Shown: positions 1 through 64,000 of the stretch, one piece after another
How positions within the stretch are numbered: the stretch's first letter is position 1
Layout of the letters: each line of letters starts with the position of its first letter
Program-made: the position numbers and the translations under genes
Notes under the pieces: model-generated
What the model was told of the DNA's origin: nothing
Database searches by the model: none
Seen by the model: the letters and a program-made list of their open reading frames with translations, nothing else
NCBI RefSeq assembly: GCF_002278035.1
Contig: NZ_CP022604.1
Coordinates: forward strand, 310,001-374,000
Direction: 5' to 3'
Source: Ochrobactrum quorumnocens
Lineage (GTDB): Bacteria > Pseudomonadota > Alphaproteobacteria > Rhizobiales > Rhizobiaceae
Length of the DNA: 64,000 nt

Positions 1-584
1 AGACCGCCGCCTTTGGCGCGGGCTTCAAAAATCGTCACCTGATGGCCATGCATTGCAAGGCGATGAGCTGCCGAAATACCTGCCGGGCCTGCGCCAACAA
101 TAGCAATATGTTTGCCGGTTTCCGGTGCGCGTTTAAATGGGTGGTTGCCCGTTTCCATCAAAACATCGGTGGCATATCGCTGCAAGTGGCCGATTTTGAC
201 TGGCTTGCCTTCCGATGTTTCGCGAACGCAGACTTCTTCGCAAAGCGTTTCTGTCGGGCAAACACGGGCGCACATGCCGCCAAGAATGTTTTCTGAAAGA
301 ATTGTTTTTGCAGCCCCGATAGGATTGCCAGCATTGATCTGCCGGATAAACAGCGGAATGTCGATGCTTGTGGGACAAGCATTCATGCACGGCGCATCAT
401 AGCAGAAATAGCAGCGGTCAGATTCAACGATGGCTTCATGTTTGGTAAGCGGCGGATGCAGATCATCAAAGACATGCGCATAATCGGCCTTTTCAAGCCG
501 CGCGCCATGAATATCCGGCCCTGACATATCAGGCTGAGCCGCATGATCGATTGCATCAATAGGCGAATTATCTGCTGATCGCAT
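1..584 (-). CDS. preT: PreT-like NAD(P)H oxidoreductase subunit, N-terminal part (cut by window edge)
   Basis: Reading the minus strand from an ATG at 584 gives the N-terminal part of the GltD/PreT family, which moves electrons from NAD(P)H through FAD and Fe-S clusters to a partner (PreA in pyrimidine reduction, GltB in glutamate synthase). Eight cysteines of the N-terminal Fe-S domain are visible at residues 58, 61, 66, 70, 105, 109, 115 and 119, followed by the FAD-binding GAGPAG motif at 164-169 just before the edge. A GGGAG lies 9 bases before the ATG at 584. An in-frame ATG at 593 sits directly against that site and is less likely. The cysteine pattern favours PreT over GltD, but the C-terminal part and any preA partner lie outside the window. 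Confidence 0.75.
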   Translation of the reverse strand, partial: MRSADNSPIDAIDHAAQPDMSGPDIHGARLEKADYAHVFDDLHPPLTKHEAIVESDRCYFCYDAPCMNACPTSIDIPLFIRQINAGNPIGAAKTILSENILGGMCARVCPTETLCEEVCVRETSEGKPVKIGHLQRYATDVLMETGNHPFKRAPETGKHIAIVGAGPAGISAAHRLAMHGHQVTIFEARAKGGG

Positions 585-767
585 GGATCGCATCTCCCAT
601 TTTTGCTGCGTTACGGCGCGGGTTCCCTTTGCGCACCTTAACTCTGTTCCGGGCTGCGATCTTTGCCGTCGCGTGACGCCCGTTGATGACAGGATGACAG
701 ATTTTTACGGAAGGTCAAATTTTTTATCATCTGGTCAATTTATGACATTTCCATACCAGAAATAGCG

Positions 768-797
768 AAAGGCCCGGCTTTGAAAGCGCGGGCCTTT
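768..797 (-). terminator. Probable terminator of the DMT exporter gene
   Basis: The inverted repeat AAAGGCCCG / CGGGCCTTT with a 12-base loop lies 22 bases past the stop of the minus-strand exporter. The T-tract on the minus strand is short and interrupted, so efficiency is uncertain. Confidence 0.55.
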
Positions 798-818
798 GAA
801 AGGAGTTACGTTGTGAAA

Positions 819-1763
819 TCAGAGGGAGTCGGATTTGAGTGCGTCCGGCGTTGGCTCTGCTACAATTTCTGGATCGGAGAAAGTTTCTGCTTCACGTGAC
901 AATGCCGGGCGTGAACTGAGCACCAGAGCACAGCCTGCGATGATGACCGATGCGCCGATGAACTGGATGAAAGACAATTGTTCTTTCAAGAATACAGCAC
1001 CGATCAGAACCGCGATTACGGTCACGGCAAATTCAACACTGATGGCTTTGGTAGGTCCGACATTTCCCACGAGTTTGAAATAGAGCACATAGGTCAGAGC
1101 ACTCATCACGCAGGCCGAAATAAGCAGATAGGCAAAATCGATTAGTCCCGGTGTGGTTGGCACGGGAACGGCGAAGATCAGCGGCAAGGTAAGAATGCCG
1201 CCAAAGACGAAAGCGCCGATGGTTGTTTCCCAGGAACCTGAGCCGGAAAGGCGACGGCTGGCATAATTGCTGCCAAAAGCGGCTGAAAAGCAGGAAAAAA
1301 GCACGGCAACGCAGCCCATGATGAAGGCTGGCGTAACTGCGACTGCCGGAAAACCAACCAGCAGCACGATGCCCGTAACACCAAGCAACAGGCCAACAAG
1401 GCCGCGTGACGTGATACGTTCAAGTCCCCAGAGCTGGCTGATAACCATTGAGAACAGCGGAATGGATGCGACGCAGATCGCGGCCATTGCTGTTCCGATC
1501 AGCGGTGTACCGTAGGACAGGCCGATAAGCTGACCAGCAACGGTTGTGGCACCAACTACGGCGAAAGGTTTCCAGCCTGCGTGAAAATCAAGCCTGCGTC
1601 CAGAGAGTTTCGCAATCGCGAAAAGCGTTCCGGCTGCGATGAAGGAGCGGAATGCAACAGCGCCAACCCAGCCAAAGGCTTCGACCACGCGCAGGACCAC
1701 GAGGAACGATAGCCCCCATGCTACGGCAAGGAAAATATACGTTGCGATATCTCTGGGTTTCAT
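819..1763 (-). CDS. EamA/DMT-family membrane transporter
   Basis: A 314-residue, highly hydrophobic protein with about ten predicted membrane helices in two similar halves, the layout of EamA (DUF6) drug/metabolite exporters such as RhaT and YdcZ relatives. The first helix begins at about residue 8 and the second EamA half at about residue 155. The last 30 residues are a polar, Glu/Asp/Pro-rich cytoplasmic tail. These proteins usually export amino acids or small metabolites in exchange for protons; the substrate cannot be read from sequence. The gene stands alone, with a hairpin downstream. The family is clear, the substrate unknown. Confidence 0.85.
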   Translation of the reverse strand: MKPRDIATYIFLAVAWGLSFLVVLRVVEAFGWVGAVAFRSFIAAGTLFAIAKLSGRRLDFHAGWKPFAVVGATTVAGQLIGLSYGTPLIGTAMAAICVASIPLFSMVISQLWGLERITSRGLVGLLLGVTGIVLLVGFPAVAVTPAFIMGCVAVLFSCFSAAFGSNYASRRLSGSGSWETTIGAFVFGGILTLPLIFAVPVPTTPGLIDFAYLLISACVMSALTYVLYFKLVGNVGPTKAISVEFAVTVIAVLIGAVFLKEQLSFIQFIGASVIIAGCALVLSSRPALSREAETFSDPEIVAEPTPDALKSDSL

Positions 1764-1863
1764 GCCGATAGGCCTTGTTACGGGTTATGCAGTATCGACT
1801 AACTCAAAAGGGCGAAAAGCAAAAATCCTTTCGCGTCTCTTCCTATTATAGATTGGAATGAAA

Positions 1864-2337
1864 TTATGCCGTTTTTGCAGCGGCATTATCGAGCGCTTTT
1901 TGCGCTGCCGCAGCGCCGATATTGGCAAAGAACCGATCCGCAATCTTGCGCGCCACCGAGCCAAGCAGTTTCGAGCCGAGCTGGGCGATCTTGCCCCCTG
2001 CATCACCTCGGATCACGTAAGTGAGGATCGTATCATCACCGTCGATGGTGAGTGTTACATCGGTATCGCCGTGGGCGAAGCCCGCAATGGAACCTTCGCC
2101 GCGTCCGGAGATCGTATAGGAGGCGGGTGGGTTCATGTTGGAGAGTTCGAGCATGCCGTGGAAACGGACTTTAAGTATACCAAGGCTGACTTTCAGTGCC
2201 GCCCGTATTTCGGTTTCCGACAGACGTTCGAGGTCTTCGCAGCCGGGAATGCAGTTTTTCAGCGTCTCAATGTCGTTGAGCGCGTCCCATACGGCCTGCC
2301 GGGGTGCGGCGATTCTTTCTTCTCCGACGAGGTCCAT
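1864..2337 (-). CDS. CoxG-like SRPBCC-fold protein
   Basis: A 157-residue protein matching the CoxG (carbon monoxide dehydrogenase subunit G) branch of the START/SRPBCC fold. The opening MDLVGEERIAAPRQAVWDAL and the segment LKNCIPGCEDLE near residue 31 are typical. Although named after CO dehydrogenase, the family is widespread where no cox genes exist, and no coxMSL genes are seen here. It probably binds a hydrophobic ligand or helps load a cofactor or membrane partner; the function is inferred only from fold. A GGAG lies 11 bases before the ATG. The C-terminus is Ala-rich and weakly hydrophobic. Confidence 0.8.
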   Translation of the reverse strand: MDLVGEERIAAPRQAVWDALNDIETLKNCIPGCEDLERLSETEIRAALKVSLGILKVRFHGMLELSNMNPPASYTISGRGEGSIAGFAHGDTDVTLTIDGDDTILTYVIRGDAGGKIAQLGSKLLGSVARKIADRFFANIGAAAAQKALDNAAAKTA

Positions 2338-2490
2338 GCTTTACACTGCTCCTGATCAACCTAAATTGATGCATATCCCTATATGGAACCACATCAAAAT
2401 GGAAAATTTCTGTAATTTAACGGATGCACTTCTCTACTAAAATGCTCTATTAAGACAATTAAATCGATTTGATTGACCGGGAGTACCATC

Positions 2491-4140
2491 ATGGCAAGAG
2501 ACGCGGCGAAGCTTGAAGCAACGGTCGCAAAGCTGAAAAAGCACTGGACGGACGCTGCACCAAAAGACATGCGCGCAGCTTTCAAAGCCGATCCAGGCCG
2601 TTTTGAGCGCTATTCGCTATCTCTGGACGATCTTCTGTTTGACTGGTCGAAAGCACGTGTCAACGACGAGACGATTGTGCTTCTGACCGAAGTGGCCAAG
2701 GCCGCTGACGTTGAAGGTCGTCGCGCTGCAATGTTTGCAGGCGAGCACATCAACAACACTGAAGACCGTGCCGTTCTGCATGTTGCACTGCGCGATACCA
2801 CGTCTAAGGAAGTGCTGGTCGATGGCCATAACGTTCTTCCGGACGTGAAGGAAGTTCTCGACCGCATGGCTGCCTTCTCTGATGGCATCCGTTCCGGCTC
2901 GATCAAGGGCGCGACGGGCAAGAAGATCACCGATATCGTCAATATCGGCATCGGCGGTTCCGATCTTGGCCCAGTTATGGCGACACTGGCGCTGGCCCCT
3001 TATCATGATGGCCCACGCGCGCATTATGTCTCCAACATCGATGGCGCACATATTGCCGACACGCTCAATGCGCTTGATCCGGCAACGACACTCATCATTG
3101 TCGCGTCCAAGACTTTCACCACCATCGAAACCATGACCAACGCGCAAACCGCGCGCAAATGGATTGCTGATGCGCTGGGAGAAGATGCAGTTGGCGCACA
3201 TTTCGCGGCTGTTTCCACAGCACTTGATAAGGTTGCAGCCTTCGGTATTGGCGAAGACCGCGTCTTCGGTTTCTGGGATTGGGTTGGCGGTCGTTATTCC
3301 GTCTGGTCGGCAATCGGCCTGCCAGTGATGATTGCGGTGGGTGCTGACAACTTCCGCAAGTTCCTTGCGGGCGCGCATTCGATGGACGTGCATTTCCGCG
3401 ATGCGCCGCTCGAAAAGAACCTGCCAATCTGGCTCGGTCTTATCGGCTATTGGCATCGCGCAATCTGCGATTATTCCAGCCGCGCAGTCATCCCTTATGA
3501 TCAGCGTCTTGCTCGTGTTCCGGCCTATCTTCAGCAGCTCGATATGGAATCGAACGGCAAGAGCGTGACTGTGGATGGCAAGCCTGTTTCCGGCCCAACG
3601 GGTCCGGTTGTCTGGGGCGAACCCGGCACCAATGGCCAGCACGCATTCTTCCAGCTTCTGCATCAGGGCACGGACACCATTCCGCTTGAGTTTATCGTAG
3701 CTGCCAAGGGCCATGAAAAGCATCTCGATCATCAGCATGAAATGCTGCTCGCTAACTGCCTTGCGCAGTCAGAAGCCTTGATGAAGGGACGCACGCTCGA
3801 TGAAGCCCGTGCGCAGCTCCAGTCTAAGAAGCTGCCCGAAGCGGAAATCGAACGTATCGCGCCGCACCGCGTCTTCTCTGGTAATCGTCCATCGCTGACG
3901 CTTGTTCACGACAAGCTCGACCCGTTTGCATTTGGTCGCCTGATCGCCCTTTACGAACATCGCGTGTTCGTCGAAGCGCAGATTTTCGGCATCAATGCGT
4001 TCGACCAGTGGGGCGTGGAACTTGGCAAGGAATTGGCGACCGAGCTTCTGCCGGTTGTTTCCGGCGCTGAATCGGCTGAAGGCAAAGATGCCTCTACCGT
4101 AGGTCTGGTTGCCCATTTGCATGCACGCCGTAAAGCCTGA
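2491..4140 (+). CDS. pgi: Glucose-6-phosphate isomerase
   Basis: A 549-residue phosphoglucose isomerase interconverting glucose 6-phosphate and fructose 6-phosphate in the cytoplasm. Both PGI signatures are present: [15 protein letters not shown] around residues 263-277 and [16 protein letters not shown] around 500-516. The substrate-phosphate loop GIGGSDLGP lies near 153-161. The ATG at 2491 has a GGGAG seven bases upstream; an upstream in-frame TTG at 2473 lacks a ribosome site. In bacteria such as Brucella, where the Entner-Doudoroff and pentose-phosphate routes are thought to dominate, PGI mainly works gluconeogenically. The gene is monocistronic and ends in a strong terminator. Confidence 0.97.
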
Positions 4141-4162
4141 TATTAAGGCAAATCAATAAGGC

Positions 4163-4190
4163 AAGCCGGGCGCTCTGCCCGGCTTTTTTT
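4163..4190 (+). terminator. Rho-independent terminator after pgi
   Basis: AAGCCGGG and CCCGGCTT pair around a short loop and are followed directly by seven T. It lies 22 bases after the pgi stop and 21 bases before the next start codon. Confidence 0.9.
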
Positions 4191-4211
4191 GTGCATGAAT
4201 TGGGATGAGAC

Positions 4212-5273
4212 ATGAAGACCGAGATTATCGAGTTTGCCGGCGATGTACCGGGTAACGCCATTGGACTGCGTGTGCTGCGTTTTGCAGGCAAAGACAGCGA
4301 TGCGCCAACTGCCTATCTGCAATCCTCGCTGCATGGTGGTGAATTGCCGGGGCAGGCTGCTCTGCATTTTCTCGTGCCGATGTTGAAAAAAGCTGGCGAT
4401 GAAGGCCGCATTCTCGGCAATATCACGGTTATCCCACAGGCAAATCCGATTGGCTCGAACCAGTGGCAGGCGCATCAGCATCTGGGTCGTTTCGAGTTTT
4501 TCTCAGCGGTCAATTTCAACCGGGCTTTTCCGCTTCTGCCGGATTTCGACACGTCGGAACTGCCCGGCCCGGATGCACCGGTGGCCCTTGCGCAGCGCCT
4601 CAAATCAACGCTTTTGAAGCTCGCTCTTGCCAACGATATCGTGCTTGATCTTCATTGCGATGATGAAAGCGAAAACTACGTCTACATCGCCAAGGAATTC
4701 GTGGAAGACATGAAGGATCTGGCGATTGCGCTGGGTTCGACTGCGATCCTCGCATGGGACACGACGGCAGACGCGGCTTTCGAGGAGGCCTGCGCGCATC
4801 CGGTGCTGCAATTGCCTGCTGATCAGCGCAACATGAAGCGCCGCGCTGTTACCACGGTCGAGTTCCGTGGCCTGAGCGATGTCTATGCTGATATGGGAAA
4901 AGGTGATGCGGAAGGCCTTTACAAATTCCTCGTCCATCGTGGCGTCATCTTTGATGAAAACGTAAAGCTTGATCTTCATTACAAGGGTCTGGTGACGCCG
5001 CTTGAAAACGTGGAAATGCTGCGTGCGCCAGAAGGCGGTATGGTGCTTTATCACGTTGCCCCCGGTGATGTGGTGGAAGCGGGCGCAAAGCTCGTAACGA
5101 TTGTCACTCGTCCGGGCGAACCGGAAGGCGACATTACGCTGACCGCGCCACAGGCAGGCCGCATCCTCACGCGCCGCACGCTGCGTTATGTTCGCCGTGG
5201 CGATGATCTGCTAAAACTGCTCGCCGCGAAGCCGTCTGCGGTAAAAAAGCGTTCGGGTGCGTTAGAGGCATGA
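4212..5273 (+). CDS. Succinylglutamate desuccinylase/aspartoacylase family metallohydrolase
   Basis: A 353-residue M14-fold amidohydrolase of the AstE/AspA family. The zinc ligands are visible: H41 and E44 in LHGGELPG, and H148 in VLDLHCDD. The substrate-binding NxR is at 102-104 (FNR) and the probable catalytic glutamate is E217 in TTVEFRG. The C-terminal third, from about residue 250, is a beta-rich extension resembling a biotinyl/lipoyl-like fold (GGMVLYHVAPGDVVEAGAKL), which many alphaproteobacterial members carry. The enzyme removes an acyl group from an N-acyl amino acid or related amide; the real substrate is unknown. The stop overlaps the start of the HAD gene by four bases (ATGA), so the two are translationally coupled. 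Confidence 0.85.
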   Translation: MKTEIIEFAGDVPGNAIGLRVLRFAGKDSDAPTAYLQSSLHGGELPGQAALHFLVPMLKKAGDEGRILGNITVIPQANPIGSNQWQAHQHLGRFEFFSAVNFNRAFPLLPDFDTSELPGPDAPVALAQRLKSTLLKLALANDIVLDLHCDDESENYVYIAKEFVEDMKDLAIALGSTAILAWDTTADAAFEEACAHPVLQLPADQRNMKRRAVTTVEFRGLSDVYADMGKGDAEGLYKFLVHRGVIFDENVKLDLHYKGLVTPLENVEMLRAPEGGMVLYHVAPGDVVEAGAKLVTIVTRPGEPEGDITLTAPQAGRILTRRTLRYVRRGDDLLKLLAAKPSAVKKRSGALEA

Positions 5274-5998
5274 GTGCATCGTCTTCTCCTGAAAAACTGA
5301 AAGCGATCCGTGCCATCCTGTTCGATAAGGATGGCACCTTGATCGATTTCGACCGCACATGGTTTACCGTGTCGTGGAACCTCGCACAGCGTACCGCACA
5401 TGGCGATGAACATCGTGCGCGCTCTTTGCTCGATGCTGGCGGATATGACTGGGAAGCCTCACGCTTTCGCGCCAATTCGGTGATTGCAGCCGGTACAGTC
5501 GAAGATATCGTGCAGCTTTGGCACCCGGATATTGATGAGGCCGGTTTCAAAGCCAAGATCGACGAATTCGACTCCTACACGGTTGCGGAAGGTGCGCGTT
5601 CCGCAGTGGCAATTGAGGGCCTAAAGGAGACGCTGCAAACGCTTCGTGAAATGGGCTACATACTCGGCATCGCCACCAATGATTCAGAAGCCGGTGCGCA
5701 TGCAACAGCAAAGGCATTGGGGATCGACCATTTCTTTGATGTCGTGATCGGCTACGATACGGCAGCACGTCCCAAGCCTTATCCTGATCCACTGCTTTAT
5801 TTCGCAGAAAAGGTCGGCCTTGAACCAAGCGCCATCGCAATGGTGGGCGACAATCTGCACGATCTGGAAACAGCACAGGCCGCAAAAGCCGGGCTTGGCG
5901 TTGGTGTTTTGTCCGGCAACAGTCCGCGGGAGGCACTTGAGCCTCATGCCGATGTGGTGCTTGATTCCATCGCAGGCTTGCCTGACTTGTTCAAGTGA
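5270..5998 (+). CDS. HAD-family phosphatase, phosphoglycolate-phosphatase-like
   Basis: A 242-residue class I HAD hydrolase. Motif I is FDKDGTL with nucleophile D19 and acid/base D21. Motif II is the Thr/Ser of GIATNDS, motif III is the Lys of RPKPYPDP, and motif IV is VGDNLHDLETA. The helical cap between motifs I and II is of the Gph type. It probably dephosphorylates a small sugar phosphate or phosphoglycolate. It is coupled to the preceding amidohydrolase by an ATGA overlap, suggesting the pair act in one salvage or repair route. Its 3' end runs 55 bases into the end of the convergent hydrolase gene. Confidence 0.85.
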   Translation: MSASSSPEKLKAIRAILFDKDGTLIDFDRTWFTVSWNLAQRTAHGDEHRARSLLDAGGYDWEASRFRANSVIAAGTVEDIVQLWHPDIDEAGFKAKIDEFDSYTVAEGARSAVAIEGLKETLQTLREMGYILGIATNDSEAGAHATAKALGIDHFFDVVIGYDTAARPKPYPDPLLYFAEKVGLEPSAIAMVGDNLHDLETAQAAKAGLGVGVLSGNSPREALEPHADVVLDSIAGLPDLFK

Positions 5999-6852
5999 TC
6001 CTGACTGGATGGTGAAACGCCATCCAGCAGCCATTCTGTCATTTCTGGCCATAGACTTTGTGCAAAGCGCGAACGGAAAAAGCCAAGATGGCCGATTGGC
6101 TGGCCCTCGGTATCTGCTGGCGAATACCAGCGCTGCTCAATGGGTGCGTTCACGTGGTAGCTCAGAAAGTGATTCACTGCGCGCCGCGTACCCCATGGGT
6201 CATCCTCAAGCCCGACGGACAGAATGGGTGTTTTGACCTTGGCAATAAGGTCTGCAGCGTCAAGCTCGGCGTCATCAAAGAAATAGTTTTTCATCCGGCA
6301 CCATCGCGCCCAATCACGAAAAACCGATCCGGGAATAGGCTCTCCATTCATCCAGCGCGGTGTGCTCGGTGTGAGATAAGAAACCGGCACGCCGACAATG
6401 TTCATGCGCGGCCAGACCCATTTATCATTAAGAAGATGCACTGCACCGGACATGGTTGCGATCATACCATAGCGGGTGAACTTGCCAGAGCATCCCGACA
6501 CCCCCAGCGCTTGTCCACCGAAGGATTGGCCTATGCCAACCATTTCATGTCCCGGTGCTACAGCTTGTAAGCATTTCAGGGCAGCGGGGAAGTCCAGCTT
6601 GGCCCAATCCTTGAAACGGATTGCAGGCACTGCCTTGCGGGCACGGCGGGAAGCGGCGACGCCACGATAATCGTAAGTTAGAACCGCGCGTGCACCGTTG
6701 GCGAGGAGGTGCTTGGCAAAGGCGGAATAAAAGCCTTGCGGCACGGCGGTTGCCGATGAAATCAGCACAAGGGGCTTTCTGCCTTCGCCATGGAACAGCT
6801 GCCCACGAAGTGGGAAGCCGTCGCTGGCTGTAAAGGTGACTTCTTCAATCAT
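5944..6852 (-). CDS. Alpha/beta hydrolase (serine aminopeptidase S33-like)
   Basis: A 302-residue alpha/beta hydrolase. The nucleophile elbow is G-Q-S-F-G with S110. A DYRG segment near residue 61, typical of the lipase/S33 group, lies after strand 4. Candidate later catalytic residues are in SVGLEDDPWG and IGHLGFF. No signal peptide is present, so it is probably a cytoplasmic esterase or lipase of unknown substrate. The ATG at 6852 is chosen because AAGGGA lies seven bases upstream; an in-frame start at 6873 lacks one. The C-terminal tail of about 25 residues is low in conserved features and lies in the overlap with the HAD gene. Confidence 0.8.
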   Translation of the reverse strand: MIEEVTFTASDGFPLRGQLFHGEGRKPLVLISSATAVPQGFYSAFAKHLLANGARAVLTYDYRGVAASRRARKAVPAIRFKDWAKLDFPAALKCLQAVAPGHEMVGIGQSFGGQALGVSGCSGKFTRYGMIATMSGAVHLLNDKWVWPRMNIVGVPVSYLTPSTPRWMNGEPIPGSVFRDWARWCRMKNYFFDDAELDAADLIAKVKTPILSVGLEDDPWGTRRAVNHFLSYHVNAPIEQRWYSPADTEGQPIGHLGFFRSRFAQSLWPEMTEWLLDGVSPSSQDHLNKSGKPAMESSTTSA

Positions 6853-6933
6853 CGGCCATTCCCTTTGACACAAAGCTCTACCGTCTGCGGCTCAGCAGAG
6901 CCGCAGTTTGTCATCCTCAATGATTGAGACTGT

Positions 6934-8691
6934 TTAGTCTCTCAATTCACGACGCAGGATTTTGCCGACATTGGTTTTCGGCAGTGCGTCACGGAATTCG
7001 ACTTCGCGCGGACGCTTATAGTTGGTGAGGCGCTGGGCGCAGAAGGACTTCACATCTTCTTCCGTCAGGTTCGGGTCGCGGCGCACCACGTAGAGCTTCA
7101 CCACCTCGCCTGAATGTTCGTTTGGAATGCCGACGGCTGCCGATTCCACGATGCCGGGATGTTCCGCAGCCACTTCTTCGATTTCATTCGGGTACACATT
7201 GAAGCCGGAAACGAGGATCATGTCCTTCTTGCGGTCCACAATCTTTGTGAAACCGTTTTCGTCCATGAAGCCCATGTCGCCGGTGCGGAAGAAGCCATCT
7301 GGCATGATAGCACGCGCGGTTTCATCTTCGCGGTTCCAATAGCCGACCATGACTTGTGGACCACGCACGCAAATCTCGCCGACCTCACCAAGCGCCAGAT
7401 CTTTGCCGTCATCGTCGCGGATCGCCACATCTGTCGACGGCATTGGCAAGCCAATAGTGCCGCTGAATTCGGTCGCATCCAGTGCATTGGCAGAAGCAAC
7501 CGGAGATGTTTCAGAAAGGCCGTAGCCTTCAGTGATGTGACAGCCGGTGAGTTCTTGCCATCGTTCAGCCACGGGGCGTTGCACGGCCATGCCGCCACCG
7601 AGTGTGAGAATAAGCGGCTTGAAGTTGAGCGCCTTGAAATCGTCGTTGTTCATCAAGCCGTTAAACAGGGTGTTGAGGCCAGGGAAGATATGGAACGGAT
7701 ATTTCTGCAGCTCTTTTACGAAGGCTGGAATGTCGCGTGGGTTCGGAATGAGAATATTGCGCGCGCCAAGTTTGATGCCGATCATCGCATTCACGGTGAG
7801 GGCGAAGATATGATAGAGCGGCAGGGCGCAGACGAAGTTGAGTTCCTTCGGCTTGCCTTTGTTCTGAAATGCGACGTCCATCCAGAGCTGCATCTGCTCG
7901 ACATTGGCGAGAATATTGTTGTGGCTCAGCATTGCGCCTTTTGAAATGCCGGTTGTACCACCGGTATATTGCAGGAAGGCGAGATCCGAATTGTTGATTG
8001 GCACCGGATTAAAAGACTTGCTGCGCCCCTGCGTCAGCGCATCTTTAAAGCGCACATGGTCGGGAATGCTCCACTCTGGCACCAGCTTCTTCACCTTGCG
8101 CACCACCAGATTGATGATGTGGCCTTTCAACCCATGCATGTCACCCATCGAGGCGACGATGATGTTTGGCACGTGAATGGAAGCCAGCGACTTCTGGACA
8201 GTCGCGGCAAAGTTTTCGAGCACGATCAGCGCTTTGGCGCCAGAGTCATTTAATTGATGCTGAAGCTCGCGCGGTGTGTAAAGCGGATTGACATTCACGA
8301 CGACGAGGCCCGCCCGCAGGATTGCCGTAATCGCAATCGGATACTGCAGGATATTGGGCATCATCACGGCAACGCGGTCACCTTTGACCAGTCCACGTGA
8401 TTGAAGCCATGCAGCGAGGGCGCGCGAATTTTCGTCCAAATCCTTATAGGATAAGTCTTTGCCCATACAGGTAAAGGCCGGCTTGTCAGTAAACTGGCGG
8501 CACGCGGCGGAGATCATGTCGCCAATAGATGTGGCTTTGCTCAGATCGATCTCATGCGGCACTGATTTCGGGTAGGATTTCAGCCAAATCTTATCCGGTG
8601 TAGGCACAGTGGCTGTTGCCTTGTTCGACGTTGCTTTGCCCGACGTTGCTTTGGTTGATGTGGTTTTAGTTTCGGTTGCCTTTTTCGCCAT
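6934..8691 (-). CDS. fadD: Long-chain fatty acid--CoA ligase
   Basis: A 585-residue AMP-forming acyl-CoA synthetase. The P-loop-like motif is QYTGGTTGISKGAMLSH, the adenine-binding motif is TEGYGLSETSP, the linker region is FRTGDMGFMDENGF, and the fatty-acid signature around DRKKDMILVSGFNVYPNEIE is near the C-terminus, with the catalytic Lys in KTNVGKILRREL. It activates imported fatty acids for beta-oxidation or lipid synthesis at the inner membrane. The start at 8691 follows GGGGAGAAGG. The first 40 residues are an unusual Lys/Thr/Ala-rich run (KATSGKATSNKATA) before the conserved domain. It is separate from the neighbouring bep locus. Confidence 0.93.
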   Translation of the reverse strand: MAKKATETKTTSTKATSGKATSNKATATVPTPDKIWLKSYPKSVPHEIDLSKATSIGDMISAACRQFTDKPAFTCMGKDLSYKDLDENSRALAAWLQSRGLVKGDRVAVMMPNILQYPIAITAILRAGLVVVNVNPLYTPRELQHQLNDSGAKALIVLENFAATVQKSLASIHVPNIIVASMGDMHGLKGHIINLVVRKVKKLVPEWSIPDHVRFKDALTQGRSKSFNPVPINNSDLAFLQYTGGTTGISKGAMLSHNNILANVEQMQLWMDVAFQNKGKPKELNFVCALPLYHIFALTVNAMIGIKLGARNILIPNPRDIPAFVKELQKYPFHIFPGLNTLFNGLMNNDDFKALNFKPLILTLGGGMAVQRPVAERWQELTGCHITEGYGLSETSPVASANALDATEFSGTIGLPMPSTDVAIRDDDGKDLALGEVGEICVRGPQVMVGYWNREDETARAIMPDGFFRTGDMGFMDENGFTKIVDRKKDMILVSGFNVYPNEIEEVAAEHPGIVESAAVGIPNEHSGEVVKLYVVRRDPNLTEEDVKSFCAQRLTNYKRPREVEFRDALPKTNVGKILRRELRD

Positions 8692-8983
8692 GCCTTCTCC
8701 CCGGATTGCTCCGTCCTTTGTTTGAGTAGCAAGCCCGCCACCCTTCTCCCAATGCTGCCTGATCCAGAAAGATGGATAGGCGCGCTCCTCAGAAATTAAT
8801 GTGGGCGACTTTCGTCGTAATCGCAAGAGTTACATTGACGTAAGCGTAAATTAAAAAGCTGTGCAGCGTCTTTCCCAACTTGTTGGGTTGGGTGGTGTGT
8901 AAACACAATAAACATCGCATTTCGCTGAATCTGGCATTATTTTTGCGGTGACAGGCCGATCGAGTTGTGGTGTCAGATAGATA

Positions 8984-9613
8984 TCAGCTAACGGCGAATT
9001 TCTCGCTGCGCATAGACTGTATCATTGTTTTGATAGCCTTGCTGCCTGAACCGACCAGATCGAAGCTCCGCTCGCTTCTGAGCCATTCATTGAGGAGCCC
9101 ACCCAGGACAGCGAGCAGGATTTGCGCCGCCGTGAAAGATGTCCACTCTCTGGAAAGTTCTCCGCGACGCTCCGCGACTTCAAGCAGTCCTATGAAAAGA
9201 GACAGAATGTTGGCGCGCGCTTCTTTCAAATGCTCAACGACCGGAGCGTTTTCGCCAACATACTCGCAGCGCTGGTGAATGATGGTGAAAACATTCTGCT
9301 GCCGTTCATTGGTAATGAAGAGTTCTATGGCCGTTAGGATCGACTGTTCAAGGACATAGAGAGGATTGGGGTGGTCACAGGCCGCCGCATGTAGCATAAT
9401 CTCTTCATGTGGAAAGCGAGTGCGGCTGATAAGCGCTTGAAAAATGTCGAGTTTGTCGTGAAAATGGAAATAGATCGCACCTCGTGTCACACCGGCATGA
9501 CCTGCTATTTGCATCAATGTGGACTGCGTTACGCCGCGTTCTAGAAAAACATGCTCGGCTGCCGTGAGAATGGCGTCACGTGTTTCCGCAGCCTCGGCTT
9601 TGGTCCTGCGCAT
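8984..9613 (-). CDS. bepR: TetR-family repressor of the bepDE efflux operon
   Basis: A 209-residue AcrR/TtgR-type TetR regulator. The N-terminal helix-turn-helix spans about residues 10-55 (STLMQIAGHAGVTRGAIYFHF), and the C-terminal ligand domain is of the TetR_C_2/AcrR-like type. The gene is divergent from an RND membrane-fusion gene, the arrangement described for bepR in Brucella suis. A palindromic site resembling the E. coli AcrR operator lies between the two. It is therefore inferred to repress bepDE and perhaps itself until bile salts, dyes or drugs bind. The ATG at 9613 is the first start that fits the family N-terminus; its ribosome site (AAAGAA) is weak, and an upstream start at 9691 would add 26 unlikely residues. 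Confidence 0.87.
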   Translation of the reverse strand: MRRTKAEAAETRDAILTAAEHVFLERGVTQSTLMQIAGHAGVTRGAIYFHFHDKLDIFQALISRTRFPHEEIMLHAAACDHPNPLYVLEQSILTAIELFITNERQQNVFTIIHQRCEYVGENAPVVEHLKEARANILSLFIGLLEVAERRGELSREWTSFTAAQILLAVLGGLLNEWLRSERSFDLVGSGSKAIKTMIQSMRSEKFAVS

Positions 9614-9714
9614 TCGGGTTCTTTCGAAATTCCAAGGTGAAAAAATTCCAAAACCTCTTTGGGTTTTTACTTCACAATTGGGATAACTCATTCGTGATAT
9701 GTAACATTAGGTGA

Positions 9715-9742
9715 TTGACTATAACACGGTAATTCGTATTTA
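9715..9742 (+). promoter_or_regulatory. Candidate bepDE promoter
   Basis: TTGACT at 9715-9720 and TATTTA at 9737-9742 are 16 bases apart. The -35 is good and the -10 weak. The -10 touches the palindromic operator, so a bound repressor would block it. No start site is known. Confidence 0.4.
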
Positions 9743-9764
9743 CAAACATTTGTGTATGTTTATC
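9741..9764. promoter_or_regulatory. Probable BepR operator
   Basis: The interrupted palindrome AAACAT-N6-ATGTTT is centred at 9752/9753, midway in the bepR-bepD gap. Its core ACATTTGTGTATGT matches the core of the E. coli AcrR operator (ACATTTGTGAATGT) at 13 of 14 positions. Assignment to BepR is inference from position and family. Confidence 0.75.
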
Positions 9765-9800
9765 CGGCCGCACCGTGCGACATCAAGGGCAACTCCCATT

Positions 9801-11003
9801 ATGACCATGAACCGTTCTATTCGGCTTTTTGCGGCAGGAGCCGCATTTTTCATTATTGCAGGACAGTCTGTCTATGCGCAGGCTCCTGGAGGCGCTACGC
9901 CGCCGCCTCCACCTGTCACTGTCACAGAAATCAAGGCGCAGAACGTTTCCGTCCCTTATGAGTATGCCGCTCGCGTGAGCGCATATCGTGATGTTCAGGT
10001 ACGCGCTCGTGTCGGCGGCATTCTTTTGCACCGCAATTTCGTAGAGGGCACGGAAGTCAAAGCTGGCGACGTGCTTTTCGAGATTGACCCGGCACCTTAC
10101 GAAGCAGAGCTTGCACGCGTTCAGGCGCAAGTAGCGCAGGCTGAAGCCCAGTATCAGCAGTCGATCCGCGATGCCGAACGTGCCGAACAGCTTGTTCAGC
10201 AGAGAGTGCAAAGCACGGCTGCCCGCGATACGGCTTTTGCGACCCGCGATCTCAATAAGGCGGCTGTTGCAGCAACCAAGGCGCAGTTGCGGACGGCGGA
10301 GCTCAATCTGAGCTACACCAAAGTGACTGCCCCGATCAGCGGCATCACCAGCCTTGAACAGGTTTCTGAAGGCAGCCTCATCGGTACAGATTCGGCATCG
10401 AGCCTGTTGACTTCGATCACCCAGATCAATCCGGTCTACGTCAATTTCTCCTTCACCGACACGGAAGCCGCGGAAATCCGCAAGCTGCGTGAGGCGAGAG
10501 GGGCAACAGGTCAGGATGCCGATCGCCTGCGCATCAAGATTCTGTTTGGTGACGGACAGGCTTATGAGCATGAAGGCACAATCGACTTCACCTCGTCATC
10601 GCTTGATACCGAAACAGGCACGTTGGGTGCGCGCGCGGTCGTGGAAAACCCCGATCAGCGTCTGATCCCTGGCCAGTTTGTGCGAGCCGCCATTCTCGGC
10701 GTTACCATCGACAATGCAATTCTGGTTCCAAAAGCAGCATTGATGCAGAGCCCGCAGGGACAGTTCGTCTATGTTGTTAACAAAGACGATGTCGCAGAAG
10801 TTCGCCCCGTTACGATTTCGCGTGAACTTACTGACGCATGGCTCGTGAGCGACGGCTTGCAAGCTGGCGACCGCATCATTACCGAAGGCGTGATCAAAGC
10901 CGCTCCAGGCAAGACGGTTAAGCCGGTCGAAGCTTCGGCTGAAAAGGCTGCAGGTGATGCAGGGACAGAGGCTGGTAAAGAACAGGCGGCAGACAAGAAA
11001 TGA
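9801..11003 (+). CDS. bepD: RND efflux periplasmic adaptor (membrane fusion protein)
   Basis: A 400-residue AcrA/MexA-type adaptor linking the inner-membrane pump to an outer-membrane channel. A signal peptide covers about residues 1-29 (ending VYAQA), but there is no lipobox cysteine, unlike AcrA. The biotinyl-lipoyl half motifs ([24 protein letters not shown] near residue 70 and [11 protein letters not shown] near 170) flank an alpha-helical hairpin rich in Ala/Gln/Glu. The beta-barrel and membrane-proximal domains follow, and a charged Ala/Glu/Lys tail ends the protein. The ATG at 9801 precedes a classic n-region; AAGGG lies 11 bases upstream. It overlaps bepE by four bases. Confidence 0.92.
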
Positions 11004-14000
11004 ATAGATTCTTCGTCGACCGCCCGGTTTTCGCGGCGGTTATCTCTATCGTCATTGTGCTGGCGGGCCTCATCTCGATGCGGATCCTGCCGATTGCACA
11101 ATATCCCGAGCTGACGCCGCCACAGGTTGTCGTCAGTGCGACCTATCCGGGTGCAAGTGCTGAAACGGTGACGCAAACCGTTGCAGCACCGCTTGAGCAG
11201 CAGATCAACGGCGTCGAGAACATGCTTTATATGCAGTCCTCGAGCCTTGGCAGCGGCACTATGCAGCTGACCGTGACCTTTGCTCTTGGCACTGATCCGG
11301 ATCAGGCGACCATCAACGTCAACAACCGCGTACAGCGTGCAACATCGTCCCTGCCGCAGGAAGTGCAACGTCTGGGCGTTACCGTCGACAAACGTTCGAG
11401 CACAATTCTCGGCATGGTGGCGATGTTCTCCACCACTGACCGTTATGATCGTACCTATGTCGGTAACTATGCGCTTCTGAACGTCATTGACGATCTCAAG
11501 CGTCTTACGGGCGTGGGTGATGTTCAGCTTCTCGGCAACATTGATTATTCGATGCGTGTCTGGCTGCGTCCTGACAAACTAGCACAATATAATCTAACGC
11601 CTTCGGACGTTCAGACGGCTATTCAGGAGCAAAACGCGCAGTTTGCAGCGGGTCGTTTTGGCGATCAGCCTGACCCACAGGCGGGGCCGTTCACCTATAC
11701 TGCGACAACGCAGGGTCGTTTGCCTGACGCATCAGCATTTGAGAACATCATTCTTCGTTCCGACAAAAATGCTGCAACGCTGAAGCTTAAGGATGTGGCG
11801 CGTGTTGAACTGGGGACAGAAAGCTATCTCGTCGACAGTGCTCTGAATGGCACGCCGGCGGTTCCGATTGCGATCTATCTGCAGCCGGGCGCCAACGCTT
11901 TGAACACGATGGAGCTCATTCAGAGCCGCATGGCGGAACTGAAGACGAGTTTCCCTGAAGGCATCGATTATTCGGTTCCATTCGATACGACCAAGTTCAT
12001 TAAGGTCTCGGTCGAGGAAGTGGTCCATACCTTCATCGAGGCGATTATCCTCGTGGTTCTTGTGGTCTTTATCTTCCTTCAGAACTGGCGCGCGACCCTT
12101 ATTCCGGTCATCGCGGTTCCGATCTCGATCATCGGTACTTTCGCAGGCATGTATGTGCTTGGTTTCTCCATCAACCTGTTGACATTGTTTGGTCTGGTGC
12201 TGGCCATCGGTATCGTGGTTGATGACGCCATCGTGGTGTTGGAAAACGTCGAACGTATTATGACAACCGAGAAACTGCCGCCGCGCGAAGCTGCCATCAA
12301 GGCAATGAGCGAAGTGACAGGGCCGGTTATCGCGATTGTTCTGGTGCTCTGCGCCGTGTTCATACCGGTCGCTTTCATGGGCGGTCTGGTCGGCGAAATG
12401 TATAAGCAGTTCGCTGTTACGATTGCGATTTCGGTAACGATCTCCGGCATCGTGGCCTTGACGCTGACGCCCGCCTTGTGCGCGCTGATCTTGAAGCCTG
12501 GCCATCATGAGCCAATGCTGCCGTTCCGCATCTTCAATCGCTTCTTCGATAGTCTGACGCGCGGTTATACCAATGGTGTGCGGTTCTTCCTGAAACGCGC
12601 TGCTATCGGTTTGCTGATTTTCGCCGGTCTGTTGGGCGGTACATACTATCTCTTCGAGAAGGTGCCGAGTTCGCTCCTGCCGGATGAAGATCAGGGCTTC
12701 CTGTTCAGTGTGGCTATCCTGCCACCAGCAGCTTCGCTGGAGCGCACGTCTGCGGTGCTTCATGAGGCCAGCAGCAATATCCGCAAGCATCCTGCTGTCG
12801 AAAGTGTGTTTGAAGTCTCCGGCTTCGATCTGCTCTCGGGTGGTCTGAAGACCAGTGCGGGTACAATGTTCATTATGCTCAAGGACTGGAAAGAACGCAC
12901 GACGCCAGATCTCGACGCACGTAATCTGCCCGGTGCTATCATGGGCATGAATGCGGGCATTCAGGATGGTATGGTTCTGGCATTTAATCCGCCTCCGATC
13001 ATGGGTCTCAGCACCACAGGTGGTTTTGAACTTTACGTGCAGGATCGTACTGGTGGCGGTGTTGAATCGCTGACCAATGCGACCAAACTTCTGACAGATG
13101 CTGCGGCCAAGCGCCCGGAACTGACAGGTGTACGTACGACATTCGATCCAAATGTTCCGCAGTATGACATCCAGCTTGACCGTGAAAAAGCCAAGGCGAT
13201 GGGTGTGCCGATCAACTCGGTATTCACCGCCATGCAGGCAACCTTCGGTAGCGTTTATGTCAACGACTTCACGCTCTATGGGCGCAACTATCAGGTCAAT
13301 CTGCAGTCGGAAGCCGAGTTCCGTCGTGATCCGAGCGATCTCAAGCATGTGTTTGTGCGCGCCAATTCTGGCAGCATGATCCCGCTGAGCGCACTGGTGA
13401 CGGTAAAGCGTGTTGTCGGTCCTGATCAGCTCGAACGGTTCAATGCGTTCAATGCTGCAAAGGTTACCGGTAATCCAGCGCCGGGCTACACATCGGGTGA
13501 CTCGATCAAGGCGATGCAGGAAGTGGCTGCTGAAGTGCTCCCGCAGGGCTATCAGATTGCCTGGACGGGCTCTGCCTATCAGGAAGTCACGACAAGCGGT
13601 AGCGGCAGTCAGGCTATGATCTTCGGTTTGATCATGGTGTTCCTGATCCTTGCTGCTCAGTATGAACGCTGGAGCCTGCCGCTAGCTGTTATCACGGCTG
13701 TACCATTCGCTATCTTCGGTGCGCTGCTCGCCACCGATCTGCGCGGCCTGACCAACGACGTCTATTTCCAGATTGGTCTGGTGACGCTCATAGGTCTTGC
13801 GGCAAAGAACGCGATTTTGATCGTGGAGTTTGCGGTGCTGCAACGTGAAGAGGGCAAGTCGGCTATTGAGGCTGCTGCTGAAGCTGCACGCCTGCGCTTC
13901 CGCCCAATTGTGATGACGTCATTGGCGTTCATCCTTGGTGTGGTTCCGCTGGCAATCAGCTCCGGTGCAGGTTCTGCAAGTCGTCACTCGATCGGCACGG

Positions 14001-14167
14001 GCGTTATCGGTGGTATGTTGGCTGCGACTTTTATCGCAACCTTCTTCATCCCGATGTTCTACAGCCTGATTGCCCGCAAGCCGCCGAAGAAGCGTCCTGA
14101 CGATGTGGCTGCCACTCCAGCCCCGGTGCAGACTGCTCCGGGCGAGGAAAATGGCCCGGCGCACTAG
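11000..14167 (+). CDS. bepE: RND multidrug efflux pump, HAE1 family
   Basis: A 1055-residue proton-driven pump of the AcrB/MexB family, close to the family's usual length. The opening [20 protein letters not shown] and the segment ITVNNRVQ-like region are typical. The proton-relay motif in TM4 reads [16 protein letters not shown], with both Asp present. Twelve membrane helices and two large periplasmic loops are evident. The C-terminal signature [23 protein letters not shown] segment is present around residue 975. With BepD and an outer-membrane TolC homologue encoded elsewhere it should expel bile salts, dyes and hydrophobic drugs. It is translationally coupled to bepD. The stop codon TAG is the first three bases of a palindromic repeat. 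Confidence 0.95.
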
Positions 14168-14265
14168 AGCATAATTCCTTAAACTTGGTTCAGTTTAAGG
14201 TAAAATTATGCGCTCATTTTAGAGTGTTAGAGCGTCGTGCGCCCAAGTGGGCGCACGACGCTCTA
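14165..14265. repeat. Composite palindromic repeat (GAGCATAATT element plus GCGTCGTGCGCC hairpin)
   Basis: Starting at the bepE stop, AGCATAATT...AATTATGCGCT encloses an inner palindrome CCTTAAAC/GTTTAAGG. It is followed at 14228-14265 by a perfect hairpin with 17-base arms (TAGAGCGTCGTGCGCCC) and an AAGT loop. Related units occur at 14490-14533, 58438-58494 and 60675-60718. It could act as the bepE terminator or an mRNA-stabilising hairpin. Confidence 0.85.
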
Positions 14266-14305
14266 GTACAGTGCCCGGCGCAGCCTCCTCGGATGCGCCT
14301 GATGG

Positions 14306-14412
14306 TTACAGCGGTTCCGGCTAATATTGAATCGTAGGAACCGCTGTAACCATTTGTTTTTACGCATTTCCGAACGCAAAACCTGTTTCCACTTTTGCTG
14401 GAAATGCTTTAA
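14306..14412 (-). repeat. 107-base intergenic repeat, family A copy 1 (inverted)
   Basis: A reverse-complement copy of a roughly 107-base unit bounded by TTAAAGC(G/A)TTTCCAGC and GCTGTAA. The other copies are at 15306-15412, 31835-31942 and 57416-57522. Internal segments such as AGCAAAAGTGGGAACCGGTTT and AACGATTCAATATT recur with few changes. No coding potential was seen; Brucella species carry similar dispersed palindromic elements. Confidence 0.85.
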
Positions 14413-14424
14413 GATCGAAAAAGA

Positions 14425-14453
14425 AAAGCCCCGCTCTCAGGCGGGGCTTTTTG
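14425..14453. terminator. Terminator-type hairpin
   Basis: AAAGCCCCGC and GCGGGGCTTT pair around TCTCAG and are followed by T residues on the plus strand. It lies 258 bases past bepE, beyond two repeats, and could end bepDE read-through. Confidence 0.7.
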
Positions 14454-14489
14454 TTGAACTTATTGCATATTACGGCATAGTTTAAACTG

Positions 14490-14533
14490 TTAGAGCGTCC
14501 TTTGTATGCCCATTAGGGTACACGTCTCTCTAA
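14490..14533. repeat. Degenerate GAGCGTC-type palindromic repeat
   Basis: TTAGAGCGTCCTTTGTATGCCC and the imperfect partner GGGTACACGTCTCTCTAA resemble the hairpin at 14228-14265 with several mismatches. The open frame that overlaps it is not considered coding. Confidence 0.6.
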
Positions 14534-14693
14534 GACAGCATGCGGTGCGTCTATGGGCGCTTACGCATGTATGGATCGCGTTTATGAGCAAGCTCCTCGG
14601 GGCGTCGTCCACACCTTCCCGTCACGCTCCGCACAATCCATCAATGGCCGTAACCTGGCGTCTCGGCTCTATTCGCGAGCTTGCCTGACCTTT

Positions 14694-14858
14694 TTAGAAA
14701 TGCGTCATTATGCTTTGAGCGATGGCCCAAAGAATGATTGCCGCAGGAACTGTTAGGCACGCCAGAAAGATCCCGAAGAACACATAGGTTGCTTCATTCG
14801 GTGACCGTTGGGTCTGTGCAGGAGTCTTGTGCCAATGAGTGCTAATGCCTTGGTACAT
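14694..14858 (-). CDS. 54-residue single-pass membrane protein of unknown function
   Basis: A short gene of 55 codons with an excellent ribosome site: AGGAGG lies eight bases before the ATG at 14858. The first 23 residues are polar with three His/Trp-type residues (THWHKT). Residues 25-48 form one strong hydrophobic helix (YVFFGIFLACLTVPAAIILW) and six polar residues end it. Such a layout is seen in small subunits of respiratory or reductase complexes (for example NapE-like proteins) and in small stress proteins, but I recognise no family and assign no function. It stands alone in a repeat-rich gap between bepE and a solute-binding protein, with AT-rich DNA upstream that may hold its promoter. 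Confidence 0.7.
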   Translation of the reverse strand: MYQGISTHWHKTPAQTQRSPNEATYVFFGIFLACLTVPAAIILWAIAQSIMTHF

Positions 14859-15198
14859 GTATAATTCCTCCTAATCCTCGACTTTGATTATCGATCAAAA
14901 GAAGAAATCTTCAAGCTTAAATAAATAACTGGAATTATTGGCAAAATATGATAAAAGCGACACGAAAGTTACGAGAATACGAGCGATAATACGCCGGTGA
15001 TTTTCAAAAAATCCAACCCAATATTCTGATTTCAAATAATTTTACTTATATACTGTAAGTATCGAATAATCGGAAGTTTCAAAAAACACTGAAAATTAGG
15101 CTCTGCGTGTGCACTGAGGTGCGACAAAATGGCACGAAATTAGCTCGTGTTCAGACCAGTTTTGGCTTTGGCTAAGGTGCTTTTTTCGATCAAGCAGC
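14859..15198. other. AT-rich intergenic region without recognised genes
   Basis: This stretch is visibly richer in A and T than its surroundings. It probably contains the promoter of the 54-residue membrane protein. No further gene, tRNA or clear hairpin was seen. Confidence 0.6.
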
Positions 15199-15242
15199 TT
15201 AGAGCGCGTTTCGATCTGATTGGATCAGATCGGCGCTCTAAT
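15199..15242. repeat. Long palindrome with TTAGAGCG ends
   Basis: Outer arms TTAGAGCG/CGCTCTAA flank inner arms CGATCTGAT/ATCAGATCG around TGG. The ends match the TAGAGCG termini of the other hairpin repeats in the window, but the core differs. Confidence 0.75.
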
Positions 15243-15249
15243 TATCTGT

Positions 15250-15304
15250 TTTAACGCGCATCTTTGTCCGAAAACCGTTTCACACTTTTCGGGATGCGTT
15301 CTAA
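15250..15304 (-). repeat. About 55-base repeat, family B (inverted copy)
   Basis: Reverse complement of a unit of the form GCGCATCCCGAAAAGTG...CGGTTTTCGG...GATGCGCGTTAA. Other copies lie near 29852, 39216, 43176, 57034 and 58184. It directly abuts a family A copy. Confidence 0.75.
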
Positions 15305-15305
15305 T

Positions 15306-15412
15306 TTAAAGCGTTTCCAGCAAAAGTGGGAACCGGTTTTGCGTTCGAAAATGCGTGAAAACAAATAGTTACAGCGGTTACAACGATTCAATATTCACTG
15401 GAGCCGCTTTAA
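15306..15412 (+). repeat. 107-base intergenic repeat, family A copy 2
   Basis: A direct copy of the family A unit, opposite in direction to the copy at 14306-14412, so the two form a large inverted pair around the small membrane-protein gene. Confidence 0.85.
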
Positions 15413-15486
15413 GTTTGTGGCTGAACGGCGCATTCAACGCGAGTCAGGCGTGAGCGGTTCCAATTAAAACTGAGCTGTCGAACACT

Positions 15487-16332
15487 CTAATAAAAGCTGT
15501 TTGGAAAATAACGCAGATACAGCTCTGTAAGTTTGCCCTGCTGCTGCAGTGATTGAAGCGCATTGTTGAAAGCGCTCGCCAGCGACGCATTTTTCGGTGC
15601 CACGGCTATGCTCAGGCCGGGACCGAGATATTGTGGCGCGAGGTAAGGCCCGTCAACAAAGCTGCAGCAGTCATTGACTTGATCACTCTCCAACCAGAAT
15701 GACAGGGCCATTCCGTCATCAAATGCTGCATCCACTTCGCCTTTTTGCAATGCGGCCAGCAGTGCGGCACGATCTGGATAGGGTTTGGCGACGGCCTGCG
15801 GGAAATAAGATTTCAGAACCTGCTCATGTGCCGTTCCTGCAATGACACCAACATTCTTACCGCGCAGTGCGATAGAAGCGGGCTCCGAGAAACGATTTGC
15901 TTTGATTGCCACGAAGCGTGCAGGAAGACGCATATAAGCGCGGGTGAAGACAAACTTTTCCCGGTTTTGCGCATTGGCACTTAAACCAGCGATGATCGCT
16001 TCTGCATCGCCACTTTCAAGTCTGGTTTCAAGCTTGTTCCACGGCACAGCTTCTATCTGACATATGTCACTCAATCCCATTTGGCTGCAAAGCGCCTTGG
16101 CGAGATCGACATTATAACCGGAAAGCTGGCCAGCGTCATTCAACGCATTAAAGGGCGGAAAGTCGAGCGTGGTTACAAAGCGAAGTCTGTTGAGGCCCTG
16201 CAAAGACGGTAAAGCCAGCCTTTCCTTCTGATTGAAGAAGTCAGGTGCCTTGGGTGCGGGTTGCGCGCTGGAGGGGAGGCTGTTCAAAAGCCAAAAAGCT
16301 GCGACCGCTATGCTCAAAAGGTGCCGTTTCAT
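15487..16332 (-). CDS. Periplasmic amino-acid-type solute-binding protein (SBP family 3)
   Basis: A 281-residue protein with a cleavable signal peptide (residues 1-23, ending SSA) and the PBPb/SBP_bac_3 fold. The motif YNVDLAKALCSQMG near residue 75 and the GVIAGTAHEQVL hinge segment near 160 are typical. Four or more cysteines (CSQMGLSDIC, NDCCSF) could form disulphides in the periplasm. The family usually captures amino acids for an ABC importer, but no permease or ATPase gene is adjacent, so it is an orphan. It may feed a distant transporter or act as a sensor partner. The ATG start precedes a normal Lys/Arg n-region. Confidence 0.85.
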   Translation of the reverse strand: MKRHLLSIAVAAFWLLNSLPSSAQPAPKAPDFFNQKERLALPSLQGLNRLRFVTTLDFPPFNALNDAGQLSGYNVDLAKALCSQMGLSDICQIEAVPWNKLETRLESGDAEAIIAGLSANAQNREKFVFTRAYMRLPARFVAIKANRFSEPASIALRGKNVGVIAGTAHEQVLKSYFPQAVAKPYPDRAALLAALQKGEVDAAFDDGMALSFWLESDQVNDCCSFVDGPYLAPQYLGPGLSIAVAPKNASLASAFNNALQSLQQQGKLTELYLRYFPNSFY

Positions 16333-16613
16333 CGATGCTTTATGTAAGCAATATCTTATAATTTCACGTTAATAGAGTGGGTGTGGAAAACTATGCAATG
16401 ATTTTGAATGGGTTGGCACATAAGGACGCAAAAACAAAATAACTTCCATGGACGACCAATAATTCTGTTTCTATTTTAAATAGAATGAAATAAATATAAA
16501 TGTGTGGGGTTATTTAATAAATACATAAATTAGTTAAATAAATAAACCACATTATGCATTGAAATAAATATTAGTAATAATTGAAAATAATCCAGTAGTA
16601 GTGCGGGGGTACT
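16333..16613. other. AT-rich leader upstream of the GT2 glycosyltransferase
   Basis: The last 200 bases before the start codon are dominated by A and T (repeated AAATAAAT-like runs). Such DNA is often promoter-proximal and a target of nucleoid proteins such as MucR/Ros-type regulators in this group; that link is only inference. No hairpin or gene was seen. Confidence 0.5.
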
Positions 16614-18509
16614 ATGAGTAACGGATCGATTGCGTTCGATCTGGGGATATGCACTGCCATATCCGCCAGATTGGAACGCCGCGGCGTGCCGCGTGATTGC
16701 CTGAAGCACGCATACGAAGCGGCTATCATAAACGGGACAAGTTTCTGCGATGAAGTCGGACATCAGCCGGGTGTTTCTGAAGAGATGCTCTTTGAAGCGA
16801 TAGCCGATTATCTTGAGCTGACATTTACAGAAGAGGTTCTGTCGTCCCGGATTTTTGTCACAGGCGAAGAAACGTCGGCCATTTTCACTGAGCCTGGCCA
16901 GCTTATGGTGCTCGGTCGAGATGGCACGTCCTATCTCTATCTAGCGCCAACCGAAAAAGGTATCGCGAAATTGCGAGATCATATTCGACAGTCGCCGGAC
17001 CTGCGGGATCGGATCAGGATTTGCACCCCTTCCTTCATCAAAAGAATTCTGCGTCAGCGTCATCAGAAAGATCTGATTGCACGCGCCCATGCGATGACGC
17101 CGCAGCTTTTTTCTGCTTCCCGTGTTCTCGAGACGCCTCAGGCGTTCATCATAGCGATGGGGCTTTATGCGTTCATTGCCAGTATCGTGAACTGGCCGAC
17201 AGAAACTATTCTGGCCTTACATGTCTGCCTGACATTGTTCTTTTTCGGCTGTGTGCTTATTCGTCTTTTTGCAGCGGTTGGTAGCCGACGCTTGCGCTTT
17301 CCTGAGATCATGCCTTTCAAACGACGTGACTTGCCGGTTTATTCCGTTCTTGTGCCTCTCTATCGCGAACAGGCCGTGGTCGGGCAGTTGTTAGCCTCGC
17401 TTGAACGGCTCAATTGGCCGCGCAGCAAGCTGGATATCAAGCTCGTGTGTGAGAAGGACGATTTCGATACGATTGCCGAGATCAGAGGGCGGACGCTGCC
17501 TTCCAATTACGAACTGGTTCTCGTGCCGTCAGGCGGGCCGCGCACCAAGCCCAAGGCGTTAAACTACGCGCTGCAATTTGCGCGTGGAGAAATTATCGCG
17601 ATTTTTGATGCGGAAGATCGCCCGCACCCTGACCAGTTGCTTGAGGCATGGCAGGCATTCCAGCGTGGTGGCAAGCAACTTGCCTGCGTTCAGGCACCAC
17701 TCATTATCGGAAATTTCCGCCAGAATTTGCTGACGCGTATGTTCGCGTTTGAATATGCCACTTTGTTCCGGGGCCTGCTGCCATGGCTCGCCTCACAGGG
17801 TCTTGTTATTCCGTTGGGCGGTACTTCCAATCATTTTCGCCGATCCTGTCTCGATCAAGTTGGCGGGTGGGACGCCTATAATGTGACGGAGGACGCTGAC
17901 CTTGGTATGCGGCTTGCCCGTTTCGGTTATGGTATCGATGTTATCACCCGGGGCACTGTTGAAGATGCGCCGGTGGATTATTCTGTCTGGCACAAACAGC
18001 GGACGCGCTGGATCAAGGGCTGGATGCAGACATGGCTTGTTCATGGCCGAAATCCTTACACAACCTGGCGTGAGCTCGGCTGGTGGCGCTTCGTGGTCAA
18101 CCAGATTTATACGCTCGGCATTATCGGTTCAGCGCTTCTGCATCCATTTATGCTTATGACGGTTGCAGTGCTGGTTGCGATGATGGCTTTCGGACCGCTC
18201 GGCTCCGAAAATCTGTGGCTGCTGCGCATTGATCTCGTCAACATCATGCTGGCTTATCTGAGCTTTTATGTGCTTGGTTCTAAGACGATGGAACCGACGG
18301 AATTGAGTGGCTACGCCTATATTCTGGCCATACCTGCCTATTGGGTTTTGATCTCCATTTCGGCCTGGCGCGCGCTGTGGCAGCTGGTGCGAAAGCCGCA
18401 TCTGTGGGAGAAAACTCCGCACCAGCCAAGTGTGTTCTATTTGTTGGAGGATGAAGGGGTAGCGGTTTTGGATGCGAGGAATTCAGCCCCGCGTCCGATA
18501 ATGGATTGA
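16614..18509 (+). CDS. Membrane glycosyltransferase family 2 with N-terminal GspE/MshE-like domain
   Basis: A 631-residue processive-type GT2. Residues 1-155 resemble the small N-terminal domain of GspE/MshE proteins ([16 protein letters not shown]). Two membrane helices span about 172-220, the catalytic domain about 240-480, and further helices about 490-600. Catalytic motifs are KDD (281-283), DAED (332-335), TED (425-427) and QRTRW (462-466), as in cellulose-synthase-like and NfrB-like enzymes. It should polymerise or transfer a sugar from a nucleotide donor at the inner membrane. The glycan is unknown and no other polysaccharide genes adjoin it. GGGGG lies four bases before the ATG. The last 73 bases overlap the convergent ppk2 gene. 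Confidence 0.85.
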
Positions 18510-19396
18510 TCTTCGGGACCAATGGCTTCCAGATCCCGGCCTTCATAGGGCAATGTGAGCAAAACGCGCCGGATTGCAGCCAGTCTGGCGCGTCGCTTAT
18601 CATTGGAGCGGATGATCGTCCATGGCGCATAGCCTGTATCGGTGCGCTCCAGCATCGTGTGCAAAGCTGCTGAATAATCATCCCAGCGTGAAATGCCTGC
18701 CACATCCATGGGTGAGAACTTCCAGTTCTTGAGCGGGCTGTGGCGGCGTTCATGGAAGCGCTTGAGCTGCATTTCCTGACCAATATCAAGCCAGAACTTG
18801 AACAGGTGAATACCTTCGGTGACAACCATGCGCTCGAAATCCGGTGTTTCTGTCAGAAATGTTTCAAGCTGCTCTGGTGTGCAGAACTGCATGACGCGCT
18901 CGACACCGGCACGATTATACCAGGAGCGGTCAAAGGTAACAAACTCGCCGGTCGTTGGGAAAAGCTGCACATAGCGCTGAAAATACCACTGACCACGTTC
19001 GGTTTCGGTTGGCTTGGGTAGCGCGACGTTGCGCGCAGTACGTGGGTTCATGAACTGACGGATTGTGAAGATCGTACCGCCTTTGCCTGCGGCATCGCGC
19101 CCTTCAAACACCGAAATGACGCGCCCGCCCGTGCCTTGCAGCCAGTACTGCATCTTGACGAGTTCGATTTGAAGACGCTCCAGCGTTTCCTCATATTCCT
19201 TCGTTTTCATTTTTTCCGTATAGGGATAGCCACCGGACTGAAGAGCCTGATCATCTATCCAATCGGGAAGCTCTGGATCATTGATATCGAACTTGTGCGT
19301 CTCACCATCGATTTTGATCTTCAATGGCTTATCGGCGGATTTGGAATTGTCCTTTTCTGCTTTCTTTTTGTTAGCTGTCTTTGAACTGTCACCCAC
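18437..19396 (-). CDS. ppk2: Polyphosphate kinase 2
   Basis: A 319-residue PPK2 of the single-domain class, which transfers phosphate between polyphosphate and nucleoside di/monophosphates. The Walker A loop is GRDAAGKGG (about residues 99-107) and the Walker B/lid segment is [13 protein letters not shown] (about 155-167). The N-terminal 30 residues are Lys/Ser-rich and poorly conserved. The start is a GTG at 19396 because AAGGAG lies six bases upstream; no ribosome site precedes the more distal in-frame start at 19444. The gene is divergent from a PhoR-like sensor kinase, which suggests a link between phosphate sensing and polyphosphate turnover. Confidence 0.93.
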
Positions 19397-19493
19397 GGCA
19401 AGCTCCTTTGGTTTATAGAAAAGCACGCTTCGAAAAGTGCCCACATAGCATTATGCATGATATGGGCTGTTTATAAGCCGCGTAAAGGATGGT

Positions 19494-19511
19494 TTGTTCC
19501 CGAAGGAACAA
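19494..19511. promoter_or_regulatory. Perfect palindrome between ppk2 and phoR
   Basis: TTGTTCC-CGAA-GGAACAA lies in the divergent promoter region. It may be a regulator site or the stem of a 5' leader hairpin. It does not look like the direct-repeat Pho box (CTGTCAT). Confidence 0.4.
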
Positions 19512-19564
19512 TCGCCTGCGTCAGGTCAATTGCTTGCGCGGTGCATTAAGTGAGAGATGTCAGA

Positions 19565-20854
19565 ATGAGTGAAAACAGCAACCAGCCTTCGACCGGTTCC
19601 GAGCCAGAAGAAACCCTCTTCGCTCCGCTTCTCCGGGTCAAAGGCGTGCTCATTGCCAGCATGGTACTGGTAGTCTGCATCATGGTGCTGGAATTGCCGC
19701 TATGGTTCCGTATCGCTCTGATGGTTTTGATCATTATAGGTGCCATCTGGGTTGCGAGTGCAACGCGCGAAGATGCCATTGAGGACAAGCCGCAGGGCGT
19801 CCATATAACCAATGAAATGGCGGATGTTTCGGGAGAACGGCTGGCTGAACTGCTGACCGATCCGATGATCGTCTTCGATCAACGTGGAACTGTGCTTTTT
19901 ACCAATGCCGCTGCTGTTGATGCATTCCAGTCTCTTGAAAAGGACACTGGCCTTTATTTGCGTTTTCGTGCACCGGAAATGCATGCGCTTATCCAGGGTG
20001 TGATTGCAGACGGTGAACCACGTAGCATCGACTATTTCGAGCGCGTGCCGATTGACCGTTGGTACAAAGCGATGGTCAAGGCGTTGCGTGATGCCGATGG
20101 TAGGCCAGAGCTTTTTGTTCTTCTTTTCCGCGATCAGAGCGAAACGCGGCGTATCGACCGTATGCGGTCGGACTTCATTGCCAATGCCAGCCACGAACTG
20201 CGCACGCCACTTGCTTCGCTGCTGGGCTTTATCGAAACTCTGCAGGGGCCGGCTCGCAACGATGCAGCAGCACGCGACAGGTTTCTCGGCATCATGCAGA
20301 AACAGGCCGAGCGCATGTCACGCTTGATCGATGATCTCCTGTCGCTATCGCGGCTCGAGATGCGAGCGCATCTGTCAGTGAATGAATGCGTGGATATGAC
20401 CGCTGTGCTCAATCATGTAGCAGATACGCTGAGCCCGCTGGCTGCTGGATTGGACGTCACGATCGAACGCCATCTGCCGGATCGTCCAGTCAATGTGACG
20501 GGTACGCGCGATGAACTGATTCAGGTGTTCCAGAATCTGGTTGAGAATGCCTGTAAATATGGGCAGGGCGGTAAGCGTGTTATTCTGAAGCTGGATGAAG
20601 AAAACAACGGCGGCGCATCCGAGGCTGTGGCTTCCATACAGGATTTTGGTCCGGGCATCGCCGCTGAACATCTGCCGCGCCTTACAGAGCGCTTCTATCG
20701 CATCGACGTCGAAACCAGCCGTGCACAGAAGGGGACAGGTTTGGGGCTTGCCATCGTAAAGCACATTCTGGCGCGCCATCGCGGACGATTGGTTGTACGT
20801 TCGCGGCTTGGTGAAGGTTCAACCTTCCTGGTGCGCCTGCCTAAGCGGGCTTGA
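19565..20854 (+). CDS. phoR: PhoR-like membrane sensor histidine kinase
   Basis: A 429-residue histidine kinase. Two membrane helices lie at about 28-45 and 48-65 with almost no periplasmic loop, as in PhoR. A PAS-like domain (LLTDPMIVFDQRGTVLFTNAAA) follows at about 93-190. The H-box is SHELRTPLAS with H210, the N-box is NLVENACKYG, and the G-boxes are DFGPGI and GTGLGLAIVK. It should phosphorylate PhoB under phosphate limitation. In many Rhizobiales phoR adjoins pst genes; here it adjoins ppk2, and no phoB is in the window, so the gene name rests on domain order. The ATG at 19565 is preferred over a GTG at 19550. Confidence 0.85.
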   Translation: MSENSNQPSTGSEPEETLFAPLLRVKGVLIASMVLVVCIMVLELPLWFRIALMVLIIIGAIWVASATREDAIEDKPQGVHITNEMADVSGERLAELLTDPMIVFDQRGTVLFTNAAAVDAFQSLEKDTGLYLRFRAPEMHALIQGVIADGEPRSIDYFERVPIDRWYKAMVKALRDADGRPELFVLLFRDQSETRRIDRMRSDFIANASHELRTPLASLLGFIETLQGPARNDAAARDRFLGIMQKQAERMSRLIDDLLSLSRLEMRAHLSVNECVDMTAVLNHVADTLSPLAAGLDVTIERHLPDRPVNVTGTRDELIQVFQNLVENACKYGQGGKRVILKLDEENNGGASEAVASIQDFGPGIAAEHLPRLTERFYRIDVETSRAQKGTGLGLAIVKHILARHRGRLVVRSRLGEGSTFLVRLPKRA

Positions 20855-20859
20855 ACGAG

Positions 20860-20962
20860 AGCAAATCCCGAAAAATGGGAATGGGTTTGGAATAAATACA
20901 TGCGTTAAAGCAGGCAGTGAGACGTATTTCTAACGATTCATCGTAAACAGAAAATGCTCTAA
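20860..20962. repeat. Diverged repeat after phoR (GAGCAAAT...ATGCTC)
   Basis: GAGCAAATCCCGAAAAATGGGAAT begins five bases after the phoR stop and the unit ends near ATGCTCTAAG. It looks like a worn family B copy fused to the GAGCAT end motif. Confidence 0.5.
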
Positions 20963-20976
20963 GACTTCTGCAAACA

Positions 20977-21008
20977 AAAGCCCCGGTAGCGTTTTCGCTC
21001 CGGGGCTT
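20977..21008 (-). terminator. Terminator of gcrA
   Basis: AAGCCCCGG and CCGGGGCTT pair, with inner AGCG/CGCT and a TTTT loop. On the minus strand the stem is followed by TTTGTTT. It lies 25 bases past the gcrA stop and may also act in the phoR direction. Confidence 0.8.
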
Positions 21009-21033
21009 AGATTTTTCCGATTTGGCCGATCAT

Positions 21034-21588
21034 TCAGCGCGCGCGGCGACGTTCTGCCGTCGGCTGGAAAGCCAGTTTCGAATGATATCCGCAATATGGG
21101 CTGGATTCACCGGATTCACTGCCGCAGAAGTGGAAATCTTCATTGAGCGGATCGCCGATTGGCCACTTGCAGGTGCGTTCGCTAAGCTGCAGCAAGGTCA
21201 GCTTGCGGGAAATAGGTACAACAACGTCCGAAGTTGGTCTTACGACCCGTTCAGTCACTGCATCAGCCACATATTCCATCTGAAGTGCGGTTGCACCGAC
21301 GGTCTGCGTAACGGTTGCCGTGCGGATGGTCGTGGTCGTCTGAGGACGGCTACCGCCGCCATTGGTCTGGGTTGCAGCGGGACGTGGAGTGGCTGCAACA
21401 GTATTAACTTTTTTGCTGCGAGGAGCAGCCGTGGTGGTTTTGCCACGGCCCGAAAGCTTCAAACGATGCACTTTGCCGATCACTGCATTGCGGCTCACGC
21501 CGCCAAGCTGTGCTGCGATCTGGCTTGCACTCAAGCCCTCGTTCCATAATTTCTTCAGCAGTTCGACGCGCTCATCTGTCCAGTTCAT
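21034..21588 (-). CDS. gcrA: Cell cycle regulator GcrA
   Basis: A 184-residue GcrA. The N-terminal DNA-binding domain (MNWTDERVELLKKLW...SASQIAAQLGGVSRNAVIGKVHRL, residues 1-47) is almost invariant in Rhizobiales. A Thr/Ala/Pro-rich linker covers about 55-125, and the C-terminal sigma-70-binding region ends with a Cys/His-containing segment (CKWPIGDP, FHFCG, YCGYHS). In Caulobacter GcrA recruits RNA polymerase to promoters methylated at GANTC by CcrM; a similar role is expected here. The ATG at 21588 starts the conserved domain, with GGAG about 10 bases upstream. Confidence 0.96.
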   Translation of the reverse strand: MNWTDERVELLKKLWNEGLSASQIAAQLGGVSRNAVIGKVHRLKLSGRGKTTTAAPRSKKVNTVAATPRPAATQTNGGGSRPQTTTTIRTATVTQTVGATALQMEYVADAVTERVVRPTSDVVVPISRKLTLLQLSERTCKWPIGDPLNEDFHFCGSESGESSPYCGYHSKLAFQPTAERRRAR

Positions 21589-22009
21589 CGCCCTGGGCTC
21601 CAATCAATTTTCGTTATCCGGAATCCGCCAGTGCTCCCGAATTGCTCCAGGCACAAACACTATATCTATCCGGGTGACTAGGTCCGTCGCACGAAATGTA
21701 GTTTTTTTGCTTTGAATAGAAACTACATTAATCAACGACTCCATGACAAGGGATAGCCTTGTCAGGCGGATTCCATTTTTATGGTTTTCCCCAACTTGGG
21801 TGCTAAAGACGGTTTTTCTGAGTCAGCTTCGGGTATTTCGCGGGAGCTTTTCAGCGGGATGTTCCGTCAGGGAAAACATCTGGGGTCTATATATCGACCC
21901 AATCTGCAAAATGCCAGCCCCGGAGCGCATAGGTCCCATCTTATTATAGTGAGTTCTTTCCAGCATGAACTCATGCATAAAGATGGATGATTATCCTTGC
22001 GCGCTTTGA
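21589..22009. other. Long intergenic region between gcrA and the argD promoter
   Basis: About 420 bases with no convincing gene. It holds several hairpins: AATGTAGTTT/AAACTACATT (21695-21729), TGACAAGG/CCTTGTCA (about 21743-21762) and GGGTC/GACCC around a TATATAT loop (about 21876-21899). The terminator at 22053-22077 lies downstream, so an unannotated small RNA ending there is possible. Confidence 0.4.
21695..21729. repeat. 10-base inverted repeat in the gcrA upstream region
   Basis: AATGTAGTTT and AAACTACATT are separated by 15 bases. The position, about 110-140 bases upstream of gcrA, would suit a regulator site or a promoter-distal hairpin. Confidence 0.5.
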
Positions 22010-22040
22010 TTGACATTTTTTTTGCGAGCGCCAATATACG
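22010..22040 (+). promoter_or_regulatory. Candidate promoter of argD leader
   Basis: A perfect TTGACA at 22010-22015 is followed, 17-19 bases later, by AATATACG. This is the best sigma-70-type signal upstream of argD and would give a leader of about 190 bases. Confidence 0.45.
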
Positions 22041-22052
22041 CCCGGGAATAAA

Positions 22053-22077
22053 TAATGCCGCCCTGAGGGCGGTTTTT
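22053..22077 (+). terminator. Terminator-type hairpin in the argD leader region
   Basis: GCCGCCC-TGA-GGGCGG followed by six T. Because it comes just after the candidate promoter, it either ends an upstream small transcript or acts inside the argD leader. Confidence 0.7.
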
Positions 22078-22090
22078 TATTTCCGCCGGG

Positions 22091-22201
22091 AGGCTCATTC
22101 AAAGACATGAGATCGCCCGATCCCGTTCAGGAGCCTTTTTAGGCATTCTGCGGGTATTTAAAACAATGGGAAACGCTGCCTGACCGGCTTTGCCGGAGGC
22201 G
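22091..22201 (+). promoter_or_regulatory. Structured argD leader with a second terminator-like hairpin
   Basis: AGGCTC near 22091 can pair with GAGCCT at 22130-22135, which is followed by TTTT. An inner GATCG/CGATC stem lies between. A later hairpin, GCCTGACCGGC/GCCGGAGGC, ends near 22200, just before the argD ribosome site. Alternative folding could control argD, but no leader peptide rich in Arg was found. Confidence 0.4.
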
Positions 22202-22235
22202 CTGCATTTACAAGGCTTATGGAGGCCTGACTGCA

Positions 22236-23447
22236 ATGACCGACGTTACGACTGTGCAACCGCTCTACGACACCTACAATCGTGCGGCTCTGCGCTTCGA
22301 GCGAGGTGAGGGCATCTGGCTGATTACCGAAGGCGGCGACCGTTATCTCGATTTTGCTGCAGGCATTGCAGTCAATTCACTGGGCCATTCCCATCCGCAT
22401 CTGGTCAATACGCTCAAAGATCAGGCCGACAAGCTGTGGCACCTGTCCAATCTCTATGAGGTTCCTGGACAGGAGAAGCTGGGCGCTCGTCTGGTTGAAG
22501 CGACATTTGCGGATAAAGTGTTCTTTACCAATTCCGGTGCCGAGGCTCTTGAATGCGCGATCAAGACCGCGCGCCGCTATCATTATGTAAACGGCAATCC
22601 TGAGCGCTTCCGCGTCATCACTTTTGAAGGCGCATTCCACGGCCGTACATTGGCTACGATTGCCGCAGGTGGTCAGGCCAAGTATCTCGAAGGTTTCGGC
22701 CCGAAGGTCGACGGCTTCGATCAGGTGCCATTCGGAGATGAAGCAGCATTGCGTGCTGCGATCACCAGTGAGACCGCAGCAATTCTGCTCGAGCCTGTGC
22801 AGGGCGAGGGCGGTCTGCGTGGCTTCCCGGAAGAGTTCATGCGTCTGTTGCGCCAGATCTGCGATGACAAGGGTCTTCTGCTGATCCTCGACGAAGTGCA
22901 GACGGGCGTTGGCCGTACCGGCAAACTCTTCGCTCATGAATGGTCGGGCATCAAGCCCGACATCATGGCCGTCGCCAAGGGAATTGGTGGTGGTTTCCCG
23001 ATGGGCGCCTGCCTTGCAACCGCTGACGCTGCCAAAGGCATGACCGCCGGTGTTCATGGCACCACCTATGGTGGCAATCCGCTTGCTATGGCTGTCGGCA
23101 ATGCTGTGCTTGATGTTGTGCTTGCTGACGGATTCCTCGAAAACGTTCAGGAAACTGCATTGACCATGAAGCAGGGCCTTGCGTCGATCATTGATCGTTT
23201 TCCGAGCGTGGTCTCGGAAATCCGTGGTCGTGGTCTTCTGATGGGTATCAAATGCGTTGTGCCAAATGTGACGCTCATTCAGGCTCTGCGTGACGAACAT
23301 TTTCTGAGCGTCGGCGCTGGTGACAACGTCATCCGACTTCTTCCGCCACTGGTCACGACGCCTGAAGAGGCTCGTGAAGCATTGAAGCGTATTGAGATGG
23401 CCGTAGAACGGCTTGCAATCGCAAATCCGACCAGTAAGACGGCGTGA
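22236..23447 (+). CDS. argD: Acetylornithine aminotransferase
   Basis: A 403-residue class III PLP aminotransferase that converts N-acetylglutamate semialdehyde to N-acetylornithine, and can serve as succinyl-diaminopimelate aminotransferase. Family motifs include [12 protein letters not shown] near residue 45, [12 protein letters not shown] near 100, [13 protein letters not shown], and the PLP lysine in [19 protein letters not shown] lies 10 bases before the ATG. It opens the argD-argF-hslO operon; argF starts four bases after its stop. The long leader with hairpins suggests control by premature termination. Confidence 0.95.
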
Positions 23448-23451
23448 GATC

Positions 23452-24390
23452 ATGGCAAACAATAACGGTATCAAGCACTTCATCGACCTTTCCACTGTAC
23501 CAGCCGGCGAACTCCGCGCCATTATGGAAGATGCCAAGGCGCGAAAGGCACGCTTGAAGGCTGGCGAACTCGAAAAGCCATTTGCGGGCAAGGTGCTGGC
23601 AATGATTTTCGAGAAGCCGTCCACACGTACCCGCGTCTCGTTTGATGTGGGTATGCGTCAGCTTGGCGGTGAGACGATCATGCTCACAGGCTCGGAAATG
23701 CAGCTCGGTCGCAGCGAGACCATCGCGGACACAGCCAAGGTGCTTTCGCGCTATGTGGATGCGATTATGATCCGCACAACGTCGCATGATCGCATGCTGG
23801 AACTGGCCGAGTATGCGACCGTTCCGGTTATTAATGCACTAACCGATGATACGCACCCTTGTCAGATCATGGCCGACGTTCTTACATATGAGGAACATCG
23901 CGGCTCGATCAAAGGCAAGACCTTCGCCTGGATGGGGGACGGTAACAACGTCCTTCATTCGCTTGTGGAAGCTGCGGCGCGTTTTGATTTCAACGTCAAT
24001 ATCGCAACGCCGGAAGGCAGCGAGCCGAAGCAGCAATATATCGATTGGGCAAAGGCAAACGGCGCGAACATCATGTCCACAGCGGACCCGGATAAGGCGG
24101 TACGCGGTGCAGATTGCATCGTGACCGACACTTGGGTTTCGATGGGGCAGGAAGATCATGCTCGTGGCCATAATGTTTTCATGCCCTATCAGGTTAATGC
24201 ACATCTGATGGCTAAAGCTGACCAAGAGGCGCTTTTCATGCACTGCCTGCCCGCGCATCGCGGCGAGGAAGTGACCGACGAAGTGATCGACGGCCCTCAA
24301 TCGGTCGTATTCGATGAAGCTGAAAACAGGCTCCATGCCCAGAAAGCCATTCTGGCCTGGTGCCTGCAAGGCGGCAATTTAGGAGCATAA
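23452..24390 (+). CDS. argF: Ornithine carbamoyltransferase
   Basis: A 312-residue anabolic ornithine carbamoyltransferase making citrulline from ornithine and carbamoyl phosphate. Motifs: carbamoyl-phosphate loop STRTRVSFD (about residues 50-58), HPCQIMAD (about 138-145), MGDGNN, and the ornithine-binding [12 protein letters not shown] near 265. The ATG at 23452 gives the standard N-terminus ([11 protein letters not shown]). A longer in-frame start inside argD is not supported. It lies between argD and hslO with a one-base gap to the latter's start codon, so all three are probably one transcript. Confidence 0.96.
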
Positions 24391-24391
24391 A

Positions 24392-25414
24392 TTGTCTGAT
24401 AAGATCAGCAATGAGCAAATCGAAGTCGAAGACATCCAGATCGCTCTGGAAGACCTCGACTTCGCTGGCGACGATGCCGTTGTGCCCTTCCAGGTGGAGG
24501 GGCTCGACGTGCGTGGTCGCGCCGTACAATTGGGCGGCAGCATTGATGCCATCCTGAAGCGCCACAACTATCCGGAACATGTCGCGCGCCTTCTGGCCGA
24601 AGCAACGGTTCTGACTGTGCTTCTTGGCACGTCCCTTAAATTTGAAGGCAAGTTTATCTTCCAGACCCAGTCCGACGGTCCTGTCGATATGCTGGTGGTC
24701 GATTTCCGTACGCCACGTTCCGTACGTGCCTATGCGCGTTTCGACGCGGAGCGCGTAAAGGAAGCGGTAGCGGCTGGTCAGACGCGTCCTGAGGAGCTAC
24801 TCGGTCGCGGCACGCTGGCCTTCACCGTTGATCAGGGTGCTTATACGCAGCGCTATCAGGGCATCGTTGCTCTTGATGGATCGACACTGGAAGAGATTGC
24901 ACGCACATATTTCCGCCAGTCGGAACAGATACCGACCGATATGAAGCTGAGCGTTGCCAAGCTTATTGAACGCGGTGCGGACGGTAAACTTGTCGAGCGT
25001 TGGCGCGCCGGGGGGCTGGTTATTCAGTTCCTGCCTGAGTCCGAATTGCGATCGCGCATACCGGATCTTCCGGGTGGTGATGGCGATGAAAACACGGTTG
25101 CGCGTGATCTGGAAGATGACGGCTGGGATGAGGCACGTTCGCTGGTCGGCACGATTGAAAGCTCTGAGCTGACCGATCCGCAAGTTGGCTCGGAACGTCT
25201 GCTTTATCGTCTGTTCCATGAACGCGGTGTGCGCATCTATGAAGCCGTTCGGGTTCTCGATGAATGCTCGTGCTCGCGCGAGAAGATTGAAGGTGTGTTT
25301 TCCAATCTCTCGGCTGAAGAAATTCAGGACAGCATCGAGGACGGAAAGATTTCAGTGACGTGCGAGTTTTGTTCGACACATTACGAGTTTGACCCAGCGC
25401 AGTTTGCGAAATAA
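24392..25414 (+). CDS. hslO: Redox-regulated chaperone Hsp33, TTG start
   Basis: A 340-residue Hsp33, a holdase activated when oxidation releases zinc from its C-terminal cysteines. The four zinc ligands are C292, C294 (CSC), C324 and C327 (CEFC). The start is a TTG at 24392, one base after argF, with AGGAG seven bases upstream; no ATG occurs before the conserved region. The first 25 residues are acidic. Cotranscription with argD-argF is expected from spacing and is a gene order I recall from other Rhizobiales. A strong bidirectional hairpin ends the operon. Confidence 0.94.
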   Translation: MSDKISNEQIEVEDIQIALEDLDFAGDDAVVPFQVEGLDVRGRAVQLGGSIDAILKRHNYPEHVARLLAEATVLTVLLGTSLKFEGKFIFQTQSDGPVDMLVVDFRTPRSVRAYARFDAERVKEAVAAGQTRPEELLGRGTLAFTVDQGAYTQRYQGIVALDGSTLEEIARTYFRQSEQIPTDMKLSVAKLIERGADGKLVERWRAGGLVIQFLPESELRSRIPDLPGGDGDENTVARDLEDDGWDEARSLVGTIESSELTDPQVGSERLLYRLFHERGVRIYEAVRVLDECSCSREKIEGVFSNLSAEEIQDSIEDGKISVTCEFCSTHYEFDPAQFAK

Positions 25415-25421
25415 GAACAAG

Positions 25422-25452
25422 AAAAAGGCGCTTCGTGAGAAGCGCCTTTTTC
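25422..25452. terminator. Bidirectional terminator between hslO and apaG
   Basis: AAAAAGGCGCTTC and GAAGCGCCTTTTT form a perfect stem around a GTGA loop with A/T tracts on both sides. It overlaps the last two bases of apaG. Confidence 0.92.
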
Positions 25453-25843
25453 AATTCAGCGTGCGGCGTGTTTCGGGAATATCGAGCGAGAACGCCGGAA
25501 TATCGACTTCAAAAGCTTTTCCATCAGATGCCTGCATCTGATAGCGCCCGACCATCACGCCGGATGTGGTGTTGAGTGGACAGCCTGAAGAATACTGGTA
25601 GGAGTCTCCGGGGTTGAGCGTCGGCTGATCTCCGATAACACCGTCTCCGCGTACTTCTTCTATGTGGCCGTTGCCATCAGTAATCTGCCAGTACCGCGAG
25701 CGCAACTGCACGGTGTCGGAAGAATTGTTGGCGATCGTGATCCGATAGCCCCAGACATAGCGATTTTCTTCAGGCTCTGACTGATCTTCAAGATAAAAGG
25801 GCTCGGCTGTTACTTCGATACCCCGCGTCACCGCTCTGTACAT
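25451..25843 (-). CDS. apaG: ApaG (CorD) protein
   Basis: A 130-residue ApaG, a fibronectin-III-like single-domain protein. The conserved stretch [29 protein letters not shown] lies at about residues 28-56, and [15 protein letters not shown] signature near 80-90 ([20 protein letters not shown]). Linked in enterobacteria to Co/Mg efflux and diadenosine tetraphosphate metabolism, but its biochemical role is not settled. An ATG at 25843 gives the family N-terminus; a GTG two codons upstream at 25849 is an alternative. It is a single gene, convergent with hslO. Confidence 0.93.
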
Positions 25844-25937
25844 ACGCACCCGCCTTTGAATCGCATCAAGTCTTCATCTTCAACCTATCGCCAAAGTTGC
25901 GCTGGAGGTCAACGATTTGAAGCGGACAATTGCGCTA

Positions 25938-25963
25938 CAATTGCCGAAATGTTCCGGCAATTG
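25938..25963. terminator. Hairpin between apaG and metZ
   Basis: CAATTGCCG and CGGCAATTG pair around an eight-base loop. It lies about 55 bases past the metZ stop and could stop metZ transcription, although no strong T-tract follows on the minus strand. Confidence 0.4.
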
Positions 25964-26016
25964 CGTTGTTTATGCATCATTTTGCGATCAAAAGGCGCTA
26001 AATTAGTCGATTTTTA

Positions 26017-27210
26017 TTAACGAGCGGCGACAAGCGCTTCCAACACGTCTTCAATCAGATCGTCCGTGTCCTCAAGACCCACCGAGATGCGCAGCATGCC
26101 ATCTGAAATGCCAAGCTCGCTTCGGGCTTCGTCGGTGAGGCTCTGATGCGTAGTGGTCGCCGGATGGGTGATGATGCTCTTTGCATCGCCCAGATTGTTG
26201 GAGATGCTGAAGACCTGAAGCGCATTCTCAAACTTGAACGCCGCTTCTTTGCCGCCTTCCAGCTCCAAAGCAATCAGCGTCGAGCCACCAGTCATCTGCT
26301 TGGCGATGATGTCGGCCTGCGGGTGGTCGGCGCGGCCCGGATAGATAACTTGCTTGACGCCAGCCTGGCCTGCAAGCGCGTCTGCAACGGCTGCTGCCGA
26401 TTGTGTCTGCTGACGCACGCGTACGCCGAGCGTTTCAAGACCTTTGAGCATGATCCATGCATTGAACGGGCTCATGCCGGGACCGGTATGACGGAAGTAA
26501 GGCTGCAAAACTTCTTCAGTCCATTCCTGATCGGAAAGGACGATGCCGCCGAGGCAACGACCCTGACCGTCGATGTGCTTGGTCGTCGAATAGACGACGA
26601 TATGCGCGCCCAGTTCCAGTGGCTTCTGGAAGAGGGGGGTCGCAAAGACGTTATCCACGATCAGCTTGGCACCGATCTCATTGGCAATATCTGCGACAGC
26701 GGCAATGTCGATGACTTCCAGCGTCGGGTTCGACGGGCTTTCAAGCAGCATTACCTTGGTGTTGGGACGGACGGCGGCTTTCCAGTTCTCGATATTCGCG
26801 CCATCGATTACGGAAATTTCCACGCCATATCGTGGCAATAGCGTTTCGACGATATAACGCGACGAGCCGAAGACGGCGCGGGCGCAGATCAGGTGATCGC
26901 CAGCCTGTACCTGACAAAGAATGGATGCAGCAACTGCTGCCATGCCTGATGTCAGTGCGCGAGCATCTTCCGCGCCTTCAAGCGCGCACATCCGCTTTTC
27001 AAACATATCGGTGGTTGGATTGGCATAACGCGAATAGATGAACCCAGGGTCTTCACCCTTAAAGCGAGCCTCAGCGGCTTCCGCCGTTGGATAAAGAAAG
27101 CCCTGCGTTAGATAGAGGGCTTCTGACAACTCTGCGAAACCCGAACGCAGCGATCCTGCGTGAACGAGCTGAGTTGCCGGGCGGAACTTGCGGGTAGTCT
27201 CATTCGTCAT
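26017..27210 (-). CDS. metZ: O-succinylhomoserine sulfhydrylase
   Basis: A 397-residue Cys/Met-metabolism PLP enzyme that makes homocysteine from O-succinylhomoserine and sulfide. The PLP lysine is in VYSTTKHIDGQGRCLGG, the Tyr/Arg pair near the N-terminus is in YSRYANPT, and the DNVFATPL segment is typical. The ATG at 27210 starts the family N-terminus (TNETTRKFRPATQLVHAG). Longer in-frame readings run through the riboswitch and are rejected. A SAM-II riboswitch plus terminator lies 57-162 bases upstream, so expression should fall when S-adenosylmethionine is abundant. Confidence 0.95.
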   Translation of the reverse strand: MTNETTRKFRPATQLVHAGSLRSGFAELSEALYLTQGFLYPTAEAAEARFKGEDPGFIYSRYANPTTDMFEKRMCALEGAEDARALTSGMAAVAASILCQVQAGDHLICARAVFGSSRYIVETLLPRYGVEISVIDGANIENWKAAVRPNTKVMLLESPSNPTLEVIDIAAVADIANEIGAKLIVDNVFATPLFQKPLELGAHIVVYSTTKHIDGQGRCLGGIVLSDQEWTEEVLQPYFRHTGPGMSPFNAWIMLKGLETLGVRVRQQTQSAAAVADALAGQAGVKQVIYPGRADHPQADIIAKQMTGGSTLIALELEGGKEAAFKFENALQVFSISNNLGDAKSIITHPATTTHQSLTDEARSELGISDGMLRISVGLEDTDDLIEDVLEALVAAR

Positions 27211-27266
27211 TTTTCCAACCTGTCGAAAGCTGGTCGGCCGGGGCGCGGAATTGCCTCGGCGGCCAA

Positions 27267-27302
27267 TAAAAAACCGGCCTTGCGAAAACGCAAAAGGCCG
27301 GT
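27267..27302 (-). terminator. Expression-platform terminator of the metZ riboswitch
   Basis: On the minus strand CCGGCCTTTTGCG and CGCAAGGCCGG form a long stem with a TTTT loop, followed by six T. It sits between the aptamer and the metZ start codon. Confidence 0.88.
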
Positions 27303-27313
27303 AACGAACCGCG

Positions 27314-27372
27314 GCCTCATTTAGCGAATTCTTTAACGTGGCTGCAAGCCGGCCGGCCAAATCACCACGGAA
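27314..27372 (-). ncRNA. SAM-II riboswitch
   Basis: The minus strand shows the SAM-II signature in order: GGTGATTTGGCCGG, GCTTGCAGCCACGTTAAA, and CGCTAAA. These are the invariant parts of the H-type pseudoknot that binds S-adenosylmethionine in Alphaproteobacteria. It lies directly upstream of a terminator and metZ, the usual target. Recognition is by recalled consensus. Confidence 0.93.
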
Positions 27373-27571
27373 CACTTTTTCCTTATGCCTCTTGGGCGGG
27401 GTCGTCAATGCCAGAAGGATCAGTTTTCAGGAAAACGCCTGTCTGCCAAAGCTCTGATGGCTGTGATTCCTGCGGAAAACCCGCGAGCTGTGGGGTTTCA
27501 GGGTTGGCATTGGGGTCGAGAGCGGTCAATGGTCATAGACCAAATTTAAGTAAGTCACGGAGTTCAGTGTT

Positions 27572-28663
27572 ATGACGCAGAGGGATGCGGGAATTCTGGC
27601 AGATGCGGATATTGCTGCACTGTTTGAAAGCGGTTTGCTGGCATCTGCGCGTCCATTGGATGCCGATCAGATTCAGCCTGCTAGTCTTGATCTGCGGTTG
27701 GGTGCCAAAGCCTATCGTGTGCGCGCATCCTTCATGCCGGGTCCCGGAACCCCGGTTATCGACAAGCTGGAACGTCTCAAGCTGCACGAGATCGACTTGA
27801 CTGCGGGTGCAGTGCTTGAAACGGGTTGTGTCTATATCGTGCCTTTGCTTGAAAGCCTGTCACTTTCGCCAGAGCTTTCAGCATCCGCCAATCCAAAAAG
27901 CTCGACCGGTCGTCTTGATATCTTCACCCGCGTCATCACCGATGGTGCGCAGGAATTCGACAAGGTTCCGGCTGGTTACAAAGGCCCGCTCTATCTTGAA
28001 GTCAGCCCACGCACATTCCCGATTGTGGCACGTACTGGTTCTCGCCTGTCGCAGATCCGTTTCCGCAAGGGCCGCGCGCAGTTGAGCGAAGCGGAACTGG
28101 CAATCCTTCATCAGAACGAGACGCTGGTTGCTTCTGAAATGCCGAATATTTCAGGCGGCGGCATCGCGCTTTCGGTTGATCTGTCAGGCAGCGAAGACAG
28201 ATTAATTGGTTATCGCGGCAAGCATCACACGGCTGTCGTCGATGTCGATAAACGCGCCGCGCATGACGTGCTCGATTTCTGGGAGCCGATCTATGATCGC
28301 GGTTCACGAGAGCTCGTGCTCGATCCTGATGAGTTCTATATTTTGGTTTCGCGTGAAGCCGTGCATGTGCCGCCGCTTTTCGCAGCTGAAATGACGCCTT
28401 TCGACCCGCTGGTTGGTGAATTCCGTGTGCATTATGCGGGCTTCTTTGATCCAGGTTTCGGCCATAGCTCTGCTGGTGGCACTGGAAGCCGCGCGGTTCT
28501 GGAAGTGCGCAGTCATGAAGTCCCGTTCATTCTCGAACATGGCCAGATTGTCGGCCGTCTTGTTTATGAGCATATGTTGAATCGCCCGAAGGCGCTTTAC
28601 GGTGTCGATCTCGGATCGAACTATCAGGCGCAGCAACTCAAGCTCTCCAAGCATTTCAGGTGA
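27572..28663 (+). CDS. dCTP deaminase-like protein with two Dcd-type halves
   Basis: A 363-residue member of the 2'-deoxycytidine 5'-triphosphate deaminase family found in Alphaproteobacteria, about twice the length of E. coli Dcd. The first half (about 1-185) carries the recognisable Dcd core: PASLDLRLG, NPKSSTGRLDIF (the HARSS-type nucleotide loop) and GPLYLEVSPRTFPI. The second half (about 200-363) repeats the dUTPase/Dcd jelly-roll with GFFDPGFGHSSAGGTGSRAVLEV and YEHMLNRPKALYG. It should supply dUMP/dUTP for thymidylate synthesis. Which half keeps catalytic residues is not certain from reading alone. The start ATG at 27572 gives a normal N-terminus; no strong ribosome site is seen. Confidence 0.85.
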   Translation: MTQRDAGILADADIAALFESGLLASARPLDADQIQPASLDLRLGAKAYRVRASFMPGPGTPVIDKLERLKLHEIDLTAGAVLETGCVYIVPLLESLSLSPELSASANPKSSTGRLDIFTRVITDGAQEFDKVPAGYKGPLYLEVSPRTFPIVARTGSRLSQIRFRKGRAQLSEAELAILHQNETLVASEMPNISGGGIALSVDLSGSEDRLIGYRGKHHTAVVDVDKRAAHDVLDFWEPIYDRGSRELVLDPDEFYILVSREAVHVPPLFAAEMTPFDPLVGEFRVHYAGFFDPGFGHSSAGGTGSRAVLEVRSHEVPFILEHGQIVGRLVYEHMLNRPKALYGVDLGSNYQAQQLKLSKHFR

Positions 28664-28721
28664 TTGCGCTCTTCCCGATCCTACTTCTATAAATTGGAGC
28701 GAAGTGGAGGAGGCCGGAAGA

Positions 28722-29720
28722 GTGAAGCATGGTAAGGATGATGTACGGGAAAACACAGTAGATGTGCCACCGCGCCGTCTGTTGGTGGGTATCGTCGCGC
28801 TGCCGGGCTTTACACTGACAGCACTCAGCCTGTTTCTTGATCCGTTTCGACTGGCAGCCGATGACCGTGACAAGAGCCGTCAGATCAGATGCGGGTGGAA
28901 AATCTGCACCTTGTCTGGCGATCCGGTTACGTCCAGTTCCGGCATGGTCATTGAACCGACCGCGCCCATAGGTGAACTTGATGAATGTGATTATGTGGCG
29001 GTGGTTGGCGGTTTGCTTGCGCAATATCGCCCGCGCCAGCAAGCGTTGATTGATCTCATCAAACGAGCCGACAAACGCGGCAAGACGGTGGTGGGCCTTT
29101 GCACGGCAGCTTTCCTGCTTGCCGAAGGCGGTTTGCTCGATGACCGCAATTGCTGCGTCAGCTGGTTTCACCGCGACGACTTCGTCGATCTTTTCGACGG
29201 TCATACGGCTGATACAACCAGCCTTTTTCATCGCAGCGGCCGACACTACACCTGTGCAGGCGGACTGGGCGCTGCGTCGCTTTCGCTGTCGATCATTCAG
29301 AATGAAATCTCCGAGGAACTGGCGCGCAAAAGCGCATCCATTTTGATGATCCCTTATGAGCTGGTGCGATCTGAACAACCGGCGCTCAGCTTCAATGGCG
29401 TTCGCTCACCGATGATCCGCAAGGCGATCCGCATTTTCGAGGAAACGCTGGAAGAGCCAGTGCCGATGATTGATGTGGCGCGCAAGCTCGGTATTTCTGT
29501 CCGCCAGATGGAGCGAGGTTTCCGCATGGCTGTTGGGCGCACCGCTTTCGAGGTCCGTGAGGAGTTACGGGTCAAGAAGGCGCGCGAGCTGTTGTCTGAA
29601 ACCGGGCTCTCGCTTCTGGAAGTGGCGGTCGCCAGCGGCTTTACCGACACCCGCAGCATGAACCGTTCGTTTATCAGACAGAAGCAAAAAGCCCCGCGCG
29701 AATATCGCAAACAGCACTGA
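28722..29720 (+). CDS. GlxA-family AraC-type transcriptional regulator
   Basis: A 332-residue regulator with an N-terminal DJ-1/PfpI-like amidase-fold domain (about 15-190; the nucleophile-elbow position reads GLCTAAFLLAEGG with Cys) and a C-terminal AraC double helix-turn-helix (about 230-330; DVARKLGISVRQMERGF and LLEVAVASGFTDTRSMNRSF). Members with this layout (GlxA, ArgR/CdhR, GbdR) control catabolism of choline, carnitine, arginine and similar amines. The target is unknown. The start is a GTG at 28722 with GGAGG 11 bases upstream; earlier frames overlap the dCTP deaminase gene. Confidence 0.88.
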   Translation: MKHGKDDVRENTVDVPPRRLLVGIVALPGFTLTALSLFLDPFRLAADDRDKSRQIRCGWKICTLSGDPVTSSSGMVIEPTAPIGELDECDYVAVVGGLLAQYRPRQQALIDLIKRADKRGKTVVGLCTAAFLLAEGGLLDDRNCCVSWFHRDDFVDLFDGHTADTTSLFHRSGRHYTCAGGLGAASLSLSIIQNEISEELARKSASILMIPYELVRSEQPALSFNGVRSPMIRKAIRIFEETLEEPVPMIDVARKLGISVRQMERGFRMAVGRTAFEVREELRVKKARELLSETGLSLLEVAVASGFTDTRSMNRSFIRQKQKAPREYRKQH

Positions 29721-29851
29721 GCTTGTGAGATAGCTTGCGAATCCCCCACTGACCTCCTATTTTCCGCGACGAAACTGCCAGTTTGGCAGAGGGGCTGAAA
29801 CGCGTCGCATTTTATCGTATCCATACCGCGCGTTTAATGCCCTTTGTTTTT

Positions 29852-29901
29852 ACACATGTCTTTAACGGAAAACCGGTTCCCGCTTTTCGGAGACATGCTT
29901 T
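29852..29901. repeat. Family B-type repeat
   Basis: ACATGTCTTTAACGGAAAACCGGTTCCCGCTTTTCGGAGACATGCTT-type palindromic unit, related to the copies at 15250 and 39216. It lies just upstream of the DUF6460 gene's ribosome site. Confidence 0.65.
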
Positions 29902-29917
29902 TATGCAGGAGATTTGC

Positions 29918-30184
29918 ATGTCTGATGGTGTAAACCGTTTTCTTGGCGATACGCCAGCGCGCGTGCTGATCAAGCTGGTACTGATCTCGCTTGTTGTGGG
30001 CGTGGTGATGAGCGCATTCCACTGGACGCCGTATGATATTCTCTATGGCATCCGCGATTTTGTGCTGCGTCTGTGGAATATGGGCTTCTCAGCAATTGCT
30101 GGTTTTGCCGATTATCTCATTCTTGGTGCGGCAGTCGTTATTCCTGCCTTTATTTTGCTCCGTATCCTGAGTTACCGGAAATAA
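29918..30184 (+). CDS. DUF6460-type small membrane protein
   Basis: An 88-residue protein with a short polar N-terminus (MSDGVNRFLGDTPARV) and two hydrophobic helices at about 17-35 and 62-82, separated by an amphipathic segment (WTPYDILYGIRDFVLRLWNMGF). This matches the DUF6460 layout as I recall it in Rhizobiales; no biochemical function is known. GGAG lies eight bases before the ATG at 29918. Upstream extensions run through a repeat and are not coding. It precedes a CAP-domain secreted protein by 79 bases on the same strand. Confidence 0.75.
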   Translation: MSDGVNRFLGDTPARVLIKLVLISLVVGVVMSAFHWTPYDILYGIRDFVLRLWNMGFSAIAGFADYLILGAAVVIPAFILLRILSYRK

Positions 30185-30263
30185 TCAGAGCATTTGAGCC
30201 AAGAGTGCGAAGCATTTTTGTGCCGAACAATGCTTCAATTTGAACCGCTCAGAAACCGGACAA

Positions 30264-30746
30264 ATGCAGCAGAACGACACGTTTATTCTTTCCCGGCGGG
30301 GATTTTTGATCCTCGCCGGTGGTGCACTGGCTTTCGCCGCCTTGCCTGCGGGCTTTGCGGATGCCGCAGCAGACGTCGATCCAACGGACTTGTTCAATCA
30401 GATCCGCAAGGCCAACGGCCTGTCGTCGATGGCGACCGATAGCAAGCTCGAACAGGCCGCGCTTTATCAGGCACGGCGTATGGCAACCCATGGCAAGATT
30501 GGCCACTCGGTTGGCTGGGGTAATGGCTTCGTCTCGCGGCTTAAGCAGGCAGGCATTCGCGGTCCTGCTGCGGAAAACGTCGCTTCGGGCCAGCCCAATA
30601 CCCAAGCGGTATTCGATGCCTGGATGAAATCGCCCGGCCATCGCAAAAACATGCTCGATCCCACATTCGGGCATTATGGCCTTGCCTGGGCAACACCTGA
30701 AAATAATCCGCGTCGCATTTATTGGGCGATGATGTTGGGGCTTTAA
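30264..30746 (+). CDS. Secreted CAP (SCP/PR-1)-domain protein, Tat signal
   Basis: A 160-residue protein. Residues 9-35 contain a twin-arginine signal (SRRGFLILAGG) with an Ala-rich h-region ending near ADA. The rest is a CAP domain: LFNQIRKANGL, a His in HSVGWGNG, AENVASG, and the closing WMKSPGHRKNMLDPTFGHYGL signature. CAP proteins are extracytoplasmic and of varied function; the bacterial ones may bind lipids or peptidoglycan. An ATG at 30264 is chosen over an in-frame TTG at 30240 because it leaves a normal Tat n-region; neither has a strong ribosome site. It ends four bases into the convergent TetR gene. Confidence 0.82.
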   Translation: MQQNDTFILSRRGFLILAGGALAFAALPAGFADAAADVDPTDLFNQIRKANGLSSMATDSKLEQAALYQARRMATHGKIGHSVGWGNGFVSRLKQAGIRGPAAENVASGQPNTQAVFDAWMKSPGHRKNMLDPTFGHYGLAWATPENNPRRIYWAMMLGL

Positions 30747-31342
30747 ATTCTTTTGTCGACCAAGAGTCCGGAAGCCAGATGCTGAAACACATCTACAGCC
30801 TTTTTCAGCGCTGACGCTGGATTGTCGCTTGCGGCAACCCAAAGCGCTGCATTCAGTGCTGCTCCGCTTAACAGGCGCGCCGCAGCGTCCACATCGACGG
30901 ACTTCAAAACACCTTCTGCGATCAGAACTTCAACCGTTTTGCGCGTGACGTCGAGGCAGGCATTCTGGCTGGGCCATTGCGAAGGGTCTCCCAGAAAAGC
31001 CGGGCCATCTAAGAGGACGATCCGCTGCACTTCTGGTTCCAATGCCATCTCGATATAGGTCTTAGCCTCCGTTATCAGCGCATCCCAAGGGTCAGCTTTA
31101 ACGGACGCTGCTTCCTTGGCACGTGCAGCCATTTCACCATCAATCTGTGCAACGACGGCGGCCAGCAAGCCCTTCTTGTCACCAAAATTATGATAGAGCG
31201 CGCCGCGTGTCAGCCCCGCTTCAGCGGTTAGATCGTCCATGGATGCGGCTGCAAAGCCTTTTTCGGCGAAGGCTTTCCTCGCTGCAACCAGCAGCAATTG
31301 GCGGTTTTCCATCATGGTTTCAGCACGAGACCTCGGGGCCAT
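30743..31342 (-). CDS. TetR-family transcriptional regulator
   Basis: A 199-residue TetR repressor with an N-terminal helix-turn-helix (AASMDDLTAEAGLTRGALYHNFGDKKGLLAAVV) at about residues 25-65 and a C-terminal TetR_C-type ligand domain. CCGGAG lies six bases before the ATG at 31342. It is divergent from a Rid-like gene, and two matching palindromes (ATACG-N3-CGTAT) sit in the 103-base gap, so it very likely represses both genes until a ligand binds. The ligand is unknown. Confidence 0.87.
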   Translation of the reverse strand: MAPRSRAETMMENRQLLLVAARKAFAEKGFAAASMDDLTAEAGLTRGALYHNFGDKKGLLAAVVAQIDGEMAARAKEAASVKADPWDALITEAKTYIEMALEPEVQRIVLLDGPAFLGDPSQWPSQNACLDVTRKTVEVLIAEGVLKSVDVDAAARLLSGAALNAALWVAASDNPASALKKAVDVFQHLASGLLVDKRI

Positions 31343-31361
31343 GCAAATCTCCGGTGTTGAC

Positions 31362-31374
31362 ATACGGTGCGTAT
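31362..31374. promoter_or_regulatory. TetR operator half-pair 1
   Basis: ATACG-GTG-CGTAT, a 13-base palindrome 20 bases upstream of the TetR start. Confidence 0.7.
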
Positions 31375-31385
31375 ATGAAATACAC

Positions 31386-31398
31386 ATACGTTACGTAT
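31386..31398. promoter_or_regulatory. TetR operator half-pair 2
   Basis: ATACGT-T-ACGTAT, sharing the ATACG...CGTAT arms of the first site. The centres are 24 bases apart, near two helical turns plus a little, which would allow two dimers on nearby faces. Confidence 0.7.
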
Positions 31399-31445
31399 AT
31401 CAAACTTGTAGGCTTAAAAAAAGCTGTATATCGAAAGGATGTTCC

Positions 31446-31838
31446 ATGACCCGCATCGCTATATTTCCCGATGGTCGCCAGGACCTTTATGAACAAAACG
31501 GTTACTCGGCTGCCATTCGCTCCGGCGACCTTCTCTTTGTATCTGGGCAGGTTGGTAGCCGTGAAGACGGATCGCCCGAACCTGAATTCAAAGCACAGGT
31601 TGAACGCGCATTCGATAATCTGCGCAATGTATTGGCAGTGGCGGGCTGCACATTCGATAACATCGTGGACGTGACTACATTTCATACAGACCCGCAAAAC
31701 CAGTTTACGACAATCATGGACGTGAAGGCGCGCATGTTTGCCGAGAAGCCGTATCCAAACTGGACCGCTGTGGGCGTCAACTGGCTTGCTGGTTTTGACT
31801 TCGAAATCAAGGTTATTGCGCGCATTCCGAACGCTTAA
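31446..31838 (+). CDS. Rid/YjgF-family protein lacking the catalytic arginine
   Basis: A 130-residue Rid-family (YjgF/YER057c/UK114) protein. The core SGDLLFVSGQVG (about 26-37), VERAFDNLRNVLAVAG (52-67) and the C-terminal VGVNWLAGFDFEIKVIA (109-125) fit the family. True RidA imine deaminases have an Arg in PxR near the C-terminus; here the equivalent segment reads PYPNWTAV, with Trp at 106. That places it among the Rid subgroups without this Arg, whose activity is not deaminase-like or is unknown. AAAGGA lies six bases before the ATG. It is divergent from the TetR gene and its stop codon lies within a family A repeat. Confidence 0.85.
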   Translation: MTRIAIFPDGRQDLYEQNGYSAAIRSGDLLFVSGQVGSREDGSPEPEFKAQVERAFDNLRNVLAVAGCTFDNIVDVTTFHTDPQNQFTTIMDVKARMFAEKPYPNWTAVGVNWLAGFDFEIKVIARIPNA

Positions 31839-31942
31839 AAGTATTTCCAGCAAAAGTTGGAACCGGTTTTGTGTTCGGAAATGCGTAAAAACAAATAGTT
31901 ACAGGGGTTCCAACGATTCAATATTAACTGGAGCCGCTGTAA
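31835..31942 (+). repeat. Intergenic repeat, family A copy 3
   Basis: The terminal TTAAAA of this copy provides the TAA stop codon of the Rid-like gene. The unit ends with GGAGCCGCTGTAA. Confidence 0.85.
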
Positions 31943-32069
31943 TGAATCGAAAACTCTGCGGACATAGTGTTGTCAGGCCTGCGACAATGCGGTGGCCGAA
32001 TTTTCTGTCGTTTCCAGAAATTCCAGAGTAGAGCTTCCTCCAATTGCTAATGAGTTGTTGGGGTCAGCC

Positions 32070-33428
32070 ATGGATCAGATGCTGCACGAAAAGAGCATCG
32101 TTTCCAGACCATTTGATGTGACGCATCGCATGGTGATGATGATCGCCGTGCCGATGACGCTGGCGGCTGTCACCACGCCTTTGCTCGGCCTTGTTGACAT
32201 GGGCGTGGTCGGTCAGATGGGGCAGGCCGAACTGATTGGCGGATTGGCAATTGGCGCGCTAGTTTTCGATTTTCTGCTGACGATGTTCAGCTTCCTGCGC
32301 TCGGGCACGACCGGCCTTGTGGCACAAGCCATGGGTGCGGAGGACAAGGCAGAAGAACAGGCGATCTTCTGGCGCGCAATCATCATTGCAATCGTTGCGG
32401 GTTGTCTGATGATCCTGAGCTTGCCGCTTGTTCTCACTGTCGCGTCCGATTTTATTCATCCAACGCCTGCAACACAGGCTGCGATGGTAAGCTATGTTTC
32501 CATCCGCATGTTGTCGGCACCTGTGGCGCTGATCAATTATTCAGTGCTCGGTTTGCTGCTTGGCCGCGGGCAGGGCGTGCTTGGCTTGAGCCTCCAGGTG
32601 CTTATCAACGGCATTAACATTGTGCTGTGCATCGTGCTCGGTCTGGAACTGGGCTGGGGTGTCGAAGGCGTTGCCTGGGCGACAGTGACTGGCGAAACGG
32701 TGGCCGCTATTGTCGGGCTGTTCCTTGTTATGCGCCATTTTCACAAGCAAACGGGTCGCCACCCAGATATCAAGCACATTCTGCACAAGGCTGGTATTGT
32801 GCGGATGATCGCGCTCAATCGAGACATCATGATCCGCTCGATCCTGCTTTTGACGGCATTTGCTTTCTTCACGCGCGCGGGCTCGGAGCTTGGGCCAGTG
32901 ACGCTTGCAGCAAATGCGGTGTTGATGAACTTCTTCCTCGTCTGTGGCTTCTTCCTTGATGGAATGGCGGCGGCGGTTGAGCAGATCGTCGGGCGTTCGG
33001 TCGGCGCGCGTCACAGCCCGGCTTTTGTGCGTGGTGCCAAGCTGACCTTCGTCTGGGGACTGGTCATGGCCAGCGCGATTGCGCTCATCCTGATGGTGTT
33101 TGGTGATGCGATTATTGGTCTGCTGTCGAAGGCCGAAGACGTGCGTGATGAGGCGATCAAATATCTGCCGTGGGCAGCACTGACAGGCCTCACGGGTCTT
33201 CTCGCTTTTCACATGGACGGCGTCTATATCGGCGCAACATGGTCGCGTGATATGCGCAACATGATGTTCTTCTCGCTGATATTCTTTTTGGTGGTGCTTT
33301 ATGCAGCAAAGCCCATGATGGGAAATCACGGGCTTTGGTTGGCACTCAATCTGTTTTTATCGATCCGCGGCGTAACGCTTCTGACGCTGCTGCCGCGCAG
33401 ATATCGATCAGAATTTTCCCGGAATTAA
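32070..33428 (+). CDS. MATE-family efflux transporter (DinF-like)
   Basis: A 452-residue protein with about 12 hydrophobic helices in two MatE halves. The opening motif VPMTLAAVTTPLLGLVDMGVVGQMGQAELIGG is typical of the DinF branch, and a second MatE half begins around residue 240. It should export cationic or redox-active compounds by proton or sodium antiport. The ATG at 32070 is chosen because the hydrophobic domain starts 20 residues later; the ribosome site (GGGG) is modest. The region just upstream (31943-32069) contains only the repeat end. It ends four bases into convergent pyrD. Confidence 0.88.
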   Translation: MDQMLHEKSIVSRPFDVTHRMVMMIAVPMTLAAVTTPLLGLVDMGVVGQMGQAELIGGLAIGALVFDFLLTMFSFLRSGTTGLVAQAMGAEDKAEEQAIFWRAIIIAIVAGCLMILSLPLVLTVASDFIHPTPATQAAMVSYVSIRMLSAPVALINYSVLGLLLGRGQGVLGLSLQVLINGINIVLCIVLGLELGWGVEGVAWATVTGETVAAIVGLFLVMRHFHKQTGRHPDIKHILHKAGIVRMIALNRDIMIRSILLLTAFAFFTRAGSELGPVTLAANAVLMNFFLVCGFFLDGMAAAVEQIVGRSVGARHSPAFVRGAKLTFVWGLVMASAIALILMVFGDAIIGLLSKAEDVRDEAIKYLPWAALTGLTGLLAFHMDGVYIGATWSRDMRNMMFFSLIFFLVVLYAAKPMMGNHGLWLALNLFLSIRGVTLLTLLPRRYRSEFSRN

Positions 33429-34519
33429 TCCGGAAGGCGACGCGCGGCCCATTGCTTGGTATCGCGGTCACGCAGTTCGGCGATATTGGCAGCACCTTCG
33501 TTTTTCACAGCCTCTGAGAGGCCGCGCAGGATTTCTGACGCGAGGCCCGGACCGCGATAGATCATGCCGGTGTAAAGCTGGATGAGATCGGCACCAGCCT
33601 TGATTTTGGCGAGCGCTGTTTCGGCACTATCGATACCACCTACGCCGATCAGCGGCATGTCAGCGCCGACGCGTTCGCGCATACGGGCCAGAATGACTGT
33701 TGAACGCTCGAAAAGTGGTGCGCCAGAAAGACCACCGGTTTCTTCATGGTTCTCGGCACTTTTCAGGCCATGGCGTGAAAGCGTGGTGTTGGAAACGATA
33801 ATGCCGTCGAGCTTCTGTGCTGTAGCTTCGGCCGCGATATCGTCCAGTTCTTCATTGCTGAGATCGGGTGCGATCTTGAGAAAGACAGGCCGCTTCAGCG
33901 TGCACATCTTGCCTTCTTCGTCGCGCGCTGCAAGCACGCGCGATAGCAGTTCGCGCAATGCCTCTCGCGACTGAAGGTTGCGCAGGCCGGGCGTGTTGGG
34001 CGAAGAAACATTGACGGTAAAATAGCGCGCAAGCTGATAGAACTTACGGATACCAGCCACATAATCGCCGATACGATCTTCAGCATCCTTGTTGGCACCG
34101 ATATTGACGCCGACAATGCCGCTTTTGCCTGCACGTTGCGACAATTGCTTGAAAGCTGCATCGTGGCCTTCATTGTTGAAGCCAAGCCGGTTGATGACGG
34201 CGTGATCATCTGGCAGGCGGAAAATACGCGGGCGTGGATTACCGCTTTGCGGACGCGGGGTGATCGTGCCGACTTCTGTGAAGCCGAAACCGATTTTCAA
34301 AAGCGCATCCGGCACTTCGGCATTCTTGTCATAGCCTGCGGCCATGCCCAGCGGGTTCGGGAATTGCAGTCCTGCAATCTTAACCGAAAGCGCAGGGTCA
34401 TTGGAGCGGTTGCATGTAACGATGCCGGTTTTAAGACCGGCAATGGACAAACCATGCGCCTGCTCGGCATCGAGCGAGAACAATGCACGTCGCCCGATAA
34501 GTTCAAAAAGCCCGCTCAT
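33425..34519 (-). CDS. pyrD: Dihydroorotate dehydrogenase (quinone)
   Basis: A 364-residue class 2 DHODH, which oxidises dihydroorotate to orotate and passes electrons to ubiquinone at the inner membrane. The N-terminal amphipathic membrane helix (residues 1-30, FELIGRRALFSLDAEQAH) is present. FMN and substrate motifs include NPLGMAAGYDKN, GVNIGANKD, the catalytic serine region VNVSSPNTPGLRNLQ, FLKIAPDLS and LIGVGGIDS. The start codon overlaps the stop of the DUF952 gene (ATGA), so the two are cotranslated. Confidence 0.96.
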   Translation of the reverse strand: MSGLFELIGRRALFSLDAEQAHGLSIAGLKTGIVTCNRSNDPALSVKIAGLQFPNPLGMAAGYDKNAEVPDALLKIGFGFTEVGTITPRPQSGNPRPRIFRLPDDHAVINRLGFNNEGHDAAFKQLSQRAGKSGIVGVNIGANKDAEDRIGDYVAGIRKFYQLARYFTVNVSSPNTPGLRNLQSREALRELLSRVLAARDEEGKMCTLKRPVFLKIAPDLSNEELDDIAAEATAQKLDGIIVSNTTLSRHGLKSAENHEETGGLSGAPLFERSTVILARMRERVGADMPLIGVGGIDSAETALAKIKAGADLIQLYTGMIYRGPGLASEILRGLSEAVKNEGAANIAELRDRDTKQWAARRLPD

Positions 34520-34881
34520 TTATCCTCAAGCTCCGGAAAGATATGGAGACCATCTTTGTCGAGCGGCAAGGGCTCGACTTTTGTGACTGCCGACATTGGC
34601 AGCGCTGCATAAAGATGCGGAAAGAGTGCTCCGCCACGCGAGGCTTCATATTTCAGCGCATCGCCCAAACTGCTTGTAAGAAAATCCGCATCCACGCTCA
34701 CAAGCAGCAGATCCGTTTGCCCGGCAAAGTGTTTGGCGGCTGTTTCCCGCACCTGTGTATAGGTAGAGAAATGGATATAGCCATCAGCAATATCAACCGG
34801 TGCCCCGGTAAAAATGCCAGCTTCTTCTGCCTGCGCCCAGAGATCGCGCGGGGCGATCTTGTAGATGGTCGTTTTGGTCAT
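34516..34881 (-). CDS. DUF952 family protein
   Basis: A 121-residue DUF952 protein. The family signature DGYIHFSTYTQVRETAAKHFAGQTDLLLVSVDAD appears at about residues 33-66, and the GALFPHLYAALP segment with conserved His at about 83-96. Some members resemble glutathione S-transferase-like or ADP-ribosyltransferase-like folds, but function is unknown. It overlaps pyrD by four bases; the same order is, to my recall, frequent in Rhizobiales, suggesting a role tied to pyrimidine synthesis or simply operon conservation. Confidence 0.88.
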   Translation of the reverse strand: MTKTTIYKIAPRDLWAQAEEAGIFTGAPVDIADGYIHFSTYTQVRETAAKHFAGQTDLLLVSVDADFLTSSLGDALKYEASRGGALFPHLYAALPMSAVTKVEPLPLDKDGLHIFPELEDK

Positions 34882-35044
34882 GGCAGCTCTCTAGACCGAA
34901 TTAGTTAGAAAATCAAAGCATGACGTGTTCGTTTTTCTTGCATAGCTCCCATATGATGGGGGGAAGTTGAAAGCGCGTCACGAAAAGTGTGACACGGATT
35001 TCGGACAAGCTGCGCTTAGAACATGCGTTAAAGGAGATCGAAAC

Positions 35045-35500
35045 ATGTCTGGCAAAACCATCCCGTTATTTCGCACACTAGCCGCTGTTTCATTGCTGGG
35101 TACAAGCTTTGCAGCAAGCGGTGCTCATGCTGAGGAAAACGGGCGCTATCGCCTTGAAGGCACCGAAACCGGTTACGTGCGGCTCGATACTCGCACCGGC
35201 GCATTGTCGGTTTGCAACGAGCAGCAGGGGCAGCTTATCTGCAAGATGGCGACCGAGGATCGAGAAGCTTACGAAAATGATATTTCCGATTTGCAGGATC
35301 GGGTGAAGAAGCTTGAGGGCAAGGTTACAGCTCTTGAAGCAGGTGGTGCATCTGCTTCTGCATCCAAGCTGCCAACAGATGCGGAGTTCGAGCAGTCTCT
35401 TGGCTATATGGAGCGTTTCATGCGTCGTTTCATGGATGTAACGAAGAGTTTCGACAGCGAGACCGATAAGCCCGCAGAGGGTGCGGCACCCGCTCAATAG
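35045..35500 (+). CDS. Periplasmic coiled-coil protein of unknown function
   Basis: A 151-residue protein with a signal peptide (1-29, ending AHAEE). A short beta-rich part follows, containing two cysteines (VCNEQQGQLICKM, C61 and C69-type spacing) and the phrase YRLEGTETGYVRLDTRTGALSVC. Residues about 74-100 form a coiled coil (EAYENDISDLQDRVKKLEGKV). The tail is Glu/Pro/Ala-rich. AAGGAG lies nine bases before the ATG at 35045. Homologous 'hypothetical periplasmic' proteins occur in Brucella and Rhizobium as I recall; no function is known. It lies upstream of prlS but 136 bases apart. Confidence 0.8.
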   Translation: MSGKTIPLFRTLAAVSLLGTSFAASGAHAEENGRYRLEGTETGYVRLDTRTGALSVCNEQQGQLICKMATEDREAYENDISDLQDRVKKLEGKVTALEAGGASASASKLPTDAEFEQSLGYMERFMRRFMDVTKSFDSETDKPAEGAAPAQ

Positions 35501-35636
35501 AAGGGGGCATTTTTGCGGGACGGCTCTAACTAATTGATAATAGGGTAGACCTTGCGCGCTAACTATGAAAATGCTTGCCTTCCCCTGTGTGTTACCTCCA
35601 ATTATGAGGGTAACAGCAGGGGAGGATGGTCCGGCA

Positions 35637-38600
35637 ATGCAGGGCTGGGGTATTATAGGCGCGGCCTTTTTATATTTGTTGATGCTGTTTGCGGTTGCAA
35701 GCATCGGCGACAGGCGCGCCGCTCGCTGGAGCAGCGCTCCACGCCCCTATATTTATGCACTCAGCCTCGCGGTTTACTGCACATCGTGGACATTCTTCGG
35801 CTCCGTCGGCCTTTCGGCCCAACGAGGGCTTGAGTTTTTGGGCATCTATATCGGCCCGATTCTCGTCTTCACGCTTGGCAATCGCCTCTTGCGCCACATC
35901 GTGCGGTTGGCGAAGTCAGAACACATCACCTCCATCGCTGATTTTTTGGCCGCTCGCTATGGCAAGAGCTTTGGCGTGGCCTCTCTTGCTACCTGTATCG
36001 CAGCCGTCGGCTCCATTCCTTATATTGCGCTGCAACTCAAAGCCGTTTCTGGCAGCGTCGGGTTGGTGATGGAGCATTACGGCTCGGCTTTTGACCCAGC
36101 CTCTTTTGTTTTTGGCGATATTTCTTTGCCGGTGGCGGCTGTTCTGGCTGTCTTTGCCATTCTGTTCGGCACACGCCACACAGATGCGACCGAACATCAG
36201 AACGGCCTGATTCTGGCTGTTGCACTTGAATCGGTGATCAAGCTTTCCGCATTTCTTGCAGTTGGTTTTGCCTGCACGTTCTTTGTTTTCGGCTCACCGG
36301 GAGAATTGATCGAGAAGATTTCGCAATCTCCTGCGGCCCTTGAGGCCTTTCATTATGAAACCTCAATCGGTACGTGGATCGTGCACACAACGCTGAGTGC
36401 TGCCGCTATCATCATGCTGCCGCGCCAGTTTCATGTGACGGTTGTCGAAAGCCGCAGTGAAAAAGAATTGCGCACCGCCTCCTGGCTGTTTCCGCTTTAT
36501 CTGATCCTGATCAATATTTTCGTTTTCCCGATTGCACTCATCGGCGTCATGACGCTTGGCAATACAGTCAGTGGTGATCTCTATGTGTTGGCACTGCCAC
36601 TGTCAGCTGGTGCGCACTGGCTTGCGCTGATAGCCTTTCTCGGCGGGCTTTCGGCGGCGACAGCGATGGTCATCGTCGCTTGCGTGGCGCTGGCGATTAT
36701 GATCTCCAATCACCTTGTGCTGCCGCTTATAATTCGCAGGCTCGCTGTTCGTCATCCGACGGAACAGCGTGATCTGACGATGATCATTCTCAATACGCGG
36801 CGACTGACGATTATCGGCATTCTGGCGTTGGCATTCGTCTATTACCGCATGGCGTCTAATAATATCCACCTCGCGTCCATCGGCCTTATATCTTTTGCAG
36901 CTATTGCACAGTTCATGCCCTCGTTCATCGGTGGGTTGTTCTGGCGCAACGCCAATGGACGTGGCGCAATGCTCGGCTTGTCGGCAGGGTTTCTCATCTG
37001 GGCCTATACGTTGCTTCTGCCAACCATGGCTCCAGAAGATGCGGAGATATTGCGCGAAGGCTTTCTTGGCTTTACCGCATTAAGACCTGAAGCCTTGTTT
37101 GGCACAGATGCTTTGCCTCTGACCAATGGCGTCATGTGGAGCCTTGCGGCTAACACCTTGTTCTACATTCTTGGGTCGCTTTCACGTGCTTCAACACCGC
37201 TTGAACGCATTCAGGCGAGCATTTTCCTGCCGCGCTATTTCATTGGTACACCGACCCTCAAGCGTTTTCGGACAACGGTTACGGTCGCAGAACTCAAAGC
37301 GACTATGGCTCGCTATCTGGGGGGCGAACGTGTTGAGCGTGCTTTCCTGCGTTTTGAAGGACGAGAGCAACGCAGGCTCGATCCCGGCATGACGGTGGAC
37401 ACGCCGTTGATCCGTTACGCCGAGCAATTGCTGGGAACGGCAGTTGGTTCCTCGTCGGCCCGCCTCGTCCTGTCTTTGCTACTTCAACGCAACGATGCTT
37501 CTGCGCGTGACGCAAGGCAATTGCTTGACGATGCTTCCGTCGCCCTGCAACAAAATCGTGACCTCCTGCAAATTGCGCTCGATCAGATGGATCAGGGCAT
37601 AACGGTACTCGACAAGGATCTGCGGTTGACATGCTGGAACCGTCAGTTCCGTGCCCATTTTGATCTGCCGGATGAAGTGATGCAGGTTGGGATTCCGGTG
37701 TCCGAGATTGTCGAACATCTGGCCAGCAGCGGCGATCTTGCCGTCAATGCGCAAAACTCGGCCATACGATCCCTTGCAACTCTCAGACAGCCATGGCGGA
37801 TGACTTTAAAATCGACCGGAAAGGTGCTGGAGATCAACTCCAACCCCATGCCGGATGGCGGACTTGTCGCGACCTATACAGACATTACTGCCGAAGTTGA
37901 GGCCGATCTGATGCGCCAGAAGGCGGCTGAGGTGCTTGAACAGCGCGTCGCTGACCGCACTGCCGAACTAACGCATGTGAACCAGAAGCTTGCAAAGGCA
38001 CAATCCGCAGCCGAAGAAGCAAACCTTGGCAAGACACGGTTTCTGGCAGCAGCTGGCCACGACATTCTGCAGCCACTCAATGCAGCACGGCTTTACAGTA
38101 CGGCGCTAACAGAAAAGCTTGGACGTGCGGAAACCAGCCAGCTCGCCCGCAACATCGATTCTTCACTTGAATCGGTTGAGGCCATTCTGGGAATGGTGCT
38201 CGATATATCGCGGCTCGATACGGGTGCGCTCAAGCCAGAAGTCTCGGTGTTCCGTCTCGATAAGCTTTTAAGCCAAATTGCGACGGACTTCACACCAATG
38301 GCTCGGAAAAAAGGCCTTAAACTGCGCGTTGTGCCTTCGAGCATTGTGGTGAAGACAGACCGCAACATGCTGCGACGCCTCATCCAGAATCTGGTTTCAA
38401 ACGCAATCAAATATAGCCGCAAGGGTGGCATTCTGTTTGGTGTTCGCCGACGTGGCAATTTCATTGAGCTGCAAGTGCTTGATACCGGTATCGGTATCCC
38501 GCAGCCGAAGCTGAAACTGGTTTTCCGTGAGTTTACACGTCTTGATGAAGGCATGCGTGAGGCGGAAGGACTTGGGTTGGGCCTTTCCATCGTTGATCGT

Positions 38601-39152
38601 ATTGCCCGTGTTCTGTCGCTGCCCTTGACGCTATCCTCAACGCCTGGAAAGGGCAGCGTTTTCTCGCTGCGCATTCCGATCAGCGCAGCACCTGCTCCCA
38701 TCGAAGAGGTTGCAAGTCGTAAGGGCATAAAGCGCGCATCAAGCCTCACTGGCCTTGATGTGCTTTGTATCGACAATGACGCCAATATTCTGGCTGGGAT
38801 GGAAACGCTTCTGCTTGGTTGGGGGTGCAATGTCACCACTTTGCGCAGAGGAGCTGAGTTGAAGGTATTTTGCATCGAGCGCGAAGTCGCCCCCGATGTT
38901 ATCGTGGCAGATTATCATCTCGACAATGAAAACGGGCTGGACATGATCGGTTTTGCGCGGGAAAGCTTCAAACAAGAAATTTCGGCTATTCTGCTGACAG
39001 CCGACCGCTCCAAAGAAGTTCGCAAACGGGCTGACGACGAAAATGTCATTGTCTTGCACAAGCCATTGCGTCCGGCAGCTCTGCGTTCGCTACTATCGAG
39101 CGCGCTACATCAACGTGAAGGTGCTTCCAGCCGCCCAACAGCTGCAGAATGA
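35637..39152 (+). CDS. prlS: Hybrid sensor histidine kinase with sodium/solute symporter domain
   Basis: A 1171-residue protein. An SSS-family sodium/proline-symporter-like domain with about 13 helices fills residues 1-490. A PAS domain follows at about 640-740 (LDQMDQGITVLDKDLRLTCWN), then a coiled coil, the H-box GHDILQPLNAARL with H near 807, an N-box NLVSNAIKYS near 919, GLGLGLSI, and a receiver domain near 1040-1155 with phospho-acceptor Asp near 1091 (VIVADYHLDNENG). It matches PrlS of Brucella melitensis, reported to respond to ionic strength with PrlR. A LuxR-type regulator is encoded convergently. The ATG at 35637 starts the first helix; GGAGG is 12 bases upstream. Confidence 0.88.
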   Translation: MQGWGIIGAAFLYLLMLFAVASIGDRRAARWSSAPRPYIYALSLAVYCTSWTFFGSVGLSAQRGLEFLGIYIGPILVFTLGNRLLRHIVRLAKSEHITSIADFLAARYGKSFGVASLATCIAAVGSIPYIALQLKAVSGSVGLVMEHYGSAFDPASFVFGDISLPVAAVLAVFAILFGTRHTDATEHQNGLILAVALESVIKLSAFLAVGFACTFFVFGSPGELIEKISQSPAALEAFHYETSIGTWIVHTTLSAAAIIMLPRQFHVTVVESRSEKELRTASWLFPLYLILINIFVFPIALIGVMTLGNTVSGDLYVLALPLSAGAHWLALIAFLGGLSAATAMVIVACVALAIMISNHLVLPLIIRRLAVRHPTEQRDLTMIILNTRRLTIIGILALAFVYYRMASNNIHLASIGLISFAAIAQFMPSFIGGLFWRNANGRGAMLGLSAGFLIWAYTLLLPTMAPEDAEILREGFLGFTALRPEALFGTDALPLTNGVMWSLAANTLFYILGSLSRASTPLERIQASIFLPRYFIGTPTLKRFRTTVTVAELKATMARYLGGERVERAFLRFEGREQRRLDPGMTVDTPLIRYAEQLLGTAVGSSSARLVLSLLLQRNDASARDARQLLDDASVALQQNRDLLQIALDQMDQGITVLDKDLRLTCWNRQFRAHFDLPDEVMQVGIPVSEIVEHLASSGDLAVNAQNSAIRSLATLRQPWRMTLKSTGKVLEINSNPMPDGGLVATYTDITAEVEADLMRQKAAEVLEQRVADRTAELTHVNQKLAKAQSAAEEANLGKTRFLAAAGHDILQPLNAARLYSTALTEKLGRAETSQLARNIDSSLESVEAILGMVLDISRLDTGALKPEVSVFRLDKLLSQIATDFTPMARKKGLKLRVVPSSIVVKTDRNMLRRLIQNLVSNAIKYSRKGGILFGVRRRGNFIELQVLDTGIGIPQPKLKLVFREFTRLDEGMREAEGLGLGLSIVDRIARVLSLPLTLSSTPGKGSVFSLRIPISAAPAPIEEVASRKGIKRASSLTGLDVLCIDNDANILAGMETLLLGWGCNVTTLRRGAELKVFCIEREVAPDVIVADYHLDNENGLDMIGFARESFKQEISAILLTADRSKEVRKRADDENVIVLHKPLRPAALRSLLSSALHQREGASSRPTAAE

Positions 39153-39215
39153 CTTTATAGCTTTTCCCGTAAAAGCGCGAAGCGGTGTGCGTAGGATAAT
39201 GAGTAAAGACAAATA

Positions 39216-39320
39216 AAGCATGTTTCCCAAAAGTGGGAATCGGTTTTGGGAGAAAGACATGCTTAAAAACAAAGAATTAAAGCGTGTCACATGGATATTG
39301 TAAAACGCGGCACGCTTTAG
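39216..39320. repeat. Family B-type repeat and hairpin between prlS and prlR
   Basis: AAGCATGTTTCCCAAAAGTGGGAAT...AGACATGCTT is a family B copy. It is followed by AAAGCGTG/CACGCTTT arms (39282-39320) that end next to the prlR stop and may terminate both convergent genes. Confidence 0.65.
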
Positions 39321-39322
39321 TT

Positions 39323-39973
39323 TCAGCTGGCTTCTGAAGTCAGTGCGTCGTTGCCAATCCGCGATAAAAGAATGACCGCCTGTGTGCGACTATCAACGCC
39401 GAGTTTTTGCAGAACAGCAGAGACATGTGCTTTGACCGTCGCTTCTGATACATTCAGTTCGTAGGCGATCTGCTTGTTGAGCAGGCCTTCGGCAAGCATG
39501 GTCAGTACGCGTGTCTGCTGGGGGGTAAGTGTTCTTATCTTGTTGATGAGCGCTTCGATTTCAGGGTCGTGCGCCTGATCGAGGTCGATATCGGATGGTG
39601 TCCAGATATCGCCTGCAATAACTGCGTGTACTGCTTCGCCGATAGTTTCCATGCTTGCGGATTTCGAGATGAAGCCAGATGCACCAAGCTCGACGGCGTG
39701 CCTGATGGTTGCAGTGTCATCAGTGGCCGAGACGATAATGATCGGTAATGCAGGCTGAAGTGCTTTCAACGTGACCAGGCCAGAAAGGCCAGTCCCGCCG
39801 GGCATGGTCAAATCAAGCAAAAGCAAATCGATATCGTCGCGTTCTACGACCAGCTTTTTCGCTGCATCGAAATCGCCGACTTCGAGGATTTCTGCTTCTT
39901 CAGGAAGGCTCGACAGAACCTGTCGCAACGCACCTCTGAAAAGCGGATGGTCGTCAGCGATGATGAATTGCAT
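39323..39973 (-). CDS. prlR: NarL/FixJ-type response regulator paired with PrlS
   Basis: A 216-residue response regulator. The receiver domain has acidic D7-D8 (IADDHPLF), phospho-acceptor D54 (LLLDLTMPGG), the Thr/Ser in IIVSATDD and Lys in GFISKSAS. A LuxR-type helix-turn-helix covers about 148-205 (LTPQQTRVLTMLAEGLLNKQIAYELNVSEATVKAHVSAVLQKL). It lies convergent to prlS, matching the PrlS/PrlR pair. Start chosen at 39973, where the receiver begins; the longer frame to 40066 adds 31 non-conserved residues. Target genes are unknown. Confidence 0.85.
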   Translation of the reverse strand: MQFIIADDHPLFRGALRQVLSSLPEEAEILEVGDFDAAKKLVVERDDIDLLLLDLTMPGGTGLSGLVTLKALQPALPIIIVSATDDTATIRHAVELGASGFISKSASMETIGEAVHAVIAGDIWTPSDIDLDQAHDPEIEALINKIRTLTPQQTRVLTMLAEGLLNKQIAYELNVSEATVKAHVSAVLQKLGVDSRTQAVILLSRIGNDALTSEAS

Positions 39974-40144
39974 AAGCCTCGCACGCCATTCTGAAAGTCC
40001 TCCCCATGTGCTGCACTTTACATGCAGCTCTTCCGTTTTATGCCGTTTTTCGTTCCGGGCAACCAAAAATAGCGTTGCTTAGCTGGATTCATATGTCGCA
40101 TTGCCGCCTTCTGGCCGCATTATGTGCTAATTTTAATTATGAAC

Positions 40145-40174
40145 GAGAGCATTCCCAGTAAAACTAAGAATGCT
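40145..40174. repeat. GAGCATTC palindrome upstream of pip
   Basis: GAGCATTC and GAATGCTC are separated by about 13 bases. It resembles the ends of the other repeats and lies 25-55 bases before the pip start, so it could form a 5' leader hairpin. Confidence 0.55.
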
Positions 40175-40198
40175 CTAGCGGGAACGAAAAGGCACTAT

Positions 40199-41149
40199 AT
40201 GACGCGCAATACGCTTTATCCGGAAATTCAGCCCTTCAAGGAAGAGATGCTGCAGGTTTCGTCATTGCACCGCATCCATGTCGAGCAGTGCGGCAATCCT
40301 GATGGTAAACCTGTTGTCATGATCCACGGTGGGCCGGGCGGCGGCATCACGCCCGCAATGCGACGCCTGCATGATCCAGAGAAATACCGTATCATTCTTT
40401 TCGATCAGCGCGGCTGCGGTCGCTCGACGCCACATGCAGAACTGCGCGAGAATACCACCTGGGACTTGGTGGCCGATATGGAGCATATTCGCGCGCATCT
40501 GGGCATAGAGAAGTGGCAGGTTTTCGGTGGTTCATGGGGTTCGACGCTGGGCCTTGCCTATGCTGAAACCCATCCAGAACGCGTGTCGGAAATCATTCTG
40601 CGCGGCATTTTCATGGTGCGCCGGTTTGAAGTTGACTGGATGTATTCCAATGGTGCGAGCATCATTTTCCCCGATCACTTCGAGACCTATCAAGAGCATA
40701 TCCCTGAAGAAGAGCGCGGCGATATGATCGCAGCTTACTACAAGCGTCTGACCGACCGAGATCCGCAGGTGCAGCTTGCAGCCGCTCGCTTGTGGGCGCG
40801 GTGGGAAGGTTCGGTGCTTTCGGTGCAGCCCGATCCCGCTCGCGTTGAAGCCTTTGGCGAAGATCATCACGCCATCGCTTTTGCGCGTATCGAATGCCAC
40901 TACTTCCAGAACCGTGGTTTCCTTGACAGCGACGATCAGCTTCTGCGGAATGTTGAACACATCCGGCAGATTCCGGGCGTAATTGTCCATGGCCGCTATG
41001 ATATCTGCACGCCATTTATCAATGCATGGCAGCTCAAGAAGATGTGGCCGGAGGCTGATCTCAAAATCGTTGAAGACAGCGGTCATGCGGTGACCGAACC
41101 CGGTATTACGCATGAATTGATTGAAGCAACCAAGCGTTTTGCTGCTTAA
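40199..41149 (+). CDS. pip: Proline iminopeptidase
   Basis: A 316-residue S33-family prolyl aminopeptidase that removes N-terminal proline from peptides. Motifs: oxyanion-hole HGGPGGGITPAM (about 45-56), DQRGCGRSTPH (about 69-79), nucleophile elbow GGSWGS (about 110-115), the Asp in GRYDICTPF and the catalytic His in DSGHAV. The length and motif order fit Xanthomonas/Neisseria-type Pip. AAAAGG lies six bases before the ATG at 40199. It is divergent from prlR; whether the proline theme links Pip and PrlS is unproven. Confidence 0.94.
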   Translation: MTRNTLYPEIQPFKEEMLQVSSLHRIHVEQCGNPDGKPVVMIHGGPGGGITPAMRRLHDPEKYRIILFDQRGCGRSTPHAELRENTTWDLVADMEHIRAHLGIEKWQVFGGSWGSTLGLAYAETHPERVSEIILRGIFMVRRFEVDWMYSNGASIIFPDHFETYQEHIPEEERGDMIAAYYKRLTDRDPQVQLAAARLWARWEGSVLSVQPDPARVEAFGEDHHAIAFARIECHYFQNRGFLDSDDQLLRNVEHIRQIPGVIVHGRYDICTPFINAWQLKKMWPEADLKIVEDSGHAVTEPGITHELIEATKRFAA

Positions 41150-41156
41150 GCTTCTT

Positions 41157-41181
41157 AAGGAGGCGCATCTTTTGCGCCTCC
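41157..41181 (+). terminator. Hairpin after pip
   Basis: GGAGGCGC and GCGCCTCC pair around ATCTTTT, eight bases after the pip stop. There is no long T-tract, so it may act as a processing or weak termination signal. Confidence 0.6.
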
Positions 41182-41398
41182 AGCTCCAAAACATCAGCAA
41201 ACTCAGAAAAATACACCTCTAAACGGTGCATTTTGCATAGTTCATCTTTTCTTTGGGTATTTTAGCCTACAAACTAGGGAGTGAACATTTGTGATCCTCC
41301 CCGATCCCATCGGTTCATCGTATAGATTTTATCTGGCGAACCTTATCCGCAGCAAAGACGGCCCGGTTTAAGTTCGTGTTCGAGAGGGATACAGGCTA

Positions 41399-41821
41399 AT
41401 GTTGAAAGAATTCAGAGAATTTGCTCTCAAGGGCAACATGGTCGATCTGGCCATCGGTGTTATCATTGGCGGGGCGTTCGGTGGCCTCGTCAATTCTATC
41501 GTCAATGACATCATCATGCCGATCATCGGTTTGCTGACGGGCGGTATCGATTTCTCCAACATGTATATCCAGCTTGCTGGCGATCCGAAGGGAACGCTTG
41601 CTGCAGCCCGTGAAGCCGGTGCGACCATCGCTTACGGCAACTTTGTCACGCTGCTTATCAACTTCCTTATCATTGCATGGGTTTTGTTCCTCGTCGTCAA
41701 AGGCATGAACAGGCTCAAGAAAAAGGAAGAAGCCAAGCCGGAAGCCGCTGCAGAACTGCCACGCGACGAAGTGTTGCTGGCTGAAATCCGCGATCTTCTC
41801 GCAAAGCAGAGCAAAGCCTGA
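41399..41821 (+). CDS. mscL: Large-conductance mechanosensitive channel
   Basis: A 140-residue MscL, the pentameric emergency valve that opens on hypo-osmotic shock. The N-terminal amphipathic helix and TM1 ([40 protein letters not shown]) are well conserved at residues 2-42. TM2 lies about 76-100 and the C-terminal helical bundle carries a Lys/Glu-rich segment ([13 protein letters not shown]). GAGGG lies about 10 bases before the ATG. A 218-base leader without clear hairpins precedes it and a strong terminator follows. Confidence 0.97.
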
Positions 41822-41846
41822 TTTTTCCAGAACAGTCGACAAAGGA

Positions 41847-41872
41847 CGGAGCCTTTATGGCTCCGTTTTTTT
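41847..41872 (+). terminator. Rho-independent terminator after mscL
   Basis: CGGAGCC-TTTAT-GGCTCCG followed by seven T, 26 bases after the mscL stop. Confidence 0.92.
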
Positions 41873-41996
41873 GTGCGCTCATTCCCAAAGACGATAGTTG
41901 GTTAGACCCATCAATGCGGTTGATCGGATCATCACAAAATGCCGCGTGATTTCATGATTGCGCCTTGCTAAGCAGGTGTAATCAAATTCGAATTTT

Positions 41997-43175
41997 ATGT
42001 GGGAACAAATGACGCTTATCGCCAATCTCCGCCGTGAAGCAGCTCAATCACCTGAAAGCGGCATCGTTGCCGTAGCCAATCACGGTCGTGGCAAAGAGGG
42101 CCTGATTCCGTTGTGGGTCGGGGAGGGTGATCTGTGTACGCCTGATTTCATTCGGGAGGCGGCGCAGAAGGGAATTGCCGACGGCGAAACCTTCTACACA
42201 TGGCAGGCTGGTATTCCTGATCTGCGTGAAGCACTTGCTCGCTACCATGCGCGCCATTTTGCGCAGTCCTTCAAACCAGAAAATTTCTATGTAACTGGTT
42301 CGGGCATGCACGCCATTGAAATGGCGCTGAAGGCAACAACGGGTGCTGGCGAAGAAGCGATTTATCTGTCTCCAGCCTGGCCGAATTTTGTCGGCGCAGC
42401 TGGACTTGCCGGCGCGGTTCCAGTGCCGGTGGAACTCGAGTTCGGAGCCAATGGCTGGCTGCTTGATCCTGAAAAGATTGCGAGCGCCATCACGCCACGC
42501 ACGCGCGCAATGTTCATCAATACGCCATCCAACCCGACGGGTTGGACTGCGGATCGCGAAACGCTGCGCTTTATTCTCGATCTGGCGCGTGAGAAGGGCC
42601 TCTGGATCATAGCCGACGAGATTTACACTCACTTCTATTACGGTGGGGGGCGTGCTCCGTCTTTCATGGATATCATGGAACCCGACGACCGCATCATCTT
42701 CGTCAACTCGTTCTCAAAGAACTGGGCGATGACTGGCTGGCGCGTGGGCTGGATGACCGTGCATCCTTCGATTGGCCCCGTCGTTGAAAACATGATCCAG
42801 TATTCCAATTCGGGTGTCGCGCAGTTCATGCAGCGTGGTGCGGTTGCAGCACTCGATCATGGCGATGATTTCATTGCCATGCAGGTGGAACGCGCGCGCT
42901 CAACGCGAGATCACCTGTGTGCTAGTTTGCAAAGCACAGGAAAAGTACGTCTGACACCGCCGCAGGGCGCATTTTATCTGTTCTTCGGTGTGGATGGTGT
43001 GAAGGATTCGGTCAAAGCTGCAATCGACATGGTCGACAATGCTAATGTGGGCCTCGCACCGGGTAGTGCATTCGGGCTTGGCGGCGAGGGCTTCTTCCGC
43101 CTCTGCTTCTGCCGTGATCCGCAGCAGGTGGATGAGGCCGCGGCAAGGCTGGTTCGCTGGATCAACAATCTCTGA
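41997..43175 (+). CDS. PLP-dependent class I/II aminotransferase
   Basis: A 392-residue fold-type I aminotransferase. NTPSNPTG (near 175) and the PLP-lysine segment VNSFSKNWAMTGWRVGWM (near 237-254) are clear, and the final Arg-containing FRLCFCRDP fits substrate carboxylate binding. It belongs to the aspartate/tyrosine aminotransferase-like group of unknown specificity. Two starts are possible: ATG 41997 with no visible ribosome site, or ATG 42009, which has GGGA only four bases upstream. The gene stands alone. A family B repeat begins right after the stop codon. Confidence 0.85.
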   Translation: MWEQMTLIANLRREAAQSPESGIVAVANHGRGKEGLIPLWVGEGDLCTPDFIREAAQKGIADGETFYTWQAGIPDLREALARYHARHFAQSFKPENFYVTGSGMHAIEMALKATTGAGEEAIYLSPAWPNFVGAAGLAGAVPVPVELEFGANGWLLDPEKIASAITPRTRAMFINTPSNPTGWTADRETLRFILDLAREKGLWIIADEIYTHFYYGGGRAPSFMDIMEPDDRIIFVNSFSKNWAMTGWRVGWMTVHPSIGPVVENMIQYSNSGVAQFMQRGAVAALDHGDDFIAMQVERARSTRDHLCASLQSTGKVRLTPPQGAFYLFFGVDGVKDSVKAAIDMVDNANVGLAPGSAFGLGGEGFFRLCFCRDPQQVDEAAARLVRWINNL

Positions 43176-43228
43176 AGCGCATCCCGCAAAGTGTGAAACG
43201 ATTTTCGCGCAAGATGCGTGTCCAAAAT
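43175..43228. repeat. Family B repeat flush with the aminotransferase stop
   Basis: AGCGCATCCCGCAAAGTGTG...CGATTTTCGCGCAAGATGCGTG, a close copy of the unit at 57034. Confidence 0.75.
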
Positions 43229-43229
43229 A

Positions 43230-43256
43230 AAAAAGGCCGGTGAAACCGGCCTTTTT
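43230..43256. terminator. Bidirectional terminator between the aminotransferase and hemA
   Basis: AAAAAGGCCGG-TGAAA-CCGGCCTTTTT with A/T tracts on both sides serves the two convergent genes. Confidence 0.93.
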
Positions 43257-43278
43257 CAATTTCCTACGACTGCGTTTA

Positions 43279-44556
43279 TCAGCCGCCTGCTTTTGAAACC
43301 ATCAGCGGAATAACGCGGTCGGAGTTTGCAGCCTTCGGCGCATCCGGTTCGGCAAATGGAATGCCGAGCGTATTCCATACTTCCAGCAACGCATCTTTGA
43401 GGCCGTCGATCAGCAGGTCGTCATGCAATGGCGACGGTGTGATGCGAAGACGCTCTGTGCCGCGTGGCACAGTTGGATAGTTGATCGGCTGGATATAGAT
43501 GCCATGCACGTCGAGCAGACGGTCGCTGGCTTTCTTGCACAGTTCCGGATCGCCAACCAGAATTGGTACGATGTGGGTTTCAGACGGCATGACCGGAAAA
43601 CCGGCAGCCAAAAGAACATCCTTGGCGCGCTGCGACTGACGCTGCTGACCATCGCGCTCAACTTGCGAGACTTTCAGGTGGCGGATCGCAGCGGTCGCGG
43701 AAGCTGCTACTGCCGGCGGCAGAGAAGTTGTGAAGATGAAGCCCGGTGCATAGGAGCGAACGGCGTCGATGATAGCGCGTGAACCGGTAATGTAACCGCC
43801 CAATGCGCCGAATGCTTTTGCAAGCGTGCCTTCGATAATGTCCATGCGGTGTGCAAGGCCGTCGCGTTCCGTGATTCCACCGCCGCGCACGCCATACATG
43901 CCAACTGCATGAACTTCATCGATATAGGTCATGGCATTATACTTGTCGGCCAGATCGGCAATCTTCTCGATTGGCGCGATGTCGCCATCCATCGAATAGA
44001 CAGATTCGAACACGATCAGCTTGGCGCGGGAATGGTCCGCAGCCTTGAGAAGTTGTTCCAGGTGCTCGACGTCATTGTGACGGAAAATCTTCTTTTCTGC
44101 ACCCGAACGACGCACACCTTCGATCATCGAAGCGTGGTTGAGTTCGTCAGAAAGGATCAGGCAGTTTGGAAGCAAACGTGCAATGGTCGAAATCGATGCT
44201 TCGTTGGACACAAAACCGGACGTGAAGACGAGGCCAGCTTCCTTGCCATGCAGGTCAGCAAGTTCGGCTTCAAGTTCTACAAGTGGGTGATTGTTGCCCG
44301 AAATATTGCGAGTGCCGCCTGCGCCGGAGCCGGTGCTGTTGGCGGTATCGCACATCGCCTGGATGACGTCAGGATGGTGCCCCATGCCCAGATAGTCGTT
44401 AGAGCACCAGACGGTGATCTCACGTGCAATACCATTGTTGCGCCAGGTAGCTCGGGGGAAACGTCCAACAATGCGCTCAAGATCGGCAAAAACGCGGTAA
44501 CGCTTCTCGGCGTGCAGCTGGTCGATCGCTTCTTCAAAAAACCGGCGATAGTCCAT
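43279..44556 (-). CDS. hemA: 5-aminolevulinate synthase
   Basis: A 425-residue ALA synthase of the Shemin pathway, condensing glycine and succinyl-CoA. Motifs: [13 protein letters not shown] (about 30-42), [29 protein letters not shown] (about 216-226), and the PLP lysine in [14 protein letters not shown] (about 245-258). AAGGAG lies seven bases before the ATG. The 146-base upstream gap contains a perfect FNR-type box, so oxygen-dependent control is likely. The upstream glycan genes run in the same direction but probably form a separate transcript. Confidence 0.97.
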
Positions 44557-44649
44557 TATACGCTCCTTGTTACTGCTCTAGTACCGCTTTTGCGTGATTG
44601 CGTCCATGGCGCAATGACGGGCAATTTGCCACGCTTTCGTGAAACTGCA

Positions 44650-44663
44650 TTGATCAAAATCAA
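44650..44663. promoter_or_regulatory. Perfect FNR/FnrN-type box upstream of hemA
   Basis: TTGAT-CAAA-ATCAA, an exact match to the TTGAT-N4-ATCAA consensus of FNR/FixK regulators. It ends 94 bases before the hemA start codon. FNR-type control of hemA is known in other Alphaproteobacteria. Confidence 0.75.
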
Positions 44664-44702
44664 ACAAATAGCGGGTTTTCAGGCAGTGGGCGAAAAAGTT
44701 GG

Positions 44703-45413
44703 TTATTTCGTCATCAGGCGGAAAATGAATTTTGGCGCCAAATCTCTGCGGCGGACATAAACGCGCGGCATGCCAAAGGGGTCATCGCTTGCACGCGCCC
44801 GTGCATGAACGGTCGTTGTCGCAGTTTCAAAACCGGCGTCGCGGCACATGTCGCGGTGAATCTGGTGGTTCCCGCCATAGGGATAAGCGAAGTTTGTCAC
44901 TTCCGATCCCAATATGTCTTCAAGCATGGTCTTGGACTGCACGATCTGTCGGCGAGCTTCCTCTTCCGGGGTGTTTTCCAGATTAACATGGTCGACCGTA
45001 TGCGCGCCAACTTCATGGCCCAAGGCGGCCCATTCGCGCATCTGTGTCACAGACATGCAGGGTGTTAAGGGAACACCCATGGACTGATCCCAGATATTGC
45101 TGCCGCCAATCTGATTGGCGACAAAGTAATTCGTTGCGGTGAAGCCGAATTCCGCAAGGACTGGCAGGGCATTCTCATAATTATTGAGAAACCCGTCATC
45201 AAAGGTGATGACTGCAACCTTCCCTGTTTTCTCGCCCTTGATATAGGGCATGGCATTTCGCAGCGAGAGGCCCTGATAGCCGAGCCGCTTCAGCCATGCC
45301 ATCTGGCTGCGAAACTTGTCCGGATGAACCCAAAGTCCGCGAAACGGGATCTTCTTGTGCGGCAGAGGGGCAATCTGGTGATAAAGAAGAACAGGGACCG
45401 CCATTTGTCTCAC
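44703..45413 (-). CDS. Polysaccharide deacetylase family protein
   Basis: A 236-residue NodB-type (carbohydrate esterase 4) protein. The metal/catalytic motif TFDDGF is near residue 69-74, the His pair is in GAHTVDHVNL near 138, and FAYPYGG near 175 is motif 3. No signal peptide is present, so it may act at the cytoplasmic side on lipid-linked sugars. The preferred start is the GTG at 45413, which overlaps the GT25 stop by four bases (GTGA); an ATG at 45404 is the alternative. It is the last gene of a three-gene glycan cluster. Confidence 0.87.
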   Translation of the reverse strand: MRQMAVPVLLYHQIAPLPHKKIPFRGLWVHPDKFRSQMAWLKRLGYQGLSLRNAMPYIKGEKTGKVAVITFDDGFLNNYENALPVLAEFGFTATNYFVANQIGGSNIWDQSMGVPLTPCMSVTQMREWAALGHEVGAHTVDHVNLENTPEEEARRQIVQSKTMLEDILGSEVTNFAYPYGGNHQIHRDMCRDAGFETATTTVHARARASDDPFGMPRVYVRRRDLAPKFIFRLMTK

Positions 45414-46135
45414 TTCGATCTTGAGGAGAACCCGCGCACGCGCATCCGGTAGATGGGACGGAGGATTTCCCTTTTAAGCTTATCGGAAAAGGATTTCTTG
45501 TGCTGAATGGTCGTGCCGCCAAGCTGCGCAGAAATTTCTTTCACGCCACCGGGAATGACTGCGAGCGGCTGCAAATCAGTAACCCATCGCATCTGGATTG
45601 TTGTGTCGACAGGGCGATCAAACTGTTCGGTGATCGCAAGCAGCTTTTTTGCAGCATCGAAGCTTACAAGCTGTGCGACCATACCGAGCCCAATCGGGTT
45701 TGGAATGATAATACGCACCTGATTGTTACGGAAAACTTCGCGCCCAACCTCACGGTCATCGCGGAAGGTAAAACGTACGAAGCCGCCCGGCTCGAAATGA
45801 TTGCCGGCCGCGTGGAAGGCAGCATTGAAAACATCAGTGAGTTCAATATCGTCTTCGATGATGAAGCCCGCGTCGAGCTGCTGGTCGACGATCGCCTGCC
45901 ATGCTTTGCGATGGGACAAGAAGCAGGCAATTTCGTTTTTGCTAAGCTCAAACGGATAACGGGGCGCATGAAGTTGCCGCTTGTAAACGCGGCTTATCTC
46001 GGCGCCTGTGAGGACGTGGCTATCCACAGCGTCGATTACTTCCGTTTTTACCGGCAATTCGTGAATGAGCTTTTCCACTTGCGGCTTGCGATCAGTCGCG
46101 CGCGCTAAATGAATGATGAAAGCCTTGATGTTCAT
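45410..46135 (-). CDS. Glycosyltransferase family 25 (LPS-type)
   Basis: A 241-residue GT25 enzyme, the LgtB/LpsA group that adds galactose or glucose to lipopolysaccharide cores. Conserved: IHLARATDRKPQVEKL (8-23), the EIACFLSHRKAWQAI donor-site segment (68-82) and the metal-binding IIEDDIEL (91-98). Cytoplasmic, near the inner membrane. It lies between the GT29-like gene and the deacetylase, so all three probably build one surface glycan. The Arg/Lys-rich C-terminus suggests membrane association. Confidence 0.88.
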   Translation of the reverse strand: MNIKAFIIHLARATDRKPQVEKLIHELPVKTEVIDAVDSHVLTGAEISRVYKRQLHAPRYPFELSKNEIACFLSHRKAWQAIVDQQLDAGFIIEDDIELTDVFNAAFHAAGNHFEPGGFVRFTFRDDREVGREVFRNNQVRIIIPNPIGLGMVAQLVSFDAAKKLLAITEQFDRPVDTTIQMRWVTDLQPLAVIPGGVKEISAQLGGTTIQHKKSFSDKLKREILRPIYRMRVRGFSSRSK

Positions 46136-46220
46136 GTAAAACCTAAGCGCGCGAAAAGTAATTTCAGCCGAAGCGGCGTTCTATATCTGCTATGCGCATG
46201 ATTTTCGCAAGTCACACTTA

Positions 46221-46835
46221 TTAGCCTACTTTATGTAGACGTCCTGCGGCGATTTTTTCTTCAATCCACTTTCGTTCGGCATTCCAGTCGTGGCGCTTCC
46301 AGCCTTCCCAGCTAAAGCCGCAAATTTTGATATCCCAGTCAGGTAAGGAATATTTGCGCAAGACGAGCCAGATGCCAAAAAAACCGGTGCTGGGGAAGAC
46401 TTCTTTCATCCGATCGGCACCAATGCCAAGCTCGTCGCAAACGGCAAAATAATCCTGCGAAGGCATGATGCGGATTTTCTTGCCAGCACGGCCGAAATAG
46501 TCAATCGCCTCATTGGTCCAGTCAGCGCGACGACCCTTGAGCCGTGATAGAATGTTTGGGTGGTGATGGAACCGCTTGATGATGCTCGGGTGGAAGGCAA
46601 ACAGCACTTCCGGCGTATTTCGGACAATTTCCGAATTGATGAAGGTTGGATCCTTGATCCATTGCTCCATCTGTTTGCTCGACGTGGCGAGCATGAGCAT
46701 GTCAGTCTTTTTGCCACTCATTCCAAGAGAGACGCGTGGTTCATTGAAACGAAGGACAAGATCGGCGGCGTCAATTTCGGCGGACAAATCACGGTCCAGC
46801 GGACCATTGCCGACAATAAATATCGTTTTGTTCAT
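46221..46835 (-). CDS. GT29-like (sialyltransferase-fold) glycosyltransferase
   Basis: A 204-residue protein whose first 45 residues follow the large sialylmotif of GT29: IFIVGNGPLDRDLSAEIDAADLVLRFNEP. The segment FPSTGFFGIWLVLRKYSLPDWDIKICGFSW (about 145-174) resembles the small sialylmotif (PSTG...GF). A His/Trp-rich end (WEGWKRHDWNAERKW) follows. GT29 enzymes are mostly animal and plant sialyltransferases; bacterial relatives of unknown sugar exist. No CMP-sialic acid genes are in the window, so the donor may be another nucleotide sugar. The 85-base gap to the GT25 gene fits one operon. Confidence 0.7.
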   Translation of the reverse strand: MNKTIFIVGNGPLDRDLSAEIDAADLVLRFNEPRVSLGMSGKKTDMLMLATSSKQMEQWIKDPTFINSEIVRNTPEVLFAFHPSIIKRFHHHPNILSRLKGRRADWTNEAIDYFGRAGKKIRIMPSQDYFAVCDELGIGADRMKEVFPSTGFFGIWLVLRKYSLPDWDIKICGFSWEGWKRHDWNAERKWIEEKIAAGRLHKVG

Positions 46836-47124
46836 ACGTTGGGGAATCTTATCCTGTTAAGCCAATTAAATAGATTTAATTAAAATTCGAAGATTACAAG
46901 TTTCTAAGCCTCTCCCAACAGCTGTGAGGCCAGTTTTGACGATCACTTTTGTCGCGCAGGCTAGCGAACTGCGTTACTTATATATCCTCGTAAGGTCGCA
47001 GGTTTGGCATTGCAGCCATGCAGTTTATGCACTTCTCAAAACGATTAAAAAGGCGGAAGCTTCATATCGGGAGGAAGGCAAAAGCTTAGCGCTTTCACAG
47101 CGCGGCACATAAGGGGATACCACC
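46836..47124. other. Divergent promoter region of the glycan operon and the DUF1127 gene
   Basis: The first 60 bases are AT-rich (TAAATAGATTTAATTAAAA). TTGACG near 46936 is a possible -35 for the DUF1127 gene, without a clear -10. No small gene was found. Confidence 0.4.
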
Positions 47125-47274
47125 ATGAACCACCTTCGTACCCAGTTTTCCCGTTGGATGCAGTATCGCGAAAACCTGCGCGAACTCAGCGGCTGCAGCG
47201 ACCGCGAGCTTTATGATCTCGGCCTGTCACGCACAGATATCCGCCGCGTTGCACACGAGGCTGCTTTCGCCTGA
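47125..47274 (+). CDS. DUF1127 mini-protein (49 residues)
   Basis: A short Arg-rich protein. The C-terminal YRENLRELSGCSDRELYDLGLSRTDIRRVA matches the DUF1127 motif in full. AAGGGG lies nine bases before the ATG. Single-domain DUF1127 proteins are abundant in Alphaproteobacteria; in Agrobacterium and Rhodobacter they affect RNA turnover, phosphate and carbon metabolism and stress. In Rhodobacter one is cotranscribed with CCUCCUCCC-loop small RNAs; here a similar small RNA lies 2.6 kb downstream on the same strand but is separated by a regulator and cidAB. Confidence 0.92.
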   Translation: MNHLRTQFSRWMQYRENLRELSGCSDRELYDLGLSRTDIRRVAHEAAFA

Positions 47275-47312
47275 TTTCTCAGGCGAAACTTTCTCCACGC
47301 AGTCTGCTGGTT

Positions 47313-47498
47313 TCAAACCTCACCTGGCCGCTTAAAACGGATGTGGATATTATCATCCGCAAGATCAAAGCCCGCATAGTTGCGCTGGAAGGCGATGAGG
47401 GCATCATTGACGCCTTTTGAATAATCGTCTTCCTGCACTTCAACGTGGTGTCGGTAAATGATCCTGTCGTCTTTGTAGAATATAACCTGACCTTCCAT
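47313..47498 (-). CDS. Small protein of unknown function (61 residues)
   Basis: A 61-residue acidic protein with strong translational signals: GAGGAGG lies six bases before the ATG at 47498. The sequence alternates charged and aromatic residues (MEGQVIFYKDDRIIYRHHVEVQEDD at the start, so partly beta-rich). No signal peptide or membrane helix is present. I do not recognise a named family. It lies between the DUF1127 gene and the LysR gene, on the LysR strand, 94 bases past the LysR stop. Confidence 0.72.
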   Translation of the reverse strand: MEGQVIFYKDDRIIYRHHVEVQEDDYSKGVNDALIAFQRNYAGFDLADDNIHIRFKRPGEV

Positions 47499-47591
47499 GA
47501 TGGCCTCCTCTTAAAGCCGTATGGGTGATGAGAGCCTATAGCTCCCTTTATGTCGGTGTATTCAATTGAGATAGGCGAAAAAGCCCAGGTT

Positions 47592-48482
47592 TCAAGCCTT
47601 GTTGCTGCTGTTTTCGCTCTTGCACAGTGTGAGCCAGGCCCGTGCCGCATGGGATAAAAATGCGCCTTTTCGCCAGATCAGGGCCATGTCCCAGTTCAGT
47701 TCTGCGTCTTTGATTTTATGGATGCGGACATCGCGATGCTTGCGCTGTTCGGCGATCATCTGTGGCAGAAAGCCGATACCCATACCTGCTGCAACCAGCT
47801 CCACGATAAAATCAATCTGGCTGGAACGCATGGCAATGTGTGGGGACAGTCCTTGCGAATGACATGCATCGAGAATGATGTGATTGAGGGCAAAGCCGCT
47901 TTCGAAAAGAATGAAGGGCTGGCTGGCAATGTCGTGCAGAGGGATGCCGTCATTGTCGGTGAAGCTGTGGTTGGCGGGAAGCAGGGCCACCACGGGCTCA
48001 CAACGAACGGCCTGCCACTCGAAGCTGCTTTCGACGGACAGAAGCGAAGCGGCAAGCTCGATATCACCTGCAAGCAGCAATTCTTCCAGTCGCCTGCTGC
48101 CATGCTCGACGAGCTGAATGTCGATGTCAGGATAGAGCTTGGTAAAGGTGGCAAAGACTGGGGCGAACAGAACGCTGGAGCCGATGGGTGGCAATCCGAG
48201 GCGCAAAAGACCGCGCTTCAACCCGCGCAACTCGCCAAGCTCAGTCAGCATGTCGTCTTTTTCTGTCAGTATGGCCAGTGCACGTCGATAAACGATTTCA
48301 CCTGCACTTGTCAGGCGGGGAGGGGTGGCTTCGCGATCGAGCAAGATGATCTCAAGTTCATCTTCGAGCTGACGCACCGTCTTGCTGACGGTGGATTGCG
48401 TGGCATTGATCGTGCGGGCCGCAGCGGAAAAGCCGCCCTGCCGCACCACTTCCACGAATGCCTGAAAGCCACGTAAGTTCAT
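47592..48482 (-). CDS. LysR-family regulator of the cidAB-like operon
   Basis: A 296-residue LysR-type regulator. The winged helix-turn-helix (MNLRGFQAFVEVVRQGGFSAAARTINATQSTVSKTVRQLE) occupies residues 1-60 and the PBP2-type effector domain about 90-290. It is divergent from a CidA/CidB-like pair, as CidR is in Bacillus and Staphylococcus, where acetate or pyruvate is the signal. A perfect interrupted palindrome (AGCTATTC-N7-GAATAGCT) lies two bases upstream of its start codon, well placed for autoregulation. The effector here is unknown. Confidence 0.88.
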   Translation of the reverse strand: MNLRGFQAFVEVVRQGGFSAAARTINATQSTVSKTVRQLEDELEIILLDREATPPRLTSAGEIVYRRALAILTEKDDMLTELGELRGLKRGLLRLGLPPIGSSVLFAPVFATFTKLYPDIDIQLVEHGSRRLEELLLAGDIELAASLLSVESSFEWQAVRCEPVVALLPANHSFTDNDGIPLHDIASQPFILFESGFALNHIILDACHSQGLSPHIAMRSSQIDFIVELVAAGMGIGFLPQMIAEQRKHRDVRIHKIKDAELNWDMALIWRKGAFLSHAARAWLTLCKSENSSNKA

Positions 48483-48483
48483 A

Positions 48484-48506
48484 AGCTATTCTATAATGGA
48501 ATAGCT
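48484..48506. promoter_or_regulatory. Probable LysR-type operator
   Basis: AGCTATTC-TATAATG-GAATAGCT has perfect 8-base arms and an ATTC-N7-GAAT core that fits the LysR T-N11-A layout. It lies between the LysR gene and cidA. Confidence 0.7.
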
Positions 48507-48585
48507 GCAATGAAATCAATTCATTTCTGGAATATCAATTCAGCGCCTATAGTGTTTTCACAAATACCAGCATTGGAACACAATC

Positions 48586-48993
48586 ATGAATGCCCATAAC
48601 CTGATGATCCGCTTTCGCTATGCGCTGCACAACAGCCGCTTGATGCAGATTGCGACGCTGGTCGGCTTCTGGTTGGCGGGTGAAGCATTTGTTCGTTTAA
48701 GCGGTCTGCCGCTGCCGGGTGGCATTGTTGGTATGGCACTGGTTTTGGCCCTGCTTTTGAGTGGCCGTGTAAGCCTTTTCAGCATGAAGCGCGGTGCAGA
48801 ATGGTTTCTGGCAGAGATGCTGCTGTTCTTTGTGCCTGCCGTTCTGGCAGTTCTGGAGCATCAGGAGTTGCTTGGTATGCTGGGCGTTAAGATTATGGCC
48901 GTCATTCTGGTTGGCACTCTGACCGTTATGACTGTGACTGCACTGACAGTAGACTTCTGCTACCGGCTGAGCGCACGCTATGCCACTAAGTAA
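48586..48993 (+). CDS. cidA: CidA/LrgA-family holin-like membrane protein
   Basis: A 135-residue protein with about four membrane helices and the LrgA/UPF0299 signature GGIVGMALVLALLLSGRVSLFSMKRGAEWFLAEMLLFFVPAVLAV. In staphylococci such proteins influence cell lysis and biofilm; in Bacillus and plants the CidA/CidB-type pair transports pyruvate or glycolate. It overlaps the next gene by 14 bases. The gene name is by similarity; LrgA would be equally fair. Confidence 0.85.
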   Translation: MNAHNLMIRFRYALHNSRLMQIATLVGFWLAGEAFVRLSGLPLPGGIVGMALVLALLLSGRVSLFSMKRGAEWFLAEMLLFFVPAVLAVLEHQELLGMLGVKIMAVILVGTLTVMTVTALTVDFCYRLSARYATK

Positions 48994-49675
48994 TCCTTAT
49001 GTGGCGACACTGTTCTGGTCTGCTGCCACAATCCTTCTCTATCTTGCTGCAAAGCGCGTTTATCGCCGCTTTCCCATGTGGTGGTTGACGCCGCTTGCCA
49101 TTACGCCGCTGTTGCTTATGGCTCTTCTCATTGGTCTCAATGAAAACTATCGCGGCTATTTCAGTGCAACGCATTGGCTGGTCGCACTGCTTGGGCCTGC
49201 GACGGTGGCTTTCGCCATTCCGATCTATCAGCAGCGCGCAACCATTCGTCGCTATTGGCCGGTTTTGTTGGTTGGTGTTGTGGTCGGCAGTTCGTCCGCG
49301 ATGTTTTCAGCCTGGGGTCTTGCGCAGCTTCTTGGTCTGAACGATGCAATAAGCCTCAGCCTTATGCCGCGCTCCATGAGTACGCCTTTCGCCATGACGG
49401 TTTCCGGTGATATTGGCGGTACACCCGATTTGACAGCCATTTTCGTGGTGCTGACCGGCGTATTTGGCGCGGCGCTCGGCGAAGTCATGCTCAACTGGCT
49501 GCCACTTCGTTCAGCTCTTGCGCGCGGCGCGCTGTTCGGTATGGGCGCACATGGCGCAGGTGTAGCCAAGGCGCATCAAATCGGCAGCGAGGAAGGCTCG
49601 ATTGCCGGACTCGTCATGGTTCTGGTCGGATTGGTCAATGTTCTGGCTGCACCATTCATCGCCCAGCTTCTCTGA
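48980..49675 (+). CDS. cidB: CidB/LrgB-family membrane protein
   Basis: A 231-residue protein with about seven helices. The LrgB signature SLMPRSMSTPFAMTVSGDIGGTPDLTAIFVVLTGVFGA lies at about residues 128-165, and GAHGAGVAKAHQIGSEEGSIAGLVMVLVGL follows. It should act with CidA as a membrane complex, possibly an export route for pyruvate or other organic acids. The overlap with cidA implies coupled translation. An AT-rich hairpin follows the stop. Confidence 0.88.
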   Translation: MPLSNPYVATLFWSAATILLYLAAKRVYRRFPMWWLTPLAITPLLLMALLIGLNENYRGYFSATHWLVALLGPATVAFAIPIYQQRATIRRYWPVLLVGVVVGSSSAMFSAWGLAQLLGLNDAISLSLMPRSMSTPFAMTVSGDIGGTPDLTAIFVVLTGVFGAALGEVMLNWLPLRSALARGALFGMGAHGAGVAKAHQIGSEEGSIAGLVMVLVGLVNVLAAPFIAQLL

Positions 49676-49689
49676 GTTGCTGATTTTTC

Positions 49690-49711
49690 AGCATATTTTT
49701 TATAATATGCT
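49690..49711 (+). terminator. AT-rich hairpin after cidB
   Basis: AGCATATT and AATATGCT pair around TTTTAT, 14 bases past the stop; a third AGCATATT copy follows at about 49720. It is weak as a terminator but the only candidate. Confidence 0.4.
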
Positions 49712-49833
49712 CATTATATAAGCATATTCATCCCGCTTCTGTTTCTGCAATAATCTTAAGCATCGGCGTATTTGCATAACTGATATGCGTTATTGGCCGT
49801 TGTTGAATAAAGAGGCTGCGGGTATTCATTGGT

Positions 49834-49943
49834 CATCGGGTTCACTCCTCCTCCCAGAACCCGATGACGGATACGGCACTCCTCCTCCCAGCCGTATTCA
49901 AGATCAGGCCGCGCATCCTCCTCCCGCGCGGCCTTTTTCTTTT
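49834..49943 (+). ncRNA. Three-hairpin small RNA with CCTCCTCCC loops (cuckoo RNA/CcsR type)
   Basis: Three stem-loops follow each other: CATCGGGTTC/GAACCCGATG (49834-49866), ATACGGC/GCCGTAT (49871-49897) and GGCCGCGC/GCGCGGCC (49907-49933). Every loop displays CTCCTCCTCCC or TCCTCCTCCC, which is complementary to Shine-Dalgarno sequences. The third stem is followed by TTTTTCTTTTT, so it doubles as a terminator on the plus strand. This fits the cuckoo RNA/CcsR family reported in Alphaproteobacteria. The 5' end and promoter were not identified; the transcript may start 30-100 bases upstream. Confidence 0.85.
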
Positions 49944-50099
49944 TCTGATCCCCCAATATCCTGATCTGTTAACGGTGCGTCGCCGCATCGCCATATGGGC
50001 AAGCGTGGTGATGTAAACTATCTCTCGTGCAACTTCACATTTGCGGTGATTGTCTCCGTCTGAGAGACTTGCCGCTACGAAACGCGGGAGATTGCAATC

Positions 50100-51650
50100 A
50101 TGACCAGCGGTATCCATCACCTCACGCTGATTACGCGCAAGGTTCAGGCCAATGTCGATTTCTATGCTGGCTTTCTTGGCCTGCGCATTGTCAAACAGAC
50201 AGGTGGATTTGAAGATGCGGAGCAGCTGCATCTGTTCTATGGCGATCATTCCGGCACGCCGGGCTCCCTGATCACTTTCCTTGTTTGGGAAGATGGCGCA
50301 AAGGGCCGAGTCGGGCATGGTCAAGTGAGCGAAATCGCTCTTGCTATTGACCGCACCTCGGTCGGCTTTTGGCTGGAGCGGGCACTACGCTATCACGTGC
50401 AGTCTGAAGGTCCTGTGCAGGAATTTGGCGAACCGGTACTGCGTCTGCGCGATCCTGATGGTGTTATCGTCAAGCTGGTCGGCAGCGATCTTGCAGCCAA
50501 TGATGCATGGGTTTCAGGCGATATTCCTGCGGAACATGCGGTCCGCCGGATACGCTCGGCGACCATTTTGTCGGAGACACCAGAACAGACAATTGGCTTC
50601 ATTGAACGCTATTTTGGTTTTCGCGCTCAGGCCAGGGAAGGCACAATCGATCGTCTGGTTTCCGATTCAGGCGATGTGATTGACGTGCGCGACGCAAGTG
50701 GCTTTTGGCCGGGTATTCCCGGAACGGGCATTGCCGACCACGTGGCATTTCGTGCGGCTACAACGCAGGATGTGACAACACTGGAAAAGGAGCTTTCAAA
50801 ACTCAATTCCAGTGAAGTGAACGTGCATGATCGCAAATACTTCACGTCGCTCTATGTTCGCGAGCCGGGCGGAACCCTGTTTGAATTTGCCACCGATACT
50901 CCCGGGTTCACGTTGGATGAACCGGTGGAAACGCTGGGTCAGGTTCTGTTCGTACCGCCGGGCAACGAGCATCAGGCGGATGCGATCCGAGCTCGCATGC
51001 CGCAATTTGGCTTGCCGGGTGAGGAGCGGGTGATCTATCGCGACTTGCCTTTTGTGCACCGTATCCACCAGCCGGAAAATCCAGATGGGACTACGCTTAT
51101 TCTGTTGCACGGCACAGGCGGTAATGAAAACGACCTCATGCCGCTTGCTCGTCTGGTTGCACCACGTGCAACGCTTCTCGGCGTTCGCGGACGCAGCACG
51201 GAAGAGGGTATTCAGCGCTGGTTTCGCCGTTTCGACCTGAAACGGTTCGATCAGGAGGACATTAGGTCTGAGGCAGAGGCTTTCGAGGCTTTCGTTCAAG
51301 GTGCAATTGCGGCTTACCGTATCGACCCCGAGCGGACTGCGTTCATTGGCAACTCCAATGGCGCCAATATGCTCGCGGCCTTCATGCGGCTGCATCCGCA
51401 TGTCATACGCAAAGCCGTGTTGCTGCGTGCTATGGACGTTTTGGAAGAGCAGCCGATTGCTGATCTTTCGGATGCCAAGATACTGTTGCTCAATGGAATA
51501 GGCGATCCGTTTGGCGATGCGTCGGGCAAACTCGCACAGGCATTGCGAACCGATGGAGCTGAACTCGATATCCGTTCCGCTAAAGGTGGCCATGGTGTGA
51601 CTGCTGAAGATGTCCGTATGGCAGGTGAGTGGCTACAGCAAAAGCTGTGA
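50100..51650 (+). CDS. Fusion of MhqO-type ring-cleaving dioxygenase and MhqD-type esterase
   Basis: A 516-residue two-part protein. Residues 1-305 are two VOC/glyoxalase modules (GIHHLTLITRKVQANVDFYAGFLGLR at the start; metal ligands likely H5/H6 region, the DHVAFR His near 215 and the EPGGTLFEF Glu near 258). Residues 315-516 are an alpha/beta hydrolase with ILLHGTGGNENDL, nucleophile GNSNGA near 419, and the final GGHGV His. In Bacillus the same activities are separate proteins, MhqO and MhqD, in a quinone-detoxification operon. The fusion should open hydroquinone rings and hydrolyse the product. GGGAG lies 10 bases before the ATG. Confidence 0.88.
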   Translation: MTSGIHHLTLITRKVQANVDFYAGFLGLRIVKQTGGFEDAEQLHLFYGDHSGTPGSLITFLVWEDGAKGRVGHGQVSEIALAIDRTSVGFWLERALRYHVQSEGPVQEFGEPVLRLRDPDGVIVKLVGSDLAANDAWVSGDIPAEHAVRRIRSATILSETPEQTIGFIERYFGFRAQAREGTIDRLVSDSGDVIDVRDASGFWPGIPGTGIADHVAFRAATTQDVTTLEKELSKLNSSEVNVHDRKYFTSLYVREPGGTLFEFATDTPGFTLDEPVETLGQVLFVPPGNEHQADAIRARMPQFGLPGEERVIYRDLPFVHRIHQPENPDGTTLILLHGTGGNENDLMPLARLVAPRATLLGVRGRSTEEGIQRWFRRFDLKRFDQEDIRSEAEAFEAFVQGAIAAYRIDPERTAFIGNSNGANMLAAFMRLHPHVIRKAVLLRAMDVLEEQPIADLSDAKILLLNGIGDPFGDASGKLAQALRTDGAELDIRSAKGGHGVTAEDVRMAGEWLQQKL

Positions 51651-51672
51651 CACGATTGTGTTAGATAAAGAA

Positions 51673-51705
51673 AAGGGCCGCCGGATAAATCCGGCGGCCC
51701 TTTTT
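51673..51705. terminator. Bidirectional terminator between the two MhqO-type genes
   Basis: AGGGCCGCCGGAT and ATCCGGCGGCCCT form a 13-base perfect stem with an AA loop and T-tracts on both strands. Confidence 0.95.
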
Positions 51706-51711
51706 GTTGGT

Positions 51712-52677
51712 TTAATCCAGTGGCTTCAGGCCCTTTTCAATCGCCTGCCTTTTTCCTTCCAGAAAGGGTGGCAGTGACAGGCTTTCTCCAAGGCTTTCGA
51801 GAGGTTCATCGACTGCAAAGCCGGGACCATCTGTTGCAATCTCAAACAACACACCATTGGGTTCGCGGAAGTAGAGCGAGCGGAAGTAATAACGCTCGAC
51901 CTCGCCGCTGGATGGAATGCGCAGTGCGCGCAGACGATCCACCCATTCCTGCATGGTTTCCTGATCCGGTGTGCGGAACGCAACGTGATGCACGGCACCT
52001 GCGCCCTGACCAGCCGGTGACAGGTTCGGCTGCACAGCGATATGGAGTTCTGCGCCGGCACCGCCTGATCCCATTTCAAACACGTGGACATGTCCTTCGC
52101 CATCGGGCGAAGCATAGTCACCGGCTTCACGCATGTTCATTACCTTTTCCAGCACGATTTTTGTCGGTGCCAAATCAGGAACGCTCAGCGTAATGGGGCC
52201 AAGGCCACGTATCTGCCGCTCGGCAGGAACAGGACTTTTCTCCCAGCTATGTGCCGCACCGATGCCTCCATCATCGGTCAAACGCAGGCGCTGACCCTCA
52301 GGGTCCTCGAAATCAAGCACTGCGCGACCAGCAATCTCGAATATATCACCAGTTTCGATGCCTTTCTCCTTGAGGTGGTTGCGCCACCAGTCGAGGCTTT
52401 CAACGCCATTTACACGCAATCCGGTGCGGGAAACGCTATGCGTGCCGCGCCGTTCTCGCTGCACTGGCCAGTCGAAGAAGGTGATATCGGTGCCGGGCGA
52501 GGCCAGCCCATCAGCGTAAAACAGATGGTAGGCACTGGTGTCGTCCTGATTGACGGTCTTCTTGACGAGGCGAAGGCCGAGCGTGTCGGTATAGAAGCGC
52601 CTGTTGCCGGGTGCGTCTGCGGTGATTGCTGTCAAATGATGCAACCCTGTGAGTTGCGGGGTAAGGTCTGAAGTCAT
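51712..52677 (-). CDS. MhqO-type ring-cleaving dioxygenase
   Basis: A 321-residue protein with two VOC modules, homologous to the first half of the neighbouring fusion: [37 protein letters not shown] at the start, [12 protein letters not shown] near 225-236 and [19 protein letters not shown] near 267-285. Expected to be an Fe(II)/Mn(II) extradiol-type dioxygenase for hydroquinones, as MhqO. Its convergent position next to the fused paralogue suggests a local duplication followed by gain or loss of the esterase half. Start ATG at 52677, with AGGAGG (in the sequence AGGAGGACACAAAATG) upstream. Confidence 0.88.
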
Positions 52678-52924
52678 TTTGTGTCCTCCTGCGCAAAAAG
52701 CGGAATTGTCTGCGCTGTTGGCTTCAATATTGGGCGCAAGAGGCGTGTGGGAAAGTGTCGGTTAATGAAACAGTGTGTAACCGAGAAGCCGCAGCGACGG
52801 TATCTTTCCACAGTCTTGAATAATTGGGGCTTGGCTTCTCTCGTCAGGTAAAGAATATATTAACCGGGCGCTAATCCGTGTAGGAGAGGCGTGCGGTTGT
52901 GTGTCTTTTGGGGAGATCTAGGTT

Positions 52925-54166
52925 TTGCGGAGCATTTTTCGTCGTACTGCCCCGGCATTACTTGTCTGCCTGACCCTAATCGCGGGCTGCGCCAGCCGTC
53001 CTGACGGTGTTCTTATTCCCGTTGCGGAAAGCGTTCCCGGTGCCTCCAAGGTTGATCTTCTGGTGGCGACAACCCGTGCGCCTTCCGGTAATCCCGGAAC
53101 GCTGTTTTCCGGCGAACGTGATCAGGAAATTAGCCTGACAGAGATCATGGTCTCCATCCCGCCGGAAAAGAACCGCAAGGTTGGTGAAGTTCAGTGGCCC
53201 AAAAAGCTCCCGGCAAATCCGCTGAAGGATTTCACGACCGTTGAAGTTAAAGCGATCAGCACAGAATCCGGCGCCCGCCAATGGCTCAATCACAGCCTGC
53301 CGAAATCCCGCCGGGTCATGGTCTTCGTCCATGGCTTCAATAATACCTATGAGGATTCGGTGTATCGTTTTGCGCAGATTGTGCATGATTCTGGAGCCGA
53401 TGTCGCACCGGTGATCTTTACCTGGCCATCGCGCGGTAGTGTGTTCGATTATAATTACGACAAGGAAAGCACGAATTATTCGCGGGACGCGCTGGAAATG
53501 ACCTTGCGCAAGATCGCCGAAGACCCGCGTGTAAAAGACATCACCGTCATGGCCCATTCCATGGGCAGCTGGCTGACGGTTGAAGCACTGCGCCAGATGG
53601 CGATCCGCGATAAGCGCGTTAATCCGAAGATTACCGACGTCATTCTCGCGTCGCCCGATCTGGATGTGGATGTATTCAATCAGCAGTTCCGCGCCATGGG
53701 CAAAGATCATCCGCGTTTCACATTGTTTACTTCACGCGATGATCGCGCGCTCCGGGCATCCCGCTTTATCTCCGGCAATGTTGATCGACTGGGGCAAATC
53801 GATCCTTCGGTTGAGCCCTACCGTTCGCAGCTTGAAAAAGCGGGAATCACGGTGATTGATCTCACGCAGCTCAAAGCGGGTGACAGCCTCAACCACGGCA
53901 AGTTCGCTTCAAGTCCTGAAGTTGTTCAGCTGATCGGTCAACGTCTCGTAACAGGGCAGACTATTACCGATTCGGATATTGGGCTGGGCGAGCGGCTGGG
54001 TGCTGTTGCACTTGGCACTGCGCAGGGCGTGGGCAGTGCTGCTTCGCTCGTCGTCAGCGCGCCGATCGCAGTCTTCGACCCGAATACTCGTCGAACCTAT
54101 AATGAGCAGATCGATAGGTTTGGCAGAACAGTTGGCAACACGGTGAGTGGCACGGTCGGCAACTGA
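52925..54166 (+). CDS. DUF900 alpha/beta hydrolase lipoprotein, TTG start
   Basis: A 413-residue lipoprotein. A lipobox LIAGC places the lipid on C22. The hydrolase part carries VMVFVHGFNNTYEDSVYRFAQI (about 135-156), VIFTWPSRGSVFDYNYDKES and the nucleophile AHSMGS near 210, hallmarks of DUF900 esterases. The C-terminal 80 residues are Gly/Thr/Val-rich and repetitive (GRTVGNTVSGTVGN). The start is a TTG at 52925 with GGGGAG nine bases upstream. Probably anchored in the periplasm; the substrate is unknown. panC follows 106 bases later. Confidence 0.85.
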   Translation: MRSIFRRTAPALLVCLTLIAGCASRPDGVLIPVAESVPGASKVDLLVATTRAPSGNPGTLFSGERDQEISLTEIMVSIPPEKNRKVGEVQWPKKLPANPLKDFTTVEVKAISTESGARQWLNHSLPKSRRVMVFVHGFNNTYEDSVYRFAQIVHDSGADVAPVIFTWPSRGSVFDYNYDKESTNYSRDALEMTLRKIAEDPRVKDITVMAHSMGSWLTVEALRQMAIRDKRVNPKITDVILASPDLDVDVFNQQFRAMGKDHPRFTLFTSRDDRALRASRFISGNVDRLGQIDPSVEPYRSQLEKAGITVIDLTQLKAGDSLNHGKFASSPEVVQLIGQRLVTGQTITDSDIGLGERLGAVALGTAQGVGSAASLVVSAPIAVFDPNTRRTYNEQIDRFGRTVGNTVSGTVGN

Positions 54167-54272
54167 GGCGCATCGCATCCCTCAGATATTCATTAGCAAA
54201 AGCGCTGTTGTCATATCTGAGGGCGCGCTGTAGGACTGGCGACCAAATCTGGTTGCTGGCAGGGAGACCGTT

Positions 54273-55142
54273 ATGCAGATCATCCATACGATTGAAGATT
54301 TGCGGCAGGCGCTTGGCGTGGCGCGCAAGAGCGGTAAATCCATCGGCCTCGTGCCAACGATGGGCTATCTTCACAAAGGGCATCTCGAACTTGTTCGCCG
54401 CTCGCGCGGAGAAAACGACGCGACGGTCGTGTCGATTTTCGTCAATCCGCTGCAGTTCGGTGCCAATGAAGATCTCGATAAATATCCGCGTGATCTTGAA
54501 CGCGATGCGAATCTGCTCCGCGATGCAAATGTGGATTTTCTCTTTGCGCCTGCCGTTTCCGACATGTATCCGCGCCCGATGCAGACCGTGGTCGATGTGC
54601 CAACACTTGGCAAACAGATGGAAGGCGAGGCGCGTCCGGGACACTTTGCTGGTGTTGCTACCGTGGTCAGCAAGCTTTTTAATATTGTAGGTTCCGATGC
54701 CGCCTATTTTGGCGAAAAAGATTTCCAGCAGCTCGTTATCATCCGTCGCATGGTCGAGGATATGGCTATTCCCGTGCGCGTGGTTGGTGTTGAAACCGTG
54801 CGTGAAGATGATGGGCTCGCCTGTTCATCACGCAACGTCTATCTGACAGCAGAACAGCGTGCCGCTGCGATTATTGTGCCAAAAGCACTCGATGAAGCGG
54901 AGCGACTTTATCGCTCTGGTATTGATGATCCGGAAACATTTGAGGCTGCAATCCGTGCGTTCATTGAAGCGGAACCGCTGGCTGTTCCTGAAGTGGTGGC
55001 ATTACGCGATCCTGAAACACTTGAGCGTCTGACCTCGGTGCAGGGAAGGCCAGTACTTGTGGCGCTGTTTGTACGGCTGGGCTCCACACGCCTTCTTGAT
55101 AACCGGGTGATTGCGCATTTGGCGCAGGAAAAGGCCGCCTGA
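54273..55142 (+). CDS. panC: Pantothenate synthetase
   Basis: A 289-residue PanC, joining pantoate and beta-alanine with ATP. The HIGH-like motif is [10 protein letters not shown] (28-37), [13 protein letters not shown] near 66, FGEKDFQQL near 150 and the KMSKS-like CSSRNVYL near 185. GGGAG lies five bases before the ATG. It is one base away from panB, so the two form an operon for coenzyme A precursor synthesis. Confidence 0.97.
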
Positions 55143-55143
55143 A

Positions 55144-55965
55144 ATGAGCGCGACCGTTAAAAAGAAACGTCTTTCGCCCAAAGCCATAGAGGCGATGAAG
55201 GGCGAGCGCCCGATTGTCAGCCTCACAGCCTACACGACGCCAATCGCGCGCCTGCTCGATCCACATTGCGATCTGCTGCTGGTGGGTGACTCGCTCGGCA
55301 TGGTGCTTTACGGGATGGATTCGACCCTCGGCGTTACGCTCGACATGATGATTGCGCATGGACAGGCAGTCATGCGTGGCGTTGAGCATGCGTGCGTTAT
55401 CGTTGATATGCCGTTCGGTTCTTATCAGGAATCGAAGGAACAGGCTTTCCGCAACGCAGCGCGCATCATGCAGGAAACTGGCTGCGACGGCGTGAAGCTT
55501 GAGGGTGGCGAGGAGATGGCGGAGACGGTGGAGTTTCTCGTCAAGCGCGGCATTCCGGTCTTTGGCCATGTTGGGCTGATGCCACAACAGGTCAATACGG
55601 TCGGCGGTTTTCGCTCGCTGGGGCGCGATGATGAAGAAGCCAATCAGATTCGCCGCGATGCAGAGGTAATTGCAGATGCGGGTGCTTTTGCGCTGGTGAT
55701 CGAAGGTACTTTCGAGCCATTGGCTCGCGAGATCACCGCGACGCTGACAGTTCCCACAATTGGGATTGGTGCGTCATCCGCTTGTGATGGCCAGATTCTC
55801 GTTTCTGACGATATGCTCGGACTGTTTCAGGATTTCACGCCGCGTTTTGTGAAACGCTTTGCTGAACTTGCACCGCAGGTTTCAGACGCCGCAAAAGCCT
55901 ACGCGGAAGAAGTGCGCGCCCGGTCTTTCCCGGGGCCCGAACACGTGTTCGGTGCCAAAAAGTAA
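55144..55965 (+). CDS. panB: 3-methyl-2-oxobutanoate hydroxymethyltransferase
   Basis: A 273-residue PanB making ketopantoate from 2-oxoisovalerate and methylenetetrahydrofolate. Motifs: [24 protein letters not shown] (about 51-61), DMPFGSY, VKLEGG and [22 protein letters not shown]. The ATG at 55144 starts one base after the panC stop; a start inside panC is not needed. It ends just before a convergent TetR gene. Confidence 0.97.
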
Positions 55966-55978
55966 TAGTCTTTGAGGT

Positions 55979-56575
55979 CTAAACCCTCACTGACTTGAGA
56001 AAAAGATCTTGTACGCCAAGAACCATTTCGGTGCGCTCAATCGCGTCTGAGCGGATGATAAAGTCGTCAACCGCGCCATGCAAGGCATGGAAGAGGAGCG
56101 TTGCCAACAGGCGCGTATTCTCGATTTTCCACACCCCGGAGGCTTTGCCTTCGCTTAAGAGTTTCTCAAGGCGAAGGATAGCCGGATTTTCCTGCTTCAC
56201 ATGTCTCATGGGTGGGTGAAAATCATAGAAAACAAGATCGTGTAGGCGGTAATTATCAAGATAACCTGCGACACCGGTTGCTGCCCAGGCCGCAAGACGC
56301 CCGTTCCAATCACCCATCGGCACTGCGTCCAATTCCCTGTCGAGGGCATCGCAATAAGAATGAACAAACCGCTCACGTAACGCGACCAGAATCTCATCTT
56401 TGCTGCGAAAATGCAGATAGAATGTGCCCTTGGCCACATCGGCTTTGCGTACTATTTCATCGACGCTTGTGGCCGCAAAGCCTTTTTCCAGAAAGATTGC
56501 TTCAGCAGCCGCCATCAACTCACTGCGGCGTATTTCAGCCGGTTTCGTGCGGGGCTTGGTCTTGGCTGTAGGCAA
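55979..56575 (-). CDS. TetR-family transcriptional regulator, TTG start
   Basis: A 198-residue TetR repressor. Basic N-terminal tail (TAKTKPRTKPAEIRR), helix-turn-helix at about 22-62 (FAATSVDEIVRKADVAKGTFYLHFRSKDEIL) and a helical ligand domain. The start is TTG at 56575, one base after the upstream gene's stop, with GGAG seven bases before it. No efflux gene is adjacent, but a perfect palindrome typical of TetR sites lies upstream of the operon at 57254-57270. Confidence 0.85.
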   Translation of the reverse strand: MPTAKTKPRTKPAEIRRSELMAAAEAIFLEKGFAATSVDEIVRKADVAKGTFYLHFRSKDEILVALRERFVHSYCDALDRELDAVPMGDWNGRLAAWAATGVAGYLDNYRLHDLVFYDFHPPMRHVKQENPAILRLEKLLSEGKASGVWKIENTRLLATLLFHALHGAVDDFIIRSDAIERTEMVLGVQDLFLKSVRV

Positions 56576-56576
56576 T

Positions 56577-57005
56577 CTATGTCTCCAGTTTTGCGCGGAT
56601 CGCTACCCTGTCAAAGGCAAGTTGATTGGGACGCACAACTCTGTCTTCGAGCCAATGCAGCGCCGCATCGACATTAGAAAATGTGCCTGCTGGCACGCGA
56701 AACAGCTTTTCCGCATCCATACGGCTTGCTTCCTCATACACGGATTCTGGCACGATGCTAATCATCGCCATAACCTGATTGCGGATACGTTCGGCATTTT
56801 GCTGAAACCATTGTTTGATTTCGCGTGGAGCACCGTCTGGATGAACGAGAGCTGCCTCGTCAACAAAGCGACGGATGGCAATGAACGGCTTTCCTTCGTC
56901 CAGCCATGCGTTCCAGCTGTCGAAAAATGCGCGCACATCTTCAATCGTGGATGGGCCTTTGGCAAGGGTAACTATGTAAGGCCATTGTTCTGTATCGTGG
57001 AACAT
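56577..57005 (-). CDS. Conserved hypothetical protein (142 residues)
   Basis: A 142-residue soluble protein, not recognised. It begins with a beta-strand/acidic pattern (WPYIVTLAKGPSTIEDVRAFFDSWNAWLDEGKPFIAIRRF) that resembles STAS/SpoIIAA-like proteins, then a helical part with DEAALVHPDGA and QNAERIRNQV. No catalytic motif is clear. It precedes the TetR gene with a one-base gap, so the two are one operon and the protein may be controlled by it. Confidence 0.75.
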   Translation of the reverse strand: MFHDTEQWPYIVTLAKGPSTIEDVRAFFDSWNAWLDEGKPFIAIRRFVDEAALVHPDGAPREIKQWFQQNAERIRNQVMAMISIVPESVYEEASRMDAEKLFRVPAGTFSNVDAALHWLEDRVVRPNQLAFDRVAIRAKLET

Positions 57006-57033
57006 AGGATCTCGCTTCTGCCGCAGCAGTCTT

Positions 57034-57086
57034 GGAGCGCATCCCGAAAAGTGCGAAGCGGTTTTCGGTGAAGATGCGCGTTAATA
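57034..57086 (+). repeat. Family B repeat
   Basis: GAGCGCATCCCGAAAAGTGCGAAGCGGTTTTCGG...GATGCGCGTTAA, the clearest copy of the unit. It lies just upstream of the hypothetical gene's start. Confidence 0.8.
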
Positions 57087-57253
57087 AGGATCGCGTGCAT
57101 CCCGAACAGTTTAAAACAGGTCCGGGATTTCACGTTTTAGGAACAAACAGTCAGATCGAACCGAACCGCAGTACCATCTTTGGTTCATTCTTGAGGCGAC
57201 AACCTGAAAGACCTGCACGCACACTTTAGCCAGCCCTCCAGATTGTCGCTTAC

Positions 57254-57270
57254 ACTGACTGATAGTCAGT
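57254..57270. promoter_or_regulatory. Perfect palindrome, probable TetR-type operator
   Basis: ACTGACT-GAT-AGTCAGT lies about 250 bases upstream of the hypothetical-TetR operon, past a repeat. The form is typical of TetR dimer sites, and TATAAT follows six bases after it on the plus strand. The cognate regulator is probably the TetR at 55979. Confidence 0.6.
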
Positions 57271-57384
57271 CAGTTATAATTGCCATGTAAATATGAATAT
57301 TGCAATCATGTTTTTTCATTTGTGAAATACGAACTGGCGTTACATTGTGCGAAGATCAGACTTCGTTGCCGCATCACGCTGATA

Positions 57385-57409
57385 GCCTGTTCGCAGTTTG
57401 CGAACAGGC
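57385..57409. terminator. Hairpin GCCTGTTCGC/GCGAACAGGC
   Basis: A perfect 10-base stem with an AGTTT loop next to a family A repeat. It may terminate the acetyltransferase gene on the minus strand, though it lacks a T-tract. Confidence 0.45.
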
Positions 57410-57415
57410 CTCGGT

Positions 57416-57522
57416 TTAAAGCATTTCCAGCAAAAGTGGGAACCGGTTTTGCGTTCGGAAATGCGTAAAAACAAATAGTTAAAGCGGCTCCAACGATTCA
57501 ATATTAACTGGAACCACTGTAA
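57416..57522 (+). repeat. Intergenic repeat, family A copy 4
   Basis: A close copy of the unit at 31835-31942. It ends five bases from the stop codon of the acetyltransferase gene, on its downstream side. Confidence 0.85.
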
Positions 57523-57526
57523 TAGG

Positions 57527-58162
57527 TCACTTGCCGTGAACGGCGCTCTGCCAATAGTGATAAAGCGCTGCAGTATCACCGCTCGTTAAAATGGCCATGG
57601 CCCCCTTCAACTGATCGTCAGACCAATCCCACCACTGCATTTCCAGGAGCATTTTTACGCTTGCTTCGTCGAAACGCGAACGGATGGTGCGGGCAGGGTT
57701 GCCGCCGACAATTGCGTAGGGTTCGACGTCGCGCGTGACCAATGCACGTGTGCCGATAATCGCGCCATGGCCGATCTTCACGCCGGGCATGATAATAGCC
57801 TCTGAGCCGATCCAGACATCATTGCCGATGATTGTATCGCCTGATGGGGCGTAGCCGTTTTCAGCACCCGCAAATATGTCCACTTCTGGCATGAAGAAGA
57901 ACGGGAAGGTGCTGATCCAGTCGTGTCGATGGCCCTGATTACCCGCCATGATGAAAGCGGTACCCGATCCGATCGAGCAAAAGCTGCCGATGATAAGCTT
58001 ATCGGCACCTTCATCGGGCAGGAGAAAGCGGGCGCAGTCGTCAAAACTATGGCTATGATAATAGCCAGAATAATAGCTGTAGCGCCCAACGACGATGTTC
58101 GGATTTGTGACCTGGTTGTCGAGCGTGATGCCCTTGAATGGGCTTTCGAAGTAATTTTTCAT
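57527..58162 (-). CDS. CatB/Vat-type xenobiotic acetyltransferase
   Basis: A 211-residue left-handed beta-helix (hexapeptide) acetyltransferase. [17 protein letters not shown] near residue 20 and the catalytic-His loop region ([13 protein letters not shown], about 70-82) are typical of the xenobiotic acetyltransferase branch, which acetylates chloramphenicol or streptogramin A. Hexapeptide turns [37 protein letters not shown] lie at about 110-147, followed by the [13 protein letters not shown] signature. The start at 58162 gives the family N-terminus ([11 protein letters not shown]); its ribosome site is weak. It is flanked on both sides by repeats, so it may have been inserted as a unit. Substrate not proven. 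Confidence 0.83.
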
Positions 58163-58183
58163 GATAATGCTCACTGCATCAAG

Positions 58184-58236
58184 CATATCCCGCAAAAGTG
58201 ACGAAGCAGCTTTGTACGGGATAATGCACAATCGCC
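58184..58236. repeat. Family B-type repeat upstream of the acetyltransferase
   Basis: AGCATATCCCGCAAAAGTGACGAAG...TACGGGATAATGCAC is a diverged copy. Confidence 0.55.
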
Positions 58237-58437
58237 GATCAAATCGGCATTTATTCGCCTACATATATGCAAACGAAAGACCCGCAAGAAACCGGAAGGT
58301 TGCATGCGTTCATGCTCCCAGTGATGAAACTTGTGATGTAATCACAGGAGCGCGATGCAGGGGGTACTCGAACACTTTATCATGATCGCGAGCATAATGC
58401 CCACAATGCCGAAAGCCAAGCAGGAACGTACTAGAGC

Positions 58438-58594
58438 ATAATTTTAACGTGTTAGAGCGACCTTTGTGCGCCTAAGTGGGTGCACGACGCTCTAAAGCAT
58501 GTCTCAGTTAAATGGATTCATTTAACGTTCGCAACATGCGACAATTAAAAGAATCTAGAGCGAGCACCATGGGTGCGATTAAACCTGATACGCT
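58438..58594. repeat. Cluster of palindromic repeats
   Basis: GAGCATAATTTTAACGTG is followed by the TTAGAGCGACC...GTGCACGACGCTCTAA hairpin (58452-58494). A nested palindrome with GCATGT/ACATGC outer and TTAAATG/CATTTAA inner arms follows (58497-58538), then TCTAGAGCG...CGCTCTAG at about 58554-58598. The cluster fills the gap before the secreted hydrolase. Confidence 0.75.
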
Positions 58595-59590
58595 CTAGTT
58601 TGGCTTCCCCAGAGTTTTGTCGAAAAATGCAGCGATTTCAATATTGATACGCTCATGAAGCGCGGTTCTATCTAAACCGGGATTATCGGTGCATAGCACT
58701 GGCGCCGCTTCAGCAAGTTCCGTTGAGCAAGGCGCGAGAAACGTAAAGTGTCCGGCTTGTTCGATTATCTGCAATTGTGCTTTGGGTAGCTCAGAAGCAA
58801 GAACCACAGCATTCTCTTTTGACGACAATTCTTCGTCCCGATCGCCGACATAGATCAGGGTCGGCGCTTTCACTGCCTTCAGACTGTCAGGTGCAAAGAT
58901 AACGCTGAGCGGTGCCAGAAAGACATAAGCACCAATGCGCGGGTCAGCCTTTGGCGTTAGATTAGGACGATCAATTCTGATTTTACCCTTAGCCTCGCAG
59001 ACACTGTGATCATCCGGACGTTGGGCGCAGTAATGTTCAAGCCCCGAAAGATCGGGCTTTGCGCCTGCAAGGATAAGGCCCGTCGTGCCGCCCGCCGAGA
59101 AGCCCACAAAACCGATACGATCCTTGTCTATATGAGGAGCAAGGGTCGTATCTTCGAGCGCTGAATTTAGCGCTGCCGAAATCTGCATCGGACGACCGTA
59201 TGTTGAGCTTGTGGTCCCCAGTCGGCTTGGGTCTTTGAAATTGTCGCCGGGATGGGTCACGGTCACAACGATATTGCCATTTCGGGCAAGGCCCTCGGCC
59301 AGATCATGATGCCCCCACATGCTGCCCATTGTGCCGTGCGACAACAGGATCACAGGAAAGTGGCCTTCTGCAATTGGGGCCGTTGGTGATGCGACAAGTC
59401 GATAAGGCCCGATCTGAGTCTCGTCTGTATTTGCTGGGCTGGGAAAGAAGACGACTGCTTCCATCGGGCGGCTATCGACTGGATCGACAACGGCGAGTTT
59501 CTTGAGGCCGCTGCCAGCAAAATCCCCGGCATTCGCTACAGGCGCGAGCAAAAGAACAGCGATAACGAAAGCAAATAATCTCAGAAACAT
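58595..59590 (-). CDS. Secreted dienelactone-hydrolase-like alpha/beta hydrolase
   Basis: A 331-residue protein with a signal peptide (1-21, ending VANA). The nucleophile elbow is VGFSAGG near residue 168, an HG-type oxyanion segment LLSHGTMGSMWGHHDLAE precedes it near 83, and the closing His is in IEQAGHFTF near 284. It resembles predicted dienelactone hydrolases and platelet-activating-factor acetylhydrolase-like proteins. It contains several cysteines (YCAQRPDDHSVCEAKG, APCSTELAEAAPVLC) that could form disulphides in the periplasm. Substrate unknown. The gene stands alone. Confidence 0.85.
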   Translation of the reverse strand: MFLRLFAFVIAVLLLAPVANAGDFAGSGLKKLAVVDPVDSRPMEAVVFFPSPANTDETQIGPYRLVASPTAPIAEGHFPVILLSHGTMGSMWGHHDLAEGLARNGNIVVTVTHPGDNFKDPSRLGTTSSTYGRPMQISAALNSALEDTTLAPHIDKDRIGFVGFSAGGTTGLILAGAKPDLSGLEHYCAQRPDDHSVCEAKGKIRIDRPNLTPKADPRIGAYVFLAPLSVIFAPDSLKAVKAPTLIYVGDRDEELSSKENAVVLASELPKAQLQIIEQAGHFTFLAPCSTELAEAAPVLCTDNPGLDRTALHERINIEIAAFFDKTLGKPN

Positions 59591-59646
59591 TTCAAGGCGA
59601 TCCTATAAACAGGTACGTTGAGACCTGCATAAAGCACTCAAAAAAC

Positions 59647-59672
59647 AAAAGGGAGGCATGTGCCTCCCTTTT
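59647..59672. terminator. Terminator downstream of fpr
   Basis: AAAAGGGAGGCA and TGCCTCCCTTTT form a perfect 12-base stem with a minimal loop. It lies 20 bases past the fpr stop and works on either strand. Confidence 0.88.
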
Positions 59673-59691
59673 CATCTCTATGCTTCGTGTT

Positions 59692-60468
59692 TTACTTCTC
59701 GACGAAAGCCTTTTCGATCACGAAGTGACCGGCTTCGCTCTGGCTGCCTTCTTCAAGGCCGAGGCCTTCCAGAATCTGGCGCATGTCGGCGAGCATTTCT
59801 GGACTGCCGCAAAGCATCATGCGATCGTCCTGCTCGGAGAATTTCGGAAGGCCGAGATCTTCAAAAATCTTGCCGGAGCTGATGAGGTCGGTGAGGCGAC
59901 CCTTGTTGCGGAATTCTTCACGCGTCACGGTCGGGTAATAGATGAGCTTTTCGCGCACCATTTCGCCCAGGAACTCGTCTTCCGGCAGTTGCTTGGTGAT
60001 GAGATCGGCATAGGCCAACTCGTTCACTTCGCGCACGCCATGGACCAGAATGATTTTCTTATAGCGCTCATAGGCTTCCAGATCGCGGATGATCGACAGG
60101 AACGGCGCAAGGCCGGTACCGGTCGAAAGCAGCCACAGATTGTCGCCCGGAATAAGGTTGTCATAGAGCAACGTTCCGACCGGCTTTTTACCGACGAGAA
60201 TCTTGTCCCCCTCTTTCAAATGCTGCAGGCGTGAAGTCAGCGGGCCGTCCTGCACCTTGATCGAGAAAAATTCGAGCTGTTCGTCGTAGACGCTGGAAGC
60301 AATCGAATAAGCGCGCAACAGCGGTTTTCCGTTCACTTCAAGGCCGATCATGATGAACTGGCCGCTCTGGAAGCGAAAGCCCTGGTCACGCGTGGTGTGG
60401 AAGGAAAACAGCCTGTCGGTCCAGTGGTGAACGTCAAGAACGGTTTCCTGATTAAAATTGCTGCTCAT
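59692..60468 (-). CDS. fpr: Ferredoxin--NADP reductase
   Basis: A 258-residue bacterial-type FPR exchanging electrons between NADPH and ferredoxin/flavodoxin, often for oxidative stress or iron-sulfur work. FAD-binding RAYSIAS (about 50-56) and the FAD-phosphate segment, NADP-binding LLSTGTGLAPFLSIIRD (about 109-125), VHGVREVNELAY, and MMLCGSPEM near 215. The C-terminus ends FVIEKAFVEK, typical of the subclass. The ATG at 60468 fits the family; a GTG at 60498 would add ten residues. Confidence 0.95.
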   Translation of the reverse strand: MSSNFNQETVLDVHHWTDRLFSFHTTRDQGFRFQSGQFIMIGLEVNGKPLLRAYSIASSVYDEQLEFFSIKVQDGPLTSRLQHLKEGDKILVGKKPVGTLLYDNLIPGDNLWLLSTGTGLAPFLSIIRDLEAYERYKKIILVHGVREVNELAYADLITKQLPEDEFLGEMVREKLIYYPTVTREEFRNKGRLTDLISSGKIFEDLGLPKFSEQDDRMMLCGSPEMLADMRQILEGLGLEEGSQSEAGHFVIEKAFVEK

Positions 60469-60618
60469 TGTCGGAACTGTCTCTGTTTCGCTTTTCACGG
60501 TGCTCGCTTCGTGGGAAGTGAGCGACTTTTATCGCAATCATAGGGGATCGCGTCTGGCTGCCTTCAGGGTGGCTTCCGCGAGGTCGTGATTTGCCGGTAT
60601 GCTGCACCATAGTCGGCC

Positions 60619-60662
60619 GCTGCAAACTCCTTAAACTTGAAAAATTTTAAGGAGTTTGCAGC
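60619..60662. repeat. Perfect inverted repeat with 17-base arms
   Basis: GCTGCAAACTCCTTAAA and TTTAAGGAGTTTGCAGC flank a 10-base AT loop. The core CCTTAAA/TTTAAGG is shared with the element at 14177-14200. Confidence 0.8.
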
Positions 60663-60674
60663 AAACATAAAATT

Positions 60675-60718
60675 CTAGAGCGACCTTTTTGCGCCCAATT
60701 AGGCGCACGGCGTTCTAG
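60675..60718. repeat. GAGCGACC-type palindromic repeat
   Basis: CTAGAGCGACCTTTTTGCGCC and GGCGCACGGCGTTCTAG form the hairpin seen at 14228 and 58452, with some mismatches. Confidence 0.7.
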
Positions 60719-60882
60719 CGATTACGGAAGTTGGAATAATGCTTCTGCGTCCCGACATCAAGAGTTCATCGATTGGTATTCTCCGCGCAATTAAATCGAA
60801 TCCAAATGCAGTCTCAAGGAATTCTGTTCTAATCACGATCACCTCCGAAGCATGATATGCTCAGGAGGCTATATTTCCTGTC
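60719..60882. other. Intergenic region downstream of the MFS gene
   Basis: Only one structure stands out: CCTCC-G-AAGCAT-GAT-ATGCT-CA-GGAGG at about 60843-60868, a hairpin that may terminate the MFS transcript on the minus strand. No gene seen. Confidence 0.45.
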
Positions 60883-62316
60883 TCAGCGAGAGCTGCGAAC
60901 GAGTGCTATCGCTGCAAAGAGTGCAATGCTCGACATGACGGCAAAACCAATGAACAGCCAGAGGGCCGCATTTGATATTCCAGCAAAGCCGCCGGGATTG
61001 CTGAGGCCTGCCAGATTTGCAATCATTCCTGCAAGTGCTGCACCCATAGCCGTAGTAAAAAGCTGCACCGTAGTCAGAGATGCCGAAGCCAGATTCTGGT
61101 CCGTTGCTTCTGCACGTTTGAACACGCGGGTAAGCAGGTGCGGCCATGTCATGCCCACACCAAAGCCGATAATTGCCATGGCAAGACAGATTGGCAGCAG
61201 GTTATACCAATGCCCTTCACTACCCGGAGGCACCAGAATTGCGAGTGTTATCATGCCGACGATGCCCATAATGGGTGCGGCAAGGATAACCCGGTTTACG
61301 CTTTTGCCTGTCACGCCGGATGAGCCGATGGAGCCAAGTGTCCAGCTGCCGCCCATGAGCGCTGCAAGATAACCGGCCACCAGTGGCGACTGGTTATGCA
61401 GTACCTGAAAGAACAGCGGTACGAACACTTCAGAACTCGTGACTGACCCGCCAAGGAAACCCATGGTGAGATAAAGTGCACCAAGGCGGCTCATGCTGAA
61501 TGTGCCTTTTGGCAGGATGCGCTTTGTGGATCTGTGCTCTACCCAGACAAGCAGCATCAGCACAGCAAAAGCAATTGAAACGCCAGCGACATTCCAGAAT
61601 GTGCTTGCCGAAATACTCGCAGCCGAAACGATCAGAACAGCGGCAGTCAGCAGAATAAGCTGCGGCCATGCAAGCTTGTCTTTGGCTTCGTCATCGCCCG
61701 TGCGCTTTGGCAGGATCAATGTTGCCATGACGGCGAAGATACCAATCACCGGCACGAGCGACCAGAAGGCGGCGCGCCACACGCCAAGTTCAGCAAAAAT
61801 GCCGCCTATGGCCGGGCCAACAAGTGTTGCCACACCCCACATGCCGGACACGAGCGCTATGGCACGTGGCCAGAGCGATTCATCAAAGACGATGCGGATC
61901 ATGGCATAGGACAGCGCCAGCATCATGCCGCCGCCAACCCCCTGCACGACACGGCCTGCAAGCATAGCTGGCATGGACGGTGCCAGACCACAGGCAAGTG
62001 TTCCGGCTGCAAAGATGATGGCTGCCACAAGATAGGCGTTACGTGGACCGGTCTGCGAAAGAAGTTTTGGCACAAGGGCCGAACCAAGAATGGAGGCTGT
62101 CACAAACAGCGCTGTGTTCCAGGCGTAATAGTCCATGCCGCCAATATCGGCGACGACAGTTGGTAATATGGTTGTGGCAATGAAAACATTGATGGCGTGG
62201 AGTGCTACGCCGCCCACGAGCGTCAGCGAACGGATCGCATTCTTGCCCGCGAACAATTCTCCCCAGCCTGCGGTAGCCCCTGCTGTTGCAGTGGCGGCTG
62301 GATTATCATTCTGCAT
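60883..62316 (-). CDS. MFS multidrug/metabolite exporter
   Basis: A 477-residue major facilitator with about 14 hydrophobic segments, of the DHA2-like drug:H+ antiporter type. The motif C region (GMWGVATLVGPAIGGIFAELGVWRAAFW, about 135-162) marks exporters, and the first-loop motif reads KLLSQTGPRNAYL rather than the strict A motif. The N-terminal 25 residues are Ala/Thr-rich and soluble. Start ATG at 62316 has AGGGA four to eight bases upstream; a start at 62340 adds eight residues. Substrate unknown. Confidence 0.87.
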   Translation of the reverse strand: MQNDNPAATATAGATAGWGELFAGKNAIRSLTLVGGVALHAINVFIATTILPTVVADIGGMDYYAWNTALFVTASILGSALVPKLLSQTGPRNAYLVAAIIFAAGTLACGLAPSMPAMLAGRVVQGVGGGMMLALSYAMIRIVFDESLWPRAIALVSGMWGVATLVGPAIGGIFAELGVWRAAFWSLVPVIGIFAVMATLILPKRTGDDEAKDKLAWPQLILLTAAVLIVSAASISASTFWNVAGVSIAFAVLMLLVWVEHRSTKRILPKGTFSMSRLGALYLTMGFLGGSVTSSEVFVPLFFQVLHNQSPLVAGYLAALMGGSWTLGSIGSSGVTGKSVNRVILAAPIMGIVGMITLAILVPPGSEGHWYNLLPICLAMAIIGFGVGMTWPHLLTRVFKRAEATDQNLASASLTTVQLFTTAMGAALAGMIANLAGLSNPGGFAGISNAALWLFIGFAVMSSIALFAAIALVRSSR

Positions 62317-62496
62317 TTCTTCCCTGGTCCTATCCCGCATTTCAGTGGCGGGTTGATGCCCGCTGACCGCACGCGATGGCCGACCTTATAAAATGCTTTT
62401 TCGATCTTCGGAATGGGGGATGAAGTAAAACGGCATCAATAAAAATTCAAAGGGGTTCAAATTCGGCGGAAAAACTCTATATGGAGCTGAGAATTA

Positions 62497-62640
62497 CAGA
62501 ATCCGCTGCCGCGTCAGAGAATTTTTTCTCTAAACGTCTGTGGCGGATTTGTGTTTCTGTCACAAGCTTCCTATAAGCCTGTCCAGTAACAGCTCCTGTA
62601 GCTAACAACGCGCTCGCCAGCCTAGCTGGACAGGCCATAT
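62497..62640 (+). promoter_or_regulatory. Structured leader of the polyamine (nspC) operon
   Basis: Two nested hairpins precede nspC. The first has AATCCGC/GCGGATT arms (62499-62549 region) with an inner AGAGAA-TTTT-TTCTCT stem. The second has perfect 10-base arms GCCTGTCCAG (62577-62586) and CTGGACAGGC (62626-62635). The start codon is 33 bases further. This looks like a cis-regulatory leader; a known alphaproteobacterial motif (speF) precedes related decarboxylases. Confidence 0.55.
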
Positions 62641-62667
62641 TTTCCCAACTGACGACCCGGAACGCTC

Positions 62668-63765
62668 ATGATCCAGACGCCCTACTATCTGATCGACAAG
62701 ACCAAGCTGAAGCGCAACATGGAAAAGGTTGCCTACGTGCGCGAGAAATCCGGCGCAAAGGCCCTTTTGGCGCTGAAGTGCTTTGCCACATGGTCGGTGT
62801 TTGATCTGATGAGCGAATATATGGACGGCACGACGTCGTCTTCGCTTAATGAAGTGCGTCTTGGTCATGAGAGATTTGGCGGCGAAACCCATGCCTATAG
62901 CGTGGCCTATGCTGATCATGAGATTGATGAAGTCATCAGCCATGCTGACAAGATCATCTTCAATTCCATTGGCCAGTTCGAGCGTTTTGCCGATAAAGCG
63001 TCGCATATCAAGCGCGGCTTGCGTCTTAATCCCGGCATTTCCTCGTCGACCTTTGATCTTGCCGATCCGGCGCGTCCGTTCAGCCGTCTTGGCGAATGGG
63101 ATGTCGCGAAGGTCGAGAAGGTCATGGACCGCGTTACCGGCTTCATGATCCATAACAATTGCGAAAATTCTGATTTTGGTCTTTTCGACAAGATGCTGAC
63201 CGATATTGAAGAAAAGTTCGGCTCGCTCCTGCATCGCGTTGAATGGGTGAGCCTTGGCGGCGGCATCCACTTCACAGGCGATGATTATCCGGTCGATGAT
63301 TTCTGCGCACGCCTGAAGTCGTTTTCGGAAAAGTTCGGCGTACAGGTTTATCTGGAGCCAGGCGAAGCTTCGATCACCAAGACCACGACACTGGAAGTGA
63401 CGGTTCTCGATACGCTTTATAATGGCAAAAACCTCGCCATCGTCGATAGCTCGATTGAAGCGCATATGCTCGACCTGCTCATCTATCGCGAAAAGGCGAA
63501 GATGGCGCCAAACGACGGCGATCATAGCTACATGATCTGCGGTAAGTCCTGCCTTGCCGGTGATATTTTCGGCGAGTTCAATTTCGACAAGCCTTTGCAA
63601 ATCGGCGACCGCCTCTCATTTGAAGATGCGGCTGGTTATACGATGGTCAAGAAGAACTGGTTTAATGGCGTGAAAATGCCAGCCATTGCCGTGCGCGAAC
63701 TTGATGGAACGGTCACAGTTGTCCGCGAATTTGATTATGCGGATTTTGAAGGGTCGCTTTCATAA
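62668..63765 (+). CDS. nspC: Carboxynorspermidine/carboxyspermidine decarboxylase
   Basis: A 365-residue fold-type III PLP decarboxylase related to ornithine and diaminopimelate decarboxylases. The PLP lysine is K37 in ALLALKCF; HNNCEN near 160, SLGGGIHFT near 195, EPGEAS near 230 and the C-terminal CGKSCLAGD catalytic-Cys segment near 293 fit NspC. It decarboxylates carboxy(nor)spermidine made by the next gene, giving spermidine-type triamines by the aspartate-semialdehyde route used by many Rhizobiales. The start ATG follows CGGAACGCTC. A structured leader suggests polyamine control. Confidence 0.93.
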   Translation: MIQTPYYLIDKTKLKRNMEKVAYVREKSGAKALLALKCFATWSVFDLMSEYMDGTTSSSLNEVRLGHERFGGETHAYSVAYADHEIDEVISHADKIIFNSIGQFERFADKASHIKRGLRLNPGISSSTFDLADPARPFSRLGEWDVAKVEKVMDRVTGFMIHNNCENSDFGLFDKMLTDIEEKFGSLLHRVEWVSLGGGIHFTGDDYPVDDFCARLKSFSEKFGVQVYLEPGEASITKTTTLEVTVLDTLYNGKNLAIVDSSIEAHMLDLLIYREKAKMAPNDGDHSYMICGKSCLAGDIFGEFNFDKPLQIGDRLSFEDAAGYTMVKKNWFNGVKMPAIAVRELDGTVTVVREFDYADFEGSLS

Positions 63766-63878
63766 AGATCCTGTTGCAGCGGTTCAGACTGCAATGAACT
63801 CATGTGTTCCGACGGGAAAGTGATCGGGACGAGAAACAGATGGCGGGTAACCGCTGGAAGAGGAAGCATCGACAGAAA

Positions 63879-64000
63879 ATGAAGAAGAACGTTCTCATTA
63901 TCGGCGCCGGGGGCGTGGCACAGGTTGTTGCACATAAATGTGCGCAAAACTCTGACATTTTGGGCGATATCCATATTGCGTCCCGCACGGTTGAGAAATG
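63879..64000 (+). CDS. Carboxy(nor)spermidine synthase, N-terminal part (cut by window edge)
   Basis: The first 40 residues (MKKNVLIIGAGGVAQVVAHK...) show the Rossmann NAD(P)-binding GAGGVA motif of the saccharopine-dehydrogenase-like carboxyspermidine dehydrogenase, which condenses a diamine with aspartate semialdehyde. It follows nspC on the same strand after a 113-base gap, the known gene pair. The remainder lies outside the window. Confidence 0.88.
   Translation, partial: MKKNVLIIGAGGVAQVVAHKCAQNSDILGDIHIASRTVEK

What the first reader, a model, noticed from the sequence alone, without database searches (positions are those of the whole stretch)
49834..49943. Small RNA with three anti-Shine-Dalgarno loops (CCTCCTCCC)
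Three consecutive hairpins with unrelated stems carry almost the same loop, (C)TCCTCCTCCC, and the last stem doubles as a terminator with a TTTTTCTTTTT tail. Different stems with a constant loop mean selection acts on the loop, which can pair with ribosome binding sites of many mRNAs or with RNA-binding regulators. From recall, this is the cuckoo RNA/CcsR class of Alphaproteobacteria, which in Rhodobacter is stress-induced and linked to a DUF1127 gene. Here it stands alone behind cidAB, with a DUF1127 gene 2.6 kb upstream, so its promoter, size and partners are open.
Basis: partly seen in the sequence, partly recalled or inferred. Interest (0 to 1): 0.85.

Follow-up and report, generated by a model that had tools for sequence, protein, structure and literature searches.

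The report
αr14 sRNA with three anti-SD loops
The feature is a small RNA gene of a known family (αr14/NfeR1), one of six copies in this Brucella-group genome, whose three identical loops probably block ribosome binding sites; the fresh part is a conserved DNA box suggesting that the stress regulator LsrB/VtlR switches it on.

Summary
In detail: three hairpins with unrelated stems carry the loop core UCCUCCUCCC at 49832-49934, and the third is a terminator. It is not a new class: 85.9 bits against Rfam ar14 (RF02344, cut-off 58.8), only 28.5 against CcsR1 (cut-off 65.3), so it is an αr14/NfeR1-type sRNA. It is not alone: the genome has six αr14 copies, two of them close downstream of DUF1127-like genes. 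The same locus is found by DNA match in 34 of 35 same-genus genomes. New here: all 30 orthologues fetched have an inverted-repeat box (window: GCATAACTGATATGC) that fits the published LsrB/VtlR site GCAT-N3-TG-N3-T, 75-77 nt before the first loop. Box plus αr14 occurs in 38 of 297 family genomes. The LsrB/VtlR gene is present after trxB. A DUF1127 gene 2.6 kb upstream has a VtlR-like motif and an invariant GGGAGGAA leader complementary to the loop (30 of 30), though that stretch is predicted to be paired within the leader. No expression data were available. Ordinary as a class, moderately interesting as a regulatory prediction.

The parts
49774..49788 (+). putative LsrB/VtlR operator GCATAACTGATATGC (fits GCAT-N3-TG-N3-T; inverted repeat)
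   Evidence: sequence; 30 of 30 fetched orthologous loci L036-L065 have a box here, 29 in the consensus orientation and 1 (L061) only on the other strand; 10 bp before the putative -35, as in alpha-r14 copies L001 and L004
49799..49804 (+). putative -35 (GTTGTT)
   Evidence: position equivalent to CTTGTA of paralogues L001 and L004, 17-bp spacer; weak match to the alpha-proteobacterial consensus; inference
49822..49827 (+). putative -10 (GTATTC)
   Evidence: position equivalent to CTATTT of paralogues L001 and L004; weak match; inference
49828..49943 (+). alpha-r14 small RNA (Rfam model limits 49828-49939; likely 5' end near 49834 from the promoter spacing)
   Evidence: RF02344 85.9 bits, cut-off 58.8; ends not mapped
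49832..49868 (+). hairpin 1, loop ACUCCUCCUCCCA
   Evidence: MFE pairs; three pairs with changes on both sides in orthologues, one of them clean
49869..49899 (+). hairpin 2, same loop
   Evidence: MFE pairs; all nine pairs form in all 22 distinct orthologues
49906..49934 (+). hairpin 3, loop AUCCUCCUCCC; stem of the intrinsic terminator
   Evidence: MFE pairs
49934..49944 (+). T tail TTTTTCTTTTT of the terminator
   Evidence: sequence
48586..49675 (+). cidA (48586-48993, PF03788) and cidB (48980-49675, PF04172): upstream neighbours, not part of the sRNA unit
   Evidence: neither found within the 1.5-kb upstream flank of orthologue L048 although the sRNA and its box are kept
47125..47274 (+). 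DUF1127 gene (PF06568), separate unit; candidate target
   Evidence: same contig, about 2.6-3 kb from the sRNA in 29 of 35 same-genus genomes
47007..47021 (+). VtlR-like motif GCATTGCAGCCATGC upstream of the DUF1127 gene
   Evidence: reported B. abortus motif CAATGCAGCCATGCA (PMC12595884)
47069..47076 (+). invariant GGGAGGAA in the DUF1127 leader, complementary to the alpha-r14 loop
   Evidence: GGGAGGA in 30 of 30 leaders; GGGAGGAA invariant in their alignment, 22-59 nt before the first in-frame ATG; paired within the leader in the MFE fold

Best explanation
49828-49943 encodes an alpha-r14-family (NfeR1-type) trans-acting small RNA of about 110 nt, one of six in the genome. Its three loops are redundant copies of an anti-Shine-Dalgarno sequence that pair with GGAGG-type ribosome binding sites of many mRNAs and block translation. 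Its own promoter is probably activated by the redox-responsive LysR regulator LsrB/VtlR through the box at 49774-49788. Shown here: sequence, predicted fold, family membership, six copies, orthology, conservation of box and spacing, presence of the regulator gene. Shown by others in S. meliloti: LsrB binding to the NfeR1 promoter, redundant anti-SD loops silencing target mRNAs. Inferred: that this copy is transcribed, that VtlR binds its box, and which mRNAs it hits.
For: Rfam ar14 85.9 bits, cut-off 58.8; six copies in the genome, all over the cut-off, 0 of 14 control genomes; fold z = -7.98; loop cores invariant in the 28 orthologues aligned; 96.3% of cells paired in the right register against 34-48% when slid; own arms 7.59 of 8 paired against 5.57 swapped; box 75 or 76 nt before the first loop in 29 of 30 fetched orthologues and 77 nt, other strand, in one; box in 19 of 62 alpha-r14 loci fetched without regard to the box against 30 of 4278 background windows; GCATAACTGNNNTGC occurs three times in the genome, two of them at alpha-r14 copies, backwards control 0; composite box + alpha-r14 pattern in 38 of 297 family genomes, backwards control 0, including 6 of 6 same-genus genomes (own counted) with two matches each; box also before AbcR copy L218; LysR gene right after trxB, matching the LsrB structure 9HH1 at 7.4e-146. 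Literature, passages only: PMC10746234, PMC7143759, PMC8844928, PMC7486931.
Against: No transcript evidence could be obtained. In S. meliloti only one of six copies was detected by northern blot in the conditions tested (PMC7143759), so this copy could be silent. Its -10 GTATTC is a poor match to CTATAT. Three of the six own copies (L003, L005, L006) lack the strict box, as do 43 of 62 alpha-r14 loci, and 259 of 297 family genomes lack the exact composite pattern, whose backwards control tests box and loops together and not the box alone. Orthologue L061 has GCATAACAGATATGC, which fits the consensus only on the other strand. On the loose pattern the window has 4 matches where 1.59 are expected (9 of 100 shuffles reach 4). 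The VtlR RNA-seq study in B. melitensis (passages) stresses AbcR2 and three DUF1127 genes and, in the passages seen, names no alpha-r14; the A. tumefaciens genome search with the VtlR site found one further site besides abcR1 and atu1667. Another LysR protein with a similar site cannot be excluded. Covariation is modest: the number of pairs with double changes was reached by 240 of 500 shuffles.
Confidence: 0.8

Rival explanations
1. It is a CcsR-type cuckoo RNA: made by processing of a DUF1127 mRNA 3' end, RpoH-controlled, acting partly through proteins such as CcaF1.
For: Same loop motif; the cuckoo paper is cited both for the alpha-r14 structure (PMC10746234) and for the DUF1127-CcsR locus (PMC10253847); CcsR1 model gives 28.5 bits, E = 0.00034; DUF1127 gene 2.6 kb upstream.
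Against: CcsR1 score far below its cut-off 65.3; a LysR gene on the opposite strand and cidAB lie between the DUF1127 gene and the sRNA; the sRNA has its own conserved upstream box; in orthologue L048 no cidAB or LysR gene was found within the 1.5-kb upstream flank, and the DNA search gave no match to the DUF1127 stretch in that genome, yet sRNA and box are kept.
Confidence: 0.08
2. It is a decoy or sponge: the three loops titrate an RNA-binding protein or mimic the 16S rRNA tail, and mRNA pairing is incidental. Not exclusive of the first explanation.
For: Loop constancy across unrelated stems is equally expected for protein titration; NfeR1 is described as Hfq-independent and its chaperone, if any, as unknown (PMC10746234).
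Against: In S. meliloti a variant mutated at the three anti-SD seeds no longer lowers a reporter target (PMC10746234). Nothing here tests titration directly.
Confidence: 0.1
3. It is a redundant or silent extra copy: only one or two of the six alpha-r14 genes are used and this one is not transcribed in most conditions. Not exclusive of family membership.
For: Published situation in S. meliloti (PMC7143759); poor -10 of this copy.
Against: The stretch from box to terminator is matched in 34 of 35 same-genus genomes, with invariant loop cores and a changing but mostly paired stem 1, which argues against loss of function.
Confidence: 0.12
4. It is only the terminator region of cidB, with chance C-rich hairpins.
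For: It lies about 150 nt downstream of cidB on the same strand.
Against: Rfam match, conservation, own promoter-like block; in L048 no cidB was found in the upstream flank but the RNA is kept.
Confidence: 0.01

Closest known systems
alpha-r14 family (Rfam RF02344), type member NfeR1/Smr14C2 of Sinorhizobium meliloti
   Same: Family score over cut-off; three hairpins each with the CCUCCUCCC anti-SD loop and variable stems; third hairpin a terminator; about 110-115 nt; six copies per genome; LysR-type box upstream of a sigma70-like promoter
   Different: Different gene neighbours (cidAB here) and weaker -10; the NtrC site of the S. meliloti promoter was reported as not evident in Brucella (PMC10746234) and was not tested here
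cuckoo RNAs / CcsR1-4 of Rhodobacter sphaeroides (Rfam RF02791)
   Same: Loop motif CCUCCUCCC; hairpin modules; alpha-proteobacteria
   Different: CcsR RNAs follow the DUF1127 gene ccaF1 and are processed from its transcript (PMC10253847); score here below cut-off; no DUF1127 gene adjacent to this copy
AbcR1/AbcR2 (alpha-r15, Rfam RF02345)
   Same: Anti-SD-type loop (CCUCCUCCC in L218); an LsrB/VtlR-type box 62 nt before the model start in one of three copies of this genome (54 nt in the window copy)
   Different: Different family model; promoter hexamers of L218 unclear; AbcR1/2 bind Hfq in S. meliloti (PMC8844928) whereas NfeR1 is described as Hfq-independent
sX13 of Xanthomonas (Rfam RF02232)
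   Same: Weak resemblance only (22.3 bits, cut-off 50, E = 0.27); C-rich loops (recalled)
   Different: Not a member by this test

Membership tests
alpha-r14 / NfeR1 (RF02344) | covariance-model score at or above the gathering score | tested here: met
   85.9 bits, cut-off 58.8, full model 1-123
alpha-r14 / NfeR1 (RF02344) | three hairpins, each with an unpaired CCUCCUCCC loop, stems differing between members | tested here: met
   (predicted folds)
alpha-r14 / NfeR1 (RF02344) | Rho-independent terminator as third hairpin | tested here: met
   49906-49944; by sequence only
alpha-r14 / NfeR1 (RF02344) | several copies per genome | tested here: met
   6 in the own genome; 3-8 matches at E <= 0.001 in the 24 same-genus genomes
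alpha-r14 / NfeR1 (RF02344) | stand-alone gene with sigma70-type promoter and LsrB-type box | tested here: inconclusive
   box and spacing conserved in orthologues, hexamers weak, no transcript data
alpha-r14 / NfeR1 (RF02344) | silences mRNAs by pairing at translation initiation regions | not testable with these tools
   known for NfeR1 (PMC10746234); only complementarity computed here
CcsR1 (RF02791) | covariance-model score at or above the gathering score | tested here: not met
   28.5 bits, cut-off 65.3
CcsR / CIN1 locus | sRNA directly downstream of a DUF1127 gene | tested here: not met
   nearest DUF1127 gene found is 2.6 kb upstream with other genes between; layout seen at other copies L003 and L006
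CcsR / CIN1 locus | co-transcription with the DUF1127 gene and RNase E processing | not testable with these tools
   no transcript data
cuckoo RNA family | match to the published thermodynamic matcher | not tested
   matcher not available; the paper PMC4615179 is not held
LsrB/VtlR regulon | site GCAT-N3-TG-N3-T upstream of the promoter | tested here: met
   49774-49788
LsrB/VtlR regulon | binding by, and dependence on, the regulator | not testable with these tools
   none

The most novel reading that the evidence does not exclude
In the Brucella group LsrB/VtlR drives a feed-forward loop that its published target lists have missed: it activates both alpha-r14 anti-SD RNAs (at least the cidAB-side copy and copies L001 and L004) and the nearby small DUF1127 gene, and the alpha-r14 (and AbcR) loops then pair with the invariant GGGAGGAA of the DUF1127 leader, limiting or delaying that protein during redox stress. 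(Probability lowered from 0.20 to 0.17 on checking: the element is fully paired, not partly, in the predicted leader fold.)
Probability: 0.17. Interest if true: 0.55.

Novelty: new member of a known kind. Interest (0 to 1): 0.35.

Why it matters
It places an unannotated multi-copy anti-SD RNA under a candidate redox regulator already known as important for host interaction in Rhizobiales. If right, part of the LsrB/VtlR output that AbcR and the DUF1127 genes do not explain could run through αr14 RNAs, which gene-based RNA-seq tables may leave out. It also shows that in one genome the two published layouts, stand-alone NfeR1-type and DUF1127-linked cuckoo-type, coexist, so their division of labour can be asked directly.

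Tried and rejected
Rejected: CcsR membership. Rejected: DUF1127 gene and sRNA as one operon (intervening genes and opposite strand; orthologue L048). Considered and dropped: that the VtlR-activated 'small proteins' BAB1_0914 and BAB2_0512 are misannotated αr14 loci; PMC12595884 (passages) calls them DUF1127 proteins. Considered: GGGAGGAA as the ribosome site of an upstream ORF in the DUF1127 leader, as in the S. meliloti attenuator (PMC12218461, passages); by eye no start codon follows it consistently in the 30 leaders printed. The inverted repeat around 49718-49738 between cidB and the box is not conserved in the alignment. The leader pattern (TTCTCA ... GGGAGGA) occurs once in the own genome, so it does not recur at other loci. 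The third genome site of GCATAACTGNNNTGC (L067) lies inside a long reading frame and has no αr14; I take it as chance. A first structure count used a misregistered bracket string and is void; one search replaces it. From the alignment scores I draw no conclusion about which copy is closest to NfeR1; S. meliloti itself was not among the listed records compared. Whether VrsA of A. tumefaciens is an αr14 RNA was not tested. Paper search for 'Brucella', 'small RNA' and 'ar14' found nothing; the search (11 papers listed) showed no title or abstract start about αr14 control by VtlR in Brucella; both concern an open-access library only, and PMC10746234 says that the promoters of NfeR1 homologues, Brucella's included, had been aligned before.

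Full report
What is there. The + strand at 49828-49943 holds three hairpins with unrelated stems and the same loop core UCCUCCUCCC, at 49846, 49880 and 49916, followed by TTTTTCTTTTT. In 200 dinucleotide shuffles of the window the 10-mer appeared 0.105 times on average and no triplet of TCCTCCC fell within 110 nt. The shorter CCTCCTCCC is not enriched over the genome as such: 37 places against 39 for the motif read backwards; 18 of the 37 lie in the six αr14 copies. The fold energy is -54.1 kcal/mol, z = -7.98, and the loop cores are unpaired with mean probability 1.0.

What it is. cmscan against Rfam 15 gives ar14, RF02344, at 85.9 bits (cut-off 58.8) over the whole model. A review gives six copies in S. 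meliloti, of which one was detected by northern blot in the conditions tested, and presence in Brucellaceae (passages of PMC7143759). An earlier paper proposed to group the three- and four-hairpin forms into one family and compared them with the two-hairpin RNA RS0680a (passages of PMC3927594). So the kind is known; this locus is a further member.

Organism. Two same-genus genomes carry contigs of exactly the lengths of a Brucella cytisi contig (G001:C1, 2594414) and an Ochrobactrum teleogrylli contig (G022:C23, 405726), so I place the window in Brucella/Ochrobactrum by inference.

Copies. The own genome has six αr14 copies, all over the cut-off; 0 of 14 control genomes had one. The 24 same-genus genomes have three to eight matches at E <= 0.001. 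In a sample of 397 genomes of the order 159 have a match and 89 one over the cut-off. Two of the six own copies, C3:917302-917422 (L003, with a fourth anti-SD hairpin before the model start) and C2:226352-226472 (L006, two clear anti-SD loops), lie close behind frames similar to the window's DUF1127 protein (tblastn E 1.3e-8 and 5.7e-6), which is the published CIN1/cuckoo layout. The window copy is not of that layout: the DUF1127 gene is 2.6 kb upstream with an opposite-strand CidR-like LysR gene and cidAB between. Both layouts therefore coexist in one genome.

Orthologues. A DNA search with 49676-49960 matched the stretch from box to terminator in 34 of 35 same-genus genomes (own counted); the 35th, 72% complete, gave only a weak partial match; 0 of 25 genomes outside the genus matched. 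In the 30 loci fetched, cidB precedes the sRNA in 29 and the glyoxalase/esterase gene follows in 29. In L048 none of cidA, cidB and the LysR gene was found in the 1.5-kb upstream flank, yet the sRNA and its upstream box are kept, so the RNA does not depend on cidAB. In the 28-row alignment (22 distinct rows) all loop cores are invariant, with single-base insertions beside them in some rows. In the right register 96.3% of cells pair, against 34-48% when slid (the structure came from the first row, which favours it). Sixteen cells change on both sides, more than in any of 500 shuffles, and the covariation score likewise; but the number of such pairs, three, was reached by 240 of 500, and further pair types by 500 of 500. 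All three pairs are in stem 1; one of them (columns 13-36, A-U in 13 and G-C in 9) is clean, the other two sit at the fraying base where 9 and 12 of 22 rows do not pair. Helices 3 and 4 never vary and helix 2 has one one-sided change. Orthologues alone therefore give modest covariation. Across 212 distinct αr14-like segments from the loci then held, 399 distinct arm pairs match at 7.59 of 8 positions with their own partner and 5.57 with swapped partners; all eight positions pair in 280 of 399 against 302 of 7958 swaps.

Control region. Upstream of the sRNA the 30 fetched orthologues carry GCATAACTGNNATGC (29) or GCATAACAGATATGC (L061), 75-77 nt before the first loop. The window sequence GCATAACTGATATGC fits GCAT-N3-TG-N3-T, the VtlR/LsrB site given in PMC7486931 and PMC8844928, where it lies at -61 to -49 of PabcR1. 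Here the box is followed by 10 bp, GTTGTT, 17 bp and GTATTC; copies L001 and L004 have the same layout with CTTGTA-N17-CTATTT, and L005 has a degenerate box (read by eye). With a start about seven bases after the -10, the box would lie at about -60 to -46 (inference). Among 65 loci fetched by the Rfam model alone (three without two TCCTCCC left out), 19 of 62 have the strict 15-mer, all at -75 to -78, against 30 of 4278 equal windows further upstream; these loci are not independent, since several are orthologues. GCATAACTGNNNTGC occurs three times in the own genome, at the window copy, at copy L004 and once inside an unrelated reading frame; backwards control 0. The composite pattern box plus αr14 loops occurs in 38 of 297 genomes of the family, 14 of 109 genera, and in 6 of 6 same-genus genomes of that sample (own counted) with two matches each; read backwards it occurs in 0 of 297, a control for box and loops together only. 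Inside the genome, one of three AbcR (αr15) copies, C3:1614235-1614349, has GCATAGCTGCATTGC 62 nt before the model start; the other two have none. [quoted passage not shown]

Against this control reading: 43 of 62 αr14 loci and three of six own copies lack the strict box; the -10 of the window copy is poor; the B. melitensis VtlR study stresses AbcR2 and three DUF1127 genes and names no αr14 in the passages seen, though unannotated RNAs would not appear in gene tables; the A. tumefaciens site search found only one further site; another LysR protein with a similar site cannot be excluded. No transcript data were available to me.

The neighbour. The DUF1127 gene at 47125-47274 (PF06568) stays about 2.6-3 kb from the sRNA on the same contig in 29 of 35 same-genus genomes; in five no match to the DUF1127 stretch was found and in one (G013) no strong sRNA match. 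Upstream it has GCATTGCAGCCATGC at 47007-47021, close to the reported VtlR motif CAATGCAGCCATGCA; the window holds four matches to the loose pattern where 1.59 are expected, so the match alone is weak, and a script pattern for the motif was met in 19 of 30 leaders. GGGAGGAA is invariant in 30 of 30 leaders, 22 to 59 nt before the first in-frame ATG, while an AAGGGG-like stretch sits beside the ATG in most. It gives the best predicted duplex with the αr14 loop among 46 window genes, -16.3 kcal/mol (a local ranking with a crude gene set that ignores folding). Against it: in the minimum-energy fold of 47060-47180 the whole element is paired within the leader, and the leader pattern does not recur in the genome. 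This is the basis of the novel case: regulator, small RNA and small protein in one feed-forward loop. It is a lead and not a result; on finding that the element is fully paired I lowered its probability from 0.20 to 0.17.

Mechanism. Shown here: sequence, predicted fold, family, copy number, conservation, box and spacing, presence of the regulator. Shown by others in S. meliloti: LsrB binds and activates the NfeR1 promoter; the loops pair with ribosome sites and silence mRNAs. Inferred: expression of this copy, binding of VtlR at 49774-49788, targets. I give 0.8 to the αr14 reading with anti-SD action, most of the doubt lying in expression and in the regulator; two of the rivals are not exclusive of it, so the figures do not add to one.

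Novelty. The class is known and known from this group of bacteria; the member, its copy set in this genome, the box at this locus and the DUF1127 leader element are additions. Interest 0.35.

Noticed in passing
47069-47076 and 30 leaders L220-L249: Invariant GGGAGGAA in the DUF1127 leader, 22-59 nt before the first in-frame ATG, complementary to alpha-r14 and AbcR loops; see the section on the most novel reading.
   Followed up: partly
L003 (C3:917302-917422) and L006 (C2:226352-226472): Two alpha-r14 copies lie close behind DUF1127-like frames; L003 has four anti-SD hairpins, L006 two clear ones.
   Followed up: partly
L134 3239-3372 (+) and L154 5707-5840 (-): Seohaeicola and Celeribacter contigs carry the box GCATTGCTGCAATGC followed by a two-hairpin anti-SD RNA with terminator; no Rfam family reached its gathering score there.
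   Followed up: partly
G104:C59, G171:C1, G300:C1, G344:C1, G358:C6: Tandem triplets of alpha-r14 genes, start to start about 157-313 bp, in other same-family genomes.
   Followed up: no
L005 1651-1733 (-): A group II intron domain (RF00029) lies next to an alpha-r14 copy.
   Followed up: no
L006 2903-2992 (+): A glycine riboswitch aptamer (RF00504) lies near another alpha-r14 copy.
   Followed up: no
L217-L219: Three AbcR (alpha-r15) copies in the genome; only L218 has the LsrB/VtlR-type box.
   Followed up: partly
27299-27378 (-): SAM_alpha riboswitch, RF00521, 81 bits.
   Followed up: no
39206-39354 (+): BASRCI27, a Brucella sRNA family, RF02600, 63.6 bits.
   Followed up: no
49718-49738: Inverted repeat AATATGCT...AAGCATATT between cidB and the sRNA, not conserved in the relatives aligned.
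   Followed up: partly
47592-48482 (-): LysR regulator closest to CidR (NF047520, 253.6 bits, cut-off 415), divergent from cidAB.
   Followed up: no
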